The notes: generated by a model not told the origin, from the letters alone. A DNA stretch of 64,000 nt from an uncultured Candidatus Saccharibacteria bacterium (GCA_947169915.1 CAMVRN010000005.1:1-64000); one strand, 5' to 3'; shown: positions 1 to 64,000, numbered from the stretch's first letter. Numbers and translations are program-made.

Positions 1-3000
1 AGAGACGGAACCGTTTATGAAGTTGCACGTTTGGCCGATGGGAAGATTTGGATGATAAAAAACCTAAGACTTAGTCTTGATAATCTTTCTCAAAATATTT
101 CTTCTTCTAACACAAATAATCCAACTGCTAGTTTCATTTCTTGGGCAAATGCAGGGCCTTCTGCTTTGGCGCCATCTAGTTGGTGTCAAGATTCGACTGC
201 GGGGTGCTCAGACTCATTTAGGTATAGCGACGAAAATATTGGAGACGAAACAGTTGATGTTAACGGAGACACCTATGATTCTTACGGTAACTATTATAAC
301 TGGTATACTGCTACGGCTGGGCATGGCAGTTTTGATGATGTTGTTGACGATACTACTGGCGAGGGATATGTTTCTGGAGATATTTGTCCTTATGGATGGA
401 AACTGCCTACTGGTGGGGCGAGCGGAGAATATGCAGTGATGAATAATTCTGTTAACGGAGGCGCTACGGATACAAATGTCAATCTTCTTGCTGACCCGCC
501 AAACTTTGTGTATTCTGGCTACTTGACGAATGGTGTTCATACGCGCGGGAATGATGAATATAAAAACGGATATTTGTGGACTTCCTCCTTCGACCCAATT
601 GAATATAGTGGGTATCAGCAAAATCTGAGAGCTCTATTTTTCAATGTTTCTGGTAATGCTGTTGCTGTTGTAGCTAGTGGAGCTATCAACAAACATATAG
701 GTATGGCCGTTCGTTGTATCGCGGGAAAACAGTATAAGCTAACATATGATTCTAACGGAGGAGTTGGAACTCCGACCGCTCAGAATGTTTATTCTGAAAG
801 CGATGGATATACATTTACTATTAGTTCTTCTTCTCCGACAAAGACTGGATATAATTTCTTAGGTTGGTCGACAAATCCTAATGCGACCACAGCATCCTAT
901 TCTGTATCTGGTTCGATTACGGTTCCTTTTAGTCAAGGAATAACTAAACTATATGCTGTTTGGACACCTGCAAACAATAGGACAATGCAGAATGTTGCAA
1001 CTTGGGCATCTTCGGTGGCCGTAGGTCAATCAACGACTGCCATCGACACACGTGACGGTGAAGGATACACGGTGGCGCGTCTTGCTGATGGAAGTCTTTG
1101 GATGACCAAGAACTTGAGGCTTGACTTTACCAAGCTTAAACAAAACATTTCTGCATCAAATACCAGTGTTACAACGAGTAATAATCAAGAATTCATCAAT
1201 TGGGCTAATGCCGCTACGCCACCAAGTGCGGATAATGGTACTTGGTGCACCTCAACTAGCGATACGTCGTGTACAGCTCAGTATTTGTACGACAACTCTA
1301 ATATTGGAAATGAGACAGTTGATTCAAACGGGAACTATTATGATGATTATGGCGTTTATTATAATCAGTATTTAGCTTTAGGAGGCGCTACCTCCTTCAA
1401 TCGCAGTATTTGCCCTAGCGGATGGCATGTGCCAAAGTCTTATATTGGTAAAAATGGAAGTTACAGTTCAGCTCTTAATGCAACTGAGTTAAGAACTGCC
1501 ATTAATTCCGATAGTGATATAGCGCCTTGGCTTGCCACTCCGAACAATTTCGTTTTGGGTGGTTACAAAAACGGAAGTAATATCAGTGGAAGAGATTCGA
1601 TATTTATGTATGGAGGGAGCGGCTCGCTTTATTATAATGGAACGAACGTGACGTCCTATAGTCCTTCCGCTGTTTATGGTGTTACGATAAGATGTGTTGC
1701 AGGTACGTCATTTGGTTTGGTTTTTAGCGCTCAGGCTTCCTCTTCGAGTTTAAACGATGTTAGCGGGCGACCAGAAAATCAGGGATATTATTCTGAAACT
1801 GAGATTTCGCATACATTCACAATTCCTTCGACGGCACCAACGAGGGTAGGATATGTGTTCGCTGGATGGACTACTGTCCAAAATGGAACTACGTCTACAA
1901 ACCAACCAAATACGAATGTCACTGTGAATGCTGCGGGCTCGCATGGTGTTGTGACCTTCTATCCTGTTTGGTTGAATAGTAGTAATGGTAGAACTATGCA
2001 GAATGTTGCAACTTGGGGACCTTCGGTTTCTTCTGGTCAAACCGTCACTGCGATTGACGTTCGTGACGAGCAAGGCTACACGGTTTCGCGCCTCGCGGAT
2101 GGAAGACTTTGGATGACGAGAAACCTCAGATTACCACTCGCAGGTCTTAAGCAATCTATCTCTGCATCAAATACCAACAATCCAGCTTCTGGTTTCGCAT
2201 CAAGTGCGGTAGTATCTGTTTATACTTTATGTACACAATCGACTGCGGCCTGTATGGATTCGATTCAGTACAACAGCTCGTTGGCTACCGTCGATGCAAC
2301 CATGGAATACGGAATCTTCTATAATCGTTTTACAGCAACAGCTGGGCATGACTTGTCGACTGATTCTAGCTCTTCATCTGCGCCTGGTGATATATGCCCT
2401 TATGGGTGGAGATTACCGAGTGGCGGAACGAATGGTGAATACTATAAGATGAATGTTGCGGTCAATGGGGGAGCGACAAGTGATATTACGTCGTTGACAT
2501 TATCTCCAGCGAATTTTGTTCTAGGTGGTTATAGGTGGGGAAGCTCACAGACGTACCAGGGTACAGGTTTGGCATACTGGGCGAATGGAAAATTCACGAA
2601 TAATGATACAAGATATGGACGTATGTTCTATTACAATGGAACTACGCTTAACATGAATAGTGGTTTAGGGTTCCAGCATGGTATGGCTATTAGATGCGTG
2701 GCTGGTCAAGATTACACTTTGTCTTATAACGCGAACAAAGGTGGAGGAGAACCTGCAGACCAAACTCAGAGTACTGATTCGGGGACAAGTTATACATTTA
2801 CAATTAGTTCAACGAGGCCAACTCGAACTGGCTATTCGTTCGCTGGTTGGGCAACAACTAGCAATGCAGCTTCGGCAACGTACCAGCCGGGAGCATCAAT
2901 TACTCTGCAGAGTACAAATCCTTCGATTACACTTTATGCGGTTTGGGAAATCCCGCTCGAGCAAAGCTTGCAAGATGTGGCGTTTTGGGGCCCATCAATT

Positions 3001-5844
3001 GCGAACGGCGAAACGACGACTGCTTACGATGAGCGTGACGGAAAGGGCTATACGGTCGCTCGCATGAGTAACGGCCGTCTTTGGATGACCAAGAATCTTC
3101 AGCTCGATTTCGCGAATCTCACTACAAATATTTCTGCCGCCAATACACATAATCCATCATCTTCGCTGATTACTTGGGCTAATTCGCACCCTGCTTCGAC
3201 GACGACCGCCTGGTGTACGGACAATTCGAGCTCGGCATGTACGGACCAGTATCTTTACGATGCTTATTATACAAACTTTTCAGGACGCGATAATAAGGGT
3301 TCGAATTATGACGATTACGGTATTGAATATAACTTCTATACTGCTATCGCTGGCACGCTTGATTCGACTTTAGAGTCCGCAAAAGCGCCTGGCGATATCT
3401 GCCCGTATGGCTGGAGATTGCCGACTGGCGGAAGCAGCAGCGAGTTCTATTATCTTAATTACTATATGAACTCTGATTCTACTACGAGCGATTCTGGATT
3501 AATCAGCGCACCACTAAATATGCCGTATTCAGGATATAGAAGTGGTTCGTATCATTATAATAATGGAAATAGTACTAATCCTTCAGCCCAGTTTTGGTCC
3601 GCAAATAAGTACTTATATAACTCTGATACCTTATATAACACCTACTTTATGTTCCAGAATACAGGTACAGCTTCAACGACATATGTGAGGTATAACTATT
3701 TAGCAAGCCGACATGTTGGTTATAGGGTACGTTGTATTGCTGACGAACATAGGTTTGCGGTCTATTTTAGTGCCGATGGTGCCTCTAACATTCCGAGTGC
3801 GCAATTCTCGGGATATAATTTCGATGGTGACCATACGTTTACGCTTCCTTCGACAGCTCCGACGAAACAAGGCTTCCGATTTGTTGGATGGAAGGCGAAT
3901 GGCGATTCTAAGGTTTATCACCCAGGTGACACATTTGTAGTTTCGACTTCCGACTCGACCTTTGAAACACAAGGAGGAATGTTACATTATAAATACTTGT
4001 TTGCGGAGTTTACCGTGGATAGGTATATGCAAGATGTAGCAACGTGGGGACCGAGTGTGACGACTGGTCAATCTGTCACAGCGGTAGACAATCGTGACGG
4101 TAAGGTTTACACTGTTGCACGACTTAGCGACGGGAGTCTTTGGATGACGCAGGACCTTAATTTGAACTTTTCTAGTTTGACTTCGAACATGAGTGATTCT
4201 AATACCCATGATGGCGTATATTCGTTCTATACCTCTGCGAACGCAAAGCCGACACAAACTAGCCCCGCATCGTGGTGCAATACGGCCACTTCGGCTTGTA
4301 CGGACACCATAAAATATTATGACGCTGGAAATGGTACAACGTATTATAACTATTACACCGCTACTGCTGGTACATGGGGATATGACGCTTATGTTGATGA
4401 AGTTGGTACGCATGGAGATATTTGCCCGTATGGGTGGAAGATACCGATGGGTGGCAATAACACTTGGAATCCGTTCCGCACACTTAATAATGCGATTAAT
4501 TCTGGGTCTACATCAACGAACTCTGCTTGGTTGAATTCGCCTGCAAGCTTTAAGCTGAACGGTTATTTGTCGGCTGGGAGTAGTAGCCTTGGAGGACTTA
4601 ACACTTCTGGCGCTTACTGGACAAGGCAATATTCTGCTACAAGTGGTTACAAGCTTTATATTCATAGTAATGGGACGATTTATCCTGGAAATAGTACCGA
4701 GCAATTCTACAATGGAGCAGCGGTGCGTTGTGTTGCTAGGGAGTATGCGAACGTTACTGCGACATTCAGTTCGTATGCAGAGCCTAGCTATTACAGTGGA
4801 CTGCAAGAATCTGAAGCTACTCGTTATTTTACTTCTGGAGTAGCAGAAAGCATTGAGATTGGTGAGCGCATCGACCTTGCCCATGGACTTGTAGATTCGG
4901 AAAACGATAATTATAGTGGATGGACTATTACTTCGGGAAGTGTTGTTTATAGCGCCAATCTATCATCGCGTGCTTGGGGCGATATGGGGTCCTCTACAAA
5001 CCCTGCGATTGTGCTCGGTCATTCGAATGTTTCGTTAAGCATGACAGCTTCGCCTATGACGTTTGATAGTTCATTTGCGTCCGCAGGAGAAAGCAAGGTA
5101 AACGGATACTATAAGATGCAATCTTTGAGCGCGAGCGGCTTTTTGTGTAATCGCGTAAGCAATGGACAGACCGGTACTTTGATAGATACTCGCGATAATC
5201 AGACCTATACCATTATTAAACTTGCAGATAGCACTTCTTCTTGGACTAACGGTCACTGTTGGATGACGCAAAACTTAAATCTTGGGGCGAATACGCTTTC
5301 GGTAGATTTAACGTATACGAACACCGATACTTTCCGTACGCCTGCTGTTACATCCTCGACATTTAATGGTTGGAGAAAGACGAGTATGAGCCCAACAACT
5401 ACTGGCGGCGTCGTCTTTTCAAGCGATAATACAACTACTCAAGGCGGGTATAAATATGGTTCTCTCTATAATTATTATGCGACATCGCTGGGTACTATTT
5501 CGGGCAGCTCAAATACATCCGCAACACAAGAGAGCGTATGTCCTGATGGATGGTATCTGCCTACTGCGGATTTACTTGAAGCTATGATTTCCGATAACGG
5601 CTACGATTATGAACTCGCGAAACTAAAAACTGACCTTAAAATCCCTATGGCAGGATATGGATATAGCGGGTCCTCTAGAAACAGCGTAAATTCCCAGGCG
5701 AGGTTCTGGCTGAGGTCGTATTCCGGAAACGACGCTTCGAAGATGGACCATTTTATTGTTAATGCGAATAATTATTCTATTGAACCTGGTAGTAGATTAA
5801 TGAGTCTATCGATTCGGTGTGTTGCTGAAGAAGCAAATGGATAA
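1..5844 (+). CDS. Giant FISUMP / InlB-B repeat surface protein, 5' end outside window
   Basis: The reading frame is open from base 1, so the TTG at 31 in the ORF track is not the true start; 1947 residues are visible. Six copies of a domain matching the FISUMP family (Fibrobacter succinogenes major paralogous domain) can be counted, with the motifs ARLADGSLWMTKNLRL, then ICPYGWRLP, then a closing RCVA. Copies 1 to 4 are each followed by an InlB-B/Listeria-Bacteroides type beta repeat (TYDSNGG...GYNFLGWS...LYAVW, with variants). Copy 6 is shorter and ends at the C-terminus with SIRCVAEEANG. There is no C-terminal membrane anchor or LPXTG-like motif. Families of this kind are usually secreted or surface exposed; the signal peptide would lie upstream of the window. 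Its exact role (adhesion, host contact) is inference. Confidence 0.85.
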   Translation, partial: RDGTVYEVARLADGKIWMIKNLRLSLDNLSQNISSSNTNNPTASFISWANAGPSALAPSSWCQDSTAGCSDSFRYSDENIGDETVDVNGDTYDSYGNYYNWYTATAGHGSFDDVVDDTTGEGYVSGDICPYGWKLPTGGASGEYAVMNNSVNGGATDTNVNLLADPPNFVYSGYLTNGVHTRGNDEYKNGYLWTSSFDPIEYSGYQQNLRALFFNVSGNAVAVVASGAINKHIGMAVRCIAGKQYKLTYDSNGGVGTPTAQNVYSESDGYTFTISSSSPTKTGYNFLGWSTNPNATTASYSVSGSITVPFSQGITKLYAVWTPANNRTMQNVATWASSVAVGQSTTAIDTRDGEGYTVARLADGSLWMTKNLRLDFTKLKQNISASNTSVTTSNNQEFINWANAATPPSADNGTWCTSTSDTSCTAQYLYDNSNIGNETVDSNGNYYDDYGVYYNQYLALGGATSFNRSICPSGWHVPKSYIGKNGSYSSALNATELRTAINSDSDIAPWLATPNNFVLGGYKNGSNISGRDSIFMYGGSGSLYYNGTNVTSYSPSAVYGVTIRCVAGTSFGLVFSAQASSSSLNDVSGRPENQGYYSETEISHTFTIPSTAPTRVGYVFAGWTTVQNGTTSTNQPNTNVTVNAAGSHGVVTFYPVWLNSSNGRTMQNVATWGPSVSSGQTVTAIDVRDEQGYTVSRLADGRLWMTRNLRLPLAGLKQSISASNTNNPASGFASSAVVSVYTLCTQSTAACMDSIQYNSSLATVDATMEYGIFYNRFTATAGHDLSTDSSSSSAPGDICPYGWRLPSGGTNGEYYKMNVAVNGGATSDITSLTLSPANFVLGGYRWGSSQTYQGTGLAYWANGKFTNNDTRYGRMFYYNGTTLNMNSGLGFQHGMAIRCVAGQDYTLSYNANKGGGEPADQTQSTDSGTSYTFTISSTRPTRTGYSFAGWATTSNAASATYQPGASITLQSTNPSITLYAVWEIPLEQSLQDVAFWGPSIANGETTTAYDERDGKGYTVARMSNGRLWMTKNLQLDFANLTTNISAANTHNPSSSLITWANSHPASTTTAWCTDNSSSACTDQYLYDAYYTNFSGRDNKGSNYDDYGIEYNFYTAIAGTLDSTLESAKAPGDICPYGWRLPTGGSSSEFYYLNYYMNSDSTTSDSGLISAPLNMPYSGYRSGSYHYNNGNSTNPSAQFWSANKYLYNSDTLYNTYFMFQNTGTASTTYVRYNYLASRHVGYRVRCIADEHRFAVYFSADGASNIPSAQFSGYNFDGDHTFTLPSTAPTKQGFRFVGWKANGDSKVYHPGDTFVVSTSDSTFETQGGMLHYKYLFAEFTVDRYMQDVATWGPSVTTGQSVTAVDNRDGKVYTVARLSDGSLWMTQDLNLNFSSLTSNMSDSNTHDGVYSFYTSANAKPTQTSPASWCNTATSACTDTIKYYDAGNGTTYYNYYTATAGTWGYDAYVDEVGTHGDICPYGWKIPMGGNNTWNPFRTLNNAINSGSTSTNSAWLNSPASFKLNGYLSAGSSSLGGLNTSGAYWTRQYSATSGYKLYIHSNGTIYPGNSTEQFYNGAAVRCVAREYANVTATFSSYAEPSYYSGLQESEATRYFTSGVAESIEIGERIDLAHGLVDSENDNYSGWTITSGSVVYSANLSSRAWGDMGSSTNPAIVLGHSNVSLSMTASPMTFDSSFASAGESKVNGYYKMQSLSASGFLCNRVSNGQTGTLIDTRDNQTYTIIKLADSTSSWTNGHCWMTQNLNLGANTLSVDLTYTNTDTFRTPAVTSSTFNGWRKTSMSPTTTGGVVFSSDNTTTQGGYKYGSLYNYYATSLGTISGSSNTSATQESVCPDGWYLPTADLLEAMISDNGYDYELAKLKTDLKIPMAGYGYSGSSRNSVNSQARFWLRSYSGNDASKMDHFIVNANNYSIEPGSRLMSLSIRCVAEEANG
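985..5844 (+). repeat. Tandem FISUMP units 2-6 within the giant gene
   Basis: Each unit opens with a line like MQNVATWGPSV..GQ..TA.D.RDG.GYTVARL. Openings lie near bases 985, 1996, 2968, 4027 and 5116, giving periods of 1011, 972, 1059 and 1089 bases. The unit starting at 5116 is more diverged (MQSLSASGFLCNRVSNGQ). Protein conservation is clear, but the DNA copies are not identical, so the array looks old rather than recently amplified. Confidence 0.8.
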
Positions 5845-5875
5845 AAAAGGTCTCGCGACTGGGCGAGACTTTTTG
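5845..5875 (+). terminator. Rho-independent terminator of the giant repeat gene
   Basis: GTCTCGC (5850-5856) pairs with GCGAGAC (5863-5869) and is followed by TTTTT. An A-run precedes it, so it may also stop rlmH transcription arriving on the other strand. Confidence 0.8.
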
Positions 5876-5885
5876 ATTTAGCAGT

Positions 5886-6317
5886 TTATTCGTGGTGATA
5901 TTTGGAGCCGCGTGCTATTTCTGAGGCACGGTAGATTTGTTCAGAGACGATGAGGCGGGCAATCATGTGTGGAAAAACGAGTTTGCCAAAGGACCAGACA
6001 AAATTTGCTCGTTCCCTGGTTGCTTCTGTTACTCCGAATGGGCCGCCGATTACGATATAGACTTCGCGGGAGTAGTTAAATTCTTCTTGGAGAAGCTTTG
6101 AGAACTCGGGTGAAGTGATTTCCTGTCCTCTTTCGTCGGCGATTATTACGAAAGCGTTTGGTTCAAAACGCCACTCTGAAAGGAAGAGGTCAAGCTTGTC
6201 TTCTTCGTAGAAACGAAAGTCGAAGTCGAAAGGCTTTTGGCATTTCTTTCGGTAGTCCTCGATTAGCCAGAAGTATTCCCCGCTTTGTTTCTTTCCCCCA
6301 GCAATAATATGTATCAT
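5886..6317 (-). CDS. rlmH: 23S rRNA (pseudouridine-1915-N3) methyltransferase RlmH
   Basis: SPOUT-class methyltransferase that methylates pseudouridine 1915 in helix 69 of 23S rRNA. The family motifs are visible: IHIIAGGKK at the N-terminus, IIADERGQ, the SAM-binding loop VIGGPFGVT, and the C-terminal RGSKYHHE that closes the active site. I start it at the ATG at 6317 (MIHIIAGG), giving 143 residues, slightly below the usual 155 or so. The track start at 6362 adds 15 residues that do not belong to the family and would run into the divergent rplJ promoter. No Shine-Dalgarno sequence precedes the ATG. A TAAAAT box just upstream (6325-6330) suggests a leaderless message. Confidence 0.93.
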   Translation of the reverse strand: MIHIIAGGKKQSGEYFWLIEDYRKKCQKPFDFDFRFYEEDKLDLFLSEWRFEPNAFVIIADERGQEITSPEFSKLLQEEFNYSREVYIVIGGPFGVTEATRERANFVWSFGKLVFPHMIARLIVSEQIYRASEIARGSKYHHE

Positions 6318-6318
6318 A

Positions 6319-6347
6319 TTTACAATTTTAACAGATTTTGGTATAAT
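6319..6347 (+). promoter_or_regulatory. Promoter of rplJ-rplL
   Basis: TTTACA (6319-6324), a 17-nt spacer, then TATAAT (6342-6347) preceded by TGG (extended -10). It overlaps the 5' edge of the divergent rlmH gene. Predicted transcription starts near 6354, exactly where the L10 leader stem begins. Confidence 0.85.
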
Positions 6348-6354
6348 GTGACAA

Positions 6355-6437
6355 GTTACCAAAGACAGCGACGGGAGAAATCCTTAAAACTATACGTCGC
6401 CGAGGCTATTCTTGAAATAAAGTTCAAAGTTGGTAAC
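6355..6437 (+). ncRNA. L10 leader (autogenous rplJL regulatory RNA)
   Basis: The 5' leader of rplJ starts with GTTACCAA (6355-6362), which pairs perfectly with TTGGTAAC (6430-6437), closing a roughly 80-nt structured element. Inside, GCGACG pairs with CGTCGC. This is the architecture expected for the ribosomal protein L10 leader, where excess L10(L12)4 binds the mRNA and represses synthesis. Assignment rests on position and pairing; I could not run a covariance model. Confidence 0.75.
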
Positions 6438-6478
6438 GGTGTTTAACAATTCGCGAACTTAATAAAAAAGGAAACTAA

Positions 6479-7000
6479 ATGGCTATCTCTAAAGATAAGA
6501 AATCCACTTTAGTTGCTGATTTGACTGCTCTTCTTAGCGAAGCACAAGCGACTGTTTTCGCGCGCTATCAAGGTTTGACCGTTGCAGAACTCCAAGAGCT
6601 CCGCGCACAAGCCCGTGAAGCTGGCGTGAAAATCAAAGTCGTTAAAAACCGCTTGGTTAGAGTTGCGATGAATGAAATTGCTGTTTATAAAGACACGGAT
6701 ACGACTGGGCTTACTGGTCAACTTCTTTACGCAATTTCTGATTCCGATGAAATCATGCCGGCAAAAGTTCTTGCTGAATTTGCAAAAACTCATGAAGCTC
6801 TTCAACTTCAAGGTGGATTTAGCAATCTTGGTGTCGCTTTGTCTTCTGACGAAGTAAAGACTTTGTCGCAGATGCCGACCAAGAACGAGATGATTGCACA
6901 AATCGTTGCAACTCTTCTCTCTCCGGTCAACGATACTATCTCTGCTACCGCTGGTGGACTTTCTGGTATTATTTCCGGTTTGGAAAACCACGCAAAATAG
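6479..7000 (+). CDS. rplJ: 50S ribosomal protein L10 (uL10)
   Basis: 173 residues, the normal length. uL10 forms the base of the ribosomal stalk, binding 23S rRNA near the L11 site with its N-terminal domain and L12 dimers with its C-terminal helix. The N-terminus reads KDKKSTLVADLTALL, followed by VKIKVVKNRLVRVA, which is typical of the family. The ATG is preceded by AAAAAAGGAAAC, a weak but usable ribosome-binding site. It is followed after 47 bases by rplL in the same transcript, and the pair is probably feedback-controlled through the L10 leader just upstream. Confidence 0.97.
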   Translation: MAISKDKKSTLVADLTALLSEAQATVFARYQGLTVAELQELRAQAREAGVKIKVVKNRLVRVAMNEIAVYKDTDTTGLTGQLLYAISDSDEIMPAKVLAEFAKTHEALQLQGGFSNLGVALSSDEVKTLSQMPTKNEMIAQIVATLLSPVNDTISATAGGLSGIISGLENHAK

Positions 7001-7047
7001 TCAAATCACGACTGTTATTAACTATTAATTCCGAAAGGATATAAATC

Positions 7048-7425
7048 ATGGCTGATATTAAAAAATTGGCTGAAGAACTCGTAAACCTTACTGTTCTTGA
7101 AGTCAACGAACTCAAAAACACTCTCAAAGATGAATACGGCATCGAGCCAGCTGCTGCTGCTGTTGCCGTTGCTGCTGCTCCTGCTGATGGTGCTGCTGCT
7201 GCCGATGAAGGCAAAACCGAATTTGACGTCGTTCTTAAAGATGCCGGTGCACAAAAGATTGCTGTCATCAAAGCTGTTAAGGAAGCTACTGGACTTGGTC
7301 TTGGCGAAGCTAAGGCTATTGTCGATGGCGCTCCTGCTACCGTTAAAGAGAAAGTCAAGAAAGACGAAGCTGAAGCTCTCAAGAAATCTCTTGAAGAAGC
7401 TGGTGCTACTGTCGAACTTGCTTAA
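7048..7425 (+). CDS. rplL: 50S ribosomal protein L7/L12 (bL12)
   Basis: 125 residues. Stalk protein present in several copies per ribosome, which recruits and activates translation GTPases. It has an N-terminal dimerisation domain ([14 protein letters not shown]), an Ala-rich hinge at about residues 36-55, and a C-terminal domain with the conserved [15 protein letters not shown] segment. A clear Shine-Dalgarno GAAAGGA lies upstream. The transcript ends at a strong hairpin about 40 bases downstream. Neither rpoB nor rpoC follows, unlike the classic arrangement. Confidence 0.97.
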
Positions 7426-7460
7426 GTTTAGTCAAATATTAAATTGTTCGCGAAATCGTC

Positions 7461-7488
7461 AAAAAGCTCCCCGTCTGGGGAGTTTTTT
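7461..7488 (+). terminator. Terminator after rplL, probably bidirectional
   Basis: CTCCCC (7467-7472), loop GTCT, GGGGAG (7477-7482), then six T. The left flank is AAAAA, so the same hairpin can end dus transcription from the minus strand, whose stop codon is at 7490. Confidence 0.88.
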
Positions 7489-7489
7489 G

Positions 7490-8440
7490 TTAAAGACCGT
7501 TTTTTTCTAGAACCGCTCGTGCTTCGGAGGTGGAGTGGCATTCCATAAGGCTGGCACGGATATCTGATGCGCCTCCGAAATCTTTGACGTAGATTTTGAA
7601 ATAATGTTTTAGCGGTTCGAACGAAGCCTCTTTTCTCGAGTACGTGTCAAAAAGATTGAGGTGAAGTTTTAGAAGGGAGATTAGCTCTTCTTTTGTAGGT
7701 TCATGGTCGGTAAAACAGTAAGGATTTTGGAATACACCACGACCAATCATGAAGCCGTCGAGTTCTGGATATTGCTTTGATATTTTAACAGCTTCGGTGC
7801 GAGACTTAATGTCGCCGTTTATGAGAATTTTAGTTTCTGGAGAACATTCGTCGCGAAGTCTGATGATTTCTGGAATAAGTTCATAGTGAGCTGGGACCTT
7901 CGACATCTCCTTTCTAGTGCGTAGATGTACGGTTAGAGCGGCTGGGTGTTCTTTTAACAGAATCGGAAGCCAGGTTTTATATTCATCAAGATAAGTAAAA
8001 CCGAGGCGGGTTTTGATTGACACGGGGAGACCGTTCGAGGCCTCTCTGGTGTTGCGAAAGCATTCTACGGCAAGTTCGGGTGTCCTAATCATTTGTGCGC
8101 CTCCGCCAGCACGGTTGACGTGTTTGTCTGGGCAGCCGAAGTTCAAATCCACCCCTGCAAAGCCAAGGTCTTTTAAGGCGGAGACGGTTGTAGCGAAGTG
8201 CTCGGGATTCTTTCCCCAAATTTGGGCGATGATAGGAACTTCGGATGGAAGAGTTTTTAGGCGTTCGAGAGCATTTGCTCTGCCCTTTTCGTTGGCATAT
8301 GAACTAACATTAGTGAATTCTGTGAAGAAGATATCTGGACGGCCAGCATGAGCAATGACGCTTCGAAAAGCGAGGTCAGTGACACCTTCCATGGGCGCCA
8401 AACAGAGGATAGGTTTTTTCAACTCTTGCCAAATGTTCAT
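7490..8440 (-). CDS. dus: tRNA-dihydrouridine synthase
   Basis: 316 residues. FMN-dependent enzyme that reduces uridine to dihydrouridine in tRNA D-loops. The TIM-barrel motifs are in order: LAPMEGVTD (about 14-22), LNFGCPDKHVNRAGGGA with the catalytic Cys at 103, VSIKTRLGF, ILINGDI and the FMN phosphate-binding MIGRGVFQNP. It cannot be assigned safely to DusA, B or C by eye. A TATAAT box lies 8 nt before the ATG, so the mRNA should have almost no leader. It is monocistronic and converges on rplJL at a shared terminator. Confidence 0.92.
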   Translation of the reverse strand: MNIWQELKKPILCLAPMEGVTDLAFRSVIAHAGRPDIFFTEFTNVSSYANEKGRANALERLKTLPSEVPIIAQIWGKNPEHFATTVSALKDLGFAGVDLNFGCPDKHVNRAGGGAQMIRTPELAVECFRNTREASNGLPVSIKTRLGFTYLDEYKTWLPILLKEHPAALTVHLRTRKEMSKVPAHYELIPEIIRLRDECSPETKILINGDIKSRTEAVKISKQYPELDGFMIGRGVFQNPYCFTDHEPTKEELISLLKLHLNLFDTYSRKEASFEPLKHYFKIYVKDFGGASDIRASLMECHSTSEARAVLEKNGL

Positions 8441-8521
8441 GATAGTATATTATAACAGATTTTTAGGGGAAAAGCGAGCGGAAAAAAGTTATGGTTCTAT
8501 GACTCTATCTTTTTAAGTCGT

Positions 8522-8529
8522 GGTATAAT
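8522..8529 (+). promoter_or_regulatory. Extended -10 promoter for gpsA-helicase operon
   Basis: GG + TATAAT (8524-8529), part of TGGTATAAT, about 25 nt upstream of the gpsA ATG; a GGAGA ribosome-binding site lies between. No good -35 is obvious. Confidence 0.6.
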
Positions 8530-8554
8530 TATAATAAGTAATTTTGGAGAAAAA

Positions 8555-9406
8555 ATGAAAATAGGTATCTTCGGGGCGGGGGCTTATGGTTCAGCGATGG
8601 CGGGGGTGCTACGCGAAAACGGGCATAGGGTTAAATTCTTTGATCCATATAAGATACCAGATTCCGACATTGAAGAGGTCGCTGAATATGCGCAAGTGAT
8701 TCTCTTGGCTACTCCTGCCGAGGTCAGCAGTGCGCTAATAAAACAAATTCCTGCGGAAGCATTGCTTAAACCTGCGATTATAACAACTAAAGGTGTCATG
8801 AATGTTGGACTTTGGGAGAATTTCCAGTATTTTGAGCTAGTTGCGGGACCTGGGTTTGCGGATGATATTAGAAAGAAGAAAAAGACCTATTTGACGGTTG
8901 CGGGGCGTGGGGCGATGCAAGGTAGGACTCTTTCGGAGGAACTTTTAACTACTTCTTATTTAAAGCTAGATAAAACTGACGATGTTTCTGGCGTTGCCTT
9001 CCTTTCTGGACTTAAGAATATTTATGCTATCGAGGCAGGGCGTAGGGGTTTGATTTTTGGCACTGTTGAGTTTAAAGAGTATATTGCGGATGTCGCGAAA
9101 GAATGCGAGAAGTTCCTGTTGTATAACGGTGGGTTCGTCGAGACGGTAAGGCTTAATGCCGGACTAGGAGATTTGGTTTTGACTGCAGGAAGTCCAGATT
9201 CTCGAAACTATACTTTTGGAACTTTGATTGGTGGGCGAAGGAAGGTTGTTGAGAAGAAAAGACTTGCGAAAAGATATTTGGACGAGAATACGGTTGAGGG
9301 CATCTTCGCGGCTCGAGAGATTGGAAGACAAAACCTGGCTATACCGAAAGAGAATGAAATATTAATTGATGCAATTAGGAGATTAAGAAATGTCGTTAAA
9401 TGCTAA
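8555..9406 (+). CDS. gpsA: NAD(P)H-dependent glycerol-3-phosphate dehydrogenase
   Basis: Makes sn-glycerol 3-phosphate from dihydroxyacetone phosphate for phospholipid backbones. The Rossmann motif IGIFGAGAYGSA is at the N-terminus, with TTKGV near 80 and AGPGFADDI near 97. The catalytic lysine lies in LSGLKNIYAIEAG (K154), and GLGDLVLT and SRNYTFG follow. At 283 residues it is about 40 to 50 shorter than typical GpsA, mainly in the N-terminal half. The ribosome-binding site is TTTTGGAGAAAAA. Its last 17 bases overlap the start of the helicase gene, implying coupled translation. Confidence 0.85.
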   Translation: MKIGIFGAGAYGSAMAGVLRENGHRVKFFDPYKIPDSDIEEVAEYAQVILLATPAEVSSALIKQIPAEALLKPAIITTKGVMNVGLWENFQYFELVAGPGFADDIRKKKKTYLTVAGRGAMQGRTLSEELLTTSYLKLDKTDDVSGVAFLSGLKNIYAIEAGRRGLIFGTVEFKEYIADVAKECEKFLLYNGGFVETVRLNAGLGDLVLTAGSPDSRNYTFGTLIGGRRKVVEKKRLAKRYLDENTVEGIFAAREIGRQNLAIPKENEILIDAIRRLRNVVKC

Positions 9407-12400
9407 GCAAAAAGAAGCTGTTGAATATATTCAAGGCCCACTTTTAGTGCTTGCCGGTCCTGGAACGGGCAAGACTTTTTTATTGTCGAATCGCGTTGAA
9501 TATATTCTACGCAATACTGACACGAACCCCGAAAATATCCTTTGTTTGACCTTTACTGAAAATGGTGCGAGCAACATGCGTGAGCGACTTCTTTCGACTG
9601 TTGGCAAGGCGGCGAGAAGACTCGAGATTCACACCTATCATGGTTTCGGGTCGGATATTTTGATGGAATATAAAAACTATGCAACTAATTTCACACGTAA
9701 TCTGGACCAGCCAATAGATGAAGTGAAGCAATTCAAAATCGTGAAAAGTATTCAGGAAAAATTACCTGCGGTTGATATTCTCCGCACGGGAATAACTGGA
9801 GACATCGTAAAAACTATTCAAAGCGCGAAAGCCGCTAGATTGACTGGTGATGACTGCGTAAAAATCGCGAAGCAAAATATGGTTGATGCGCAGAAAATTA
9901 GTAAAGATGTTTCGCCAATTCTGAAGACCGTTCAAGCGAGGATGAAGTTTGACTTGGCGGTTGAGACCGTCTATGAGCCGATTCTAGAAGCATTTGCGAA
10001 ATATGCTTCTAAGGAGCCTATCATTCAGGACATCGAGCCGATTGCAAATAGTTTAACAAGAGAGCTTAATAGACTAATTGATGCCGAAAGAGAAAGTGAA
10101 AAGCCGAGTGTTTCTCCACTAACAAAATGGAGAGGGAAAGTTTTCGAACTGGATGAGAATGGCGATTATAGATTAAAGACGAGAGTTGCTGATTTGAAAC
10201 TTGAATCTTTTGGTCGAATTATGACGGAATATAATGCGAAACTGGAACACGAAGGACTTTTTGATTTTGCCGACATGATTGAACAGGCGATTCAGTTCTT
10301 AAAGGAAGATAAGGGTTTCCGTTTGACTTTGCAAGAAAAGTTTCAGTACGTGATGCTTGATGAATTTCAGGATACCAATCCAAGCCAATTTGAACTCGTG
10401 AAATTACTAACAGATTACGAAGGACCGAACGTGATGGCAGTAGGCGATGATGACCAGGCGATTTTCGAATTCCAGGGCGCCGACGCTTCTAACCTCTTAA
10501 CTTTTCAGCAATATTACGGCGCAAAGGTTATTAATTTAAAGGAGAATTATCGAAGCAATCAAGAGATTTTGGACTTATCGAGAAAGATTGCCGACCAGAT
10601 TGAAGGTAGTTTTGCGAAGAGTCAGAATGTCGAGAAAAATCTGACTGCGGTTCGCGGGCTGGGTGCTGAAATCCGGCGTGATGAGTTTTTGACGAGCGAT
10701 ATGGAATATGAGTTTATCGCAAAAGAAATTAGTAAGTTGATTAATTCTGGGGTTCCACAAAAGCAGATTGCGATTATTGCTCCAAAACATAAGTATATTG
10801 CTCCGCTTTTACCATTCCTGAAGGAATCAGGAGAGATAAACGTTGCTTACGAGAAGCGAGAGAATTTATTGGAAGACCCGAGACTGTCGGAAATTTTGAC
10901 GCTTGCAAAATTCGTCTATGGACTTTCGCAGGGCAAAAATGTTTCTTCGAGATTACTTGAGATTTTAAGCTATGATTTTTGGCAGCTAAATCCGGCAGAA
11001 GCGATTGTTTGTGTGTATAGTGCGAAGCGAGAGAAGAAGGCCCCGATTGAATACTTGATGAAGGCCGATTCGCCAAGATTGCGTGAAATTGGTGAATGGT
11101 TAGCTGTGCTTGCTATGAAGTCATTTGATACTCCGCTTGAGATGATGCTTGATTATTTGGTCGGTACGCTTGCGGTGAAGTTACCTGCGCAGATTAGCGA
11201 TGACGGTTTACCTGATATTTCTAAAGAAGGCGCTTTGCTTCGGGATGAACGTGAGTTTAGATGTCCGTTTGTCAACTATTATGATAACGAACTGAGCGAG
11301 TATGGGACCTTTGAGTTATATGAAAATTTGGCTGTTTTGAAGCAGGCTATTGTGTCGCATGTCGGACGAAGCAATCCAAGGCTCAAAGATTTGGTTGAGA
11401 TGTTAGAGGACTATGAAGAAGCTGGTGCAGGGCTTACGAATGCTTCGCCGTATCGAGACAGTGATGATGCAGTGCAAATCGTGACGGCGCATAAAGCAAA
11501 GGGGCTGGAGTACGAATACGTATTCCTGATTGCGACGGATAATTTGAACTGGGGTAAAGCAAAGGGCAATAATACCATGTTTACTTTGCCGAGGAATGTT
11601 GCGCAGATTCGGCACACGGGCATTACGGATGACGAAAGGTTGAGGTTATTCTTTGTCGCTATTACGCGTGCGAAAAGAGCGCTTTATATGACTAACGCGC
11701 TGAAGGATTTTTCTGGGAAGAGCCCAGCTAGACTGGATTATCTAGAGGAATATGAGCAGAAAGATGAAAAGACACGGGAGATAAAAGTCGTTTCTCCGTT
11801 TATCGGCGAAGTTAATCTTCATTATGGTGATTTGGGCGAGCTTAGAAAGACCGTTGACCTTCGTAAAACATGGCGTGCAGCTTATACGAAGCTGGACTCG
11901 GAGCTTAAACCGATTTTGATTGAGAGAATGAAGGATTATAAACTGTCGGCGAGCGATTTGACTTCGTTTATCGATATTGCATATGGCGGTCCGATGGCGT
12001 TTTATGCCAGCAGGGTTTTGAGGAGCCCACAAGAGCCGGCGACTGGGAGTATGGTTTTTGGGACATTGGTGCATGCCGTGTTTGAACGCGTGACAAAAGC
12101 CGCGGTTGTTGGTGAGGAATTTTCTGATGATGACGCTCTGGCGTTTTATCGGGAAGAGGCTAATAAGGTAGATTTGGAAGCTAAGGAATTAAAGTTTTTG
12201 CTTGAAAAAGGTGAAGCGAGTCTTAAAATTTCACTTAATACTTTCAGGGAGATTTTGCGTGATTCGAAAGCTAGAGCGGAGATAAGTCTAGCTAGTGAAC
12301 ACCCAGAGGTTGGTGGGGTTCCAGCGCTGGGCGTGGTTGACCACATGAAGATTGATGAAAATAAGAAAGAGATTGAGATTTATGATTTTAAGACTGGAAA

Positions 12401-12752
12401 ATATTATGAGAAAAAGTGGGGTAGTCACGAGACACTATATAAATATATGCTTCAACTCGGATTCTATAAGCTTGCGATTGAGAGTTGCCCATCTTTTAAG
12501 AAGTACAAGGTTAAATATGGTCACATTCTCTTTGTGACACCCGATGATGAGGGGAAGGTTTATGATAAGGTTTTAGACTTTGAAAAGGACTTCGATGACG
12601 AAAAACTTGCTGCAATTGCTAAGGCGGTTTATAAGCAAGCAACCACGCTTCAATTCTTGGAGATTCCAGAACTTAGAGTTGAGTGCGATAAGGAAAACGG
12701 TATAAAACAGATTAAAGAGTTCATCGAGCTTTTGCTTGCAAAAACGGTGTAG
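9390..12752 (+). CDS. UvrD/PcrA-type SF1 helicase fused to a PD-(D/E)XK nuclease
   Basis: 1120 residues. The N-terminal two-thirds is a superfamily 1A helicase: Walker A AGPGTGKT (about 22-29), Walker B LDEFQDTNPSQF, motif III VGDDDQAIFEFQGA, motif IV NYRSNQEIL, and motif V/VI VTAHKAKGLEYEYVFL with LFFVAITRAKRALYMT. The C-terminal about 300 residues carry SASDLTSFI, GTLVHAVFE and GVVDHMK...IYDFKTGKYY, the RecB/AddB-like PD-(D/E)XK nuclease signature. This AddA/RecB-like layout suggests double-strand break processing or repair by one polypeptide, possibly also acting on incoming DNA. The partner AddB/RecC is not in the window. The ATG at 9390 overlaps gpsA by 17 bases. Confidence 0.9.
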   Translation: MSLNAKQKEAVEYIQGPLLVLAGPGTGKTFLLSNRVEYILRNTDTNPENILCLTFTENGASNMRERLLSTVGKAARRLEIHTYHGFGSDILMEYKNYATNFTRNLDQPIDEVKQFKIVKSIQEKLPAVDILRTGITGDIVKTIQSAKAARLTGDDCVKIAKQNMVDAQKISKDVSPILKTVQARMKFDLAVETVYEPILEAFAKYASKEPIIQDIEPIANSLTRELNRLIDAERESEKPSVSPLTKWRGKVFELDENGDYRLKTRVADLKLESFGRIMTEYNAKLEHEGLFDFADMIEQAIQFLKEDKGFRLTLQEKFQYVMLDEFQDTNPSQFELVKLLTDYEGPNVMAVGDDDQAIFEFQGADASNLLTFQQYYGAKVINLKENYRSNQEILDLSRKIADQIEGSFAKSQNVEKNLTAVRGLGAEIRRDEFLTSDMEYEFIAKEISKLINSGVPQKQIAIIAPKHKYIAPLLPFLKESGEINVAYEKRENLLEDPRLSEILTLAKFVYGLSQGKNVSSRLLEILSYDFWQLNPAEAIVCVYSAKREKKAPIEYLMKADSPRLREIGEWLAVLAMKSFDTPLEMMLDYLVGTLAVKLPAQISDDGLPDISKEGALLRDEREFRCPFVNYYDNELSEYGTFELYENLAVLKQAIVSHVGRSNPRLKDLVEMLEDYEEAGAGLTNASPYRDSDDAVQIVTAHKAKGLEYEYVFLIATDNLNWGKAKGNNTMFTLPRNVAQIRHTGITDDERLRLFFVAITRAKRALYMTNALKDFSGKSPARLDYLEEYEQKDEKTREIKVVSPFIGEVNLHYGDLGELRKTVDLRKTWRAAYTKLDSELKPILIERMKDYKLSASDLTSFIDIAYGGPMAFYASRVLRSPQEPATGSMVFGTLVHAVFERVTKAAVVGEEFSDDDALAFYREEANKVDLEAKELKFLLEKGEASLKISLNTFREILRDSKARAEISLASEHPEVGGVPALGVVDHMKIDENKKEIEIYDFKTGKYYEKKWGSHETLYKYMLQLGFYKLAIESCPSFKKYKVKYGHILFVTPDDEGKVYDKVLDFEKDFDDEKLAAIAKAVYKQATTLQFLEIPELRVECDKENGIKQIKEFIELLLAKTV

Positions 12753-12796
12753 AACTGTTAGAATAAGTCGATATTTCATGAGGGGAGGTGAAATAT

Positions 12797-12976
12797 GTGG
12801 GGTTTTTCGAGAATCTTTTTGGCACAAATCCGCAGTATACTGTACGCGACAATAAGACTGGTGAGGAGCGCCAGGTACAGGATGCAAAAGATTTGGAAAA
12901 GTTCGCCGAGCGCGAGCAAGGCAAAGACAAACCGGAAAAACCTGACGACTTTTTTTCGAGATTATTCTCGAGGTAA
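12797..12976 (+). CDS. Small charged protein of unknown function (59 aa)
   Basis: I do not recognise this protein. Two frames compete here. I prefer the GTG at 12797, well spaced from GGGGAGGT, which encodes a hydrophilic protein with a short hydrophobic start (GFFENLFGT), a middle part TVRDNKTGEERQV, and a Lys/Asp/Glu-rich tail ending FFSRLFSR. It stops just before a strong terminator. The overlapping ATG frame at 12795 reads through that terminator into iscU and looks random. The gene follows the helicase by 44 bases and may be its operon partner. Confidence 0.55.
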   Translation: MGFFENLFGTNPQYTVRDNKTGEERQVQDAKDLEKFAEREQGKDKPEKPDDFFSRLFSR

Positions 12977-12989
12977 CTTACTCTACCGA

Positions 12990-13014
12990 GCCTCCCTGCG
13001 GGGAGGCATTTTTA
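12990..13014 (+). terminator. Terminator after the helicase operon
   Basis: GCCTCCC (12990-12996), loop TGCG, GGGAGGC (13001-13007), then ATTTTTATT. It separates this operon from the convergent nifS-iscU operon. Confidence 0.85.
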
Positions 13015-13419
13015 TTATTTTGCTTTTTTTAGGTAATCTTTGATTGCTTTATGAAGAGCCTGATGGCCGAGAACCGAACAGTGAAATTTATGTTCCGGAA
13101 GTCCACCTAGAAAGTCGCAGATTTCTTTTGCGGTGATATGGTCGGCTTCTTCGAGGGTCCTTCCCTTTGCGAGTTCTGAAAGTGCGGAGGTTGAAGCGAT
13201 TGCGCTTGCGCATCCATAGGTTTTCCAGCCGATATCCGAGATTTTACCGTTTTTTACGCGGATTTTGACTAGCATTTGGTCGCCGCATATAGGATTTCCG
13301 ACGATTCCCTGTCCGTCGGCTTTCCATTTTGATTCATCGCCCATGATAAAATTGCGAGGGTTTAAAAAATGGTCCTTAACGATGTCAGTGTATGCCCATG
13401 AAAAGGGTTCTTTGGTCAT
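13015..13419 (-). CDS. iscU: Fe-S cluster scaffold protein IscU/NifU N-domain type
   Basis: 134 residues. Scaffold on which [2Fe-2S] clusters are built from sulfur supplied by the cysteine desulfurase encoded just upstream. All three ligand cysteines are present: C45 in GNPICGDQM (with the conserved D47), C70 in YGCASAIAS and C114 in KFHCSVLG. It starts one base after the nifS stop codon (TGAaATG), with its ribosome-binding site GGAGAA inside the end of nifS. There is no IscR, HscA or ferredoxin nearby, so this is a minimal two-gene system. SufU is an alternative name for the same fold. Confidence 0.92.
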   Translation of the reverse strand: MTKEPFSWAYTDIVKDHFLNPRNFIMGDESKWKADGQGIVGNPICGDQMLVKIRVKNGKISDIGWKTYGCASAIASTSALSELAKGRTLEEADHITAKEICDFLGGLPEHKFHCSVLGHQALHKAIKDYLKKAK

Positions 13420-13420
13420 T

Positions 13421-14614
13421 TCAGTTCTCCTTTGGTGTTAATGTTGACAAATCTTGAATTCTTTTCACGATTGGCGGAAGTTTTTTCATGAGGATGTCTA
13501 TGTCGTTTTTTGTTGTTTCTAGACCAATTGAGAAGCGGACGGAACCGTGGGCAACCTCGGCATCGTGATACATGGCCATGAGAACATGGGATGGTTCGAG
13601 GTCTCCTGAGGCGCAAGCAGAGCCAGTCGAAACTTCAATTCCTTCAAGGTCGAGGTAAAGCTGAGTCGATTCTCCCTCGGCGGACGGAAAGGCTATGTTT
13701 AAAATATTTGGAAGGCATGGAGCCTTGTTGATAGGCGTGATGAGCTTTGCGGTTGGGATCAGGCGGGCTATTTCGGAATTTAGATAATTTCTGATTTTTT
13801 CGACTTCAGGGTATCTAGATAGGCTATTTTTGGCATGCTTTGCTGCTTCTTTGAATCCGGACGCTAGAACCACGTTAGACGTTCCGGCGCGGCGCTTGTT
13901 TTCTTGCGCTCCGCCATATATTAGTGGGGCGAATGGCGAGCCGGGTTTTACGTAGAGTGCGCCAATGCCGACTGGGCCACCAAGTTTATGCGAAGTAAAA
14001 GTCATGTAGTTTACGCCGAGGTCTTTTACTGAGACTGATATTTTGCCAACTGCCTGAGTTGCGTCTGTGTGTAGAAAAATCCTTGCTTTGTATCGCTTAT
14101 TGAACTCTTTGATTATATCCGAAACTTCTCTGATGGGCTCGATGGTGCCACTTTCGTTGTTGGCTAGCATGATAGAGACCAAAATCTTCTGCTTCGGGTT
14201 CTCCTTAATTGTTTTCTCTAGATTTTCTGAAAAAAAGTCGATATTAATTACACCGTTACTATTTACGGGTATTTTGACACACGGAGAACCATAGGTACCT
14301 GCAGAGTTTAAGATGGAAGGATGTTCGATACTACTTATAAAAATAGGGCAACCACGAAAAGTGTTCGTTACTGTGTTGTTAGACTCACAACCACCTGAGG
14401 TAAAAATAAGCTCTAGGGGTCGCGCCTCTATAAGCGTCGCAATTTCGCTACGTGCTTCATTCATTAACTCTTTTGCTGTCGAACCGGTAGTATGAAGCGA
14501 ACTAGGGTTTCCTATTTTTTGCTCATGAGAAAGTTTCATTACGCGAACTATTTCCTCTTCAGATTCTTTCAGAAGAGGTTCTGTCGCAGAATGGTCAAGA
14601 TATATGAACTTCAT
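13421..14614 (-). CDS. nifS: Cysteine desulfurase (NifS/IscS family)
   Basis: 397 residues. PLP enzyme that removes sulfur from cysteine to make alanine and an enzyme persulfide for Fe-S clusters and tRNA thiolation. Motifs: IYLDHSATEPL at the N-terminus, FTSGGCESNN, HTDATQAVGK, the PLP lysine in TSHKLGGP (K210) and the active-site cysteine in STGSACASGD (C334). A TATAAT box (14625-14630) lies 10 nt before the ATG, so the mRNA leader is only about 3 nt. It is translationally linked to iscU. Confidence 0.94.
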   Translation of the reverse strand: MKFIYLDHSATEPLLKESEEEIVRVMKLSHEQKIGNPSSLHTTGSTAKELMNEARSEIATLIEARPLELIFTSGGCESNNTVTNTFRGCPIFISSIEHPSILNSAGTYGSPCVKIPVNSNGVINIDFFSENLEKTIKENPKQKILVSIMLANNESGTIEPIREVSDIIKEFNKRYKARIFLHTDATQAVGKISVSVKDLGVNYMTFTSHKLGGPVGIGALYVKPGSPFAPLIYGGAQENKRRAGTSNVVLASGFKEAAKHAKNSLSRYPEVEKIRNYLNSEIARLIPTAKLITPINKAPCLPNILNIAFPSAEGESTQLYLDLEGIEVSTGSACASGDLEPSHVLMAMYHDAEVAHGSVRFSIGLETTKNDIDILMKKLPPIVKRIQDLSTLTPKEN

Positions 14615-14639
14615 ATATCATATGATTATACGATAAAAT

Positions 14640-15407
14640 TTAGATAATGGAAGTTTTGTGTTGTGCTGCGGCGAAGCCATCATAGTAATTTGTTTTGACC
14701 TTTGGATGGCCGATTTTGTTAGCTGCTTTTACTATTTCTTCGACACTGTCTGTTATTTTGTAAATCTTCCTATCTTGAGGATTGATGGTTTTTAATGCGG
14801 TCATTTTTGTAGCATAGAAGCGGTCGAGAGGTTTCCAGAATGATTTACCGAAGAGGAACATTGGCATGATTGGCATTTTCTTTTCTTGCATGAGAATGAG
14901 GACCTCGGAGAATTCATCCATAGTACCAAAACCACCTGGGAAGAACACATAGACCTTTGCGCTCATCGCAAGCATGACCTTTCGAGCGAAAAAGTATTCG
15001 AATTGAAGCACGTCTGTTAGGTATGGATTAGGGTGTTGTTCATGGCTTAAGGTGATATTTAAGCCAATTGAACGGCCTCCGTATTCGTATGAGCCACGAT
15101 TAGCTGCTTCCATGATGCCTGGGCCACCACCGGTAATGACGGTGTGACCGTTCGCCGCCAAAAGTTCGCCTAGGTGCCGTGCTTCTTTGTAGTATTTATT
15201 ATTTTCCTTTATGCGAGCTGAGCCGTAAATTGTAACACCCTGAGGAAAAGTACGTACGATTTTTAGGCCATTTAGTAGGTCTTTTGCGTACGCCTGGGCG
15301 CGGTCATAATCTGCCGATTCTAGTTCGGTTATGAGCTTTTGTTGATATTCAGCTATTTGTTCTGTTGATGGTGCTTTTTGGTCTTTTGGTGACGTTTTTT
15401 GTTGCAT
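14640..15407 (-). CDS. LOG-family nucleotide phosphoribohydrolase-like protein
   Basis: 255 residues, TIGR00730/lysine-decarboxylase-like Rossmann family. The two hallmark motifs are present: GGGPGIMEAANRG and PGGFGTMDE, plus YGSARI near the start. Characterised members cleave the N-glycosidic bond of nucleoside 5'-monophosphates such as cytokinin ribotides or AMP, releasing ribose 5-phosphate. That would fit its place at the end of an operon encoding RpiB, an Rpe-like protein and a sugar kinase, but the substrate here is inference. It starts 8 bases after the PfkB kinase stop codon. Confidence 0.85.
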   Translation of the reverse strand: MQQKTSPKDQKAPSTEQIAEYQQKLITELESADYDRAQAYAKDLLNGLKIVRTFPQGVTIYGSARIKENNKYYKEARHLGELLAANGHTVITGGGPGIMEAANRGSYEYGGRSIGLNITLSHEQHPNPYLTDVLQFEYFFARKVMLAMSAKVYVFFPGGFGTMDEFSEVLILMQEKKMPIMPMFLFGKSFWKPLDRFYATKMTALKTINPQDRKIYKITDSVEEIVKAANKIGHPKVKTNYYDGFAAAQHKTSII

Positions 15408-15415
15408 ATTTTTCC

Positions 15416-16381
15416 TTATTTGATGAGTTGAATTGGCATTGGGTGAAGCTCGATATCACGATATAAGAGACCGTTCTTTGCTCCTCTGTGTTGAACGACA
15501 GAGGTTGAGTTTGCGCTAGCGAAGATAAGTGCGGTACGGAAACTGTCACCACTAGCAAGAGAGGCTAGGAAGCCAGAGCCAAATGCATCGCCTGCGCCGG
15601 TCGTATCTTTAATCTTTACGTCTTCGTAAATGCCAAAGCGATAAGTTTTTTCGCCGTTCGTGGCGATTCCGCCCATAGCGCCGTCTGTTATGATAACGGT
15701 TTGGCAATAATTCTTTAGTTTATTGAGTAGTTCTTCTAGTAGGCTACCGCCGACGAGTTCATTCGCTTCGCGCTTATTGACGAGAAGTACATCAACGTCA
15801 CTTAAGAGTCCGAGGACTTGTTTAGGGTTGGCTAATTCGAGCACGCCAGGATTGAACATCACCTTGGTTCCTAGAGCTTTCGCTCGTTCAAAGAAATCTA
15901 AGAGTGTCCCCATATCGCCTCGAAGTGTAGTTACGTACAGCCAATCTGGCTGAATCAACTCGAGGTCTTTTGGAGACATATTGTCAAAACGGGAAGATGC
16001 TCCTCGGTATGTAAGAGCGGTTCTTTCCCCGGTGGTTTCATCGAGAAGGATGATTGAGCAGCCGGTCTTATGATGAGGAAGATAGGAAATGTAACTTGTA
16101 TCGATTCCCTCCTCGTCGAGTTTCTTCAAAACCGCTTCTCCTGCTGGGTCATGGCCGATATTGCCAAGATAAACCACCTCATGGCCAGAGCGAGCAAATG
16201 TTACGGCTGAGTTTGTGCCTCCACCTCCGATAAAAAAGTCGAGTTTCGCAACATCGTATTTTGCTCCAATTTCAAGATTCTTGAGGATGTCTGCTTGACC
16301 AAGTTTGACTGTCTGGAAGTCATGATTATCGATTAGATAAATATCTTGAAGTGCGGAACCGAGACTTACAATGCGCGCCAT
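15416..16381 (-). CDS. PfkB-family sugar kinase
   Basis: 321 residues. Ribokinase-fold kinase: IGGGGTNSAVTFARSG (about 51-66) is the first PfkB signature, and DTTGAGDAFGSGFLA is the second, with catalytic Asp at 265. The ATP-side motif is NPGVLEL. Members phosphorylate ribose, adenosine, fructose or similar. Its place beside rpiB and an epimerase suggests ribose or another pentose, which would feed salvaged nucleoside sugar into the pentose pathway. Its ATG shares one base with the stop of the upstream gene (TAATG), so translation is coupled. Confidence 0.88.
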   Translation of the reverse strand: MARIVSLGSALQDIYLIDNHDFQTVKLGQADILKNLEIGAKYDVAKLDFFIGGGGTNSAVTFARSGHEVVYLGNIGHDPAGEAVLKKLDEEGIDTSYISYLPHHKTGCSIILLDETTGERTALTYRGASSRFDNMSPKDLELIQPDWLYVTTLRGDMGTLLDFFERAKALGTKVMFNPGVLELANPKQVLGLLSDVDVLLVNKREANELVGGSLLEELLNKLKNYCQTVIITDGAMGGIATNGEKTYRFGIYEDVKIKDTTGAGDAFGSGFLASLASGDSFRTALIFASANSTSVVQHRGAKNGLLYRDIELHPMPIQLIK

Positions 16382-17031
16382 TATATAACTACTCCTAGTT
16401 TATCCATCTCGGCCGTTAGGTCTTTATACATTTTTGCTGGGTCTTGTGCGGTTGCAATGGCCGAACCGACATTGATTACGTCTATGTTACAGTGGGCGAG
16501 CGTTCGCGTATTATTCATATTTGCGCCACCGTCCCATCCGATTTCGGCGTTTGGATTGATTGAGCGGACGATTGGGACCTTCTCTGTTTGCATCATATCC
16601 GCTTGACCACCTTGTTGTCCGAGTTGTCCTGCGAAGATTAGAACGTGGTCTGCGGCTTGAATGTAGGGAGCGATGTTACCTGGGTAGGTTTGTTTCAATA
16701 TGGCGACGCCAGAACGGATACCAGCTTGTTTTAGGGTGGCAAAGATTGGCAGGAGGTTTTCGTTTGTCTCTGCATGGATAATACAGAGGCTTGGGTGAAT
16801 CTTTAGGATTGTTGGTAGATGTTGTGATGGATTCATAACCATCATATGAAGGTCTAAGGCTGCCCAATCTTGTTGTCGCCATGCGTTTGATTCGTCGATT
16901 GTGAGTGTTGGGCTGAATGCTCCATCCGAAATATCTACCTGAATTCTTTTAGAGAATTGAGAATACAAACCGTATTGACGGAGATAGACGTTTTTGTCGT
17001 TTGTTAAAATTGTTGGGACTATAACGCTCAT
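16381..17031 (-). CDS. Divergent ribulose-phosphate 3-epimerase-like protein
   Basis: 216 residues, the size of Rpe. Recognisable barrel motifs: VPTIL (for aPSIL), VDISDGAFSPTLT, LDLHMMV, IIHAE, GWDGGAN and INVGSAI. The metal-binding Asp (D33), His (H62) and the Asp of WDGG are kept. The His normally two residues before D33 is Gln (Q31), and the usual EPGFGGQ phosphate loop is degenerate (AGQLGQQGGQ). It sits between rpiB and a PfkB kinase with one-base overlaps at both ends, so a role in pentose phosphate conversion is likely. Altered metal use or another sugar phosphate substrate is possible. Confidence 0.75.
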   Translation of the reverse strand: MSVIVPTILTNDKNVYLRQYGLYSQFSKRIQVDISDGAFSPTLTIDESNAWRQQDWAALDLHMMVMNPSQHLPTILKIHPSLCIIHAETNENLLPIFATLKQAGIRSGVAILKQTYPGNIAPYIQAADHVLIFAGQLGQQGGQADMMQTEKVPIVRSINPNAEIGWDGGANMNNTRTLAHCNIDVINVGSAIATAQDPAKMYKDLTAEMDKLGVVI

Positions 17032-17528
17032 TAAACCTCCTTGTCTAAGCGTTTGATTCGGCGAAGATGTCTTTCTTCATTCGAGAATGGTGTTGAGAGG
17101 AATTTTTCAACGATAGCAAAGATATCTTCGTATGTTTTTTCGTTTTCGAGTGGGTCTTTTGCGCGAGCTAAGTAGTCAGCCGAGAGGCAGAGAATGTTCG
17201 CGTTGTTGTGGAACCTTGAAGATTCAGCGGTTTCCATATCTGTGCAGACTGCTGCGCGAATGCCTTTAAAGCGGTTAGCCTGGATCGAAATACCTATGGC
17301 GGAACCACAGATTAGAATGCCGAGGCATGGATGGGTTTCGGAATTTAGAATTGCTTTTGATACTGCGATTGCCGAGTCGTTATAGTCGTCCGATGGGTCG
17401 AGTGTTTTTGGCCCCAAATCGATTACTTCGAGTGGGCTGTCCGAAATGTCCTTTCGCATAGCTAAATCAGAAACAAGCTTGTTTTTTAGAGAGAATCCGC
17501 GATGGTCTGAACCGATATATACGCGCAT
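17031..17528 (-). CDS. rpiB: Ribose-5-phosphate isomerase B
   Basis: 165 residues. Interconverts ribose 5-phosphate and ribulose 5-phosphate. RpiB features: YIGSDHRGFSLK at the N-terminus, the active-site cysteine in ILICGSAIGISIQAN, GIRAAVCTD, and SRFHNNANILCLSA. The C-terminal DKEV tail is slightly longer than usual. It begins 6 bases after the gap stop codon and its own stop overlaps the next start by one base, so it belongs to the gap-rpiB-rpe-pfkB-LOG operon. Confidence 0.93.
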   Translation of the reverse strand: MRVYIGSDHRGFSLKNKLVSDLAMRKDISDSPLEVIDLGPKTLDPSDDYNDSAIAVSKAILNSETHPCLGILICGSAIGISIQANRFKGIRAAVCTDMETAESSRFHNNANILCLSADYLARAKDPLENEKTYEDIFAIVEKFLSTPFSNEERHLRRIKRLDKEV

Positions 17529-17534
17529 TTTTCT

Positions 17535-18536
17535 TCAGTCCTTTCCGAAATCCGCCGCGAGCTCGACGAGACGGTTGGAATATCCCCATTCGTTGTCGTA
17601 CCAAGCGACGACCTTGATGAGATTTCCGCCTACGACATCGGTTAGAGGTAGGTCGATTATTGCTGAATGAGCATTACCGCGGAAATCTGTCGAGACGAGT
17701 TCTTCTTCGGTTACATCGACGATACCTTCATAATACGGCTCTTTCGCTGCCTTTTTGAGGGTTTTAATGAGGTCTTCCTTTGTTGTGTCGGTTTTAATGA
17801 CGGCTGTAATGTCGGCAAGTGATACAACTGGTGTCGGAACGCGAACTGAGAGGCCGTTGAAGCGGTCCTTAAGAGAAGGAATAGTTAGGGCTGCTGCTTT
17901 TGAGGCGCCAGTTGTTGTTGGAACGATGTTCTCGGCTGCGGCGCGAGCTTCGCGAAGGTCTTTTGCTGGAGCATCTTGGAGGCGTTGGGAAGCGGTATAA
18001 GAGTGGACTGTTGTCATCATGGCTTTTTCAATACCAAAGTTGTCCTCGAGGATTTTCATGACTGGTGCAATACAGTTTGTAGTGCAACTTGCATTAGATA
18101 CGATAATATCTGACTTGTCGAGAGTGTCTTCATTGACGCCAATAACGATTGTCTTTGCGCCTTCGCCTTTGGCAGGTGCAGAAATAACAACTTTGCGTGC
18201 CCCTGCGTCTATATGGGCTTTAGCTTTAGCTGGGTCGGTAAACAAACCTGTAGATTCTATGACAACATCAACTCCGAGCTTTTTCCATGGAAGACTTGCT
18301 GGGTCTTTCTCTGATAAGACTTCGATTTTATGGCCTTTGACGATTATGTTCTTTTCATCATAAGTGACTTTTTCGTCATAGATACCGTACGAGGAATCAT
18401 ATTGAAGTAGTTTTGCGAGTGTTTTTGTGTCGGTAAGGTCGTTAATAGCGACAATTTCTACATCGCGACGTTCGAGTGCGATTTTTAGTGCGTTTCTGCC
18501 GATACGGCCAAATCCGTTGATAGCAAGTTTTACCAT
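17535..18536 (-). CDS. gap: Glyceraldehyde-3-phosphate dehydrogenase
   Basis: 333 residues from the ATG at 18536 (MVKLAINGFGRIGRNA), preceded by GGAGGTAATTTTCAC. The longer track start at 18596 is rejected because it lies inside the promoter. Phosphorylating glycolytic GAPDH: NAD-binding GFGRIGRNA, the catalytic cysteine in SNASCTTNCIAP, TVHSYTASQ, and WYDNEWGYSNR at the C-terminus. It leads an operon with pentose phosphate enzymes, fitting a fermentative cell with a reduced central metabolism. Confidence 0.97.
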   Translation of the reverse strand: MVKLAINGFGRIGRNALKIALERRDVEIVAINDLTDTKTLAKLLQYDSSYGIYDEKVTYDEKNIIVKGHKIEVLSEKDPASLPWKKLGVDVVIESTGLFTDPAKAKAHIDAGARKVVISAPAKGEGAKTIVIGVNEDTLDKSDIIVSNASCTTNCIAPVMKILEDNFGIEKAMMTTVHSYTASQRLQDAPAKDLREARAAAENIVPTTTGASKAAALTIPSLKDRFNGLSVRVPTPVVSLADITAVIKTDTTKEDLIKTLKKAAKEPYYEGIVDVTEEELVSTDFRGNAHSAIIDLPLTDVVGGNLIKVVAWYDNEWGYSNRLVELAADFGKD

Positions 18537-18568
18537 GTGAAAATTACCTCCTAATATACTTACGGATA

Positions 18569-18597
18569 TTTTATCACGTCTATGGTTATTTATCAAG
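18569..18597 (-). promoter_or_regulatory. Promoter of the gap operon
   Basis: On the minus strand TTGATA (18597-18592), a 17-nt spacer, TAAAAT (18574-18569). It starts immediately after the U-tract of the preceding gene's terminator. Confidence 0.75.
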
Positions 18598-18622
18598 AAA
18601 AACCCCGCCTTTTAAAGCGGGG
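18597..18622 (-). terminator. Terminator of the 348-aa unknown gene
   Basis: CCCCGC (18603-18608 on +) pairs with GCGGGG (18617-18622); on the minus strand it is followed by TTTTTCTTG, giving an intrinsic terminator just after the stop at 18635. Confidence 0.85.
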
Positions 18623-18634
18623 TGGAGTCGTCTT

Positions 18635-19681
18635 TTAATATTTGACGGCTAAGTTTTGGAGGATGATTGTGGCATGGCGCATTTGGCGTTTGCGTTCAAA
18701 GATTCTGATGAGTTCTTTCTCGAGTGCTTCCAGAATTTTCTCATCGTCTTGACTCAGGATAACTTTGTGGAATTGTTTTCCTGTTTGGTCGTCGATTAGG
18801 TCGCTTTCTACTATGCAGCCATCACGTCGAAAGGAGAATTTGAAAGGTCCTGCGTTAGACAATATGAAATCTTCGTGGAACATTCCACTAGACGTCAGCA
18901 TCTCATTAAGCCTCTTTGATTTTTTCTGCCATTCTTCAGCGATTTTTTCTTCGAATCGATACGGTAGATAATATTCTTTGTAGAAATCATCAAACCGCAA
19001 TAGACCACTGGATGTATAGAGGAATTCAATATTGAACTGACGGAACTTGAAGCTTTCTTCTCCGAAATTGAACCGGTCTGTTGCGTGGTTGTATCTTTCG
19101 GTAAGATACGTAATTGCATTTTCTCGATACATACGTGATTCGACTCGTTCTTCGCGTTCTTTGACTATTGCGATTGCACGTTTTAGCCGTAAATCATCCA
19201 GCAGAGCTTTGTATTCTGACTTATCTTCTGCTGATAATTTAGCGATAGAGATGTCGCCCTTGGTATTTTTTATAAAACACCATTCAGTTTCATCAGTAAT
19301 ATCATCTGATACCATGAAAAAACTGTCTTCATCATTTGGTTTTTCCCATATACCAAAGAAAACATGGTCGATTCTCTGTTTGATTTTTTCTTCGACTGTT
19401 TCGCGAAACTCTTGCCAGAGGGGCTTTCTTCCATTGTAGTTGTTACTTTGGAAAATTGGCGAATCGTAGTTGCCTTCTGCATCCTTTGTTGACTTAGAAT
19501 TGAAGGATAAATATACGACTCTTGGGTACCTAATGTATTCTGGTATGTGAAAATGTGTGTGACCAACGGTCAGAGCGTCTACCTTTAGCGCAGATACGGC
19601 TCTTTGGATAGGTATTTCCAGAAGTTCTTTCGGCTCATTCAATAAAGTAAGAGCCTTCTCTTTAATGATTTCCTGAGGCAT
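18635..19681 (-). CDS. Unknown protein, 348 aa
   Basis: I do not recognise this protein. It is soluble and rich in charged residues, with no signal peptide or membrane segment. The middle third (KLSAEDKSEYKALLDDLRLK to RYNHATDRFNFG) looks helical, with two motifs, HTHFHIPEYIRYPRVVYLSF near the N-terminus and RRDGCIVESDLIDD near the C-terminus. HTHFHIP could be metal-binding, but that is a guess. Expression signals are strong: AAAAGGAGGGGGAGAAA before the ATG and an extended TGGTATAAT promoter (19732-19740). It is a single-gene unit between rpsG and gap with its own terminator, so it is probably well expressed. Confidence 0.8.
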   Translation of the reverse strand: MPQEIIKEKALTLLNEPKELLEIPIQRAVSALKVDALTVGHTHFHIPEYIRYPRVVYLSFNSKSTKDAEGNYDSPIFQSNNYNGRKPLWQEFRETVEEKIKQRIDHVFFGIWEKPNDEDSFFMVSDDITDETEWCFIKNTKGDISIAKLSAEDKSEYKALLDDLRLKRAIAIVKEREERVESRMYRENAITYLTERYNHATDRFNFGEESFKFRQFNIEFLYTSSGLLRFDDFYKEYYLPYRFEEKIAEEWQKKSKRLNEMLTSSGMFHEDFILSNAGPFKFSFRRDGCIVESDLIDDQTGKQFHKVILSQDDEKILEALEKELIRIFERKRQMRHATIILQNLAVKY

Positions 19682-19731
19682 TTTCTCCCCCTCCTTTTAA
19701 TGTGCGTCTTGAGTTGCAAATGACTTTTTAT

Positions 19732-19740
19732 ATTATACCA
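19732..19740 (-). promoter_or_regulatory. Extended -10 promoter of the 348-aa gene
   Basis: TGGTATAAT on the minus strand, about 50 nt upstream of the ATG and directly after the rpsG terminator. Confidence 0.6.
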
Positions 19741-19750
19741 TAAATATAAT

Positions 19751-19783
19751 AAAAAAACAACCTCGTGGCGCGAGGCTGTTTTT
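19751..19783 (-). terminator. Terminator after rpsL-rpsG
   Basis: Minus-strand stem CAGCCTCG / CGAGGTTG with loop CGCCA followed by seven T. One G-U wobble favours the minus orientation. Confidence 0.85.
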
Positions 19784-19794
19784 TAAAGCCTTGA

Positions 19795-20274
19795 TTATGC
19801 GCGAGCAAAGTGCGCAAATGCGCGGTTCGCTTCGGCCATACGGTGACAATCTTCTTTTTTCTTGAAAGCGGCACCTGTTTCGTTGTATGCATCAACGATT
19901 TCTGCTTCTAGGCGTTTGCTGTATGGCATACCACTGCGTGCTCTGGCAGCTTGTACGAGCCAGGTGAAGGCAAAGTGTTGTTGACGGTGTCCAGAAATTG
20001 GAAATGGAATTTGATAGTTAGCACCACCAACGCGACGTGATTTAACTTCGAAATCTGGGGAGACGTTTGCGAGCGCTTTTTCGAAAACCGCTACAGGGTC
20101 CTCAGATTTAAGTTTCTTTGCGGCGCCTTCGAGAGCGGCGTAAACAGCACGTTCTGCTGCTTGTTTCTTGCCATCAAGCATGGATTTATTAATTAAACGT
20201 TGAACGAGGATGCTTTGATAGCGGCGGTCAGGAGATACTTTACGTTCAAGGGATTTAGTTGTTTTACGAGGCAT
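19795..20274 (-). CDS. rpsG: 30S ribosomal protein S7 (uS7)
   Basis: 159 residues, normal length. Primary 16S rRNA-binding protein that organises the 30S head. Family features include RRYQSILVQRLINKSMLDGKKQAAE at the N-terminus, SRRVGGANYQIP and the Arg-rich C-terminal helix ending NRAFAHFARA. It follows rpsL by 2 bases. The transcript ends here at a strong terminator, so fusA and tuf of the classic str operon are not part of it. Confidence 0.97.
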   Translation of the reverse strand: MPRKTTKSLERKVSPDRRYQSILVQRLINKSMLDGKKQAAERAVYAALEGAAKKLKSEDPVAVFEKALANVSPDFEVKSRRVGGANYQIPFPISGHRQQHFAFTWLVQAARARSGMPYSKRLEAEIVDAYNETGAAFKKKEDCHRMAEANRAFAHFARA

Positions 20275-20276
20275 AT

Positions 20277-20690
20277 TTATTTGTCTCCTTTCTTTGCGCC
20301 ATATTTAGAACGGCCTTGTTTGCGACCTTCTACACCTTGGAGGTCTAGAGTACCGCGCACAATGTGATAGCGGACACCTGGAAGATCTGGAACACGACCA
20401 CCTCTGACTAGAACAACTGCGTGCTCTTGGAGGTTGTGACCTTCTCCACCAATGTACGCCCAAACTTCCTGTCCGTTCGTAAGGCGCACGCGTGCGACTT
20501 TGCGGAGAGCTGAATTAGGTTTCTTTGGAGTTTTGGTTGTTACTTTGATGCAAACACCACGTTTGAGAGGGGCTGCTTGGTCATAGTAACGAGTTTTTAG
20601 CGTATTGACAATTGAGCCAAGTGCTGGGGATTTTGACTTTTTGCTTGCCTTTTTACGAGGCTTACGAATCAACTGATTGATAGTTGGCAC
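20277..20690 (-). CDS. rpsL: 30S ribosomal protein S12 (uS12)
   Basis: 137 residues. Decoding-centre protein; the conserved loops [18 protein letters not shown] and the [21 protein letters not shown] region are intact, with the lysine positions of streptomycin-sensitive S12 (PKKPNS). The start is a GTG at 20690, preceded by AAAGGA about ten bases upstream. A leader of roughly 80 nt separates it from its promoter and contains short GTC/GAC inverted segments; I cannot assign it to a known regulatory RNA. Confidence 0.96.
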
Positions 20691-20775
20691 AGTTAAAATA
20701 TCCTTTATAGTTATTTATTAGATTATTGTCGGGACGACTTCAGCATAGTCTCTCGACATGAAACTCTTTCGTTGT

Positions 20776-20804
20776 ATTATACTCTGTTTTTATGCTTTTG
20801 GCAA
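20776..20804 (-). promoter_or_regulatory. Promoter of rpsL-rpsG
   Basis: TTGCCA (20804-20799), 17-nt spacer, TATAAT (20781-20776). The same TTGCCA-17-TATAAT design drives rpsJ. It lies just past the stop codon of the giant surface gene, with no clear terminator between. Confidence 0.85.
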
Positions 20805-20811
20805 GAGCTTT

Positions 20812-23800
20812 TTAGTATCGTGGCGGCAAGCGATGGATATATGTCGTCAGAGGTTGTGCGTTTTGCGCGGACTCATTTGCGCCAAAGAGGTAAACTGCAG
20901 GGGAGAGGTCTACTATTTCTGCTGGTTCGGGGGCGGTGTTTTCGAATGGGTCAGCTCCGGCCGTACGGTCAAATTCGATGGATTGCGAGAAGATTGGACC
21001 TCTGACTGTTAATAGAAGGTTGCAGGTCGTAGCACTAACGCGCAATGAGACGCCGTTTCGGTTTGAGCATGTATTTACATGGCCGTTTGGTGCCAGAAGC
21101 CAGCTGTCAATTTTCATGACATCGTCATCGATATAGATGTTGCCCTCTGCATAGACAATTACTTGCGGTATTGCTGTATCGCTAAAGATACGTCTCGAGA
21201 AAGTAATGTTGTCTGTTATGAAGATATCGCCGGTATTATAGAAGACAACAGGGCTCATCTTTCTAACTGATTCTAATTGCAATGTTTCTGTGCTGATTAC
21301 ATCAGTTTTATAGTAATTCACTTCGTTCGTTAGGTACCTGTCGTGTATTTTTTCAATGAGCGCTGAGGCGTTGACTATATCTGCGTTGCCGGGTTCCTCT
21401 TTGTTCGTATTCGCTACGCTTAGGCGTGTCGTGGCCGTTGGGATGTCTTGGCTTGTTGGCAGGCCAGATATTAGTGCTGCACCAGAGGCCATCTTGGAAA
21501 TGTTTTTGTTGGCTATGACCATGAAGTCAGTCCATGAGCCAAAGGTCGCTTTGTTGGAACTTGTATTGTCCGTGAATGACGTTGTGAAGGATGTTTTTAT
21601 TCCACCATTCGTAAACACTGAACCTCCCCAAATCTGGACGTTAGGGTTCTTTCCGACGTTCGTACAGGTTGCGTTTGAGACGACCCAATCTGTATTGAAG
21701 TCCCCAGAGAATCCATAGCCATTTTCACCGCTATCGCTCGGAGACACTGCTATTGCTACGCAATATTTAGAGGTGACTGGCAGATTTGGAAGTTCTGCTT
21801 TTGTCGTATAGCGGTAGGTATATTGTTCTGTATTTGCGTAATAGTTATCTCCCGTATCAGGACTGTTAGTTTGGCGTATATTCTTTGTTTCAGTTCTTAT
21901 ATTATCGTCACATTCGCTTACGAGGTGTAATTTATTTTGCCAGAAGTCGCAGAGTGATGAACCTGCACTTGCGGTTCCGCCCACGACGTTATCTGGTTGT
22001 CCGTCGATGACGAAGCCAATTGTCCTGAATGTTGCGTTTGGAATGTCAGTAATTAAGAATTCTGGGTCATTCTTGTTAATTATTAACTCGTAGGTATGGG
22101 TTAACATTGTGCCAACTGCGGGCGGTTTGGAAGCGCTGTCGTTTACTACTGTATTGATACGATTAATGCGGAAGTTGTATGGACGAACGATTTTAACGCA
22201 CCCTTTTGGAGAAACGCCTACTGAATCCGTACGAACAATACGAGAACCGAGCAAGTCATCATTGAAGTTTGTTGTTATCGTGTTGAGACGGACTCCGTCT
22301 ACGCCCCAGTAGGTGCCATAGCTTTCGTACAGGTTCGCCAAGAAGTGAACTGACTGACAAATTTCTACTGGCGAATTCGTTACCTTTAGCGATGTGGTCT
22401 TGGTGTTAGTTGATTTTAGCGGGTCGGTTGTGTTGCTGTCGAACCATGGAGTGGATGAATTATTCGAGACTGTCGCTGCTGGGTTGATAAATGTTTGGTC
22501 TAGGCTAGAGGCAGGGATGGATATGTTAGGTGTATTAAATACATAGTTGACCGTTACGTCTTCGGTTGGCGTTTGGGAAGAATCCGTATGTCGGACATCA
22601 TCGCGATATAGTTGGTGATGATAGGTAATGTCTGCGTATTCGGTTTTTAAGAGATATGCGTCTAGAGAGGAATCCCACGAAGCTTGCGAAGAATTGGTGA
22701 GTTCAGCATCGGAGCGTCCGTATACTTTGATATCTGGGTCGCGGAATTCAAATCGTCCTGGACGAGTTACGGTTGCACATCTTTCTGCAAAGTAGCTACT
22801 GCCAACAAGGGCTTCTGGTGAGCCTTCCTCAGCGCCTGCTCCGTTAAGATGTATCTTAAACTGGTATGGGTCGAGTTTTATTCGCTCGCATACAACTCTC
22901 GACTCGCCTTCCGGGATATTAATGTTGAAACTATTCGTTATTGCGCCTGTTCCTGTTTTTGGTGTAGTTACGGACGTTGGTCCTTTCGCGACTGTCCCGT
23001 TTGCCCAGTTCTTTGTGTCGGTGGCTTTATAGATAAGCCTTTCAATGGTGTACGTGGTTGTTAGTGAACGGTTACTGTTTTCTGAGTTGGTTATTTCAAA
23101 TTTGAACTGGAAGCCTCGGGTTGCTGATAAAGAGTATAAAACGTCTGTCGGATTGTGCTCACCGTCGACATAAACATCCGAAGTGGCCGACAAATCGACG
23201 CTCTTTGGATTGCGCCTTTTGATTTTCGTACATATAGTTGAAGTACCAGAATTGCCATCGGCAGTTCCTGTTGTTGCGTCTCCTCGGAATTCGGTTCTTT
23301 TCGATTTGAATGTGATTCTTTCGCAAATCGTAGCGCTAGTCTCGCCTTGTTTGAGAACGAGATTGTCTTTTGAATCGTTGTAGCCACGTACTTCGACCCA
23401 GCTGTCGTTACCGTTGATTGTCTTTGTATTATTACTAACGACTGTTGACCAGCTTCCCCCGCCATTTGTACTTCTTTCGATAGAATAAGTTAAAGTAACA
23501 GAACGATTGCTGTCGCCTTTCACTTTTAATTGGTGGACGAAATAATATGGATAGGTTTTTGAGTCTTTACCTGAGTCGTTTCTTGAGCCTCCCCAGCTTT
23601 CCACGGTCTTGCTTCCGTCGTTTGTGACACTTCCGGTTTCGATGCTGTTGCTCACAGATGATTTTGAGCTCGCATCTAGGTATGTGCGGTCATCTTTAAG
23701 TTTTATGCACATTTTGCTTGAGCCACTCCCTGTGCCGTAGTTGTAATCAGCGAGACCTACAGTCGTATAATGCTTCACTTCAGAACAGTATTCCGTTCCT

Positions 23801-24660
23801 TCTAGCGAAGGGGAGACTGTTCCTTTATCGTCTGTAACGGAGTAGCTTGTGCCCATGCTTGATACTCCAGTATTGATAGATGTATTTAGACCGTAAAGTT
23901 TCGTTACGTTATAATTTCCGCCCCATCCGTCATTCCTTTTTAGCTTGTGGTAGAACTTCACCGTGGTGGAATCGCTGGCAATTTTTATCGTTTCATTATT
24001 TGTTGTGTATTTTACTCCTCCGACTTCAACATAAGGAGCATCATGGGTTATATTTGATATTTTATAGAATGCTATACGTACGTGGCTTTCTCCACAGGCA
24101 CTGCTTCCCGCTGATGGTTTTGAGCCTGTCGTCCACATACATCTTTTGTAAGGGGTATCAATACAATAAAGGCCGCTTGTTCCTGCGCAAGATGTCGTGG
24201 CGCTACTCGTCAACGCCACTAATCTTCCGATATTGAGGGGAAGTGTCAATGAATCTGAGCTTTCGTCGGACCACGTATTGCCTCCCCCGCAGTTTACGTA
24301 TAATTCAGCATCCGTTACGCCTGAAACGAGTGCCGTGTCGGTGAAGTCAATATGAACCGCTGCACATTTTCCTTTCCAAGTTTGTCCGCTTTTTTCGAAG
24401 ACCCTTCGTTTTACAGTGACTACTTGAGGTACTTCCTCAATACCATAGTACTTAGGGTATAATGAGGCGTCAGATGCTGGAATATAGAGAACACCAACGC
24501 GTAGGTATCCTGAGTGGTCGTCGCAATAGCTGCTCGAATAGCCGGAGACATCCCAATTGTCCGCGTCGCTACAGCTTGCAGCATAAGTATCTTTGAAGGT
24601 AGATAACGAAAAAAGAGGCGTCAGGAATAATATTATTAATAGAGTTTTAATCTTTTTCAT
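20812..24660 (-). CDS. Giant secreted Cys-pair repeat protein, 1282 aa (paralogue of 39323-44731)
   Basis: The N-terminus MKKIKTLLIILFLTPLFSLS is a clear signal peptide. The rest is Ser/Thr/Asn-rich and looks beta-structured. Several modules of about 100-150 residues repeat a core: a stretch like LTYSIERS, then E.x.(I/V)C(E/Q)(R/S), then a second cysteine in a line such as ERCATVTRP or GCVKIVRP. The C-terminal about 300 residues (VQIWGGSV..GGIKTS, GSWTDFMVIAN, IYIDDDVMKIDSWLLAPNG, GADPFENT, ending HRLPPRY) match the end of the 1802-aa protein. There is no C-terminal membrane anchor or LPXTG. The gene overlaps the TPR-like membrane gene upstream by 4 bases (ATGA), so the two are co-translated. 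Function unknown; a surface fibre or adhesin is inference. Confidence 0.8.
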   Translation of the reverse strand: MKKIKTLLIILFLTPLFSLSTFKDTYAASCSDADNWDVSGYSSSYCDDHSGYLRVGVLYIPASDASLYPKYYGIEEVPQVVTVKRRVFEKSGQTWKGKCAAVHIDFTDTALVSGVTDAELYVNCGGGNTWSDESSDSLTLPLNIGRLVALTSSATTSCAGTSGLYCIDTPYKRCMWTTGSKPSAGSSACGESHVRIAFYKISNITHDAPYVEVGGVKYTTNNETIKIASDSTTVKFYHKLKRNDGWGGNYNVTKLYGLNTSINTGVSSMGTSYSVTDDKGTVSPSLEGTEYCSEVKHYTTVGLADYNYGTGSGSSKMCIKLKDDRTYLDASSKSSVSNSIETGSVTNDGSKTVESWGGSRNDSGKDSKTYPYYFVHQLKVKGDSNRSVTLTYSIERSTNGGGSWSTVVSNNTKTINGNDSWVEVRGYNDSKDNLVLKQGETSATICERITFKSKRTEFRGDATTGTADGNSGTSTICTKIKRRNPKSVDLSATSDVYVDGEHNPTDVLYSLSATRGFQFKFEITNSENSNRSLTTTYTIERLIYKATDTKNWANGTVAKGPTSVTTPKTGTGAITNSFNINIPEGESRVVCERIKLDPYQFKIHLNGAGAEEGSPEALVGSSYFAERCATVTRPGRFEFRDPDIKVYGRSDAELTNSSQASWDSSLDAYLLKTEYADITYHHQLYRDDVRHTDSSQTPTEDVTVNYVFNTPNISIPASSLDQTFINPAATVSNNSSTPWFDSNTTDPLKSTNTKTTSLKVTNSPVEICQSVHFLANLYESYGTYWGVDGVRLNTITTNFNDDLLGSRIVRTDSVGVSPKGCVKIVRPYNFRINRINTVVNDSASKPPAVGTMLTHTYELIINKNDPEFLITDIPNATFRTIGFVIDGQPDNVVGGTASAGSSLCDFWQNKLHLVSECDDNIRTETKNIRQTNSPDTGDNYYANTEQYTYRYTTKAELPNLPVTSKYCVAIAVSPSDSGENGYGFSGDFNTDWVVSNATCTNVGKNPNVQIWGGSVFTNGGIKTSFTTSFTDNTSSNKATFGSWTDFMVIANKNISKMASGAALISGLPTSQDIPTATTRLSVANTNKEEPGNADIVNASALIEKIHDRYLTNEVNYYKTDVISTETLQLESVRKMSPVVFYNTGDIFITDNITFSRRIFSDTAIPQVIVYAEGNIYIDDDVMKIDSWLLAPNGHVNTCSNRNGVSLRVSATTCNLLLTVRGPIFSQSIEFDRTAGADPFENTAPEPAEIVDLSPAVYLFGANESAQNAQPLTTYIHRLPPRY

Positions 24661-25328
24661 CCGACTTCTTCCCCTATGCTTTCTCTATCCATCGATTTTT
24701 CTAGCCATTTTTGTGCCTCTGTTTCGTCGCCGTATTTAGTTTCGAACTGATAAATGACTAGGGCAGAGTCTTTCGAGGGTATTATTTCCTCGCTTTCGTG
24801 AGCAGTTTCTAGTATTTCAGCCGAGCAGTCTGAGCCACAATAAGCATCTAGTATTCCTGCTTTCCAGACGTAGAGGAATGATTTTTCTTTGTCGTCTTTT
24901 GCTTTGCTGGTTAGTTTTGTGAAATGTTCTTCGAATCCGCTTTTATCACCAGATTTTAGCAGAGTAAGCGCTTTTTCTTTGGATATTTCGAAATAATTAC
25001 TGTAGATTGTTCTCCAGTTCATATAAACAACGATTCCGATAACTAACAGTATTGCGATTGGGATGGAAATTTTGAGGACTTTTTTCGTTGGGAACGGTTT
25101 CTTTTGTTGTGCTTCACCGTTCGGATTTTGAATTTTAGCTTTGGTTTCTTCCGTGTGACTTTTGGCGTATGCGAATTTTTTCTGGAAATCGTTTACTAAA
25201 GTTTTAGCGGTTTTCTTCTCTTGAACATTAACAAAGACCTCACGTTTTTCATAAGCCTTTGTCTGATTCAAATTTTCGCTGCGAAAAGACACAGGTTTTT
25301 TTGAATTGTCAGAATTACCACCTTCCAT
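24657..25328 (-). CDS. Single-pass membrane protein with TPR-like extracellular part, 223 aa
   Basis: A charged cytoplasmic N-terminal region of about 90 residues rich in Lys/Glu precedes one membrane segment (ISIPIAILLVIGIVVYM, about 93-109). A helical C-terminal part then resembles degenerate TPR repeats (EKALTLLKSGDKSGFEEHF, ALVIYQFETKYGDETEAQKW). Two cysteines in YCGSDCS could form a disulfide outside the cell. TATAAT lies 10 nt before the ATG. Its stop codon overlaps the start of the 1282-aa surface protein, so it may help export, assemble or anchor it. No database family is recognised. Confidence 0.75.
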   Translation of the reverse strand: MEGGNSDNSKKPVSFRSENLNQTKAYEKREVFVNVQEKKTAKTLVNDFQKKFAYAKSHTEETKAKIQNPNGEAQQKKPFPTKKVLKISIPIAILLVIGIVVYMNWRTIYSNYFEISKEKALTLLKSGDKSGFEEHFTKLTSKAKDDKEKSFLYVWKAGILDAYCGSDCSAEILETAHESEEIIPSKDSALVIYQFETKYGDETEAQKWLEKSMDRESIGEEVG

Positions 25329-25348
25329 ACTGCTTATAATTATATATT

Positions 25349-25386
25349 AAAAAAAAATTCCCGTAAAGTACGAATTGCGGGAATTT
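25349..25386 (-). terminator. Terminator of the 191-aa membrane protein gene
   Basis: AAATTCCCG (25355-25363 on +) pairs with CGGGAATTT (25378-25386), with a run of T on the minus-strand side. It is a clean stop between two related small membrane genes. Confidence 0.85.
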
Positions 25387-25396
25387 AATTCTAGAT

Positions 25397-25972
25397 TTAT
25401 TCGGCTAGTTCTCGTGCATTAGCTTCGTCTGCAAGTTGGCGATAACGAGCAGCCTGTGTTTCTTCGCCTTTCTCTTCGTAAGCGCTTGCATAGTAATTAT
25501 AAACTCGATATTGGTCGTAGTTGTCGAGCGATTTGACATCTATTGTATCTAGGCTTGCTAGGGCAGAGTCATAATCTTCGATAATAATGTAGTATCCGGC
25601 TTTGTTTAATTCTAGGTCCAATTTGTCTTCTTCGTTATTCGTTGATGATATTTCTTTATCGAATTGAGTGAGTGTTTCTTGATAGGTTTGGGTTCCGTCG
25701 TTGTCTGGAGATGCTTGTTTGACCTCTACTTCGTAAGATGCTGTTGAATTCCCCTCTGACTTTGGTTGTATAAAGACGAAGTAGATGACTGCCGAAAGTA
25801 GGACGCCACCCAGGACACTTAATAAGATAATAAGTGGGGTTCCTAGAGGTTTACGAGGCGCGTTTTGAGCCGTTGGGCTTGTTGGGGACATCGGTTGAGG
25901 CGCTGGCGTAGACCCGCTTGTAATCATATCTGGGTTGGTATTTGTGTTCGAAAAAGAATTTTGCCCTATCAT
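25397..25972 (-). CDS. Single-pass membrane protein with TPR-like domain, 191 aa
   Basis: A Pro/Thr/Ser-rich N-terminal linker of about 40 residues is followed by a membrane segment (LIILLSVLGGVLLSAVIYFVFI) and an outside region with helical repeat character (LELNKAGYYIIIEDYDSALASL, YNYYASAYEEKGEETQAARY). Its topology matches the next gene in the cluster, so the two may be distant paralogues working with the giant surface protein. I choose the second ATG (25972): the TATAAT box at 25981-25986 is only 2 nt from the first ATG but 8 nt from the second, which fits the leaderless pattern seen elsewhere in this window. Confidence 0.75.
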   Translation of the reverse strand: MIGQNSFSNTNTNPDMITSGSTPAPQPMSPTSPTAQNAPRKPLGTPLIILLSVLGGVLLSAVIYFVFIQPKSEGNSTASYEVEVKQASPDNDGTQTYQETLTQFDKEISSTNNEEDKLDLELNKAGYYIIIEDYDSALASLDTIDVKSLDNYDQYRVYNYYASAYEEKGEETQAARYRQLADEANARELAE

Positions 25973-26017
25973 ATACATATATTATATATGGATAGGGCAA
26001 AAAGGTAAAGTTTAAAT

Positions 26018-27298
26018 TTATTTAGTATTTACTTTTACTAGATAATCTAGAGTTTTTTCAATAGCCATGCGGTTTCTGATGTCCATTTTTACGCGTGGGT
26101 CTTTGAGATTTTTAAGAGCTTCAGGGGATTTCTTGTAGACATCGCGAAGTTCTACGATTTTCGCGGACACTTCTTCTTCTGGTACTGTAATATTTGCTTT
26201 GTTTGCAAGAACTTGTAGAACGAGTGATGCTTCGACGCGTTTGATTGCCACTTCGCGTGCTTGCTTCTCCCATTCTTTTTCCGTAGTGCTGTTTGCTTTA
26301 AAGTAGTCTTCTAGGCTTTGGCCGGATGTTGCCGCGTTTCGTTCAAAATCTGCCTTGATGACTCGAAGCTGGTCTTCTATGAGAATTTCTGGGGCGGAAA
26401 CCGTGGAGCATTTTACTAGAGCGTCGACTAAATCATCCTTGAATTTTTCTTCGATTCGATGCTCGTTCTGAAGTTTTATATTCTTTTCAATATCGGCGCG
26501 TAGCTCGTCCATGGACTTGAATGGTCCGCATTTTTTAGCGAATTCTTCATCAAGTTTTGGTAGTTTGATTGTATTGACCTGTTTTAATAATACTTCGAAA
26601 ACCGTCTTTTGACCTGCAAGTGATTTTTCTCCGTAGTTTTTTGGAAAGGTAAGATTTAGCTCGAATTTGTCGCCTGATTCGTGACCAACGATACCATCTT
26701 CGAAACCTGGGATAAAGGACTTAGAGCCGAGTTCAAGATGATAGTCTTTCGCAGTTCCGCCTTGGAAAGCCTCGCCGTTTTTTTTGCCTACAAAGTCGAT
26801 AATAACTTCATCTCCAAGTTCGGCTTTCTTCTTTTCGGCTGTTTTTTCCGCATAGGCTTTACGAATGTTTTCGACGATTTCTTCGATGTCTTTTTTGAGG
26901 ACTTTGTTTTCGTCTTTTTTGACCTTTAGGTTCTTGTAGTCGCCTAGTTTGATTTCTGGAAGAATATCAGCTTCAGCGGTGTATTCTGCAGATTCACCAG
27001 GTACGTATTTTGTTACGTTAACTTTTGGAATAACGAGCGGTGATTTTTCGACTTGATTAAAGGCAGTTGGGACTGTAGTGCGTACGGCGATATCTATAGT
27101 TTCTTGGGCTACTGCATTTTGGTCGAGTACTTTTTCGGCTAGTTCCTTTGGGGCTTTACCTTTGCGGAAACCCTCAAGTTTTATTTCTTTTGTTAGACGT
27201 TCAATAGCGGTTTTGCGTGCTTTTTCGAGATCGTCTTTTTCTAGAGTAACTGTGATTTCGACACGGGTGTCGGATAATTTCTTTGATTTAACTTTCAT
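26018..27298 (-). CDS. tig: Trigger factor
   Basis: 426 residues from the ATG at 27298 (MKVKSKKLSDTRVEI). Ribosome-associated chaperone and prolyl isomerase. The N-terminal ribosome-binding domain has the signature loop GFRKGKAP. The middle FKBP-like domain spans about 150-240 (GDEVIIDFVGKKNGEAFQGG, FIPGFEDGIVGHESGD). The helical C-terminal arm domain follows. The track start six codons upstream is rejected: TGGTATAAT ends exactly 7 nt before the A of this ATG, so the mRNA should be leaderless. Confidence 0.94.
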   Translation of the reverse strand: MKVKSKKLSDTRVEITVTLEKDDLEKARKTAIERLTKEIKLEGFRKGKAPKELAEKVLDQNAVAQETIDIAVRTTVPTAFNQVEKSPLVIPKVNVTKYVPGESAEYTAEADILPEIKLGDYKNLKVKKDENKVLKKDIEEIVENIRKAYAEKTAEKKKAELGDEVIIDFVGKKNGEAFQGGTAKDYHLELGSKSFIPGFEDGIVGHESGDKFELNLTFPKNYGEKSLAGQKTVFEVLLKQVNTIKLPKLDEEFAKKCGPFKSMDELRADIEKNIKLQNEHRIEEKFKDDLVDALVKCSTVSAPEILIEDQLRVIKADFERNAATSGQSLEDYFKANSTTEKEWEKQAREVAIKRVEASLVLQVLANKANITVPEEEVSAKIVELRDVYKKSPEALKNLKDPRVKMDIRNRMAIEKTLDYLVKVNTK

Positions 27299-27304
27299 GA
27301 AAAA

Positions 27305-27313
27305 ATTATACCA
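27305..27313 (-). promoter_or_regulatory. Extended -10 promoter giving leaderless tig mRNA
   Basis: TGGTATAAT on the minus strand, then TTTTTC, then ATG. No recognisable -35 at 17 nt, which is compatible with an extended -10 promoter. Confidence 0.65.
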
Positions 27314-27330
27314 CAAAGATAAGAGACGCG

Positions 27331-28917
27331 CTAGGAGTCTATTCTATTCAATGGCTCTGTTCTGAGATGCCTTACAGCAGAACGCGTATCGTAGTCCGTT
27401 TTGGATTCTTGGGAAAGGATATGTTTATCATCGAAGATTTCTTTGATTTCTGCATAGATTTTTTTCTGATTTTCTTGAAGCTTTGGATATAACACTGCTG
27501 GCTTTAATCGCCCTTCTGGCAGGCCATGGGCGATACAGCCGTCAAATTGAATGATAAGTTCATTGACTTCTCTCAGTAGATTTAGTGCGTTGCGGCGCTC
27601 TTCGATGTCGGAGAGGTCGAATTCTGGACGCAAGGAATAGTTTTCGGTCGAGCGACAGCCATATATTTCTAGATTGCGTTTGTATTTCTTTTCCAAAGTC
27701 GTTAGCTCTTCAAGGAAATATGGGAGATTACTGGCCGGAACTGAAAAGTCGTGGATTATATTTGGTCTTTCGGCTTTACCTGCACAATTTAAGTATGAGC
27801 AGATGCAAGATTCGAACTCATCAAATGCGCTGGAGTTTTCCTGATTTTCAATGTTCATGTATGCCGATTTTGGTAGGAATTGAGACAGTTGTTTAATTTT
27901 GCGCTTCGCTCGGTTAGGCTTTTCGGCAAATGAAACTAGGACGATATATCCATCTTCAAACTTTCGCGTGAGTAAGCTTGGTTTTTTTCCACTCTCCTCT
28001 GTCGTCTTAAAAATACGTGCATCATATAGCATAATCGAACGAGGCGAAAGTTTTTCTGCAAAGCTAATAAATTCATCTGCGGATTTGTAATTTGAGAACA
28101 ACGCAAAAATCCTATCTTCGCGAGGCGGGATGACGTCGACATGCAGGATGACTTCAGTAATGATAGCTAGTGTGCCTTCAGAGCCATATAGAACCGGTAA
28201 TAGGTCAAAGAATCTGCCTTGATTCTTTCTGATTGAACCTATGTATGGATAACCGACATGAGAGTTGATTGGAATCTCGCTAATTTGTTCCGCGTAGTCA
28301 TTTATAAGTTCATCAATTTTTTCGTAAATCTCTCCTTCTTGATTTCTTTGTTTCTTCTTTTGGAGAAGCTTTTTTTGATTGATTTTTGAGGTCTGAACAA
28401 GGTCGCCGTTTGGAAGAACAAATTCTACCCTATCTACGTAGGTCGTAATACCACCGTACTGTTTTGAAAGATTGTCTCGTGGTGCATTTGCAATTAATCC
28501 GCCAATCGTTTCGTTCGGGTCCGCTTCTACAGGAAGAGTCAGCCCGTGCCCTGCTAAGATTGCTTTAAGCTTACCAAGTGTCAAACCTGCTTCGATATGA
28601 ATTAGTCTGTCGTGTGCATCAAACTCGAGCACGTGGTCTAGTTTTTCTGTCGAGATAACAATTCCGGAGGATAAGTCCGAGCCTGTCTTTGATAGTCCTG
28701 AGCCGCGGACTGCGATTGGCAGTTTATAATCCTTTTCTGCGAGTTGGTGCACGAAGCGTACAATCTTTCGGATATCCGATACGGTTTCTGGTATCGCTAC
28801 GAAACGTGGCTTGATTTTTAAAACAGAGCGGTCGGTAGAGTATGCCTCAAGTATAGAGTCCTTATCAAAAATATTGCCGGATAAATGGCTATTCAAATAT
28901 ACTGCGATTTTATTCAC
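27331..28917 (-). CDS. FAD-linked oxidase (GlcD / D-lactate dehydrogenase-like)
   Basis: 528 residues from the GTG at 28917. The N-terminal half is a FAD-binding type 4 (PCMH) domain: PRFVAIPETVSDIRKIVRF, PIAVRGSGLSKTGSDL, GLTLPVEADPNETIGGLIAN and GSEGTLAIITEVILHV. The C-terminal half is a substrate-cap domain with IDGCIAHGLPEGRLKP. Relatives oxidise D-lactate, glycolate or similar 2-hydroxy acids. No Fe-S subunit (GlcF-like) gene is adjacent. The track start (TTG 28932) is replaced because GGTGGG sits 7 nt before this GTG. Whether it is membrane-linked is unclear; no membrane segment is visible. Confidence 0.82.
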   Translation of the reverse strand: MNKIAVYLNSHLSGNIFDKDSILEAYSTDRSVLKIKPRFVAIPETVSDIRKIVRFVHQLAEKDYKLPIAVRGSGLSKTGSDLSSGIVISTEKLDHVLEFDAHDRLIHIEAGLTLGKLKAILAGHGLTLPVEADPNETIGGLIANAPRDNLSKQYGGITTYVDRVEFVLPNGDLVQTSKINQKKLLQKKKQRNQEGEIYEKIDELINDYAEQISEIPINSHVGYPYIGSIRKNQGRFFDLLPVLYGSEGTLAIITEVILHVDVIPPREDRIFALFSNYKSADEFISFAEKLSPRSIMLYDARIFKTTEESGKKPSLLTRKFEDGYIVLVSFAEKPNRAKRKIKQLSQFLPKSAYMNIENQENSSAFDEFESCICSYLNCAGKAERPNIIHDFSVPASNLPYFLEELTTLEKKYKRNLEIYGCRSTENYSLRPEFDLSDIEERRNALNLLREVNELIIQFDGCIAHGLPEGRLKPAVLYPKLQENQKKIYAEIKEIFDDKHILSQESKTDYDTRSAVRHLRTEPLNRIDS

Positions 28918-28981
28918 GTGAATGCCCACCAATTAACATATATTTAATTATAATGCGGTCTAGCTTTTTTTAAAAGAGTTT

Positions 28982-29596
28982 TTATAGCTCAAAAAGCGTT
29001 TTTAGTTTTTCAAATACTTCTTCAGGCGCGCCTTTTGCATCTAAAGTTGGGACATTGTATTTTTTTGCCACTTCTAGATATGCCTTATTAAGACGTGCTT
29101 GGAATTCGGCGTCTTTTGATTTAAAGAATTCCTTGCTGCGTTTGCCCTGCGAAATTAATCTCTTCTTTCTTTCTTCGTCGGATAATGTAAAAATAACATA
29201 TTTATCTGGATTAAAGTATTCACTTGGCATTAGTTCTTTATGAATTCTTGCAATAAAGCTTTTTGATACTCCTGTTCCATAACCTTCATAGATAAGAGTC
29301 GAAAACCAGCTACGAGTAATGATTACGACTTTGTTCTCTTTGAGGGCAGGTTCTGCGTATTTCTTCCATTGTTCATATCTGTTTACAAGAAAGAGCAAGA
29401 CTCTCGTTTTTTTATCGATACCATAATCATTTTTGTAGTTTAGATTTGTGATTCCTGAAATAAATGGGTCTTTTGATTCTGTCCCTGATTCGGAATAGTG
29501 AACAACATCTTTGCCTTGTTTCTCAAAAAACTCTTTCAATAGACATGCTTGCGTGTCTTTACCCGTTGCGTCTTGGCCTTCGACAAATATTAACAT
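28982..29596 (-). CDS. tmk: Thymidylate kinase
   Basis: 204 residues from the ATG at 29596 (MLIFVEGQDATGKDTQ). Phosphorylates dTMP to dTDP. The P-loop is EGQDATGKDTQ; the DR(Y/F/S) region is TRSWFSTLIYEGYG, and the lid region is Arg/Lys-rich (SDEERKKRLISQGKRSKEFF). The start shares one base with the stop of tdk (TAATG), so thymidine kinase and thymidylate kinase are co-translated as a two-step salvage route to dTDP. This fits a host-dependent cell that scavenges thymidine. Confidence 0.9.
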   Translation of the reverse strand: MLIFVEGQDATGKDTQACLLKEFFEKQGKDVVHYSESGTESKDPFISGITNLNYKNDYGIDKKTRVLLFLVNRYEQWKKYAEPALKENKVVIITRSWFSTLIYEGYGTGVSKSFIARIHKELMPSEYFNPDKYVIFTLSDEERKKRLISQGKRSKEFFKSKDAEFQARLNKAYLEVAKKYNVPTLDAKGAPEEVFEKLKTLFEL

Positions 29597-30183
29597 TAGT
29601 TTTCTCCCTTTAGATATTTGAAAAAACATGCCGGACAAAGGGCTCTGTATTCTATTTTTGAAGTGCCATCTATAAGAACATCTGGCCCTTTTGTCACGAG
29701 TTTATCATCCAGAAAACGACAGTTCATTGTCGCCTTGTGACCACATTCGCAGATTGTTTTGAGCTCTTCGATATCGTGTGCGATTTGAAGTAATCGTGTT
29801 GCGCCTTCGAATCCGCCATCCTCTTGACGGAAATTCAGTCTTAGCCCATAAGCCATAACAGGTATGTCGAGCTGTATGGTGATTTGCATTAGTTGGTCAG
29901 CTTGCTCCTTAGTTAGAAATTGGGCTTCGTCGACTAGAACGCAGGCTACGCCTGCGTATTTTTCCGCGACTTCTTTGAATAGGTCCATATTCTTTTCGAA
30001 GCATAAATCAGTTTCTCTTTCAGGGCCTATGCGCGTGAGCAACTTTTCTCCATTTTTTGTGTCAGTTTTTGGTTTCATCACGCAGACTTGATGGCCGCGT
30101 TCCTCATAATTGAAGGCGACTTGGAGAAGTTGCATTGTTTTGCCACATCCCATGGCGCCGTATCTAAAATACAGTTTTGCCAT
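29596..30183 (-). CDS. tdk: Thymidine kinase (type II)
   Basis: 195 residues. Converts thymidine to dTMP with ATP. Motifs: P-loop GAMGCGKTMQLLQ, VDEAQFLTKEQADQL (catalytic Glu region), AYGLRLNFRQE, and zinc ligands in CECGHKAT and CPACF. The loop GAMGCGKT differs from the usual GPMFSGKS. A TGATACAAT box lies 9 nt before the ATG and GAAGG could serve as a ribosome-binding site. It overlaps tmk by one base. Confidence 0.92.
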   Translation of the reverse strand: MAKLYFRYGAMGCGKTMQLLQVAFNYEERGHQVCVMKPKTDTKNGEKLLTRIGPERETDLCFEKNMDLFKEVAEKYAGVACVLVDEAQFLTKEQADQLMQITIQLDIPVMAYGLRLNFRQEDGGFEGATRLLQIAHDIEELKTICECGHKATMNCRFLDDKLVTKGPDVLIDGTSKIEYRALCPACFFKYLKGEN

Positions 30184-30211
30184 AATACCTTCATTGTATC
30201 ACAAAGAAGGA

Positions 30212-30859
30212 TTATGGTCGGCCTGTGTTTGGAGCCTTCGGGATGAAAATGAGCGAATCGATAATTTCGTTTTTATCTTTTGTTTTGTTCTTTGTAACGA
30301 TTTCAAGAATATTGTCTTCGACTGTATCTTTGCCTTCGTTTTTTGGTAGGTATTCAGGGTCGGCTATTACGCCGTAAATATTTACTTCTACTACAGCGGC
30401 CGAAGGTTCTTCGAAATTGATTTCGGCGGTCTCTTTTTCTCTTTCCGAAATTGGCTCTTCAGCGCAGCTTTCATCCTCGTATTCTGGCGCTTCACCTGAT
30501 AATTCTTCAAAAATGCCTCTATATTCTGGCTCTATAATTGGGCCTGTATTGTCTTTGATATCGCCGCCGTTTGGGTTCTCTTCAGGTTCTTCGGGAGCTG
30601 AGGCATTATTGTCTAGGGTCTCTCTACTTTCTTTAGGCTCTTCTAATACGCCGTGCTCAGGAGCTTGAATTGGCTCTTCAGGCAGTAATTCTTCGAAGAC
30701 GCATGGTCCTGACTCTAAGCATGTCATCATATAGTTTGATTCGGCAAACGCACTTGTTTGGTTGATATTTATTAAATTGCCTCCTAACAAGATGGACGCC
30801 GAGAACCCTCCTGTTAGAAAAAGGACAGAAAAAAATAATAGGTTGTTGAATTTTGTCAT
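30212..30859 (-). CDS. Acidic secreted Pro/Glu-rich protein ending in PKAPNTGRP
   Basis: 215 residues. The first 35 or so residues form a signal peptide (LLFFSVLFLTGGFSASILLGG), with cleavage likely near AFAES. The mature chain is extremely acidic (repeated EEP, PEEPEENP) with two cysteine pairs at most. It ends PKAPNTGRP and then stops, so a motif resembling an APNTG sortase signal is present but the following membrane segment and charged tail are missing. The promoter TTGCAT-17-TAGTAT lies 6 nt before the ATG (leaderless) and overlaps a perfect palindrome. Function unknown. Confidence 0.75.
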   Translation of the reverse strand: MTKFNNLLFFSVLFLTGGFSASILLGGNLININQTSAFAESNYMMTCLESGPCVFEELLPEEPIQAPEHGVLEEPKESRETLDNNASAPEEPEENPNGGDIKDNTGPIIEPEYRGIFEELSGEAPEYEDESCAEEPISEREKETAEINFEEPSAAVVEVNIYGVIADPEYLPKNEGKDTVEDNILEIVTKNKTKDKNEIIDSLIFIPKAPNTGRP

Positions 30860-30865
30860 TATGAG

Positions 30866-30894
30866 ATACTAACATATACTTGACTATTATGCAA
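30866..30894 (-). promoter_or_regulatory. Promoter of the acidic secreted protein
   Basis: Minus strand TTGCAT (30894-30889), 17-nt spacer, TAGTAT (30871-30866), 6 nt, ATG at 30859. The mRNA would begin at or next to the A of the ATG. Confidence 0.6.
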
Positions 30895-30900
30895 GTATAT
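30874..30900. promoter_or_regulatory. Perfect inverted repeat, candidate operator
   Basis: ATATACTTG (30874-30882), 9-nt centre, CAAGTATAT (30892-30900). It covers the -35 and most of the spacer of the promoter for the acidic secreted protein, which is a typical place for a dimeric repressor. As RNA it would be an AT-rich hairpin without a U-tract, so a terminator is less likely. Confidence 0.55.
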
Positions 30901-32679
30901 TTATTCTTCAGAAAATTGCGAGTTATACAATTCTGCGTAGAACCCTTTTTTCTTAAGGAGTTCTTTGTGATTACCTTGCTCGATTATATTGCCTTCTTTA
31001 ACTACTAGAATTAAATCAGCGTTGCGGACAGTTGAGAGTCTGTGCGCGATAACGAATGATGTTCTCCCATTTGTAAGTTTTTCAAATGCTTCTTGTATTT
31101 TTTGCTCAGCTCTCGTATCTACGTTTGACGTAGCTTCATCGAGAATCATCATTGGGGGATTTTCCAACAGTGCCCGTGCTATCGTGAGAAGTTGTTTTTC
31201 TCCGGCTGATACATTGTCGGAGTCTTCACTTATTTTTGCGTTGTACCCCCCCTTCATTGACTCAATTAAGTGATTTATACCGGCTGCTTCTGCAGATTCT
31301 TTTATTTCCTGCATTGACGCAGAAGTCTTGCCATAGCTTAGGTTTTCTTTGATTGTCCCGGAAAACAGCCAGGTATCCTGCAATACCATACCAAACAAAG
31401 CACGCACGTCTGAGCGCTTCATCTCGGAGGTTGGGATGCCATCAATTGTGATATATCCTGAATCTGGGTCGTAAAATCGCATAAGCAAGTTCACGAGAGT
31501 TGTTTTTCCAGCTCCCGTTGGACCTACGATTGCGACTTTCATGCCGGGCTCGATTTTTGCGGAAAAGTGTTTGATTACTGGTTTCTTCTTATCGTAGCTG
31601 AAGGATACGTCGTGGAATTCAATTGCGCCTTTAACTTTTTCTACCTTCTTTGATTCTTCCTTGTCCGGAACATCTTCTGGTTCAGCTAAGAAATTAAAGA
31701 CACGTTCTGATGCGGCTAGGGTTTGCTGGAATGTAGCGACTATTTCGGAAAGGTTCGAAAGCGGCTGATTGAATCTCGATAGATATTGGAAAAATGCTTG
31801 AATGTTGCCGATAAGTAAACGTCCATCAAGAACCATGCTACCACCAAAAATACAAACTATGACGTAGCCTAGATTTGTAAAGAAATGGACAATCGGAAAA
31901 GCTAAGGAGGATAAGAATCTCGATTTCCAGCTTTCGATGTATAGTTTCTCATTTGTCTTTTCGAACTCGGCTATCGAGGCTTTTTCGTGGGAATTAGACT
32001 TGATGATTAGCTGTCCGGAGTAGTCTTCTTCGATATGCGCGTTAAGTTCTCCTAGCGTCTTTCTTTGTGATACGAAATATTTTTGCGCTCTTTTTGCAAT
32101 TTTTCCCACGAAGAACGTCGAAAGCGGAACTACAGCTAGAGCCGTGAGCGCTAGTAGTGGAGAAATGATGAACATCATAACTAGCGAGCCTACGATTGTA
32201 GTTGTGTTGGTTATGACTTGTGCGAGGCCTTCTGTGAGTGAATCCCATAAGGTATCAACATCGTTGTTTAAGATACTTATCGTATCTCCGAATTTGTGTG
32301 TGTCGAAATATGAAATTGGAAGACGCGTAATTTTAGCCATGATATCATTTCGTAGTTTTTCTGTATATTTTGCCGTAGCACGAGACAGCAAAAAGTGTTC
32401 GAAGTATCCAAGTACGGACATAACGGCGTAAATAAAGATTAGCTGTATCGCGAAGGTTTTAATTGGAGAAAAATCAATTGAACCGGTGCTAGATAAAGAG
32501 CTTATGGCCGAATTTGTCATTTCGCCAAGAATCTTTGGGCTTAATAGCCTCAGAATGCTAGATGCGACCGTAAATAGCAAAGCAATGAAAAACACAAACC
32601 GAAAATGTTTTAACGATTTAATAAATGTCGAAAGTGACTTTTTTGCGTTCTTTGGGTGTTCTGTAGTCATTCTAGGCAT
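30901..32679 (-). CDS. ABC exporter half-transporter, catalytically complete subunit
   Basis: 592 residues from the ATG at 32679, which has AGGAG at 7-nt spacing; the track start at 32703 has none. Six membrane segments (about 30-320) are followed by an ATPase domain: Walker A GPTGAGKTT, Q-loop MVLQDTWLFSGT, signature VSAGEKQ (weakened from LSGGQ), Walker B MMILDEAT with the catalytic Glu, and IAHRLST with the switch His. It overlaps the next half-transporter gene by 8 bases. Together they form a heterodimeric type IV exporter like LmrCD/BmrCD/TM287-288, exporting lipids, peptides or drugs; the substrate is unknown. Confidence 0.92.
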   Translation of the reverse strand: MPRMTTEHPKNAKKSLSTFIKSLKHFRFVFFIALLFTVASSILRLLSPKILGEMTNSAISSLSSTGSIDFSPIKTFAIQLIFIYAVMSVLGYFEHFLLSRATAKYTEKLRNDIMAKITRLPISYFDTHKFGDTISILNNDVDTLWDSLTEGLAQVITNTTTIVGSLVMMFIISPLLALTALAVVPLSTFFVGKIAKRAQKYFVSQRKTLGELNAHIEEDYSGQLIIKSNSHEKASIAEFEKTNEKLYIESWKSRFLSSLAFPIVHFFTNLGYVIVCIFGGSMVLDGRLLIGNIQAFFQYLSRFNQPLSNLSEIVATFQQTLAASERVFNFLAEPEDVPDKEESKKVEKVKGAIEFHDVSFSYDKKKPVIKHFSAKIEPGMKVAIVGPTGAGKTTLVNLLMRFYDPDSGYITIDGIPTSEMKRSDVRALFGMVLQDTWLFSGTIKENLSYGKTSASMQEIKESAEAAGINHLIESMKGGYNAKISEDSDNVSAGEKQLLTIARALLENPPMMILDEATSNVDTRAEQKIQEAFEKLTNGRTSFVIAHRLSTVRNADLILVVKEGNIIEQGNHKELLKKKGFYAELYNSQFSEE

Positions 32680-34417
32680 TTGAAAGCTCCTTTTTGAACT
32701 CATCTTCGGAAACTTGGCTTTTGACTATTTCGCGGTACACTTTGCATTTGTTCAATAATTCGTTATGTTTACCTTGGCCGACGATTTTGCCACCGTCGAG
32801 TACGATGATTTGGTCTGCATCTTTTATGGTACTAACTCTCTGCGCTACAACTAGTACTACTGCATCTTTAGTCTCTGGCTTCAATGCTTCACGAAGTTTT
32901 TTGTCGGTCTTCATATCTAGAGCTGAAAAACTATCATCGAAGATATAGATTTCTGGTTTCTTTGCGATGGCACGTGCGATTGACAAACGCTGTTTTTGTC
33001 CGCCAGAAACATTTGAGCCTCCTTGCGCAATATGTGCGTTAAACTTTTTATCGAGTTTTTCGACAAATTCATACGCTTGTGCAACTTTAGCGCTCATTTT
33101 GATGTCGTTATCATTTATCGAAGGGGCGCCAAAGGTGATATTGTCGCTTACTGTACCGGAAAACAGGACTCCTCTTTGAGAAACATACCCTATTCGTTTC
33201 ATTAGGTCTTCTGAAGAGTAATCTTTTATATTAAGTCCATCTACAAGAATTTCGCCGCTCGTTGTGTCATAGAAGCGTGGTACTAAGGATATTAGGGTTG
33301 ACTTTCCAGAGCCTGTAGAGCCAATGAATGCTGTTGTTTCTCCCGCGTTTGCTTTGAACGATATATTTGATAAAACCTTTTCTTCTGCGCCTGAATAAAC
33401 GAAGTCGACATTTTTAAATTCGATTGACGGGGCGACATTAGGAACGCCTTCTGTTTTCTCTTTCCAAGAAATTATGTTTTTTGTTTTGAAGACTTCTTGC
33501 AAACGCCCAGCAGATACATTTGCTCTTGGGAGAATGACAAATAGCATTGTTAGAATCAAGAACGCAATGAGCACCTGCGATGCATACTGAACGAACGCCA
33601 TCATGTCTCCAAGGTAGGTAATATCTGCTTCGAGACGATTAAGTGATAACCATACGATAATTAGCGTTATGCCGTCGAATACCAAGTTTGTGAGTGGGTC
33701 TTGCAAGGCCATAAGGCGGTCGAAGAATATGGCGGTTTTTGTTATTTCGCGATTTGTTTTGGTGAACTTTTGTTGTTCATACGACTCTTTATTGAAGGCT
33801 CTTACGACGCGCAGGCCGGTGAGATTTTCCCTAGCTATGAGTACCAAGCGGTCAATGAGTTTTTGAAATAGTTTAAACTTTGGAATAACAAGTGCCATGA
33901 TTATGCCTGTAAATACGATAATCACTCCAATGCCAAGAGCGATGGTCCAGGTTAAATCTGGTGCGGTTTGGAAAGCTTGGATGATTGCGCCTAAGCCCAT
34001 CATCGGGGCGCGTAGCATCATCGTAAGCATCATCATGATTGCTCCAGAAACTTGGTCGATGTCGTTTGTAGTTCGATTAATCAATGACGCAGTAGAAAAA
34101 TTATCTATTTCGGCGATGCTGAAACTGAGAACTTTTTTATAGAAATCGGAGCGCAAGTCTCGCGTGAAGGCGGCGCCTACTCTTGCCGAGAAGAAATGTG
34201 TCACAATGGCACACAATGAAGCTACAACGGTGAATAATAACATTTTAAGACCGACGTTCAGGATTAGAGTTTCATCTCCAGCCGTGATACCGTTATTCAC
34301 TATCTCTGCCATTAAAGCGGGGAGTTGCAATGTTAGGTAGGTTTGTCCGCCCATAAAAACGATAAGCAATATGCATTGCAACCAATAGGGCTTTAAGTAT
34401 TTTACTAATCTAAACAT
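32672..34417 (-). CDS. ABC exporter half-transporter, degenerate-site subunit
   Basis: 581 residues, with six membrane segments and then an ATPase domain. Walker A GSTGSGKST and signature VSGGQKQRL are good. The Walker B glutamate is Asp (IYIFDDSFSALD), and the switch histidine is Gln (VVAQRVSTI). These changes, with the weak VSAGE signature of the partner, put one degenerate site and one active site in the heterodimer, as known for BmrCD, LmrCD and TM287/288. It starts right after the ileS stop codon with no gap, so it is in the ileS transcript. Confidence 0.92.
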   Translation of the reverse strand: MFRLVKYLKPYWLQCILLIVFMGGQTYLTLQLPALMAEIVNNGITAGDETLILNVGLKMLLFTVVASLCAIVTHFFSARVGAAFTRDLRSDFYKKVLSFSIAEIDNFSTASLINRTTNDIDQVSGAIMMMLTMMLRAPMMGLGAIIQAFQTAPDLTWTIALGIGVIIVFTGIIMALVIPKFKLFQKLIDRLVLIARENLTGLRVVRAFNKESYEQQKFTKTNREITKTAIFFDRLMALQDPLTNLVFDGITLIIVWLSLNRLEADITYLGDMMAFVQYASQVLIAFLILTMLFVILPRANVSAGRLQEVFKTKNIISWKEKTEGVPNVAPSIEFKNVDFVYSGAEEKVLSNISFKANAGETTAFIGSTGSGKSTLISLVPRFYDTTSGEILVDGLNIKDYSSEDLMKRIGYVSQRGVLFSGTVSDNITFGAPSINDNDIKMSAKVAQAYEFVEKLDKKFNAHIAQGGSNVSGGQKQRLSIARAIAKKPEIYIFDDSFSALDMKTDKKLREALKPETKDAVVLVVAQRVSTIKDADQIIVLDGGKIVGQGKHNELLNKCKVYREIVKSQVSEDEFKKELSNA

Positions 34418-37270
34418 TTAGGCCTTTTCGAGTGTAATTGTGCCTTGAACCCCTTCGACCGTGACAATTTCATCGTAAGTGTAGTTTTTGTCTTTATCTA
34501 ATTCGAGTGCGAGGGTCTCATTTTTTATCATCTCAGTGTAATCTTTTGGTACATCAAAAGTTACGGACAACTTGATTCTATCATCGACTTGCAAACCTGC
34601 TTTTTTACGTGCTGACTGAATTGATCTGATTAGTTCACGCGCGAAACCTTCTTCTTTGAGCTCTTTCGTTAATTTTTTGTCGAGTTTATAGACTGGACCG
34701 TTTTCTACGGATTTAACATTTAGCTCATCGGCAATGATTTGTTCATAAAAGTCGGGTAGTTTATCGCCTGGGTATACAAATTTTGCAAGCGGTTGGCGAA
34801 CTTTGACTTGGGGCTCTATCTCTGATTTTTGCATACGCATCATCAATCCTTCTGCGATTGCATTGCGAGTTTTTTGCATTAAATCTAGCACCTCATGATT
34901 TATCTCGCCTGGTGTTGGATAGTTGAGCAGATGAACGGAAGAGGTTGACCCGGTCATCTTTTGATATAATTCTTCGGCCAAGAATGGCGTGAACGGAGCG
35001 AGGATTTCGGAGAATTGAACTAGCGCGAAGTAGAGAGTGTTGTAGGCTTCAAACTTGTCTGAATCGTCTTCTGATTTCCAGAAACGGCGACGCGAACGTC
35101 GAACGAACCAATTCGACAAATCATCTACAAAAGGCAGAACGGTAGAGAGGGCTTTAGGAAGGTTATATTCTTTCATCCCGTCTTCTATTTCTTTTTGGAG
35201 TTCATAGATTCTGGAGATAATCCAGGTGTCAAGTGGATTAGTGAAATGTTTTGGCAACGTAGCGTTGTTCGAGTCAAAGCCATCTACTTCTGCGTACATT
35301 GTGAAGAAATCGTAGACGTTCCAAATCATAGAAAGCTTACGCGCAACGTCTGATACGTCTTTGTCCAGGAGCGCAAAATCCTCTCCGGCGGTTACTGGGC
35401 TAGATAGTAGCAAGAATCGAAGAGAATCGGCAGAAAACTTATCCATCAACTCGTTTGGGTCTGTATAATTTCCCAACGACTTGGACATCTTCCTACCGTC
35501 GTTGCCCGCAAGCGTACCAGTTACGATAACGTTTTTATAGGCATTTTTGCCAAATAGAGCAGTGTTTACAACGTGGACGTAGTAAAACCAAGCACGAACT
35601 TGGCCAACATATTCTACGATAAAATCGGCTGGATAATTCTTTTCGAATTTTTCTTTATTTTCGAATGGGTAGTGGAGTTGCGCAAAAGGCATCGAACCCG
35701 ATTCGAACCAGCAATCTAGAACTTTATCGATACGTTTGAAGTGCTCTCCGTCTATATCGAACTCAATTGCATCGACCCATGGACGATGATAGTCTTCAAG
35801 TCTTGTGCCAGAAAGCTCATAAAGCTCGTCATAGCTTCCAATGACTTTGACAGTTCCTTTATCGCCTTTCCAAACAGGCATGGCTGTAGCCCAGAAGCGG
35901 TCGCGAGAAAGATTCCAATCTGGGGCTGCTTCGATGTTTTTGCGAAAGCGCCCTTCTTTGATATAGTCCGGGAACCAGTTGATAAATTCGTTATTCTTTA
36001 TCAGCTCAGGCTTAAGGTTTTGCACGTCAAAGAACCAGCTAGGAAATGCGCGGTACATAATGCGGGACTTAGAGCGTGGATTGAACGGATATTCGTGTTT
36101 AATATATTCAATCTTGTAGACAATCTCTTTTTCTTCAAGAATCTTTGCAATAAATTTGTTTCCTGCCCAAATTTCGATACCGTTTTCGTCTGTGTCGCGG
36201 ACTCCAAGCTGATGTAGCTTTTCTGCGATTTCTGACAAATAGTATCCATTTTCGTCGATTACGTCTTCGAAATCGATTTCCTTTTCGTGCTCAATATAAA
36301 GCGAATAATCGTCTTCGCCGTATGCTGGTGCGCAATGTACAATACCGGTTCCTTCTTCTTCGCCAACAAAATCTGCGGCATAGACGTTTCTGATTATTTT
36401 TTTGTCTAGTAGGTCTTCATATTTAAATTTTGCGACTTCTTTGCCACTCATGATTTTGCCAGGCTTTTTATTGGGGAAGAGTTTTCCTGCAAGCTTGGTA
36501 GCGACAATGTATTTACCGTCATATATGCCATATTCGAGCTTTGGACTGACTGCAAGCATTTTGTTTGCGGGAAGCGTCCAAGGCGTTGTCGTCCACGCTA
36601 GAATGAACAAGTCCGAGTCTTTTACTTTGAATTTGACGTAAGCTGACGGGTCAGTTACCGTCTGATATGCGTCGTTATCCATAGTAACTTCAGCTTTTGA
36701 AACAGGAGTTGCGAATTTTGTATCGTACATCAAGACTTTACGACCTTCGTAGATAAAGCCCTTTTCGTAAAGCGTTTTAAAGGCCCACCAAACGCTCTCC
36801 ATGAAGTCTTTGTTCATAGTTCGATATGGATTATCAAAATCTACCCAACGGCCAATTCTATCAATCGTAGAGCGCCATGTTTCGCTGTTTGCAACCATGG
36901 ATTCACGTGCTTTTATAATGTAGTTTTCGAGAGATATTTTTGTGCCGATTTCTCTTCGGTCAGAAATACCTAATTGTTTTTCAACAAAGTTTTCTGCCGG
37001 CAGACCATGGCAGTCCCATCCCCATCTGCGCTCAACACGTTTTCCTTTCATGGTCCAATAGCGTGGGACGGCATCTTTGATGATACTTGAGAGTAGCGTG
37101 CCGTGATGGGGCATGCCGGTAATGAATGGTGGTCCATCATAAAAAACATACGAATCTGAAATCTCGCGATTCTCTATCGATTTTTCAAAAATTTTATTTT
37201 TCTTCCACCATTCGGAAATTGCTTTTTCGTATTCGATAGCGCGACGCCGGTCGCCAAATTTGTACTTCAT
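34418..37270 (-). CDS. ileS: Isoleucyl-tRNA synthetase
   Basis: 950 residues. Charges tRNA-Ile. Class I motifs: HIGH as MPHHGTLLSS (about residues 53-62) and KMSKSLGNYTDP. The editing domain holds TTTPWTLPANKML and GTGIVHCAPAYGEDD. The C-terminus lacks the CxxC zinc module of the common bacterial type and the sequence is closer to the eukaryote-like IleS2 type (WGWDCHGLPAE, FMESVWWAFKTL). That type is often less sensitive to mupirocin, which is family knowledge and not shown here. No T-box leader precedes it; TATTAT is 8 nt before the ATG. Confidence 0.96.
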   Translation of the reverse strand: MKYKFGDRRRAIEYEKAISEWWKKNKIFEKSIENREISDSYVFYDGPPFITGMPHHGTLLSSIIKDAVPRYWTMKGKRVERRWGWDCHGLPAENFVEKQLGISDRREIGTKISLENYIIKARESMVANSETWRSTIDRIGRWVDFDNPYRTMNKDFMESVWWAFKTLYEKGFIYEGRKVLMYDTKFATPVSKAEVTMDNDAYQTVTDPSAYVKFKVKDSDLFILAWTTTPWTLPANKMLAVSPKLEYGIYDGKYIVATKLAGKLFPNKKPGKIMSGKEVAKFKYEDLLDKKIIRNVYAADFVGEEEGTGIVHCAPAYGEDDYSLYIEHEKEIDFEDVIDENGYYLSEIAEKLHQLGVRDTDENGIEIWAGNKFIAKILEEKEIVYKIEYIKHEYPFNPRSKSRIMYRAFPSWFFDVQNLKPELIKNNEFINWFPDYIKEGRFRKNIEAAPDWNLSRDRFWATAMPVWKGDKGTVKVIGSYDELYELSGTRLEDYHRPWVDAIEFDIDGEHFKRIDKVLDCWFESGSMPFAQLHYPFENKEKFEKNYPADFIVEYVGQVRAWFYYVHVVNTALFGKNAYKNVIVTGTLAGNDGRKMSKSLGNYTDPNELMDKFSADSLRFLLLSSPVTAGEDFALLDKDVSDVARKLSMIWNVYDFFTMYAEVDGFDSNNATLPKHFTNPLDTWIISRIYELQKEIEDGMKEYNLPKALSTVLPFVDDLSNWFVRRSRRRFWKSEDDSDKFEAYNTLYFALVQFSEILAPFTPFLAEELYQKMTGSTSSVHLLNYPTPGEINHEVLDLMQKTRNAIAEGLMMRMQKSEIEPQVKVRQPLAKFVYPGDKLPDFYEQIIADELNVKSVENGPVYKLDKKLTKELKEEGFARELIRSIQSARKKAGLQVDDRIKLSVTFDVPKDYTEMIKNETLALELDKDKNYTYDEIVTVEGVQGTITLEKA

Positions 37271-37309
37271 ATCTGTTTATAATACCATATTTATTAGTTT
37301 TTGGCGAGT

Positions 37310-37573
37310 TTATCGGATGGCATAGCCAATGACTTCGTCGATGACTGGGAGGGGAGTTCCAGCCCAAGTTTCATAAGTTTTCCCGTCTGTATCGGCTACA
37401 ACTATTGCAGGGTAGCGAACAATGTCGCGAGAAACGCAGAATGTTTCTCCGTCTGGCATCTCTGGGTCAAGTTTTTCTACTTCATGACCGCTCCTGTTCT
37501 CAAATTCGCTAATCCATTCTTCTACTTCGCGAGAATAGTCAGAATACTCTTTGTATACCACGATGATTCTCAT
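37310..37573 (-). CDS. Thioredoxin-fold small protein without CxxC
   Basis: 87 residues. The pattern IIVVYKEYSDYSREVEEWISEFENRSG, then DGETFCVSRDIVRYPAIVVADTDGK, then WAGTPLPVIDEVIGY follows a glutaredoxin/thioredoxin-like fold with a cis-proline at YPAIVV. The N-terminal CxxC is replaced by EYSDYS, so it cannot do dithiol chemistry there; one Cys remains (FCVS). Its ATG overlaps the nrdR stop (ATGA), so it is co-translated with nrdR. A partner or regulatory role linked to ribonucleotide reduction is only inference. Confidence 0.7.
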   Translation of the reverse strand: MRIIVVYKEYSDYSREVEEWISEFENRSGHEVEKLDPEMPDGETFCVSRDIVRYPAIVVADTDGKTYETWAGTPLPVIDEVIGYAIR

Positions 37574-38037
37574 TTTTTAATCTCCTGGCGTTTTTCGCGT
37601 TGTTTTCTGATAATTTCTTCGAATTCGTCGAGAGTCTTGAACTTACGGAAGACTGAAGAATATCGAACGTATGCTACTTCGTTCGTTTCGGATAGAACTT
37701 CAAGTACTGCTTCGCCGATTTGTTCGCTAGTTACGATGTCTGTACCGTACGAGTAGAGAACCTCCATAGCTTTTTCAACGACTTCCTCTACCGCCAAGTC
37801 ACTATTCAAAAACTTACCGACGCTTCGCCTGATTGATGTAACGAGTTTGTCTCTATCAAAAGATTCATGCTCACCGCTGCGTTTTTTTACCATCAGCTGA
37901 GGCATTTCTATTCGTTCGTAGGTTGTGAAACGATGCTTTCCGTCACTTGTAACGCGACGACGACGAATCATTGTCCCGTCCAACGCTTCACGACTTTCAA
38001 GGACTTTTGAGTCGCCTATCTTGAATTTATAAGTCAT
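37570..38037 (-). CDS. nrdR: NrdR-like ATP-cone repressor lacking the zinc ribbon cysteines
   Basis: 155 residues, the NrdR length. NrdR represses ribonucleotide reductase genes in response to nucleotide state. The conserved blocks VLESREALDGTMIRRRR, HRFTTYERIEMPQLMVKKRSG, FDRDKLVTSIRRSVGK and the C-terminal DVAYVRYASVFRKF-like run (NEVAYVRYSSVFRKF) are present, so the ATP-cone is intact. The N-terminal zinc ribbon should read CPxC...CxxCG; here it reads MTYKFKIGDS...VTSDGKH, with no cysteine at all. Ribosome-binding site AAAAGGGAGGC is strong. DNA binding may work without zinc or may be changed. Confidence 0.88.
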   Translation of the reverse strand: MTYKFKIGDSKVLESREALDGTMIRRRRVTSDGKHRFTTYERIEMPQLMVKKRSGEHESFDRDKLVTSIRRSVGKFLNSDLAVEEVVEKAMEVLYSYGTDIVTSEQIGEAVLEVLSETNEVAYVRYSSVFRKFKTLDEFEEIIRKQREKRQEIKK

Positions 38038-38070
38038 GCCTCCCTTTTCCTCTCTGTTTAATTATATTGT

Positions 38071-39258
38071 TTAGTTTTTTAGACGAGAGCGTAGGCTAGG
38101 TGGAATATCTAGGTCTTCTTCTGGTTCGTTCTTCTCGATATTGTCCCACATATTGTTTGGATTATTCGCTACAAAGTCAGATGATTCTTGAGGGTTTTTA
38201 TTTGTGGCTTCTTCCTTAGCTTTTGCTTCAGCCTCTGCACGAGCTTTTTCTTCCTCTTCTCGTTGCTTTTGCTGTTCCTCTTGAATGCGTTTTTCTTCAA
38301 GTTCACGGTAGTAGTCGGAATCGAAGCCTGTTGCGACGACCGTAATGACGATTTCGTCTTGTAGCTCTGGACGAATTTGGGCACCGAAGATGATATTTGC
38401 GTCTGGAGAAACTGCTGCGGTGATTACTTCTGCAGCTTCTTGAATCTCGTTCATGGACATATCGTTGCCGCCAGCGACGCTGAAGAGAACACCTTTTGCG
38501 CCTTCAATTTTGACTTCGATGAGCGGTGATTCAATGGCTTGGTTTGCAGCGACCGTGGCACGGTTTTCACCTGATGCACGGCCAATGCCCATAAGCGCGG
38601 AACCAGCGTTTTTCATGATTGCTTTAACGTCAGCGAAGTCGAGGTTAATAAGGCTATGTTCTGTAATCAGTTCGGAAATACCTTGCACACCTTGGCGAAG
38701 AACATCATCAGCGATTTTGAAGGTTTCAAGAAGTGGAGTGCGAGGGTCAATAGTTTGAAGTAGACGGTCGTTTGGAATTGTAATAAGCGCATCGACGTTG
38801 CGAGCAAGGTTTGCGATAGCTTCTTCGGCATTTTTCTTACGAACTGCACCTTCGAAACTAAATGGTTTCGTTGCTACTCCTACGGTAAGGATGTCGCGAG
38901 CCCTTGCTTCTTCGGCCACGATTGGGCCTGCGCCTGAACCTGTGCCACCGCCGGCGCCCAGTGTAATAAAGGCCATGTCGGCACCATCAAGAGCTTTACC
39001 AATCAGTTCACGGCTTTCTTCGGCTGCCGCGCGCCCTTTCTCTGGGTCGCCGCCGGCTCCTAAGCCTCTTCCGATATGAACTTTCGTATCAGCATTAGAA
39101 TGATGTAAATCTTGTGCATCGGTATTAATAGCGACGAGCTCAACACCGGATAGACCGACTTCTTTCATGCGGTCGATAGCGGAGCCACCTGCGCCACCCA
39201 CGCCAATGACTTTGATGCTTGCTGTGCTTTCTACTTCGGATGGTTTAATTTCGGGCAT
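38071..39258 (-). CDS. ftsZ: Cell division protein FtsZ
   Basis: 395 residues. Tubulin-like GTPase that forms the division ring. GTP-binding GGAGGSAIDRM and the tubulin signature GAGGGTGSGAGP are present, with NTDAQDL and the T7-loop region NLDFADVKAIM. A long charged linker (Glu/Lys/Ala-rich, about 325-360) leads to the C-terminal peptide DIPPSLRSRLKN, which normally binds FtsA, ZipA or SepF. No ftsA or ftsQ is next to it; it is followed by nrdR and the thioredoxin-like gene in the same direction. Ribosome-binding site GAGGAAAG. Confidence 0.98.
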   Translation of the reverse strand: MPEIKPSEVESTASIKVIGVGGAGGSAIDRMKEVGLSGVELVAINTDAQDLHHSNADTKVHIGRGLGAGGDPEKGRAAAEESRELIGKALDGADMAFITLGAGGGTGSGAGPIVAEEARARDILTVGVATKPFSFEGAVRKKNAEEAIANLARNVDALITIPNDRLLQTIDPRTPLLETFKIADDVLRQGVQGISELITEHSLINLDFADVKAIMKNAGSALMGIGRASGENRATVAANQAIESPLIEVKIEGAKGVLFSVAGGNDMSMNEIQEAAEVITAAVSPDANIIFGAQIRPELQDEIVITVVATGFDSDYYRELEEKRIQEEQQKQREEEEKARAEAEAKAKEEATNKNPQESSDFVANNPNNMWDNIEKNEPEEDLDIPPSLRSRLKN

Positions 39259-39287
39259 ATTCTTTCCTCGCTTACAATTCTTTGTTT

Positions 39288-39316
39288 ATTCTAGCACAAG
39301 AATAGGGGGTTTTCAA
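39288..39316 (-). promoter_or_regulatory. Promoter of ftsZ
   Basis: Minus strand TTGAAA (39316-39311), 17-nt spacer, TAGAAT (39293-39288), followed by a 30-nt leader with GAGGAAAG. Confidence 0.75.
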
Positions 39317-39322
39317 GGGGAG

Positions 39323-42300
39323 TTAGAACCTTGGAGGAAGCTTCTTCTGATAAACTACTGTAGGTAGGCCAGTCACGCGAGAATTGTCGTACCCCCAAAG
39401 AATAATCGAAGGATTATAATTGACGACTTCTGCAGCTTCCTCGGTGGTATCCTCGGCTGGGTCCGCTCCGTAGGTGCGTCTCATCAATATCTTTCCGCCA
39501 ACCATGGCGCCATTTACGGTGAGTTGTTCGGTACAGGTCGTGTTCGAGAGAGGAATATTATCGCCGTCTGAGGTTGTACAGGTGTTAATTGTGCCACCAG
39601 TATTCCCTTCGCCTTTTGCGACAAGAAGTGCGTCAATTCGAGTGACTGTATCTTCGATATTGATATCTTTACCAATGATTATGATTTGCGGAACATCTTC
39701 TGAGCTTGTCCGCTCTTCAGAAGAGTTTATTATGATGTCTCTGGTGATGTTTATTGTCTCGTCACTTATAATGATATGTGGGCCTGAGTCTATTTCGTTT
39801 GAAGGGATTGCGGACAGCGAATCTGCTGTTGGCGGAACGTATTCAAGAAGTTTAGCGATGAAATCTGAGCGGTTGTATACTGAGGCGTTTCCTAATGCGT
39901 CTTCTTTTGTTTCATCATAACACCGGTTATTTGAAATTGTGATTGGACTAAGGTCGCAGAGTGAGCTTGTTCCGAGCGCGCCACTGATAGTGTATGCACC
40001 GGAAGTAAGATTTTTGAGATTGCCGTTGGCGATGGCTACGAAATCTGCCCATGAGCCATAGAGTCTATTATCTGTTTTGATGCGGGAAGTTTTGATTCCG
40101 CCTGCGGAAAGAACAGAGCCACCCCAAACTTGGAAGCTTGGCTGTTTCGAGACGTTTCTACAGGAGGATGAGGATACATAGTAGCCTGAATTCGATGCAG
40201 ATGTGTAGTTTCTAATCGCGATTGCAACGCAGAATTTATTGCCTACTGCAATCTTCGGAACGGTGATTGTGCCAGTAGAGTAAGAGAGCGAGTAATCAGT
40301 TTTATCGTAAACGTTTCTAAATGGTACGTTTGATGTTGGGTCTGGGTCTCCAGCGTGATTGCCTTGTTTTGGCTTGTCTGGATGGCCTGTATTCGAGATG
40401 GATTCTGGGTTCATAGTAGAAGCGATTTCGCAGGTGCCTGGTTTTGCTACTGAATTAAAGTATGCGCATGGATTACCCGTTATTTCTTCGCCAGTGACAG
40501 ACGAGGCGTCTTCTCCGGTCGTGTCAGTATCTAGTATATAGGTAATTACATATACATATCGTTCATTTCCGGTATGGTCTGGGTCGGTTATGTATTCATG
40601 GAAAGTGTTTTCTTGTTCGACAGAAATGTTGTAATCCATGCGGAAGGTGTTTCCTTCGAATGCAATTGGGTCAGCTGGGGTTGATGGTTCTACGTTCGTT
40701 ATTTCGTAATTGTATGGGCGAGTGATTGTATAGACAGTTGGGTCTACGGAATCTCGGGCAACAGGCGTTGTGGTTTGAGGCGTCAAATCAAGTTTTTCTG
40801 TGCGGTCGTAGAACTGTGTGCCGGATTTGCTGGACCAGGCGCCGGTATACACTTCTTGACGGTAGATGTTTTTATAACGGACACGCCATGCGGCTCGGGA
40901 ATTATATGTGCTATGGCTTACATTTTTTGTTATACCTGCAGGAAGGACATATTCGTCACGAGATGATGCATTGAATGTCGTGAAGGTGCGTCCATCGGAC
41001 GGAGTTGAGCTCCATGAGTCTCCATCATTCTTGTTTCTTGCATTTAGAGTGACTGGATAACCGTTAATTTGGAAGTCCGTTTGATAGAACGGATAGAGTA
41101 GTTTTGAGCTATCTCTAGTACCTGGAAGACGCTCATTGCCCCACATTCTTGCGGTTACATCATAAGCAGGGTCGTTATAAATCGACCTTTGATAGAATAC
41201 GACTCCGGAGTCAGTTTCATCAAAGTTGTTTGCGCGGAATTCATTATTGTCATAGCGTCGTAACGAATGGTCAAAGAACATGGTTGATGTTAACTTGATT
41301 GTCTCATAATTGTTCCCGCTGAGGCGATTTGCTCCAGTAATCGTCATATTGCCAGTTTCGCCAGAAACATCGATATAATGGTTCTTATATCTAGTATCGA
41401 CAATGTCGTTTTCCCAACGAGGGTTTTTGAGTGTGATACAGACTGGAGTAGTGTAATAGGTTGTATTGTAACTCCAGATGCGGTCAACGTAGCTATCGTA
41501 ATTTGAGGCATTTGTGCTCGTCGCGTAACTGGTTGCGCTGTTATATTGGAGGCGGTGGCAGGTATAAATATATTTACCTTTGTTAGATGCATCCAATGTC
41601 CATCTTGGATTGGTGTGAAATGTGACTGTCTGGCCTGCTGAAAGATACGCTTCGCCTGACGTCGTTAGACTTGTGTCCGAATCTTCTGATGAACGATAAG
41701 TTATGTAGTAATCTGCGGTACAGCCTGCGTCAACACAATATTGGAGACGCCAGTTGACCTTTGCATTTTTGACGTAATAGGTGTCTGCCATATCTGAGCT
41801 TTTATCTTCGTCAGTACGGCTCAAAGTATGCGTGAAGGATGCTGTATAATTTGAGTCGGCTGGGTAATCGTCAACAAAGGTACCGTCTGAATCTGTTCCG
41901 GTTCCTGTAATGCGGCGCGTATTATCAATGGTTCCTTCGAGATTATTGTTTGTGCGATTGAGCTTTTCGTGTGGGTTAAGAACGCCAGTTGTCGAACCGG
42001 TGAAATGGGCGATATATTCTTGGTGGGAGTTCATAATTGAGTAACACTCACGAGTTTTTCCATTATAGACGCGTTTGTCGAGAGTATTATCGATATAAAT
42101 AACTGGGGTGTCGTATGCAATGTAGAAACATTGATATACTACAGAATCGATAGGAACTATGATTTCTTTTGCGCTTGATGTAGTTGATTCTGTCTCGTTA
42201 TAAGACAATGCTCTAGTTTCGCTTGTAGGGGTGGTTGGATAACCTGTATCGCTGTATGCGTAACGCGAAGAAACCGCCCACTTCGGAATGTTGTTTGTGC

Positions 42301-44731
42301 GCTTTATTGTGTATGTCGGCGTCAAATAGTAGCGACTACGCAAGCCGTCTCCGGTTTTGCGGTTCGAAATCGATTCGTGGTCACCGAGTTTTGCACCGTT
42401 TCTGACTGCGATGCTAGCCGAGAATGTTGCGTCCCATTTGTTTGGGTTATAAACTGAAACACATTTTTCAGCCTTACCTGTAAATTCACGCGTATCGAAC
42501 GGAGAGGTGAGAATACTTCCGTCTATATAACCCACGCGTTGGTCGAATGCAAGGGCGAAGCACTTAGTCCTCGTCTGGCCATTCGGAACCGAAATACTAA
42601 CCGTTTGAGGGATGGTTGTTTTTTCATTTGCGCTGAGGGCTGATGTGCTGTACTTGGCCGAGGTAGGGTAACTTACCGTACTGCCATGCGAAAAGTCGTA
42701 ACGAGAGGCTGCAGTAGTAGGTACTGAGTTGTTATGGGTGATTTGGTGATAAGCCGTGAGCGTATATGAAGTGTCGTATCCATTGCCGCGGAATCCGGAG
42801 GATGCGCTGCCTGCAAGGTTTGAAGATCCAACATCTATGGACGCCGTGAACGTAGCTATCATTGGATTGTATAAATTCGCGCATCTATTGATTTTGTTTA
42901 ATGATACTCTATCACCTAGTCGATTAGTGTTGGCGTAATAATCTACCGCACTCTCATAGGTCATATAGAAACAATAAGTGCCTTTCGTGCCAAGTTTTTG
43001 AGTGACGCTTCTTTCATTGTTGGCTGTTAATTCTTTCGTTTCGCCGTATTTAATATTATCAGTAAGGGTGCCTGCTGACTCGGGCTGGCTTGATGTACTA
43101 GTGGTGTATTTTGATGCGGCTAGGGTTGGAGTGTTATTGCTTCTTTTGATGGTATACTTCGTCTTTATGGTAAAGTCTTCGTTTATGCCGTTTCCTAACA
43201 TGTTTACTTTATTAGTCGCTACTACGTGATTGTTGGTATTCCATGGAATTTCCACATAACCGTAGAATGATGCACGGGCTGGTTGATAGACAGTAAAGCA
43301 GGTCGGCGTGGTCTGCGCCCAGGCGGTATTTGTCTGCGTGGTGCCCTGAAGCGAAATAGCACTGACGTAATTTAGGCGTTGGCAGAGTGTTTGCGATGAG
43401 CCGTTGCTTGGAGTAATGCTTACGGTGTGGGTGTTCGTGACGGTCTTGTTGTTTGCGCTTGTTCCGAGGGTTGTTGAAGAAATGGTGGCGCAGTTACTCC
43501 ATGGGCAATAGTCGTAACAGCCCCATGAACTGCCATTCCAAGTACAGTTTTGAGTTATGCCGTAAGCTGAAGGGTTAGAAATGTGGCTTTCAGTATCGGT
43601 ACGAGTGAGTGATTTTGTTACGGTCACTTCATAAGGACCGCCGTTGTACGTTCCTAAATATGAAGTTCCGCCAAGTGAAGTTACGTTTGTCGGCGGGAGT
43701 GCATAGGTAAGCGAGCCGCTAAACGAGCCATAATAGGTTGGTTCTTCGCGGTAAACCGTGACACAAGCAGCAGTTGTATATGCGTAAGATAAGCTTTTTG
43801 AATAGCCTGCAAGACCAACCACTTTAGGGTAGCGAAGACGTGAACAGATTGTTTCTTCGGAATTAGACGCAATGGTTTTTGTTATTTTGTTTGAAGTATG
43901 GCTATTGCTGTCAGGAGTACATGTGCCGTTTTTGCTTTCTGCAATACATGTCAGAAGTTGTCCGCTAGTGATGCCATCATAAGACCACCCATCACTTCTG
44001 CTTGCACTGTGGCTAAAAGTGACACTGATTTTACCGTCAGCCGCAGTTACCTTATACTTATTTTTACTTGAATCCCATGCGATACCGGTGGAATCACTTT
44101 TCCAAGAGCTTGCGGAGATGTTTGACACTTTATAGATATAGATAATCATTGGGAAATCATGGCATGAACTTGAACAGCTTGATGCGTTTAGGCATGATTT
44201 GTAGGTAAATCTGTATTTCTGTAGCCCACCAACATTTGTCCATGAAATATTGCTAGGATTAATTGTGATTGTTCCGTATCCAGAGGCAGCGCTAAATACG
44301 CCTTTACTGCCCGACGTATAGCCTTCCATGTTACTAGACATTGTGATGCCCGATGCGTCCGTACAAACGTATGCATTGGCCGTATCAACATAAGTTTTGC
44401 TGGAGATTGTCGTTCGCTTGAGGGACATGCTGAATGGAGTTGGGCTGCTTTGCTCTGGAATGTAGAACGAATCAATAAAAATCATGCCGTATGTGCCGCT
44501 ACTTCCAGTCGAGGTATCGCAACGCTCTTGGAAGGTTTCTTGGTTAACGCTTACTATGTTTGCGCCATGCACGTTTATTGCGCTATTCATACAGTCATTG
44601 GCGGTCCAAGCGGATGCGTTTTTTGCGAACACTTGGAGCGAGAGGAATAAGAATAGTCCAAGCGAGAAAAATACAAAAAAACCGCCTTTTCTGAGTGTAT
44701 AAAAATGTATCTTTTGAACCTCCAAGTTCAT
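39323..44731 (-). CDS. Giant secreted Cys-pair repeat protein, 1802 aa (paralogue of 20812-24660)
   Basis: A basic start and a hydrophobic run (GGFFVFFSLGLFLFLSL) form the signal peptide, with VFAKNASA as a likely cleavage area. At least six beta-rich modules follow, each with a line like YTIKRSNN.P..A.S.Y, a first cysteine (TICSRLRY, TLCQRLNY, TYCFYMTY, TKCFALAF, YQCFYIAY, YTCHRLQY) and a second in CxxxYxP or CxxLKNP. The C-terminal about 330 residues (FQVWGGSV, GSWADFVAIAN, INIEDTVTRIDALL, TYGADPAEDT, ending KKLPPRF) are clearly related to the end of the 1282-aa protein. There is no LPXTG or membrane anchor. TATAAT is 8 nt before the ATG. Likely a major surface or extracellular structure; function unknown. 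Confidence 0.82.
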   Translation of the reverse strand: MNLEVQKIHFYTLRKGGFFVFFSLGLFLFLSLQVFAKNASAWTANDCMNSAINVHGANIVSVNQETFQERCDTSTGSSGTYGMIFIDSFYIPEQSSPTPFSMSLKRTTISSKTYVDTANAYVCTDASGITMSSNMEGYTSGSKGVFSAASGYGTITINPSNISWTNVGGLQKYRFTYKSCLNASSCSSSCHDFPMIIYIYKVSNISASSWKSDSTGIAWDSSKNKYKVTAADGKISVTFSHSASRSDGWSYDGITSGQLLTCIAESKNGTCTPDSNSHTSNKITKTIASNSEETICSRLRYPKVVGLAGYSKSLSYAYTTAACVTVYREEPTYYGSFSGSLTYALPPTNVTSLGGTSYLGTYNGGPYEVTVTKSLTRTDTESHISNPSAYGITQNCTWNGSSWGCYDYCPWSNCATISSTTLGTSANNKTVTNTHTVSITPSNGSSQTLCQRLNYVSAISLQGTTQTNTAWAQTTPTCFTVYQPARASFYGYVEIPWNTNNHVVATNKVNMLGNGINEDFTIKTKYTIKRSNNTPTLAASKYTTSTSSQPESAGTLTDNIKYGETKELTANNERSVTQKLGTKGTYCFYMTYESAVDYYANTNRLGDRVSLNKINRCANLYNPMIATFTASIDVGSSNLAGSASSGFRGNGYDTSYTLTAYHQITHNNSVPTTAASRYDFSHGSTVSYPTSAKYSTSALSANEKTTIPQTVSISVPNGQTRTKCFALAFDQRVGYIDGSILTSPFDTREFTGKAEKCVSVYNPNKWDATFSASIAVRNGAKLGDHESISNRKTGDGLRSRYYLTPTYTIKRTNNIPKWAVSSRYAYSDTGYPTTPTSETRALSYNETESTTSSAKEIIVPIDSVVYQCFYIAYDTPVIYIDNTLDKRVYNGKTRECYSIMNSHQEYIAHFTGSTTGVLNPHEKLNRTNNNLEGTIDNTRRITGTGTDSDGTFVDDYPADSNYTASFTHTLSRTDEDKSSDMADTYYVKNAKVNWRLQYCVDAGCTADYYITYRSSEDSDTSLTTSGEAYLSAGQTVTFHTNPRWTLDASNKGKYIYTCHRLQYNSATSYATSTNASNYDSYVDRIWSYNTTYYTTPVCITLKNPRWENDIVDTRYKNHYIDVSGETGNMTITGANRLSGNNYETIKLTSTMFFDHSLRRYDNNEFRANNFDETDSGVVFYQRSIYNDPAYDVTARMWGNERLPGTRDSSKLLYPFYQTDFQINGYPVTLNARNKNDGDSWSSTPSDGRTFTTFNASSRDEYVLPAGITKNVSHSTYNSRAAWRVRYKNIYRQEVYTGAWSSKSGTQFYDRTEKLDLTPQTTTPVARDSVDPTVYTITRPYNYEITNVEPSTPADPIAFEGNTFRMDYNISVEQENTFHEYITDPDHTGNERYVYVITYILDTDTTGEDASSVTGEEITGNPCAYFNSVAKPGTCEIASTMNPESISNTGHPDKPKQGNHAGDPDPTSNVPFRNVYDKTDYSLSYSTGTITVPKIAVGNKFCVAIAIRNYTSASNSGYYVSSSSCRNVSKQPSFQVWGGSVLSAGGIKTSRIKTDNRLYGSWADFVAIANGNLKNLTSGAYTISGALGTSSLCDLSPITISNNRCYDETKEDALGNASVYNRSDFIAKLLEYVPPTADSLSAIPSNEIDSGPHIIISDETINITRDIIINSSEERTSSEDVPQIIIIGKDINIEDTVTRIDALLVAKGEGNTGGTINTCTTSDGDNIPLSNTTCTEQLTVNGAMVGGKILMRRTYGADPAEDTTEEAAEVVNYNPSIILWGYDNSRVTGLPTVVYQKKLPPRF

Positions 44732-44770
44732 ATAAGACTATTATAGCAAAAGCGGAATAAAAATGAAGAT

Positions 44771-45037
44771 TTATTTATAATAATTTTTGTTGATTTGCGA
44801 ATTGTTGTTTGCGGTGCAAATGTCTAATTCGGGCTTTTCGTCAAAATTGACGGTAGGCACAAAGGGATAGGTTTTGATAAGTTCGGAGTCTTCTTCGGAA
44901 TAGTATGAGCTTGCGGATGCAGTACGGGAGATAACAAGTCCAGTCAAGTGATAAGAGGCAAATCCTACAAGCATTCCCATCAGAAAAGTTCCGAATGCTT
45001 TAACGATTACCTCCGGTGTAATTTTTCTTCTCCTCAT
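44771..45037 (-). CDS. Small secreted or membrane-anchored protein, 88 aa
   Basis: Basic start MRRRKITPEVIVK, one hydrophobic segment (AFGTFLMGMLVGFASYHLTGLVI), then a short acidic outside part (SYYSEEDSELIKTYPF) with one Cys. It is encoded 39 bases upstream of the 1802-aa surface gene, in the same position as the TPR-like membrane genes upstream of its paralogue, so a helper role for the giant protein is possible. No family recognised. Confidence 0.65.
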   Translation of the reverse strand: MRRRKITPEVIVKAFGTFLMGMLVGFASYHLTGLVISRTASASSYYSEEDSELIKTYPFVPTVNFDEKPELDICTANNNSQINKNYYK

Positions 45038-45075
45038 ACTTATATAATATATGAAGAATTCTTAATAAACAAGGT

Positions 45076-46101
45076 CTAAACGTGCCTTTTTTTCTTGCGA
45101 GCGGTTTCGATAAGTCTCGTTAGTTGATATTTTGGTTTATTAATAACGTAGTCGTGTGCTGGGGTATATTTTAGTTCGGAACAACCGAATGAACGCTTGA
45201 ATTCGCTAACTCCGTAAAAACGATGCGAAGTTTCATCTATGCCGACTATACCCCACAGGTTGTAGCGTTTAATTCCACGCTTCCTTGCTTCTTCCATTGC
45301 TTTCATGTGAAGCAGTGGTGCGGCAGAATATTTCGTGCCAAGTTCGCTTGAAACGCCATAGTGGTAGCTCGCTTCGTTGCCGTAAAAAATCATAAAATTC
45401 ATTGCGAGTATTTCTTTATCTTTTCTTGCTACGTACATTAAAACTTCGTCATTTTTTGCGAATGTATCAAATTGCTTTGTTAGGAAGCTTCTCGTGAACG
45501 GAACATATCCTTGGCGTTTGGCGTGTTTTGTTTCTAGGTCGCAGAAATCCTTCATTATTTTCGAATCGTTCGTTATTTCGATTTTTATGTCGTTCTTCTC
45601 GGCTTTGCGAAGTTTGCGTCTAAAGCCCTGAGAGGCGTTCTTCAATATCTCCTCCTCCGATTGATTTAAGTCAAGAATCCCAGCATATTCGACGGAGAGA
45701 TACATTGGGGCTTTTTTGAAACCGTTTTCTTTCATGAGCGTGAGGGATTTTTCAGACAGCTCAAGTTGTGGGCGAAGACGAACAAAGACGCATTTCAATC
45801 TTTTGCCTTCTGATTTAATATCTTCAAAAATCGCTTTTACAAGAGTTTTGTTTTTCCAGTCTAGAATTGGGCCGCCTGCAATCGCTAGATGACGTCCACG
45901 CTTTGCGGTTTCGACAACTCCCGCATATGCGCCGATAATTTTTCCTTCAGAATCTAGGGCAATACGGCGAGTGACTGGGTTGCCGCGTGAAGCGTGAAAT
46001 TCATAGAAATCCCAGCTTTGAAGAAAGTTTGATTCGGGGTGAGATGTAATAAATTCATCCCATTTTTGTTTGTCTTCAGCTGTTTCGATAACTATTTTCA
46101 T
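45076..46101 (-). CDS. FemAB-like peptidoglycan bridge aminoacyltransferase (copy 2)
   Basis: 341 residues. FemABX/MurMN family: two GNAT-like folds that transfer amino acids from aminoacyl-tRNA to the stem-peptide lysine of lipid II. Family lines visible are SNFLQSWDFYEF, GPILDWKN, VFVRLRPQLE, FRRKLRKAEKND, RQGYVPFTRSFL, ASYHYGVSSE and RYNLWGI. It shares the same plan with the next gene, so the pair arose by duplication, as MurM and MurN or FemA and FemB did. Its start overlaps the stop of that gene by one base (TAATG). Confidence 0.88.
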   Translation of the reverse strand: MKIVIETAEDKQKWDEFITSHPESNFLQSWDFYEFHASRGNPVTRRIALDSEGKIIGAYAGVVETAKRGRHLAIAGGPILDWKNKTLVKAIFEDIKSEGKRLKCVFVRLRPQLELSEKSLTLMKENGFKKAPMYLSVEYAGILDLNQSEEEILKNASQGFRRKLRKAEKNDIKIEITNDSKIMKDFCDLETKHAKRQGYVPFTRSFLTKQFDTFAKNDEVLMYVARKDKEILAMNFMIFYGNEASYHYGVSSELGTKYSAAPLLHMKAMEEARKRGIKRYNLWGIVGIDETSHRFYGVSEFKRSFGCSELKYTPAHDYVINKPKYQLTRLIETARKKKRHV

Positions 46102-47102
46102 TATAGATTCCTCTTTTTCTTGCGTGCATTTTCTACAATTTCATCAAGTTTGTAGCGAAGCTTATTAATAACGATGTCGTGGGCCGGAATGAACTCGATT
46201 ACTCTTCCACCAAAGCCCGTCTTAAAGGTGGTAACGCCCGAATAGCGGTGATGCTCGACATTAGGTGGTGCAATTCCCCACAGGTTGAATCGTTCGATAC
46301 CTTCTTTTTTTAGGTCCTTTATAGCTCGCCAAAGCAAAGCATAGGCTCCTGGTAGCTTGCGGTTTAAATCCGTGGATGCAGCCTCAAAGTATTCTGCCTC
46401 GTTACCGTATATTAATATTAAGCCATATGCAACGGCTTCACCAGAATCTGTGGTGACTTTATATAGTTTTATATTATTTGGACTAAATGCGCTTCGTTCA
46501 GCGAGAAGCTCTTTTTTGCTTGGCGGAACGAAACCTTGACGTTTTGCTGTGGTAACTTGAACACTATGGAATTCATTGAACGAATCTTCGTTAGAGTCTT
46601 CGTCGACGACGAGACCTAGCTTCTCCGAGCGCCTGACTTCGTAACGGGTTTGTCTTCGCATATCCATTAAAAGGTCGTCTTCGCTTTTTGACAAATCTAA
46701 AATAACGGTATTTTGGGCATGAAGATGCATGGGTGCGAGGCGTAAATCAATGCCTTTTATAACCTTTATATTCTCAAGGCGCTTTTGATTCTCTGGCGTA
46801 TTTTCAAGCTGAGGCCTGAAACGGACAAAAACACATTTTTCCTCATTTGCGACCTTAATAATTTCATCAAAAACTTCTTTTACGAGTTCTTTGTCGTCCC
46901 AATCGATTAGTGGTCCACCTGGGATTTCTAAGTAGCGGCCACGTTTTGCATCTTTAATAATGCCGAATACTAGTCCCTTTTCATGGAAAGTGCGGACAAC
47001 CAACTTATGCCCGATTAGTCGATTTGCTTCAGCCCAAAGTGGGCTTTGAAGAAAGTTTGATTCAGGATAGGTTTCGAGAATTTTTTTCCAAGTATCTTCC
47101 AT
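46101..47102 (-). CDS. FemAB-like peptidoglycan bridge aminoacyltransferase (copy 1)
   Basis: 333 residues, same family as its downstream neighbour (SNFLQSPLWAEANRL, GPLIDWDD, VFVRFRPQLEN, TRYEVRRSEKLG, RQGFVPPSKKELL, AEYFEAASTDLN, RFNLWGIAPP). Two different FemAB proteins in series suggest a two-residue cross-bridge or two different donors. It starts 1 base after the stop of the DegT-like gene. Amino acid specificity cannot be read from the sequence. Confidence 0.88.
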   Translation of the reverse strand: MEDTWKKILETYPESNFLQSPLWAEANRLIGHKLVVRTFHEKGLVFGIIKDAKRGRYLEIPGGPLIDWDDKELVKEVFDEIIKVANEEKCVFVRFRPQLENTPENQKRLENIKVIKGIDLRLAPMHLHAQNTVILDLSKSEDDLLMDMRRQTRYEVRRSEKLGLVVDEDSNEDSFNEFHSVQVTTAKRQGFVPPSKKELLAERSAFSPNNIKLYKVTTDSGEAVAYGLILIYGNEAEYFEAASTDLNRKLPGAYALLWRAIKDLKKEGIERFNLWGIAPPNVEHHRYSGVTTFKTGFGGRVIEFIPAHDIVINKLRYKLDEIVENARKKKRNL

Positions 47103-47103
47103 A

Positions 47104-48291
47104 TTAGACCTTCATGAGCTGTTTTTTTATTATTTCTCTTGCTTCTTTTACTTCTTTTATTCTGCGTTTACTCTTATACCAGGTAGGGAGATTTACGACA
47201 TGTTCGGAAAAGATTTTCGCATTAATGCATTTCGCTTCGGGAAAATGTGCTTTTTTATAGTATCTGGATGGAGCGACCGGAACCTCGTACCATAGCTCTT
47301 CGAGGTAATAGCCATGGGAATGGAGCTCGGACAAGCATTTTTTACGGTCATCGACTAAATAGTATTCACGAAGTGGTTTGTTCTTTAGGTTCTTAAGTTG
47401 TTTTAACGCGAGCCTTGATTGCCACCATGTTATGGTCGTATCTAATTGGAGCTTTGTGTCGGCAGAACGCTCAATCCAGCGTAGCTTTAGGAGCAGTCCA
47501 AGCCAGTACTTTTCTAAATGAAGATGGGACAAGCCTCTTGCTATAACGGCGAAAACTGGGTACCAACTTGCTCGCGGCACATCTCCATTCGGTTTTCTCC
47601 TAACGAGTTTAGTTTTGTCGAATGAACTCGGGAAGGTTATTTCCTTGTCGCGAAGTATAACGGCACCGCCAGTGATTGTATCAATTGCCTTCCCTTTACC
47701 GAACGACAAACACGTTGCTTCGCCAACTGTACCGATTTCTCGGCCATCTTGATATTTGCGACCGGCACAATGCGCCAAATCTTCAATTAATAGGAGGTTG
47801 TGCCCCTTTTTCACTTTTTCAAATTTGCTGATATCAACTGGTAGACCGAACGAGTTTTGAAGAATAAATACTTTGGCCTTTTTATCTTTTTCTAAGATAG
47901 TTTCAAGAGTTTCCGCCGAATAATCTGGGCGGATTATATTTGCTCCAAGTATGTCACCCTTTTTACCGTTTACGTCCAGCGGATTTTCAAGGTCGGCAAA
48001 GACCGGTTCGAGCCCAGCTTTCTTGACCGCTTCTACTACCGCATAGCAGGTAAAGCCATTTATGACGACGTGGTCGCCTTTTTTAATCTTGCCTGATTCA
48101 ATAAACGATTTAAGCGCAAGACAAATAGCGGAGCGTCCGGAATAGATGAGCGATGTATGCTCGAGGTCTGAGCCATATCTTTCGGCGAGAGCGGATTCTA
48201 GTGCATTATAATCCTTTTTGCCGCCAAGAATAAAGGAGTGTCTCCAAATGTCTCTTGCTGAGTAGTTGCTTGCTAGTCCAAGAAAAATCAT
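47104..48291 (-). CDS. DegT/DnrJ/EryC1-like aminotransferase
   Basis: 395 residues from the ATG at 48291, whose TGA-overlap with the hydrolase (ATGA) fixes the start; the track start at 48450 would lie inside the hydrolase gene. PLP fold type I features: SGRSAICLALKSFI (cofactor phosphate), GDHVVINGFTCYAVVEAVKKAG, LLIEDLAHCAG (Asp for pyridine N) and the probable PLP lysine in CLSFGKGKAIDTITGG. Relatives aminate nucleotide sugars. In an operon with a Mur-ligase-like protein and two FemAB proteins it may instead make an unusual amino acid or amino sugar for the envelope; that is inference. The C-terminal third is Arg/Lys rich. Confidence 0.72.
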   Translation of the reverse strand: MIFLGLASNYSARDIWRHSFILGGKKDYNALESALAERYGSDLEHTSLIYSGRSAICLALKSFIESGKIKKGDHVVINGFTCYAVVEAVKKAGLEPVFADLENPLDVNGKKGDILGANIIRPDYSAETLETILEKDKKAKVFILQNSFGLPVDISKFEKVKKGHNLLLIEDLAHCAGRKYQDGREIGTVGEATCLSFGKGKAIDTITGGAVILRDKEITFPSSFDKTKLVRRKPNGDVPRASWYPVFAVIARGLSHLHLEKYWLGLLLKLRWIERSADTKLQLDTTITWWQSRLALKQLKNLKNKPLREYYLVDDRKKCLSELHSHGYYLEELWYEVPVAPSRYYKKAHFPEAKCINAKIFSEHVVNLPTWYKSKRRIKEVKEAREIIKKQLMKV

Positions 48292-49061
48292 TTTTTGAGC
48301 TCCTTCATAATGGCTTTTGCAAGTCCGTCGGGGTCGGAAATATATGGCGCATGGTTCCAGTTTGGATATATAGATATAGTCGAATCGACAAGTTTCCTCT
48401 TCAAGATGTGCGCTTGGCGTGGAGGCGTGATGTTGTCTTCTTCTCCCCATATTATTGCAGTTGGAGTGGTAACTTTAGTTAGAACGAGTTTTTTATCGCT
48501 TTCGAGCATATTCGACAAAGTCTTCTTCATGTTCTCTGGAGCACGTTCATAGTCCATGCTACCCGTAAGTTTATGGAAAACTTTAGAGACGAGGGGGATT
48601 TTCTTAAGTGGTTTACCCAATTTTGAAACAGTTTTTAGAATGTCGCGTTTCTTGGATGGTTCGTAAACGCCGGCGGCGTCAAGGAGGATAAGCTTCGATA
48701 GTTTTTCTGGCTTTTCCGAGCATAGATTAAGTAAAATACGACCGCCGTTGCTGTGCCCGAGCGCGATGGCGCCGTTCGGAATGTTCTTGTCTGCCCATAA
48801 TACATAATCATCAATAGTCCATACCTTTTTTGATGGAGAAGTAAGGCCTGGGACATTCAGCATGATAACCTTTATTCCGTTCCTTTCAAGGATTTCAATA
48901 GTTTTAGTCCAAGGCTCCACAGTATATGTCCAGCCATGGATAATATAGAGAGTTTCTTGGAACGGGGTGGATTTCGTACCTTCTATTCCGTTCCAGACGG
49001 TGGTAGGTTTTTCGGGTTTTTCTGACTCTATTCTTCTAACTTCATGAGACATCTGTTTCAT
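48288..49061 (-). CDS. Alpha/beta hydrolase
   Basis: 257 residues. Serine hydrolase fold: oxyanion HGW near the start (YIIHGWTYTVEPW), nucleophile elbow GHSNGG, acid in GEEDNITP and His in WNHAPYISDP, so the triad is complete. The cap region between the elbow and the acid is rich in Lys. It could be an esterase, thioesterase or proline iminopeptidase-like enzyme. It is coupled by one base to the Mur-ligase-like gene and by 4 bases to the DegT-like gene, so it acts in the same envelope pathway. Confidence 0.85.
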   Translation of the reverse strand: MKQMSHEVRRIESEKPEKPTTVWNGIEGTKSTPFQETLYIIHGWTYTVEPWTKTIEILERNGIKVIMLNVPGLTSPSKKVWTIDDYVLWADKNIPNGAIALGHSNGGRILLNLCSEKPEKLSKLILLDAAGVYEPSKKRDILKTVSKLGKPLKKIPLVSKVFHKLTGSMDYERAPENMKKTLSNMLESDKKLVLTKVTTPTAIIWGEEDNITPPRQAHILKRKLVDSTISIYPNWNHAPYISDPDGLAKAIMKELKK

Positions 49062-50332
49062 TAAACCAGCCCTCGGTTCTTACGTCGTTTTATTGCTGAC
49101 GGTTCACGGCGGCAGAGTTTAAGAGCGTCTTCTGGTTTTTCAAGAAGTTTTTCGATAATCCATTCTAGGTACTGAGACCCTTTGAAAATTAGAGTCTCGG
49201 TGCCATTAGTGTTCTTTTCTATGTAAGCAAGGGCTTTCTTTGGGTCGAGTGTAGTTTTCGGGCTAAATCCAAGTTCTTTAAGGCGAGGGGCGGTGTATTT
49301 TTTAGTTCTACGACCAATTAAAATAACTTCTTCGGGGTTCGCTTTCGCAATGAGGTCAGCTAGTTTTTTATGCTCTTCTTCCTCGATTGAGCCTTCATCA
49401 ACAATGTCGCCGATGATTAGCCATTTGTGGCTGGCGCGAAGCGTACGAGTCATTTCTAGGATGCTTTGCATTGAGATGATATGTGCGTTATATGAGCTAT
49501 CGATGATCTTCACACCATTTTTTCCGTAGAAGAATGAGCTACGTCCTGGCGGTAAAGGCATTTCTGAAAAATCTGTTTTTAGTGGAATCTTTAGATACTT
49601 CATCAAATCCTTCAGCATGAGGAGTTGAATAGAAAGGTCACGTGGTTGCGGGGAGTTAAAACGAAAGGTCGTTGAAGTGGTCCCGAACTCACTGCGAGTT
49701 GGATAGACGCTATATTTGACGATTTCTGATTTATAGAATTTGCTTACCCTAGCGGTGATATCTTTTGTTGCGCGGTTCATAAGTTCATTGTCGCCGTCGA
49801 TGAACACGAGACATTTTGTGTTTTCGGGAATCTTGGCAAATTCATCCATAATAGCTATGTCGAGACTCTCGAATTTTCCTTCGCGAACCTCTTGCTCGAA
49901 TTGAATTGCATGGGAGAGACCGAGAGAAATCCAGAGCGTAATTTCAGGTTTAAGCCATTCGGCTAGAAAACGCGCTTCGTGCGGGCGTTCGGCGTCGATT
50001 TCGACGACATAAAACGGCTCTTTGTGTTTATAATAGAGAGCACGAATTGGAGTGGCGATAAATAGCCAGAACCAGCGGAGCTTGGTCCCGCGGACGCCCT
50101 TAAGACCTAGAATATCAAAAGAAACACCAAAGGCGGAATTTGCATCATGGGAATAGTGGGCATCTTTGCCCAGTTCGAATTCAACCATGTGGAGCATGGT
50201 AGTTTTACCCGCAGAACCGGTGATAGATATAATTCGGGGATTCCAGCGTCTTAAGGCGAAATTAGCGAAGAAGCGGAAATATCCCGCTACCAGAAAATAA
50301 AAGCGCTTCTTGAGACGCATTACTTTTGTCAT
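49061..50332 (-). CDS. MurF-like ligase without the substrate-binding N-terminal domain
   Basis: 423 residues. The central ATPase and C-terminal domains of Mur ligases are recognisable: ISITGSAGKTTMLH (P-loop at about 36-49), VVEIDAERPHEARFL, GLSHAIQFE, PPGRSSFF...IIDSSYNAHIISMQS, and LIIGDIVDEGS. MurF usually starts with a domain of about 80 residues that binds UDP-MurNAc-tripeptide. Here only about 35 residues precede the P-loop, basic and hydrophobic (RFYFLVAGYFRFFANFALRR), probably membrane-touching. It may ligate an amino acid to something other than the usual UDP precursor. It leads the five-gene operon; TATAAT is exactly 6 nt before the ATG. Confidence 0.82.
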   Translation of the reverse strand: MTKVMRLKKRFYFLVAGYFRFFANFALRRWNPRIISITGSAGKTTMLHMVEFELGKDAHYSHDANSAFGVSFDILGLKGVRGTKLRWFWLFIATPIRALYYKHKEPFYVVEIDAERPHEARFLAEWLKPEITLWISLGLSHAIQFEQEVREGKFESLDIAIMDEFAKIPENTKCLVFIDGDNELMNRATKDITARVSKFYKSEIVKYSVYPTRSEFGTTSTTFRFNSPQPRDLSIQLLMLKDLMKYLKIPLKTDFSEMPLPPGRSSFFYGKNGVKIIDSSYNAHIISMQSILEMTRTLRASHKWLIIGDIVDEGSIEEEEHKKLADLIAKANPEEVILIGRRTKKYTAPRLKELGFSPKTTLDPKKALAYIEKNTNGTETLIFKGSQYLEWIIEKLLEKPEDALKLCRREPSAIKRRKNRGLV

Positions 50333-50338
50333 GAGACT

Positions 50339-50344
50339 ATTATA
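50339..50344 (-). promoter_or_regulatory. -10 box of the Mur-ligase/FemAB operon
   Basis: TATAAT on the minus strand, then AGTCTC, then ATG at 50332: leaderless. The box begins directly after the U-tract of the rpsJ terminator. Confidence 0.7.
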
Positions 50345-50380
50345 AGAAAATAAGACCTATATTTCAAGGTCTTATTTTTT
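50345..50380 (-). terminator. Terminator of rpsJ
   Basis: AAAATAAGACCT (50347-50358) pairs with AGGTCTTATTTT (50367-50378), a 12-bp stem with T-rich flanks on both strands. Confidence 0.88.
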
Positions 50381-50406
50381 ATGCTTATTTTTCTCTCTAT
50401 CAGAAG

Positions 50407-50736
50407 TTACATCTTGATTTCAGCGTCAACACCAGCAGGGAGAGCAAGGTTCTGGAGGCTCTCAATGGTCTTTGGCGTGGCGTTGGAGATGTCGATAAGG
50501 CGTTTGTGCACTTTCATCTCAAAAGCTTCACCACCAGTCTTGTAGACGTGTGGGGATTTGACGACGGTGAACGTCGAACGTTTGGTTGGTAGGGGGACTG
50601 GGCCACTTACTGTAGCGCCAGTGCGAATAGCGGTATCAACGATTTGCTTTGCGCTTTGGTCAATAACGCGATGGTCATAAGCTTTGAGACGAATACGAAT
50701 CTTTAGACCTTCGTCTTTTGTTGCTTTTTCAGCCAT
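50407..50736 (-). CDS. rpsJ: 30S ribosomal protein S10 (uS10)
   Basis: 109 residues from the ATG at 50736 ([10 protein letters not shown]), with AAAGG before it. uS10 is in the 30S head and also acts with NusB in antitermination. Family motifs: [41 protein letters not shown] and HKRLIDI. Unusually, rpsJ is alone: it is followed by a terminator and not by rplC-rplD, so the S10 operon is split in this genome. Confidence 0.96.
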
Positions 50737-50809
50737 TTTTGCCTTTCTTTCTCCGTAACTTCGCAAGACATGAATTATCGGAGATTGATAATTAGTTAAT
50801 AGTGGAATT

Positions 50810-50838
50810 ATTATATATTATTTAATGTAGTTTGGCAA
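50810..50838 (-). promoter_or_regulatory. Promoter of rpsJ
   Basis: TTGCCA (50838-50833), 17-nt spacer, TATAAT (50815-50810), the same design as the rpsL promoter. It starts 10 bases after the metK stop. Confidence 0.85.
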
Positions 50839-50847
50839 GCGGTTTTG

Positions 50848-51816
50848 CTATTTGTCCCAATCGAAGCCTTCGCCAAAATGCCCATAGCGAGCGGTTGGCT
50901 CATAGATAGGGCGGCGCAAGTCAAGATGTTTAATAATGCCAGCCGGTGTCAAATCGTACCCTTCAATCTCTTCAGGCTGTCCGTCGACAATAACGGTTTT
51001 CTCTAGTGGCTCAGTGAGACCGATAGCGTAGGCGAGACGAACGAACACTTCCTTCGCATTGCGTTTTTTCAAATAATCGACAGCGACGCGTCGTGCAATA
51101 TAGGCGGCGGAGCGGTCAACTTTGGTCGCATCTTTTCCAGAGAAACAGCCACCTCCGATTGGAATACGAGGGCCATAGTTATCGACGATAAGTTTGCGAC
51201 CGGTTAGACCAGTATCCGCTTCAAATCCGCCTTGATTCCAGTCGCCAGCAGGGTTCATATGAAGCTTTGCATTCTCATTTAAATTATTTGCTCTGATAAA
51301 TTCGCGAACTAGGGATTCAAGTTCTTCTTTCTTAGCATTTTGGAAGGACGCAACGACTGAGTCAAGTTCACCGTTTGGATTGAGAGTCACTTGAGTTTTG
51401 CCGTCGTAAGGGAACTTCTCGTAAATGAACTGATTCAAGCGGCGCGCCAAAACAACTTCGAGTGGGAGCATCTCTGGAGTTTCGTTGCAGGCGTAGCCAA
51501 TCATGATGCCTTGGTCGCCAGCTCCGCCAACGTCAACTCCTTGTGCGATTTCCGGAGATTGTTTCACGATTTTAGTGTGGACCTCGATTTTTGGGTCACC
51601 TGTAATGCGTTTTACGATGCCTTCGACATCAACAGTATCGGCAGTGGAGGTTATCTCGCCGGTGACAAAAACGACACCATGCCCGCCACAAGTCTCGGCG
51701 GCAACGCGTGCCATCGGGTCTTCTTTTAAGTAAGCGTCCAAAATCGCATCTGAAATTTGGTCGCAAAGTTTGTCTGGATGTTTTGGGGAAACGCTTTCTG
51801 CGGTTCTATAGAACAT
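50848..51816 (-). CDS. metK: S-adenosylmethionine synthetase, short form
   Basis: 322 residues, against about 380-400 in most bacteria. Makes SAM from methionine and ATP. Core motifs are intact: SVSPKHPDKLCDQISDAILD, GAGDQGIMIGYACNE, GGCFSGKDATKVDRSAAY and the C-terminal ARYGHFGEGFDW. The missing length is mostly in the middle domain and connecting loops. It follows a SAM riboswitch, with ribosome-binding site GAAAGGAAAG just after the aptamer. MetK plus riboswitch shows that this cell makes and monitors its own SAM from imported methionine. Confidence 0.96.
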   Translation of the reverse strand: MFYRTAESVSPKHPDKLCDQISDAILDAYLKEDPMARVAAETCGGHGVVFVTGEITSTADTVDVEGIVKRITGDPKIEVHTKIVKQSPEIAQGVDVGGAGDQGIMIGYACNETPEMLPLEVVLARRLNQFIYEKFPYDGKTQVTLNPNGELDSVVASFQNAKKEELESLVREFIRANNLNENAKLHMNPAGDWNQGGFEADTGLTGRKLIVDNYGPRIPIGGGCFSGKDATKVDRSAAYIARRVAVDYLKKRNAKEVFVRLAYAIGLTEPLEKTVIVDGQPEEIEGYDLTPAGIIKHLDLRRPIYEPTARYGHFGEGFDWDK

Positions 51817-51826
51817 ATCTTTCCTT

Positions 51827-51906
51827 TCTTGGCCGGATTTACCACCTTGACAATGTAGGTTGGTAGAGGGTCACAGGGCCGGTCCCTCGCCCCTTCTTGA
51901 TATTAA
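51827..51906 (-). ncRNA. SAM riboswitch (SAM-I / SAM-I-IV type) controlling metK
   Basis: The minus-strand leader reads ATCAAGAAGGGGCGAGGGAC, then CGGCCC, TGACCCTCTACCAACC, AAGGTGGTAAATCCGGCC. These match the SAM-I family core (AGAG..GAGGGAcuGGCCC, gAaaCCcgGCAACC, GGUGcuAAuUCC.gC) in the right order. The spacing is tight and it ends only a few bases before the metK ribosome-binding site GAAAGGAAAG. There is no terminator hairpin, so control is probably at translation. Whether it is SAM-I or SAM-IV is not certain. Confidence 0.85.
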
Positions 51907-51913
51907 CTTTATT

Positions 51914-51933
51914 ATTATACATCATGTTATAAT
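51914..51933. promoter_or_regulatory. Back-to-back -10 boxes of metK (minus) and glycosyltransferase (plus)
   Basis: Minus-strand TATAAT at 51919-51914 points to metK; plus-strand TATAAT at 51928-51933 lies 6 nt before the GT4 start at 51940. The two boxes are 8 bp apart, so RNA polymerase cannot sit on both at once. Confidence 0.65.
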
Positions 51934-51939
51934 AAAAAA

Positions 51940-53157
51940 ATGAAAATTGCGATTTTTACTGACGTCTACACAAACGGCGTTGGTGGAATTCCCGTCTCGA
52001 TTGCTACCGAAAAACATGGGCTAGAGAAGCAAGGCCACTTGGTCTATGTTTTTGTGCCTGCGCTTGATAGGTTCAATGAGAAGAACGTCTTTAGGGTCCC
52101 CTCCGTCAACACGTTCAAGGTGAACAATGTCCCTTTTCCTGCTCCTGCGGCCAAAATAATGGAATTTATCCTTGAAAATTATCCAGAGATTAAGGGTTTT
52201 GACATTATACATTCTCATTACGAAGCGGGTTGTTCGATTGCTGGGCTCAAACTTGGAAAAATGTTAGGCATTCCGACTGTTCAAACTATGCATGGGCGCG
52301 AAGATTCTGGGATAGAGGCTAATTTTCCTCCAGGTATTCGAGATTTTGTCGCTGAAGTCCTTAACGAGGCTCATAGAAGTTCGATTTCTCATGATATTAA
52401 AGTAAAAAAATTTGACGGAGAATATGCCGATACCAGACCTCGTGCGAAAATGTGGGAGCTAATGATTGCACAAGCGAATTTTGCAGATGCGGTTGTTTGT
52501 CCAAGCATGCATTTTATGAAAAAGCTCAAAGAATATGGGATGACTACCCCTGGTTTCGTGGTGCCGAATGGGATTGACGATGGCTTAATGAAGCGCGGAG
52601 CGAAATTGCGACAGTTCGACCCAAAAAATGAATGTTTAAAGATAATTTTCCCTTCACGAGTCGCTAAAGAAAAACGATTAATGGTGCTTCTTCGTGCGCT
52701 TAGGATGTTGTCGAAAAAAGATAAATACGAGCTTGATGTTTATGGCGATGGAAATGAAAGCTTAAAAGCTGAGTCGTATGTGTTTAAGTATGACTTGAAC
52801 GTAAATTTTCACGGAAAAACACCTCGAGAAGATATCATAAAGGCCTTGGAAAAATCCCATATTTCCGCAACGGTTTCTTATGACTTTGATACGCAAGGCT
52901 ACACTGTCCTTGAGGCTGTAGCAAGCGGAGCAGCAATCCTTCTTTCCGACCCCGACCTTAGGGAAAGTATTCCAAAGAATGGTTCGATTGTTGCGAGCGA
53001 CCCAACAGCGAAAGCCTTAAAGAATGCACTTGAAAGGATTTTCAGAGAGCCGACACTTATAGAAGAAATGTCCAAAGCCAACATCGAGGGTCGCGACATG
53101 GTATCCGAGAAACACCAGGTAGAAACTTTGCTTAGCATTTACAAAAACCTTATTTAA
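51940..53157 (+). CDS. GT4-family glycosyltransferase
   Basis: 405 residues, GT-B fold. N-terminal IAIFTDVYTNGVGGIPVSI with the acceptor-side loop, VQTMHGRED in the middle, FVVPNGIDDG, then the donor-side IIFPSRVAKEKRL, VYGDGNES and the E-x7-E-like FDTQGYTVLEAVASG near 330-345. Relatives include diacylglycerol glucosyltransferases and other envelope glycosyltransferases. It is followed by a CDP-alcohol phosphatidyltransferase gene, so glycolipid synthesis is likely but not proven. The mRNA appears leaderless. Confidence 0.85.
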   Translation: MKIAIFTDVYTNGVGGIPVSIATEKHGLEKQGHLVYVFVPALDRFNEKNVFRVPSVNTFKVNNVPFPAPAAKIMEFILENYPEIKGFDIIHSHYEAGCSIAGLKLGKMLGIPTVQTMHGREDSGIEANFPPGIRDFVAEVLNEAHRSSISHDIKVKKFDGEYADTRPRAKMWELMIAQANFADAVVCPSMHFMKKLKEYGMTTPGFVVPNGIDDGLMKRGAKLRQFDPKNECLKIIFPSRVAKEKRLMVLLRALRMLSKKDKYELDVYGDGNESLKAESYVFKYDLNVNFHGKTPREDIIKALEKSHISATVSYDFDTQGYTVLEAVASGAAILLSDPDLRESIPKNGSIVASDPTAKALKNALERIFREPTLIEEMSKANIEGRDMVSEKHQVETLLSIYKNLI

Positions 53158-53208
53158 TGATATAGTATAAACGTCGGAATTTTCTCTTTTCTAGTATGGA
53201 GGGATACC

Positions 53209-53814
53209 ATGAAAAAATACTTTATCGCCGACCTCTTGACGCTTTTTAGAGCAGTTCTAAGCGTAGCACTTTTCACTCTCTGTTTAGTAGTGAAAGAGCC
53301 TCTAGGGTGGTGGGCAGTCGCAATTTATGGAGTCGGCCTGATTACTGATGCAGCCGATGGCGAATTCGCGAGAAAGTATCGTTACCCAAACGACGATGTT
53401 TCCAAGCGGAAGTATTGGTGGAGAAAGTATCATGGGATGTACGACACTTTGGCTGACATCATGCTCTCTCTCGCCTGTCTCTATTATTATTCGACCTACG
53501 TGAATACTAGTACCGCATGTTTTATCTTAGGCTTTGGCCTTGGTGGAAGTTTGGCGGTGCAACTTGCTTATTATCTTTCGGGTTATGGTAACGATGAAAC
53601 GCTCGCAAAGCAAGAGGCAATTAGGCTTCTCGTGCTAGCACGAAGATTTGCCTTTGTCGGAATTGAACTCGGTGGACTTTTTGCCTTAATCTATATCGCG
53701 CCTGGACCGGTTCTCTTAAAGATTGTTATCGTTATTAAAGCTATCTTGGGTGGACTCACTGTTTGGAAGATGAAACGTAAAACACGTGCTAATGAAATCA
53801 CTACAGAACTATAA
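53209..53814 (+). CDS. CDP-alcohol phosphatidyltransferase with an expanded loop
   Basis: 201 residues with six likely membrane segments. The family motif D-x2-D-G-x2-A-R...G-x3-D-x3-D is seen as DAADGEFARKY, then G-MYD-TLAD. Between AR and G there are about 20 residues (RYPNDDVSKRKYWWRKY) instead of the usual eight or so, so the active-site loop is enlarged. It would join a CDP-activated lipid to an alcohol such as glycerol phosphate or inositol. Strong GGAGGG site before the ATG, 48 bases after the GT4 gene, so a lipid operon is likely. Confidence 0.78.
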   Translation: MKKYFIADLLTLFRAVLSVALFTLCLVVKEPLGWWAVAIYGVGLITDAADGEFARKYRYPNDDVSKRKYWWRKYHGMYDTLADIMLSLACLYYYSTYVNTSTACFILGFGLGGSLAVQLAYYLSGYGNDETLAKQEAIRLLVLARRFAFVGIELGGLFALIYIAPGPVLLKIVIVIKAILGGLTVWKMKRKTRANEITTEL

Positions 53815-53846
53815 AAATTGCCGCCCTTAGGGGCGGTTTTACTTTT
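53814..53846 (+). terminator. Bidirectional terminator
   Basis: CCGCCC (53821-53826), loop TTAG, GGGCGG (53831-53836), then TTTTACTTTT; the minus side also has T-rich flank after the stem. It serves the lipid operon and the convergent minus-strand gene at 53839. Confidence 0.85.
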
Positions 53847-54642
53847 CTTGAATGCTAGCCAGCATAGCATCGAGCGGTTTCTTAGGATTGAACATAGCGA
53901 ACGTCGCAATGCGCGCTGCGAGATTCCCGGACCATAAAGAAATAGGCGTAAGACTTGTCTTATCTATATCGACCGTTGTCACTTGGCCAGAGCTTGCTAC
54001 GATGATTTTTTCTGCGTGGAAGGTAAGGATTGATACTGGGTAGGTGAGGGTGAATTTGTGAAGCGTTTCAACAATTGGAAGGATTGGCTGGCTCAACATG
54101 ATTGGACGTGGATAATAAAGGGCTCTGAATAACTTCTGCAAGCTAGCCATAGATGCAACAATAAAGACATTTTCTCTGTCCATAAATGCGCTAGATTCTG
54201 GAGCAACCAAATCAAGGGCATCGCGAGTGATTAAAATTGGGATGTCTGGTGTAGTTTTAAGGATTTCTGATATGGCGACGCAGGTGACGGAATTCTTCGT
54301 TAAGTCTCCTAGAATTAGAGCGAAGTCTGAGCCGTCCAACGACCGGCAAAATTCCGGAGTTTTGTCGAATGAGCCCGATTCAGTGCTTTGGTAGAACTCT
54401 AAGTTTGGAAGAGTCGGAAATTTGGTTTTTAGACTATCTGGAAACAGGTTCTTCACTTCTTTAATAAAGGGGTAGGTTTTATTGATATATTCCGCAACTC
54501 TCACTTCGGTCGAAAAATTACTTGAGTTTCCACCGATTATTTTCATGATTCCCTGCTTTTGTTCAGGGAAGTTCCAGGACAAGTTCTCTTTTATCTCGGA
54601 GAGATTTGGGTTCTTCTTCCAGTACGGAGTTGGCTCTGGCAT
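53839..54642 (-). CDS. Degenerate ribokinase-fold protein, NAD(P)HX dehydratase-like
   Basis: 267 residues from the ATG at 54642 (MPEPTPYWKKNP), one base after the xth stop (TGAcATG). The run resembles the C-terminal kinase-fold domain of NnrD: DFALILGDLTKN for the LGPGL line, ILITRDALDLVAP for lDADaLnl, and LWSGNLAARIATF where GSGDvLaG is expected. The TPH.GE motif is replaced by VASMAS and the GSGD anion hole by SGN, so the normal catalytic aspartate is lost. Either it is inactive, or it works on something else. Assignment is by eye and modest. Confidence 0.5.
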   Translation of the reverse strand: MPEPTPYWKKNPNLSEIKENLSWNFPEQKQGIMKIIGGNSSNFSTEVRVAEYINKTYPFIKEVKNLFPDSLKTKFPTLPNLEFYQSTESGSFDKTPEFCRSLDGSDFALILGDLTKNSVTCVAISEILKTTPDIPILITRDALDLVAPESSAFMDRENVFIVASMASLQKLFRALYYPRPIMLSQPILPIVETLHKFTLTYPVSILTFHAEKIIVASSGQVTTVDIDKTSLTPISLWSGNLAARIATFAMFNPKKPLDAMLASIQEK

Positions 54643-54643
54643 G

Positions 54644-55459
54644 TCAGTTTTCCTTTTTGGTGACACTAATTGTGATTGAGATTGGACAGTGGTCGGAGCC
54701 TGCTTGTGATTCGTAGATTTCCGCATCTAATAGGTTGTTTTTGAGTGAATTCGAGATGAAGAAATAGTCAATACGCCAACCGACGTTATTCTCTCTAGCG
54801 TGACCCCAATGTGACCACCAAGTGTATCGAACTGATTCTGGGTGGCTAAAACGAAATGTGTCGATAAAACCTGAATTACTTAGGTTTGTAACGCCTTCAC
54901 GTTCCTCGTCGGTGAATCCAGCGCTGCGGTGGTTTGTTTTGGGACGCGCAATATCGATTTCTTCGTGTGCACAATTAAAGTCTCCGCATGTGATAACTGG
55001 TTTATCTTTTTCAAGATTTTTGAGCAAATCCTTAAACGCTGGGTCCCAAGAATCGTGACGCAGAGACAGGCGCGAAAGGTCAGGTTTGCTATTTGGAGTA
55101 TAGACATTTACTAGATAAAAATCATCGCAATCTAGAACTAAGATTCGCCCTTCTTTTTTATCGAGGTCTAAGGATTCAGATATCGAAGCGTCTTTTATGG
55201 TGATTTTTTCGAGTTTTTTGGAAACAAGTGTAGCTGTTCCGGAATAGCCTGGTTTTTCGGCGGGGTTCCAGAAAACGTTATAACTGTTCAACGCGCCCAT
55301 TTCAAGGAGGTCGAGTTGTTCTGGTTTGCACTTAATTTCTTGCAGACAAAGAATGTCCGGGTTTTGCTTTTCTAGAAAGTTTTGTATTTCTCCTTTCCTC
55401 AAGACGGCACGCAAGCCGTTAACATTCCATGAAAAGATGCGAAGATTAGTATTTGCCAC
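54644..55459 (-). CDS. xth: Exodeoxyribonuclease III (AP endonuclease)
   Basis: 271 residues from the GTG at 55459 (ANTNLRIFSWNVNGLRA), overlapping smpB by 14 bases. The track start is inside smpB and is rejected. Repairs abasic sites. Motifs: SWNVNGLRAV, LCLQEIKC (metal Glu), YSGTATLVSKK, GDFNCAHEEIDIA and GSDHCPI (catalytic Asp and His), plus WWSHWGHARENNVGWRIDYFFIS. Length is normal. Confidence 0.94.
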   Translation of the reverse strand: MANTNLRIFSWNVNGLRAVLRKGEIQNFLEKQNPDILCLQEIKCKPEQLDLLEMGALNSYNVFWNPAEKPGYSGTATLVSKKLEKITIKDASISESLDLDKKEGRILVLDCDDFYLVNVYTPNSKPDLSRLSLRHDSWDPAFKDLLKNLEKDKPVITCGDFNCAHEEIDIARPKTNHRSAGFTDEEREGVTNLSNSGFIDTFRFSHPESVRYTWWSHWGHARENNVGWRIDYFFISNSLKNNLLDAEIYESQAGSDHCPISITISVTKKEN

Positions 55460-55865
55460 GTTCGTAGTCCCTCTTTTTGATTGTTTCGCGTTTGTCGTAT
55501 TTCTTCTTACCTTTCCCGAGAGCGATGACGAGTTTAATGTAGCGAGAACCGCCAAGAAGTTTCACGGGGACAATTGTAGAGCCGGCAACTTTTTCCCGTT
55601 CGAGAGAGGCTATTTGCTTCTTTGTGGCGAGCAAGCGGATGTTCCGTGCAGTATCGGCGCCTAGCGTGAGGTTATTCAGCCAAAGCTCACCATTACGAAT
55701 CGTAACGAAAGAGCCCTTTAGTTGAACGTGATGGTCGCGAATCAATCTGACTTCTGGACCAGATAAAGACATGCCGACTGTCAATTCATCGCCAAGCGTG
55801 TAATCAAAATGAGCCCGTCGATTGACGGTCACGGAATCAGTTGTTTTTTTTGACTTCTTCGTCAT
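55446..55865 (-). CDS. smpB: SsrA-binding protein SmpB
   Basis: 139 residues from the ATG at 55865 (MTKKSKKTTD). Brings tmRNA to stalled ribosomes. Family lines NRRAHFDYTLGDELTVGMSLSGPEVRLIRDHHVQL, GELWLNNLTL and the C-terminal basic GKGKKKYDKRETIKKRDYERG are clear. The tmRNA gene itself is not in the window. TATAAT (55875-55880) overlaps the end of the HNH nuclease gene and lies 9 nt before the ATG. Confidence 0.94.
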   Translation of the reverse strand: MTKKSKKTTDSVTVNRRAHFDYTLGDELTVGMSLSGPEVRLIRDHHVQLKGSFVTIRNGELWLNNLTLGADTARNIRLLATKKQIASLEREKVAGSTIVPVKLLGGSRYIKLVIALGKGKKKYDKRETIKKRDYERGKY

Positions 55866-55875
55866 AACGATATTA

Positions 55876-56631
55876 TTATATATTATTTTCGAGGGAAACG
55901 CCAATGGCTGGCTCGTTCGGGCACTTCTTCAGAATGTTTAAAATAGCTGTTTTTTCTGCCTCTGTCACCCAGAGGTTATATTTATACTTCACTGAAACCT
56001 GCCTGGCGACGTATGTACATCTGAAAGGCTTGTTTGGCGGGAGCCATGTTGCCGCATCGCCATCGGATTTGTTTTGATTAGCTGTTGCATTAACAGCCAA
56101 AAGATTCAGAGGGTCCGTAGCGAGTTTGTATCTTTCACTTGAACTGAGATTTTGCGCCCCTTTTTGCCAGGCATCAGAAAGTGCGACAACGTGGTCAATC
56201 TGGATTCCGGAAGAAATTTCTGATTTTTCATAGAAAACCAGGTGGGAACCGGTATATGGCTCATCATATTCACCAGAAACGACGCTACAATTATCTTTCT
56301 CTGAGACTGTGGCCGTATCGCCAAACTCTCGTTTGATAATTCTTTGTCTTAAACTACACCCGTCTATGTTCGGCCATGTCTCATAGAATTGCTCTCTAGA
56401 GTAATTAGTTTTCGGTGCTCGCCCTTTCACTTTTAACCGTTCGAGGACTTCTATCGCAAGAGGTGCGTCGCTAGGTGTTGATGATTGTTCGATTACTTCT
56501 GATTCATTGTCGGCAAGTGTGTAGATTTTCTCATAAGACGAGGGATTCAAGAGAATGATTCCTACAACCGCAAGAGCGCTTATTATTGTTCCGATTGTGC
56601 GTCTGGTTCTATAGGAAATCCTTGATGACAT
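55876..56631 (-). CDS. Secreted or membrane-anchored HNH nuclease (DUF1524-like)
   Basis: 251 residues. An N-terminal hydrophobic helix (TIGTIISALAVVGIILL) acts as signal or anchor. The catalytic region reads GIQIDHVVALSDAWQKGA, then LLAVNATANQNKSDGDAATWLPP, the HNH pattern of secreted DUF1524 nucleases. Extra cysteines (GCSLRQR, DNCSVVSG, FRCTYV, KKCPNE) would form disulfides outside the cell. Such enzymes break down external DNA; for a cell that salvages nucleosides (tdk, tmk here) this makes sense. TATAAT is exactly 6 nt before the ATG. Confidence 0.85.
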   Translation of the reverse strand: MSSRISYRTRRTIGTIISALAVVGIILLNPSSYEKIYTLADNESEVIEQSSTPSDAPLAIEVLERLKVKGRAPKTNYSREQFYETWPNIDGCSLRQRIIKREFGDTATVSEKDNCSVVSGEYDEPYTGSHLVFYEKSEISSGIQIDHVVALSDAWQKGAQNLSSSERYKLATDPLNLLAVNATANQNKSDGDAATWLPPNKPFRCTYVARQVSVKYKYNLWVTEAEKTAILNILKKCPNEPAIGVSLENNI

Positions 56632-56644
56632 ATTTATATTATAT

Positions 56645-56673
56645 AAAAAATCCTCCGTATTTCAGGAGGATTT
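56645..56673 (-). terminator. Terminator of rplA
   Basis: TCCTCC (56651-56656), loop of 8, GGAGGA (56665-56670), A/T flanks extend the stem, with a T-run on the minus strand. The HNH nuclease -10 box follows directly. Confidence 0.85.
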
Positions 56674-56689
56674 CTTAATCTTTTAGGGA

Positions 56690-57604
56690 TTAACCGTAGA
56701 TATTTTCGGCTGCGATGGATGGACCCATAGTGGTCGTAATATAAACAGATTTGACATAATTGCCCTTGAGGGAAGCTGGCTTTTGAGCTTTCAAAGAGTC
56801 AAAGAAAACTTTTGCGTTCTCAAGAAGCTTGTCGGCACCAAAGGACACTTTGCCAAGTCCGATGTGGATAATGGATTGTTTGTCGACACGGTATTCAACT
56901 TTACCAGCTTTGGCTTCTTTAACAGCCTTTTCTATATCGGTAGTAACGGTACCTGCTTTTGGGTTTGGCATGAGACCTTTAGGGCCAAGCATGCGAGCGT
57001 ATTTACCGAGTTTTGGCATATAGGCCGGAGTCGAGATTAGAACGTCAAAATCAATTGTGCCTTTGTCGAGACGCTTCAAGAATTCTTCATCTTCGGCGAT
57101 ATCAGCACCAGCTGCTGCGGCTTTCTTGGCTTCGTCGAGTGGAGCAAAGACCGCAACACGAACGGTTTTACCGTTGCCGTTTGGAAGAACAACAGTAGTG
57201 CGGATGTTTTGGTCAGCTTGGCGAGGGTCTACTCCTAGACGGACGTGAGCTTCAACGGTTGCATCGAATTTAACTGGGTTGGTTTCAACGGCTAGTTTAA
57301 TAGCGTCTTCGAGACTGTAGATTTTACCCTTCTCGACTTTTTCGGCAACTTTGCGATAGTTTTTACCGCGGCGTTCGATTAGTGGGCGAGTGACTGGCTT
57401 TGCGCCTTTTGGTTTTGCTTCGGCTTCAGCTTCTTCTTTTTTGCGCTCTTCTTTTCTTGCTTGGCGCTCTTCTTCAGCTTTTACCTCTTCGATATGTTTT
57501 TTGGACTTTTTGCCAGATTTGGCAAATTTCTCGTCTGTCTTCGGAGCTTCCTCAACGGTAGCTTCGACGATTTTTTCGTCTTTAAGTTCGGCATCTTCTG
57601 CCAT
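56690..57604 (-). CDS. rplA: 50S ribosomal protein L1 (uL1) with a charged N-terminal extension
   Basis: 304 residues from the ATG at 57604, behind AAAGGA. The ordinary L1 domain (about 230 residues) starts near residue 78 with [24 protein letters not shown], and contains [17 protein letters not shown] and the C-terminal [15 protein letters not shown]. The first about 75 residues are an added Glu/Lys/Ala-rich tail ([24 protein letters not shown]). L1 binds the mobile 23S stalk. In most bacteria rplA follows rplK; here the two are 2.4 kb apart and rplA has its own promoter and L1-type leader. Confidence 0.95.
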
Positions 57605-57618
57605 TTTGAATCCTTTCT

Positions 57619-57650
57619 GTGGTATTAGCGAGGACTTTCCTCTCCCATCA
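57619..57650 (-). ncRNA. Candidate L1-binding site in the rplA leader
   Basis: The leader reads TGATGGGAG, hairpin AGGA-AAG-TCCT, then CGCTAATACCAC. It copies the L1 site of 23S rRNA, where GGUGGGAG and GUGAAAUACCAC flank a stem. This would let free L1 repress its own mRNA. The rplA ribosome-binding site AAAGGA lies 9 bases downstream. Confidence 0.55.
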
Positions 57651-57669
57651 TGAATTAATGATTTTGTTA

Positions 57670-57698
57670 TTATATCAAAAAGCTTGATTGTTTGCAAG
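57670..57698 (-). promoter_or_regulatory. Promoter of rplA
   Basis: TTGCAA (57698-57693), 17-nt spacer, TATAAT (57675-57670), located directly after the cdsA terminator. Confidence 0.8.
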
Positions 57699-57725
57699 AA
57701 AAACCCCGCCATGAGAGCGGGGCGA
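57699..57725 (-). terminator. Terminator of cdsA
   Basis: CCCCGC (57705-57710 on +) and GCGGGG (57718-57723) with the T-run on the minus side (TTTTTCTTGC). Very like the hairpin after the 348-aa gene. Confidence 0.85.
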
Positions 57726-57735
57726 GAGAGGTGAG

Positions 57736-58467
57736 TTAGATAGTGATTCCTAAAACAATGTCGAGCAGATAGTATAGGCCCATGACAAAGGACAAAGCGT
57801 CCAAACGGTCTAGATATCCGCCATGCCCGCCTGAACCGCCTAAGAGTTCTTCGATTTGCCTGAGTACTGGTACTTCGGTTACAAATTCATTTGAGTCTTT
57901 GACGCCAGCGCGTCGCTTATAGAAGCTCTCCAGGACATCTCCTGCAATAGCAAACGGCGGGATACATATAAGCATCCATACGGTCGTGGAAGATGGGTTC
58001 GCCAGAACGAGTTGCGTCCACAGCAATGCAGATAACAGCCCAAACAGCAATCCGGCAACACATCCTTCCCAGGTTTTCTTTGGTGAAATCTTTGGAAACG
58101 GGCGCGTACCTTTATAGATTTTTCCACCGAGGAGATTCCCGCCAAAGTAGGCGAAGGCATCCGTCGCTACAACAATAACTACTATTCCTCCGGTGATATG
58201 AATCGAATACGACCAGATTGCCATGATTGATAGAATCAGCCCAAAGAAGATAGTCGCTACGGCATATACATCTTTCATGGCTGGAAAGAATCGTGATTCA
58301 AACGAGATACTGTATAGTTCAATTAATCCCAATACCAAACCAATAGTCATAAAGATACGGTACGGTAATCCTTCGAGCAGAAAATACGATGGAACAATCA
58401 AGATGAATAAGAACACTCCACCTTTCAACCGTGCCAAGAAGTTCTTGGAATGCAGAAAGTTAGACAT
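57736..58467 (-). CDS. cdsA: Phosphatidate cytidylyltransferase
   Basis: 243 residues, several membrane segments. Makes CDP-diacylglycerol, the substrate of CDP-alcohol phosphatidyltransferases such as the one at 53.2 kb. Motifs: ATDAFAYFGGNLLGG, ISPKKTWEGCVAGLL and the family signature ESFYKRRAGVKDS...GGHGGYLDRLD. About 15 extra residues (NEFVTEVPVLRQIEE) split the signature between KDS and GGSGGHGG. Ribosome-binding site GGAGGGGAAAG. Confidence 0.9.
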   Translation of the reverse strand: MSNFLHSKNFLARLKGGVFLFILIVPSYFLLEGLPYRIFMTIGLVLGLIELYSISFESRFFPAMKDVYAVATIFFGLILSIMAIWSYSIHITGGIVVIVVATDAFAYFGGNLLGGKIYKGTRPFPKISPKKTWEGCVAGLLFGLLSALLWTQLVLANPSSTTVWMLICIPPFAIAGDVLESFYKRRAGVKDSNEFVTEVPVLRQIEELLGGSGGHGGYLDRLDALSFVMGLYYLLDIVLGITI

Positions 58468-58515
58468 TTCTTTCCCCTCCTCTCTAAATGTGCGTAACCG
58501 AAGTTATCGGCGTAT

Positions 58516-58544
58516 ATTATAACAGAAAAAGCCATTTTATTCAA
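58516..58544 (-). promoter_or_regulatory. Promoter of cdsA
   Basis: TTGAAT (58544-58539), 17-nt spacer, TATAAT (58521-58516) with TGT before it. Confidence 0.78.
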
Positions 58545-58575
58545 TCCGTTTATTTTATTTTTCTGTATTTTATGT

Positions 58576-58581
58576 TATAAT
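58576..58581 (+). promoter_or_regulatory. -10 box for the 445-aa gene
   Basis: TATAAT preceded by TGT (extended -10), 19 nt before the ATG at 58601. It is divergent from the cdsA promoter; the 132 bases between the two genes hold only these signals. Confidence 0.55.
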
Positions 58582-58600
58582 ATTTACAACTTCTACTGGC

Positions 58601-59938
58601 ATGGTGGGTGTTTTTCTTTATGTCGGCAAGTGTACTTTAATTTTTTTCGGAAAGGAAGTGTTTTATTTGGATGGTTTTAACTATTTTCCTAGATTAAACA
58701 TTAATAAGCGTCTGCTAGCGAGGGCTGAAGCAATGTTCAATGAACGTTCGCTTAGTGCAAATCTCTTCTTCGATGAAGGTAGCCAAAAAGCTCATCTTCT
58801 TCCACGCTACTATAGTTCGAAACGGCCGGTAATCTTTATCGCTCCTAGCGAGTATATCGCTTACGAAAAGGGGCATCCGTTTTGCCCGTTCGGGGATAAC
58901 CTGATAAACAAATGTTTTGATGCTGAGAATTCTGCATGGAAGAAATTGGTATTTCTTATCGAAGATAGAATGAGTTTGCCAGCGGACCAAAACTTGAGAA
59001 ATGTGTATTTCGGAAAAGCAGAGCTACATTCAGACCTTCGTTCAGGAAGTTTCTGGACTTTCGAGTATGCGGAACCTCGGGATGCAACACATGTTCTCTT
59101 CGAGACGTATCATTCAGCGCATCCGGTATCTATTCCGTTCAAAAAGAGCGAGAATCTCTTGGATTTCGGAGATTTCTACGAGGTCGGTGGCGCTCGGATA
59201 GGTTGTTACATTCTTACAAGCATAGTTGTAACTCCTCGAGCTACTCGGGACGAGCATAGACTTATCAAGTCAATCACTGAAGGGCCGGCCATGGATTATG
59301 CTGAAATGTTTAAAGAGGTTTTGGTACTTTCCTACTATCTTAATCTTGCCCACGAGGCGCAAACGAAGAGAATACTCAGTATTACTCCAGAATTCAAAGA
59401 AGAGCAGCAAAAGCTTATCGAAGCGCGCTATTCTGAGGAAGTTCTTGAACATATTTGTTTCGGGAAGCATTCTGTCACGTTGACTTTTGGCGGATGTCGA
59501 GAAGTTCTATATAATGACAAAAACCTCTTTGAAATCATTGATTCCTTCAGAGGAGAAATCGATGACTATAATCGCAGAGAAAAAACTTGCTGCGAACGAG
59601 AGGTCGAGCTCTATGCGAACATGCAAAAATGGTTCGAGAGAAATAAATCCATATTGAATCTTTTGAAGAGACATGGTCTCGACGGATATAGTGCAAATGT
59701 CGACAGGACGGATATGACAAAAGCAACGGTTGTGCTTGAAGGACTTGCTCCTATGGGTCCTAGAAAAAAATGGGTTGAAACTTTTTATTATATTCATTTT
59801 ATCGATTCATTCGGAACCTGGATTAGGGGCGAAGTAGCGCTACGCTATCGAAATCTTGAAGCTGTAGAAAAATTTATAAAGGCAAGCAACCAGGAATCGA
59901 AACCTAAAAAGAAAACAGAAGAAAAACCCAAGGAATAA
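58601..59938 (+). CDS. Unknown protein, 445 aa, between rplK and cdsA
   Basis: I do not recognise this protein. It looks soluble, with no signal peptide that I trust: the first 22 residues of the track ORF are hydrophobic, but AAAGGAAG sits 8 nt before a TTG at 58667 (LDGFNYFPRL), which may be the real start. Features: PRYYSSKRPVIFIAPSEYIAY, an Asp-rich middle, a CC pair (EKTCCEREVEL), a helical region around residues 255-345, and a Lys/Glu-rich tail ending KKKTEEKPKE. It is single, on the opposite strand to its neighbours, and ends at a shared terminator with rplK. Its presence splits the usual rplK-rplA pair. Confidence 0.75.
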   Translation: MVGVFLYVGKCTLIFFGKEVFYLDGFNYFPRLNINKRLLARAEAMFNERSLSANLFFDEGSQKAHLLPRYYSSKRPVIFIAPSEYIAYEKGHPFCPFGDNLINKCFDAENSAWKKLVFLIEDRMSLPADQNLRNVYFGKAELHSDLRSGSFWTFEYAEPRDATHVLFETYHSAHPVSIPFKKSENLLDFGDFYEVGGARIGCYILTSIVVTPRATRDEHRLIKSITEGPAMDYAEMFKEVLVLSYYLNLAHEAQTKRILSITPEFKEEQQKLIEARYSEEVLEHICFGKHSVTLTFGGCREVLYNDKNLFEIIDSFRGEIDDYNRREKTCCEREVELYANMQKWFERNKSILNLLKRHGLDGYSANVDRTDMTKATVVLEGLAPMGPRKKWVETFYYIHFIDSFGTWIRGEVALRYRNLEAVEKFIKASNQESKPKKKTEEKPKE

Positions 59939-59952
59939 AAACACTACCATCC

Positions 59953-59982
59953 AAAAATCCCCCGTAGACTGGGGGATTTTTT
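59953..59982. terminator. Bidirectional terminator between the 445-aa gene and rplK
   Basis: ATCCCCC (59957-59963), loop of 7, GGGGGAT (59971-59977), followed by T-run on the plus strand and A-run before it. Confidence 0.88.
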
Positions 59983-59994
59983 ATTCGGCTTTGA

Positions 59995-60423
59995 TTAGTC
60001 AACGACTTCGACGCCCATAGAGCGAGCAGTGCCAGCAACGACTTTCACGGCGCCATCTAGGTCGATTGCATTCATTTGTTTCATTTTCTTGTTTGCAATC
60101 TCTTCGAGTTGAGCGCGGGTGATTTTTCCGACTTTTTCGGTGTTTGGGCGGCCAGAACCTTTTTCGAGTTTGATGGTTTCACGAATGAGATCATCAACTG
60201 GTTGACCAAGGCAGACCCAATCGAAAGTGCGGTCTTCATATACTTTGATATGAACGATAACGTTCTTACCCATGTATTCTTTAGTCGCTTCGTTGAATGG
60301 GTTGATGAAGTCCATCATGTTCAGGCCCCATTGACCGAGAGTGGAACCAACTGGAGGTCCGGCAGTAGCCTTACCACCAGGGATGCGAAGTTTCAAATTT
60401 CCAATGACTTGTTTTTGTGCCAT
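59995..60423 (-). CDS. rplK: 50S ribosomal protein L11 (uL11)
   Basis: 142 residues, normal length. Binds 23S rRNA with L10/L12 and helps factor binding. Family motifs: LRIPGGKATAGPPVGSTLGQWGLNMMDF, FDWVCLGQPVDDLI, KITRAQLEEIANKKM and the C-terminal ARSMGVEVVD. It has its own TGGTATAAT promoter after nusG and ends at a terminator, so rplA does not follow. Confidence 0.97.
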   Translation of the reverse strand: MAQKQVIGNLKLRIPGGKATAGPPVGSTLGQWGLNMMDFINPFNEATKEYMGKNVIVHIKVYEDRTFDWVCLGQPVDDLIRETIKLEKGSGRPNTEKVGKITRAQLEEIANKKMKQMNAIDLDGAVKVVAGTARSMGVEVVD

Positions 60424-60474
60424 GAAATATATTTCCTAGTTTAAGTTTATTCTATAGAATGCGTAACGTGCGTA

Positions 60475-60483
60475 ATTATACCA
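60475..60483 (-). promoter_or_regulatory. Extended -10 promoter of rplK
   Basis: TGGTATAAT on the minus strand just after the nusG stop codon. The leader then has a palindrome ATTCTATAGAAT. Confidence 0.6.
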
Positions 60484-60489
60484 AATATA

Positions 60490-61035
60490 TTAGATTTTGG
60501 CAACTTGGAGAGCATCAAGCTCGACAGGTGTTTCACGGCCGAACATGGAGACCATGACTTTAAGTTTGCCTTTGTCGGCATCAATTTCGGAAATAGCACC
60601 TTCGAAGCCCTTGAACGGACCGTCGGTGACGGATACGACTTCGCCGATTTCGTAGTTGACGGAATATTTCGGGTCTTCAACGCCCATGCGTTTCTTGATT
60701 TTAGCGATTTCTTTCTCAGAAACTGGGGTTGGTTGAGTGCCGTTGCCGATAAAACCAGTAACGCCTGGAGTATTGCGGATGATATACCAAGTTTCATCGG
60801 AGAGTTTCATCTCAACGAGAACGTAACCTTGGAAAATCTTACGGTCAACAACTTTGCGCTTGCCGTTTTTAATCTCGATTTGTTTTTCTTTCGGGACAAT
60901 TGCGTCAAAAATCTTATCGGCAAAATCAACTGAATTTGCGCGTTGTCTAATAGAATCGGCGACTTTGTCTTCGTATCCGCCGTAGGTACTAATTGCATAC
61001 CAAGCGCGGGTGTCGTCATAGCGGTTTACTGCCAT
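60490..61035 (-). CDS. nusG: Transcription termination/antitermination factor NusG
   Basis: 181 residues. N-terminal NGN domain ([49 protein letters not shown]) and a C-terminal KOW domain ([32 protein letters not shown]). Binds RNA polymerase and couples it to the ribosome. It follows secE by 19 bases with AAAGGAGAG before the ATG. Confidence 0.97.
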
Positions 61036-61054
61036 ATTTTATTTCTCTCCTTTA

Positions 61055-61408
61055 TTATTTAAGAATTAAGCTGAAAATCCAATCGAAAAGGATATCGAGC
61101 GCAACTAGGAAGGTGATAAAGATTGCGGTATAAACGAATACTGCGAGCACCATTTTCCAAGTGGCTTTGCGGTTCGGCCAGCGAACTTGACGTAACTCGC
61201 GCCATGAATCGCGTAGGTAATGTCCAAAAGTGACAAATGGACGGATTAGAATGAACGGTTTTTTGCCAGTTTCTTTCTTTTCCTTTACCTTTTTGTCGGC
61301 CTTTTTTGCTTCTTTTTTCGGCTTAGAATCTTTTGGCTTCTTTGGGGCTTCAAGAATCTCTTCCGGTTTTGGAGTATCATTGGCTTTTATGCGAGTGACG
61401 TGCGCCAT
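61055..61408 (-). CDS. secE: Preprotein translocase subunit SecE
   Basis: 117 residues. A long basic N-terminal region (Lys-rich, about 1-55) is followed by the conserved amphipathic part RDSWRELRQVRWPNRKATWK and one membrane segment (MVLAVFVYTAIFITFLVALDILF). It clamps SecY in the translocon. In the usual secE-nusG order. Confidence 0.94.
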   Translation of the reverse strand: MAHVTRIKANDTPKPEEILEAPKKPKDSKPKKEAKKADKKVKEKKETGKKPFILIRPFVTFGHYLRDSWRELRQVRWPNRKATWKMVLAVFVYTAIFITFLVALDILFDWIFSLILK

Positions 61409-61455
61409 ATATTCCTTTCTTTCCTATAAAAAATAACTCTAATGAGTCTGTCAAT

Positions 61456-61484
61456 AATATAACAAACTTCTCGTAAAATGTAAA
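61456..61484 (-). promoter_or_regulatory. Promoter of secE-nusG
   Basis: TTTACA (61484-61479), 17-nt spacer, TATATT (61461-61456). A second possible -35 TTGACA lies nearer to the gene. Confidence 0.65.
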
Positions 61485-61496
61485 GGATTCTTGCTT

Positions 61497-63575
61497 TCAC
61501 GAAACGTTCTCTGGTGTCTCGGACATATCTTGTGTCGTCTTGGAATTCATCTTTTTTGCGCGCTCCGCAACTATCTCGGGCGCAAGTCGATGTGCAATTT
61601 CGTTGAAGCGGGCATGTTCTCGACACATAAGCTCATCTTTTTCCGCATCTCTGACCAAGTTTTTTTCAAAGCCAAGCCATTGACCGTCTTTTTCATGAGT
61701 GTCGCCAGGACCTTCTGCGTTTGGACTTATATCGGAGCGGCTTTTGCCACTTCGGACACGTGTAGCTATGTGGTGGTCGAGCATGAGCTTGTCGACTGCA
61801 TCAGATGGGTCACCATCGTAAAAGACGAGATGCTTCGGTCTTTGTTCTGGATGTTGCTCAAAATACTGTTGCCAGTATGCTTCTGAGCTGATTGGGTTTT
61901 CGGCTTTTTTGAATCCGAAGCAACGTGATTCGAGAGAATATCGTAAGAGAATGCGGAAGCTCTCCTCCTCGTCCATGTCATCGATAATAAAGCCGTCGCT
62001 TTCGGCGCGTTGTTTCAGAAGACTATCATCAGCGAGACGGGTTCGGTTGACTAATAAATCATCTTTTTTATCAAAAAGTTTTTGGGCTAATTCTTCTTCG
62101 AGGCCGAATTCGTCCTTGAGGCGAGCGAGTAAGGCCTCACATTTATCTCGGCTATCAATCAAATCGTAGGAAATGGTTCCGTATTCACTAAAACACCCAT
62201 CTTTTTCTAAAGTCTCAATTGCACGAGTAACGGATTGAACGACTGCTTCGTCTAAGAATGGTTCGCGGATTTTATCGCCATTTGGACCGATACTCTCAAC
62301 GGTTTCATAAACGGACCCAGTTTCCGGAGAAACTTCGGCAGATTTTGGGAGGAACACAATTCCCGAGTCAAGCGAGATGCGGCCGTTTTCGCTCCAAACA
62401 AAAGTATCGTTCCATTTGCGTTCTGAGTTAACTTGAGCCGTATCGAAACCGCCACCAACGTGACCGCCGAAGCGATGCTGAGAAGCGATTACGTCGATTG
62501 GGAAGACATAAAATGTCTCATTGCCTTTCTCGGCGCCGTAGGTTTCATTCAGAACGGTGTTTCGGCCGACATGGATAGCAGTGACATCACTCCAAGGTTC
62601 GGCGGAAGCCCAAGTGCTATTCATCGGCAAAACCCTCACGCAATGGTCGGCGACTTCTTCGATAGATTTGCCTTTAGCTAGCTCTTCATCGATACTCTTT
62701 CCTCTCTCCTCTACGCTAATCTCAAGTGTACGTCGGACGTCATCTTCTGTAAAACCGACGGGTGGAAGGCCGTAGTATACCTCGCTGGCAGCATGAAGAC
62801 ATTTACCAGTTTCCAGCATTTCTGTAAAACCGTGGCTAAATTTGCCCATGCCAGCAGAGTGATAGAACATGGAATTGTGGTCACGGACACCTTGGCGCGT
62901 AACATGCGATGCATAAAATGGGTTTAAACGACGCCAAAGAGCTAGGTATTCCTCGAGGCTTAGTTCGGAAAGAGCCTCAGGGGTGAGGAGTTTTTCTTTT
63001 TGTTCGACCGTAAGTGGTTCGGGATTGACTTCGTATTCCGGCTCCCTTGCGATTTCATCGAACTGCATTTTTGCTTCTCGGTCTTTTTCGTCAATCTCTC
63101 CTTCTCGGGCATCAAGTTCATATATCTGGCTTTGGATAACCGCACGGGCTTTTGCGAGCTCTAGAGTTTTCTTAGTACGAATACCGATTTTCCCGAGGAT
63201 ACGAGTAGATACTTTGCCCATGTGAGCGTTCACCGAAGCGGTCGCGTCGACTTGTTTCTTCATGAGTTCTTCACGAGTTGCCTGAATCTGCTCGAGTTCT
63301 TCTTTGCGCGCATCGACTCCAATTTGTATCTCGCCTACTTTGTCCACATGGGCAACACGAAGCGCTTCGTCAGCCTCAAATGGCGCACGGAGTGCCGCGA
63401 CTTTTTCCTCTAGCGTAAGTTCGTCTGTTTTTTCTTTATCTTCTTCTTGCTCACTTGGTTCAGTTTCGGTAGTTCTCCCTGCAAATTCAACTTTTTCTAG
63501 TGATTGAAAATCGGGCGTTTGATATTCCCCGTTATTTTCTAGTGATTCTTCTGTGGGGCGATACGCTTCTTCCAT
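61497..63575 (-). CDS. Unknown acidic protein with coiled coil, 692 aa
   Basis: I do not recognise this protein. The N-terminal about 190 residues are Glu/Lys/Gln-rich and mostly helical (EELEQIQATREELMKKQ, AKARAVIQSQIYELDAREGEIDEKDREA), a probable coiled coil. A middle part with HNSMFYHSAGMGKFSHGF, LHAASEVYYGLPPVGF and VFPIDVIASQHRFGGHVGGGFDTA looks like a folded globular domain with many His. The C-terminal part has HLVFYDGDPSDAVDKLMLDHHIA and a long Lys/Asp-rich tail. No signal peptide or membrane segment. It ends with a TGA stop, 88 bases before secE. TGATACTATACT-like signals aside, the extended TGATATACT box is 6 nt before the ATG, so the mRNA is leaderless. Confidence 0.8.
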   Translation of the reverse strand: MEEAYRPTEESLENNGEYQTPDFQSLEKVEFAGRTTETEPSEQEEDKEKTDELTLEEKVAALRAPFEADEALRVAHVDKVGEIQIGVDARKEELEQIQATREELMKKQVDATASVNAHMGKVSTRILGKIGIRTKKTLELAKARAVIQSQIYELDAREGEIDEKDREAKMQFDEIAREPEYEVNPEPLTVEQKEKLLTPEALSELSLEEYLALWRRLNPFYASHVTRQGVRDHNSMFYHSAGMGKFSHGFTEMLETGKCLHAASEVYYGLPPVGFTEDDVRRTLEISVEERGKSIDEELAKGKSIEEVADHCVRVLPMNSTWASAEPWSDVTAIHVGRNTVLNETYGAEKGNETFYVFPIDVIASQHRFGGHVGGGFDTAQVNSERKWNDTFVWSENGRISLDSGIVFLPKSAEVSPETGSVYETVESIGPNGDKIREPFLDEAVVQSVTRAIETLEKDGCFSEYGTISYDLIDSRDKCEALLARLKDEFGLEEELAQKLFDKKDDLLVNRTRLADDSLLKQRAESDGFIIDDMDEEESFRILLRYSLESRCFGFKKAENPISSEAYWQQYFEQHPEQRPKHLVFYDGDPSDAVDKLMLDHHIATRVRSGKSRSDISPNAEGPGDTHEKDGQWLGFEKNLVRDAEKDELMCREHARFNEIAHRLAPEIVAERAKKMNSKTTQDMSETPENVS

Positions 63576-63581
63576 AAGGAA

Positions 63582-63590
63582 AGTATATCA
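63582..63590 (-). promoter_or_regulatory. Extended -10 promoter of the 692-aa gene
   Basis: TGATATACT on the minus strand, then TTCCTT, then ATG at 63575: the 6-nt leaderless spacing again. Confidence 0.6.
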
Positions 63591-63598
63591 CGCTATAG

Positions 63599-64000
63599 CT
63601 ATTTTCTGCTAGTGCTAATCAATCTCGCATGAACTACTAGCTTTTCGACATCGTTATAGCAAGTCGAGAGAGTCAAAATCGTGTCGTCTGGGGATAGACT
63701 CGAGTCAATTTCATATCGGCTACGGCTCTTTAACATCTTGAAGAAATTGTAGGCTTCGGTGTCGGACGAAAACTTTGTTTTTAGATAATCAGAAGTAGTT
63801 GGAATTGTATAGATAGAGAAAATTTGCCACTTTTTAGAGTTATTTTCGGTTGCTGTGCGAACGATAAGGTTATCGTCGTTCTTAATCCAATCCTCGTTTA
63901 GCATATTTTTAATCGTGCCAAACATTGTGAGGTCGAAACGACCATGAGCATAGATTATATTATTACGGTCTTCAAGGTCTTTGGGATTACGATAGTCGAG
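63599..64000 (-). CDS. Class B-like sortase, 5' end beyond the window
   Basis: The frame stays open to base 64000, so the track start at 63925 (MFGTIKNML) is internal; 133 residues are visible. The order fits sortase B: NNIIYAHGRFDLTMFG holds the catalytic His, IFSIYTIPTTSDYL follows, then DTILTLSTCY with the catalytic Cys, then EKLVVHARLI. Sortases cut surface proteins at a sorting signal and join them to the cell wall or to each other. The catalytic Arg before VVH in typical SrtB (DARFVVH) is Lys here. No substrate with a complete LPXTG-type signal is in the window; the APNTG tail at 30.2 kb is the nearest. Confidence 0.85.
   Translation of the reverse strand, partial: LDYRNPKDLEDRNNIIYAHGRFDLTMFGTIKNMLNEDWIKNDDNLIVRTATENNSKKWQIFSIYTIPTTSDYLKTKFSSDTEAYNFFKMLKSRSRYEIDSSLSPDDTILTLSTCYNDVEKLVVHARLISTSRK

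Follow-up and report, generated by a model that had tools for sequence, protein, structure and literature searches.

A five-gene cassette carried by part of the Saccharibacteria coincides with the loss of the D-Ala-D-Ala ligase (Ddl) and occupies the genomic site that holds MurF and Ddl in other families of the order. This is the main point that the initial annotation of the locus missed. The cassette encodes a Mur-type ligase (MUR), an alpha/beta hydrolase (ABH), a DegT-type aminotransferase (DEGT) and two FemAB-type proteins (FEM1 and FEM2). We regard it as an even call whether the cassette is a lineage-specific replacement of the MurF-Ddl step that finishes the stem peptide, with the synthesis of interpeptide bridges built in. 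Such an apparent replacement in these tiny parasitic bacteria suggests that their wall peptide ends differently, or that its assembly takes place at the membrane and not in the cytoplasm.

Genetic organisation of the cassette

The five open reading frames are all on the - strand of the window, i.e., the whole stretch of 64,000 nucleotides that was analysed. The features of the locus are as follows.

49061..50332, - strand: MUR, MurF-clade ATP-dependent ligase without a UDP-binding domain, 423 aa
48288..49061, - strand: ABH, alpha/beta hydrolase (profile match, candidate triad)
47104..48291, - strand: DEGT, DegT-family PLP aminotransferase, 395 aa, start corrected
46101..47102, - strand: FEM1, FemXAB-family aminoacyltransferase
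45076..46101, - strand: FEM2, FemXAB-family aminoacyltransferase
50243..50326, - strand: predicted N-terminal amphipathic helix of MUR, residues 3-30 (alignment, structure model, hydrophobic moment)
50198..50218, - strand: P-loop of MUR, GSAGKTT, residues 39-45 (G39, S40, G42, K43 and T44 invariant)
50339..50367, - strand: predicted sigma-70-type promoter, TTGAAA-17-TATAAT, 11/12 consensus matches
50345..50380, strand not applicable: inverted repeat of 14 bp in the rpsJ-MUR interval, a possible terminator of rpsJ (weak, seen by consensus scan alone, with the T-run scored on the + strand)

The stated coordinates were confirmed for all five reading frames, and profile matches confirmed the families given in the initial annotation (Mur-ligase-like, hydrolase, DegT-like and two FemAB-like genes). 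The overlaps of 1 to 4 bases that it described at the joins are found at three of the four junctions (MUR/ABH -1 nt, ABH/DEGT -4 nt, FEM1/FEM2 -1 nt), and the fourth, DEGT/FEM1, is a gap of 1 nt. DEGT most likely starts at 48291, a position favoured by the ATGA overlap, a ribosome site (GGAG) and the conserved start of the predicted protein (MIFLG); the start called mechanically, 48450, lies inside ABH and was rejected in its favour.

The genes are transcribed in the order MUR, ABH, DEGT, FEM1, FEM2, with rpsJ upstream of MUR. The -10 box of the predicted promoter is ~6 nt ahead of the MUR start codon, and a promoter placed directly ahead of this ATG would give the operon its own start and a near-leaderless mRNA. 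Across the window, TATAAT is found 4-8 nt before an ATG at 12 sites (including 44729-44745, 50330-50344 and 51928-51942) against 3 expected, a count that no shuffle reaches; this enrichment suggests that leaderless transcripts may be frequent. Just downstream of the cassette are the genes of an 88-aa membrane-type protein (window 44771-45037, - strand) and of a protein of 1802 aa whose N-terminus is hydrophobic and which has no Pfam match (window 39323-44731, - strand).

Cassette and Ddl seldom co-occur and occupy a shared genomic site

To quantify the association, we used 149 genomes of the order, calling a MUR cassette-type at E<1e-60 and a Ddl strong at E<=1e-15. Cassette-type MUR is present in 15 of the 149 genomes; a strong Ddl is found in 1 of these 15 versus 117 of the 134 others (Fisher p ~2e-10, which overstates independence, the surveyed genomes being related). 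The exception, G049, has a complete MurF-hydrolase-Ddl locus and a cassette-type MUR that lost its partners. Ddl is absent in 23 of the 24 members of the genus of the analysed genome, with a single weak match (E 5e-14). Both states occur within one genus (g24), where G129 and G160 have a cassette-type MUR and no strong Ddl, and G156 and G162 carry Ddl together with a different MurF. The shared site is upstream of leuS: it contains MUR-ABH-DEGT-FEM in families f9 and f37, and ABH-MurF-Ddl or MurF-Ddl in other families.

Ddl is also missing in ~17 genomes that lack the cassette, e.g., G029, which has an ordinary short MurF next to leuS. Loss of Ddl is thus tolerated on its own, which could mean that the dipeptide is salvaged. 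We found no description of a cassette replacing Ddl in the open literature searched, and on MurF, Ddl or muropeptides in Saccharibacteria that literature held nothing beyond general statements. It has been speculated that CPR bacteria use D-Ala-D-Lac or D-Ala-D-Ser precursors (PMC8651080).

Conservation and variants of the cassette

The initial annotation suggested that the five genes may work together, and their co-occurrence supports a conserved functional unit: in 19 of 19 congeneric loci all five are present in the same order, mostly with overlapping or near-zero junctions. Since MUR identity across these loci goes down to ~59%, such an arrangement is not due to chance. In a first survey, all 15 congeners at least 90% complete carried MUR, the analysed genome included. 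Where such records are named, they are metagenome-assembled genomes of Candidatus Saccharibacteria, several of them from ruminant gut. One locus (L056) has an extra copy of DEGT.

Other families of Saccharibacteria have shorter or rearranged cassettes. The order is MUR-ABH-DEGT-FEM in f9 and f37. In f13 the contig ends after MUR-ABH-DEGT, which is thus a minimum, and in g19 it ends after murE-MUR-ABH-DEGT-FEM1; murE is directly upstream of MUR in L219. DEGT is missing in L104, L217, L218 and L223 (the last, from f20, being MUR-ABH-FEM), so that we rejected it as an indispensable part. In another f20 locus (L222), MUR-ABH is followed by a single open reading frame that joins DegT and FemAB domains, with the frame open over 740 codons; this fusion is seen in one assembly, where a sequencing error is possible in principle. 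The fusion and the adjacent murE link the cassette genes to peptidoglycan. Two neighbouring genes were observed in passing: a Mur-ligase-like protein of 315 aa whose P-loop is not normal or is missing, encoded just downstream of the cassette in lineages without DEGT (L217:9070-10026, L218:8647-9594, L104:10905-11855), and a heliorhodopsin, encoded near the cassette in f13 (L057:4158-4952).

MUR is a MurF-type ligase with changes at conserved sites

MUR matches Mur_ligase_C above its cut-off (E 6e-8) and Mur_ligase_M weakly. Its best subfamily is MurF, at 100.6 bits, which is under the curated TIGR01143 cut-off of 288.6; that cut-off is passed in 0 of 40 genomes, and MUR scores 80-100 bits. In the Mur ligase tree, the MurF-type clade that includes MUR has a support of 99/98. 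The MURs of the cassettes fall into a single clade (100/100), which has a long stem and is sister to short MurFs (95/83). The top ten fold matches of the MUR model are MurF structures.

The ATP and C-terminal domains read as intact, and MUR keeps the P-loop, E111, H141, R264, N282 and H321. Four changes, G113D, G118H, N179D and D279S, are specific to the cassette and affect sites conserved in canonical MurF and in both other Saccharibacterial MurF types; D279S falls in the MurF motif DDxYNANP.

No second MurF was found in the genome itself, which is 96% complete, and MUR is its only MurF-type ligase. The initial annotation had set its reading against a search for another murF, the usual length of such ligases and the linkage of the neighbours; that MUR is the only MurF-like ligase here and that ligases of this length are common in the order both count against it, but the neighbours are strongly linked in relatives, and the cassette itself stands. 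The other Mur-type genes of the genome encode MurC, MurD, MurE (G000 C11, L001:826-2220), FolC and a degenerate protein of 261 aa (G000 C7, L003:1345-2130). The latter corresponds to the MurE middle domain only, has a degenerate P-loop (GTSGKAT) and is kept in much of the genus; its gene is also near murE in other congeners.

The rest of the peptidoglycan pathway and a possible outside source of D-Ala-D-Ala

MurC, MurD and MurE are retained in the analysed genome, MraY is found in 38 of 40 relatives and transpeptidase PBPs in all 40, with the SxxK, SxN and KTG motifs intact in the genome itself. TM7x has been described with genes leading from UDP-GlcNAc to peptidoglycan (PMC10768705). A switch to crosslinking by L,D-transpeptidases, which would use tetrapeptides only, is not supported: these enzymes are rare (YkuD in 5 of the 24 genus members) and PBPs are present in all members. 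Since the PBPs and their motifs are kept and L,D-transpeptidases are rare, PBP crosslinking presumably continues and then requires a donor terminus from a source other than Ddl. Of 40 Saccharibacteria genomes, 38 lack alanine racemase (N-domain), though most families have Ddl; most Saccharibacteria must therefore obtain D-Ala from outside.

These results bear on the main rival explanation, which is that MUR is the plain MurF of the lineage and adds D-Ala-D-Ala scavenged from the host, that Ddl was lost, and that the cassette merely groups MurF with FemAB genes for bridges. Scavenging is plausible because genomes without either Ddl or the cassette exist. D-Ala itself appears to be scavenged across the order, the PBP motifs are intact, and Saccharibacteria are host-dependent epibionts (PMC10768705). 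Yet such an explanation accounts neither for the near-exclusive pairing of the cassette with Ddl loss, nor for the cassette-specific changes at sites conserved in MurF, nor for the presence of DEGT and ABH. We hold it to be possible, though short of probable.

Loss of the UDP-binding domain is general to MurF of the order and to MurE of the phylum

The initial annotation correctly described a ligase with ATPase and C-terminal domains and a short N-terminal stretch instead of a substrate-binding domain. In MUR, 38 residues precede the P-loop, and they are predicted to fold into a single helix (H3-30) that leads straight into the ATPase domain (mean pLDDT 91). The helix carries a conserved basic-aromatic pattern (RxKKRFYF..A.YFRFFA..L.RW), and, being predicted as amphipathic, it likely contacts the membrane or a partner.

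The absent domain had also been taken as a mark of the cassette. We rejected this signature: MurC and MurD of the order keep the UDP-binding domain, but it is missing from every MurF-type ligase of the order that was examined, and from MurE (P-loop at residue 43-63). The N-termini of these MurFs vary, some being short and hydrophobic and others having ~140 residues that on inspection seem to be membrane-embedded; the genes of the latter type (L061, L063, L064, L067, L196) share an operon with those of a hydrolase and Ddl. In a sample of Patescibacteria, 55 of 59 genomes have a MurE match, nearly all of which start at position 57-93 of the 472 of the profile, i.e., past the UDP-binding domain (G172, starting at 3, is an exception). 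We found no description of this phylum-wide loss in the open literature searched.

A ligase with the same truncation, MurT of S. aureus, acts on lipid II and has an N-terminus of ~35 residues (PMC6113224). Its authors argued that MurT has no need of a UDP-binding domain, which would collide with the membrane when the enzyme is on lipid II (PMC6113224). By analogy, lipid-linked precursors may be the substrates of MurE and MurF in Patescibacteria. If both enzymes lost the domain in the whole phylum, the order of assembly may differ there. The initial annotation had proposed a lipid-linked peptide as a possible product; a lipid-linked substrate is the best structural reading, and the interpretation given there is partly supported overall.

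The similarity raises the alternative that MUR is a MurT-like accessory ligase that modifies, e.g., amidates, complete lipid II. Besides the shared truncation and the similar length of the N-terminus, MurT/GatD structures are among the fold matches of the MUR model. Against this, the C-terminal domain of MUR is a normal Mur_ligase_C, the tree groups MUR with MurF, and none of the cassettes examined showed a GatD-type partner. We consider this alternative very unlikely, and rejected the identification of MUR as MurT/GatD given the different C-terminal domain and the missing GatD.

The partner genes and a possible role outside peptidoglycan

ABH matches an alpha/beta hydrolase profile (E 3e-16) and has a candidate triad, S104-D209-H237, that is near-invariant in 31 sequences. 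DEGT matches DegT_DnrJ_EryC1 (E 5e-26, 92 bits versus a cut-off of 19.8), with a Pfam match that covers the first half of the profile only, the C-terminal half being divergent. Its PLP lysine, K201, and D171 are invariant in 10 sequences, and the listed fold matches of its model are of the DegT type. FEM1 and FEM2 match FemAB (E 1e-37 and 1e-38; 130 and 133 bits versus a cut-off of 24), have FemX and FemA as their closest solved relatives, and are 36% identical; from their sequences, they look like a duplication of the single FEM found in f9.

These families would also fit an envelope molecule other than peptidoglycan. In that case DEGT would form an amino sugar that FEM1 and FEM2 acylate with amino acids, while MUR would append a peptide and ABH would do the trimming. 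The nearest solved relatives of DEGT are indeed sugar aminotransferases, the FEM proteins also match, weakly, an exopolysaccharide-linked FemAB model, and a polysaccharide deacetylase comes after the cassette in f9. We nevertheless find such a product unlikely: MUR is the sole MurF-type ligase of a genome in which MurC, MurD, MurE, MraY and PBPs are all retained, the cassette is at the MurF-Ddl site, with murE as a neighbour in L219, and no nucleotide-sugar genes were seen to travel consistently with it. The link of the ligase, the DegT enzyme and the hydrolase to the synthesis of envelope and peptidoglycan, already drawn in the initial annotation, is supported.

A model for stem peptide completion

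If the cassette replaces the MurF-Ddl step, MUR would act on the membrane and use ATP to extend the stem peptide of a muramyl precursor linked to lipid (lipid I/II), in the manner of the truncated MurT on lipid II. The unit that it adds is probably not D-Ala-D-Ala made by the cell, given the absence of Ddl and alanine racemase and the changes at four residues conserved in MurF. Judging from their families, FEM1 and FEM2 would add bridge amino acids from aminoacyl-tRNA. The DEGT-FEM fusion leads us to guess that DEGT supplies or modifies the amine that FEM uses, and ABH might edit or release an acyl or peptide intermediate. A hydrolase also adjoins MurF in families with Ddl, and ABH may thus be part of the MurF step and not of the swap.

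Counted against the replacement are the genomes that lack both Ddl and the cassette, the presence of both in G049, the dispensability of DEGT and the fact that DegT relatives are mostly nucleotide-sugar enzymes; with these included, the arguments for and against it are about in balance. A more specific version, to which we give only tentative credence, is that the stem is completed on the lipid carrier and not on UDP-MurNAc, and that DEGT helps to build a terminus different from D-Ala-D-Ala, which PBPs still accept as a donor. If the cassette replaces Ddl, part of the Saccharibacteria may have walls without the vancomycin target.

Comparison with known systems

MUR shares with MurF its clade, ATP site, C-terminal domain and fold. 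It differs in the lack of UDP-binding domain 1, in the predicted N-terminal amphipathic helix, in D279S and the three other changes, in a score far under the cut-off of the MurF model, and in working in a cell without Ddl. It resembles MurT of the MurT/GatD lipid II amidotransferase in that ~35-38 residues replace the UDP-binding domain, but it has no GatD neighbour, has an ordinary Mur_ligase_C and is closer to MurF; a membrane-bound substrate is known for MurT and only proposed for MUR. FEM1 and FEM2 are like the bridge transferases FemX, FemA and FemB, matching FemAB above the curated cut-off as well as the solved FemX and FemA, but unlike these they share an operon with genes for an aminotransferase, a hydrolase and a MurF-type ligase, and in one genome there is a fusion to DEGT. 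The MurF-Ddl locus of other Saccharibacteria, unlike the cassette, contains Ddl and no DEGT or FEM genes, but it occupies the same site upstream of leuS, and in several families a hydrolase adjoins its MurF as well.
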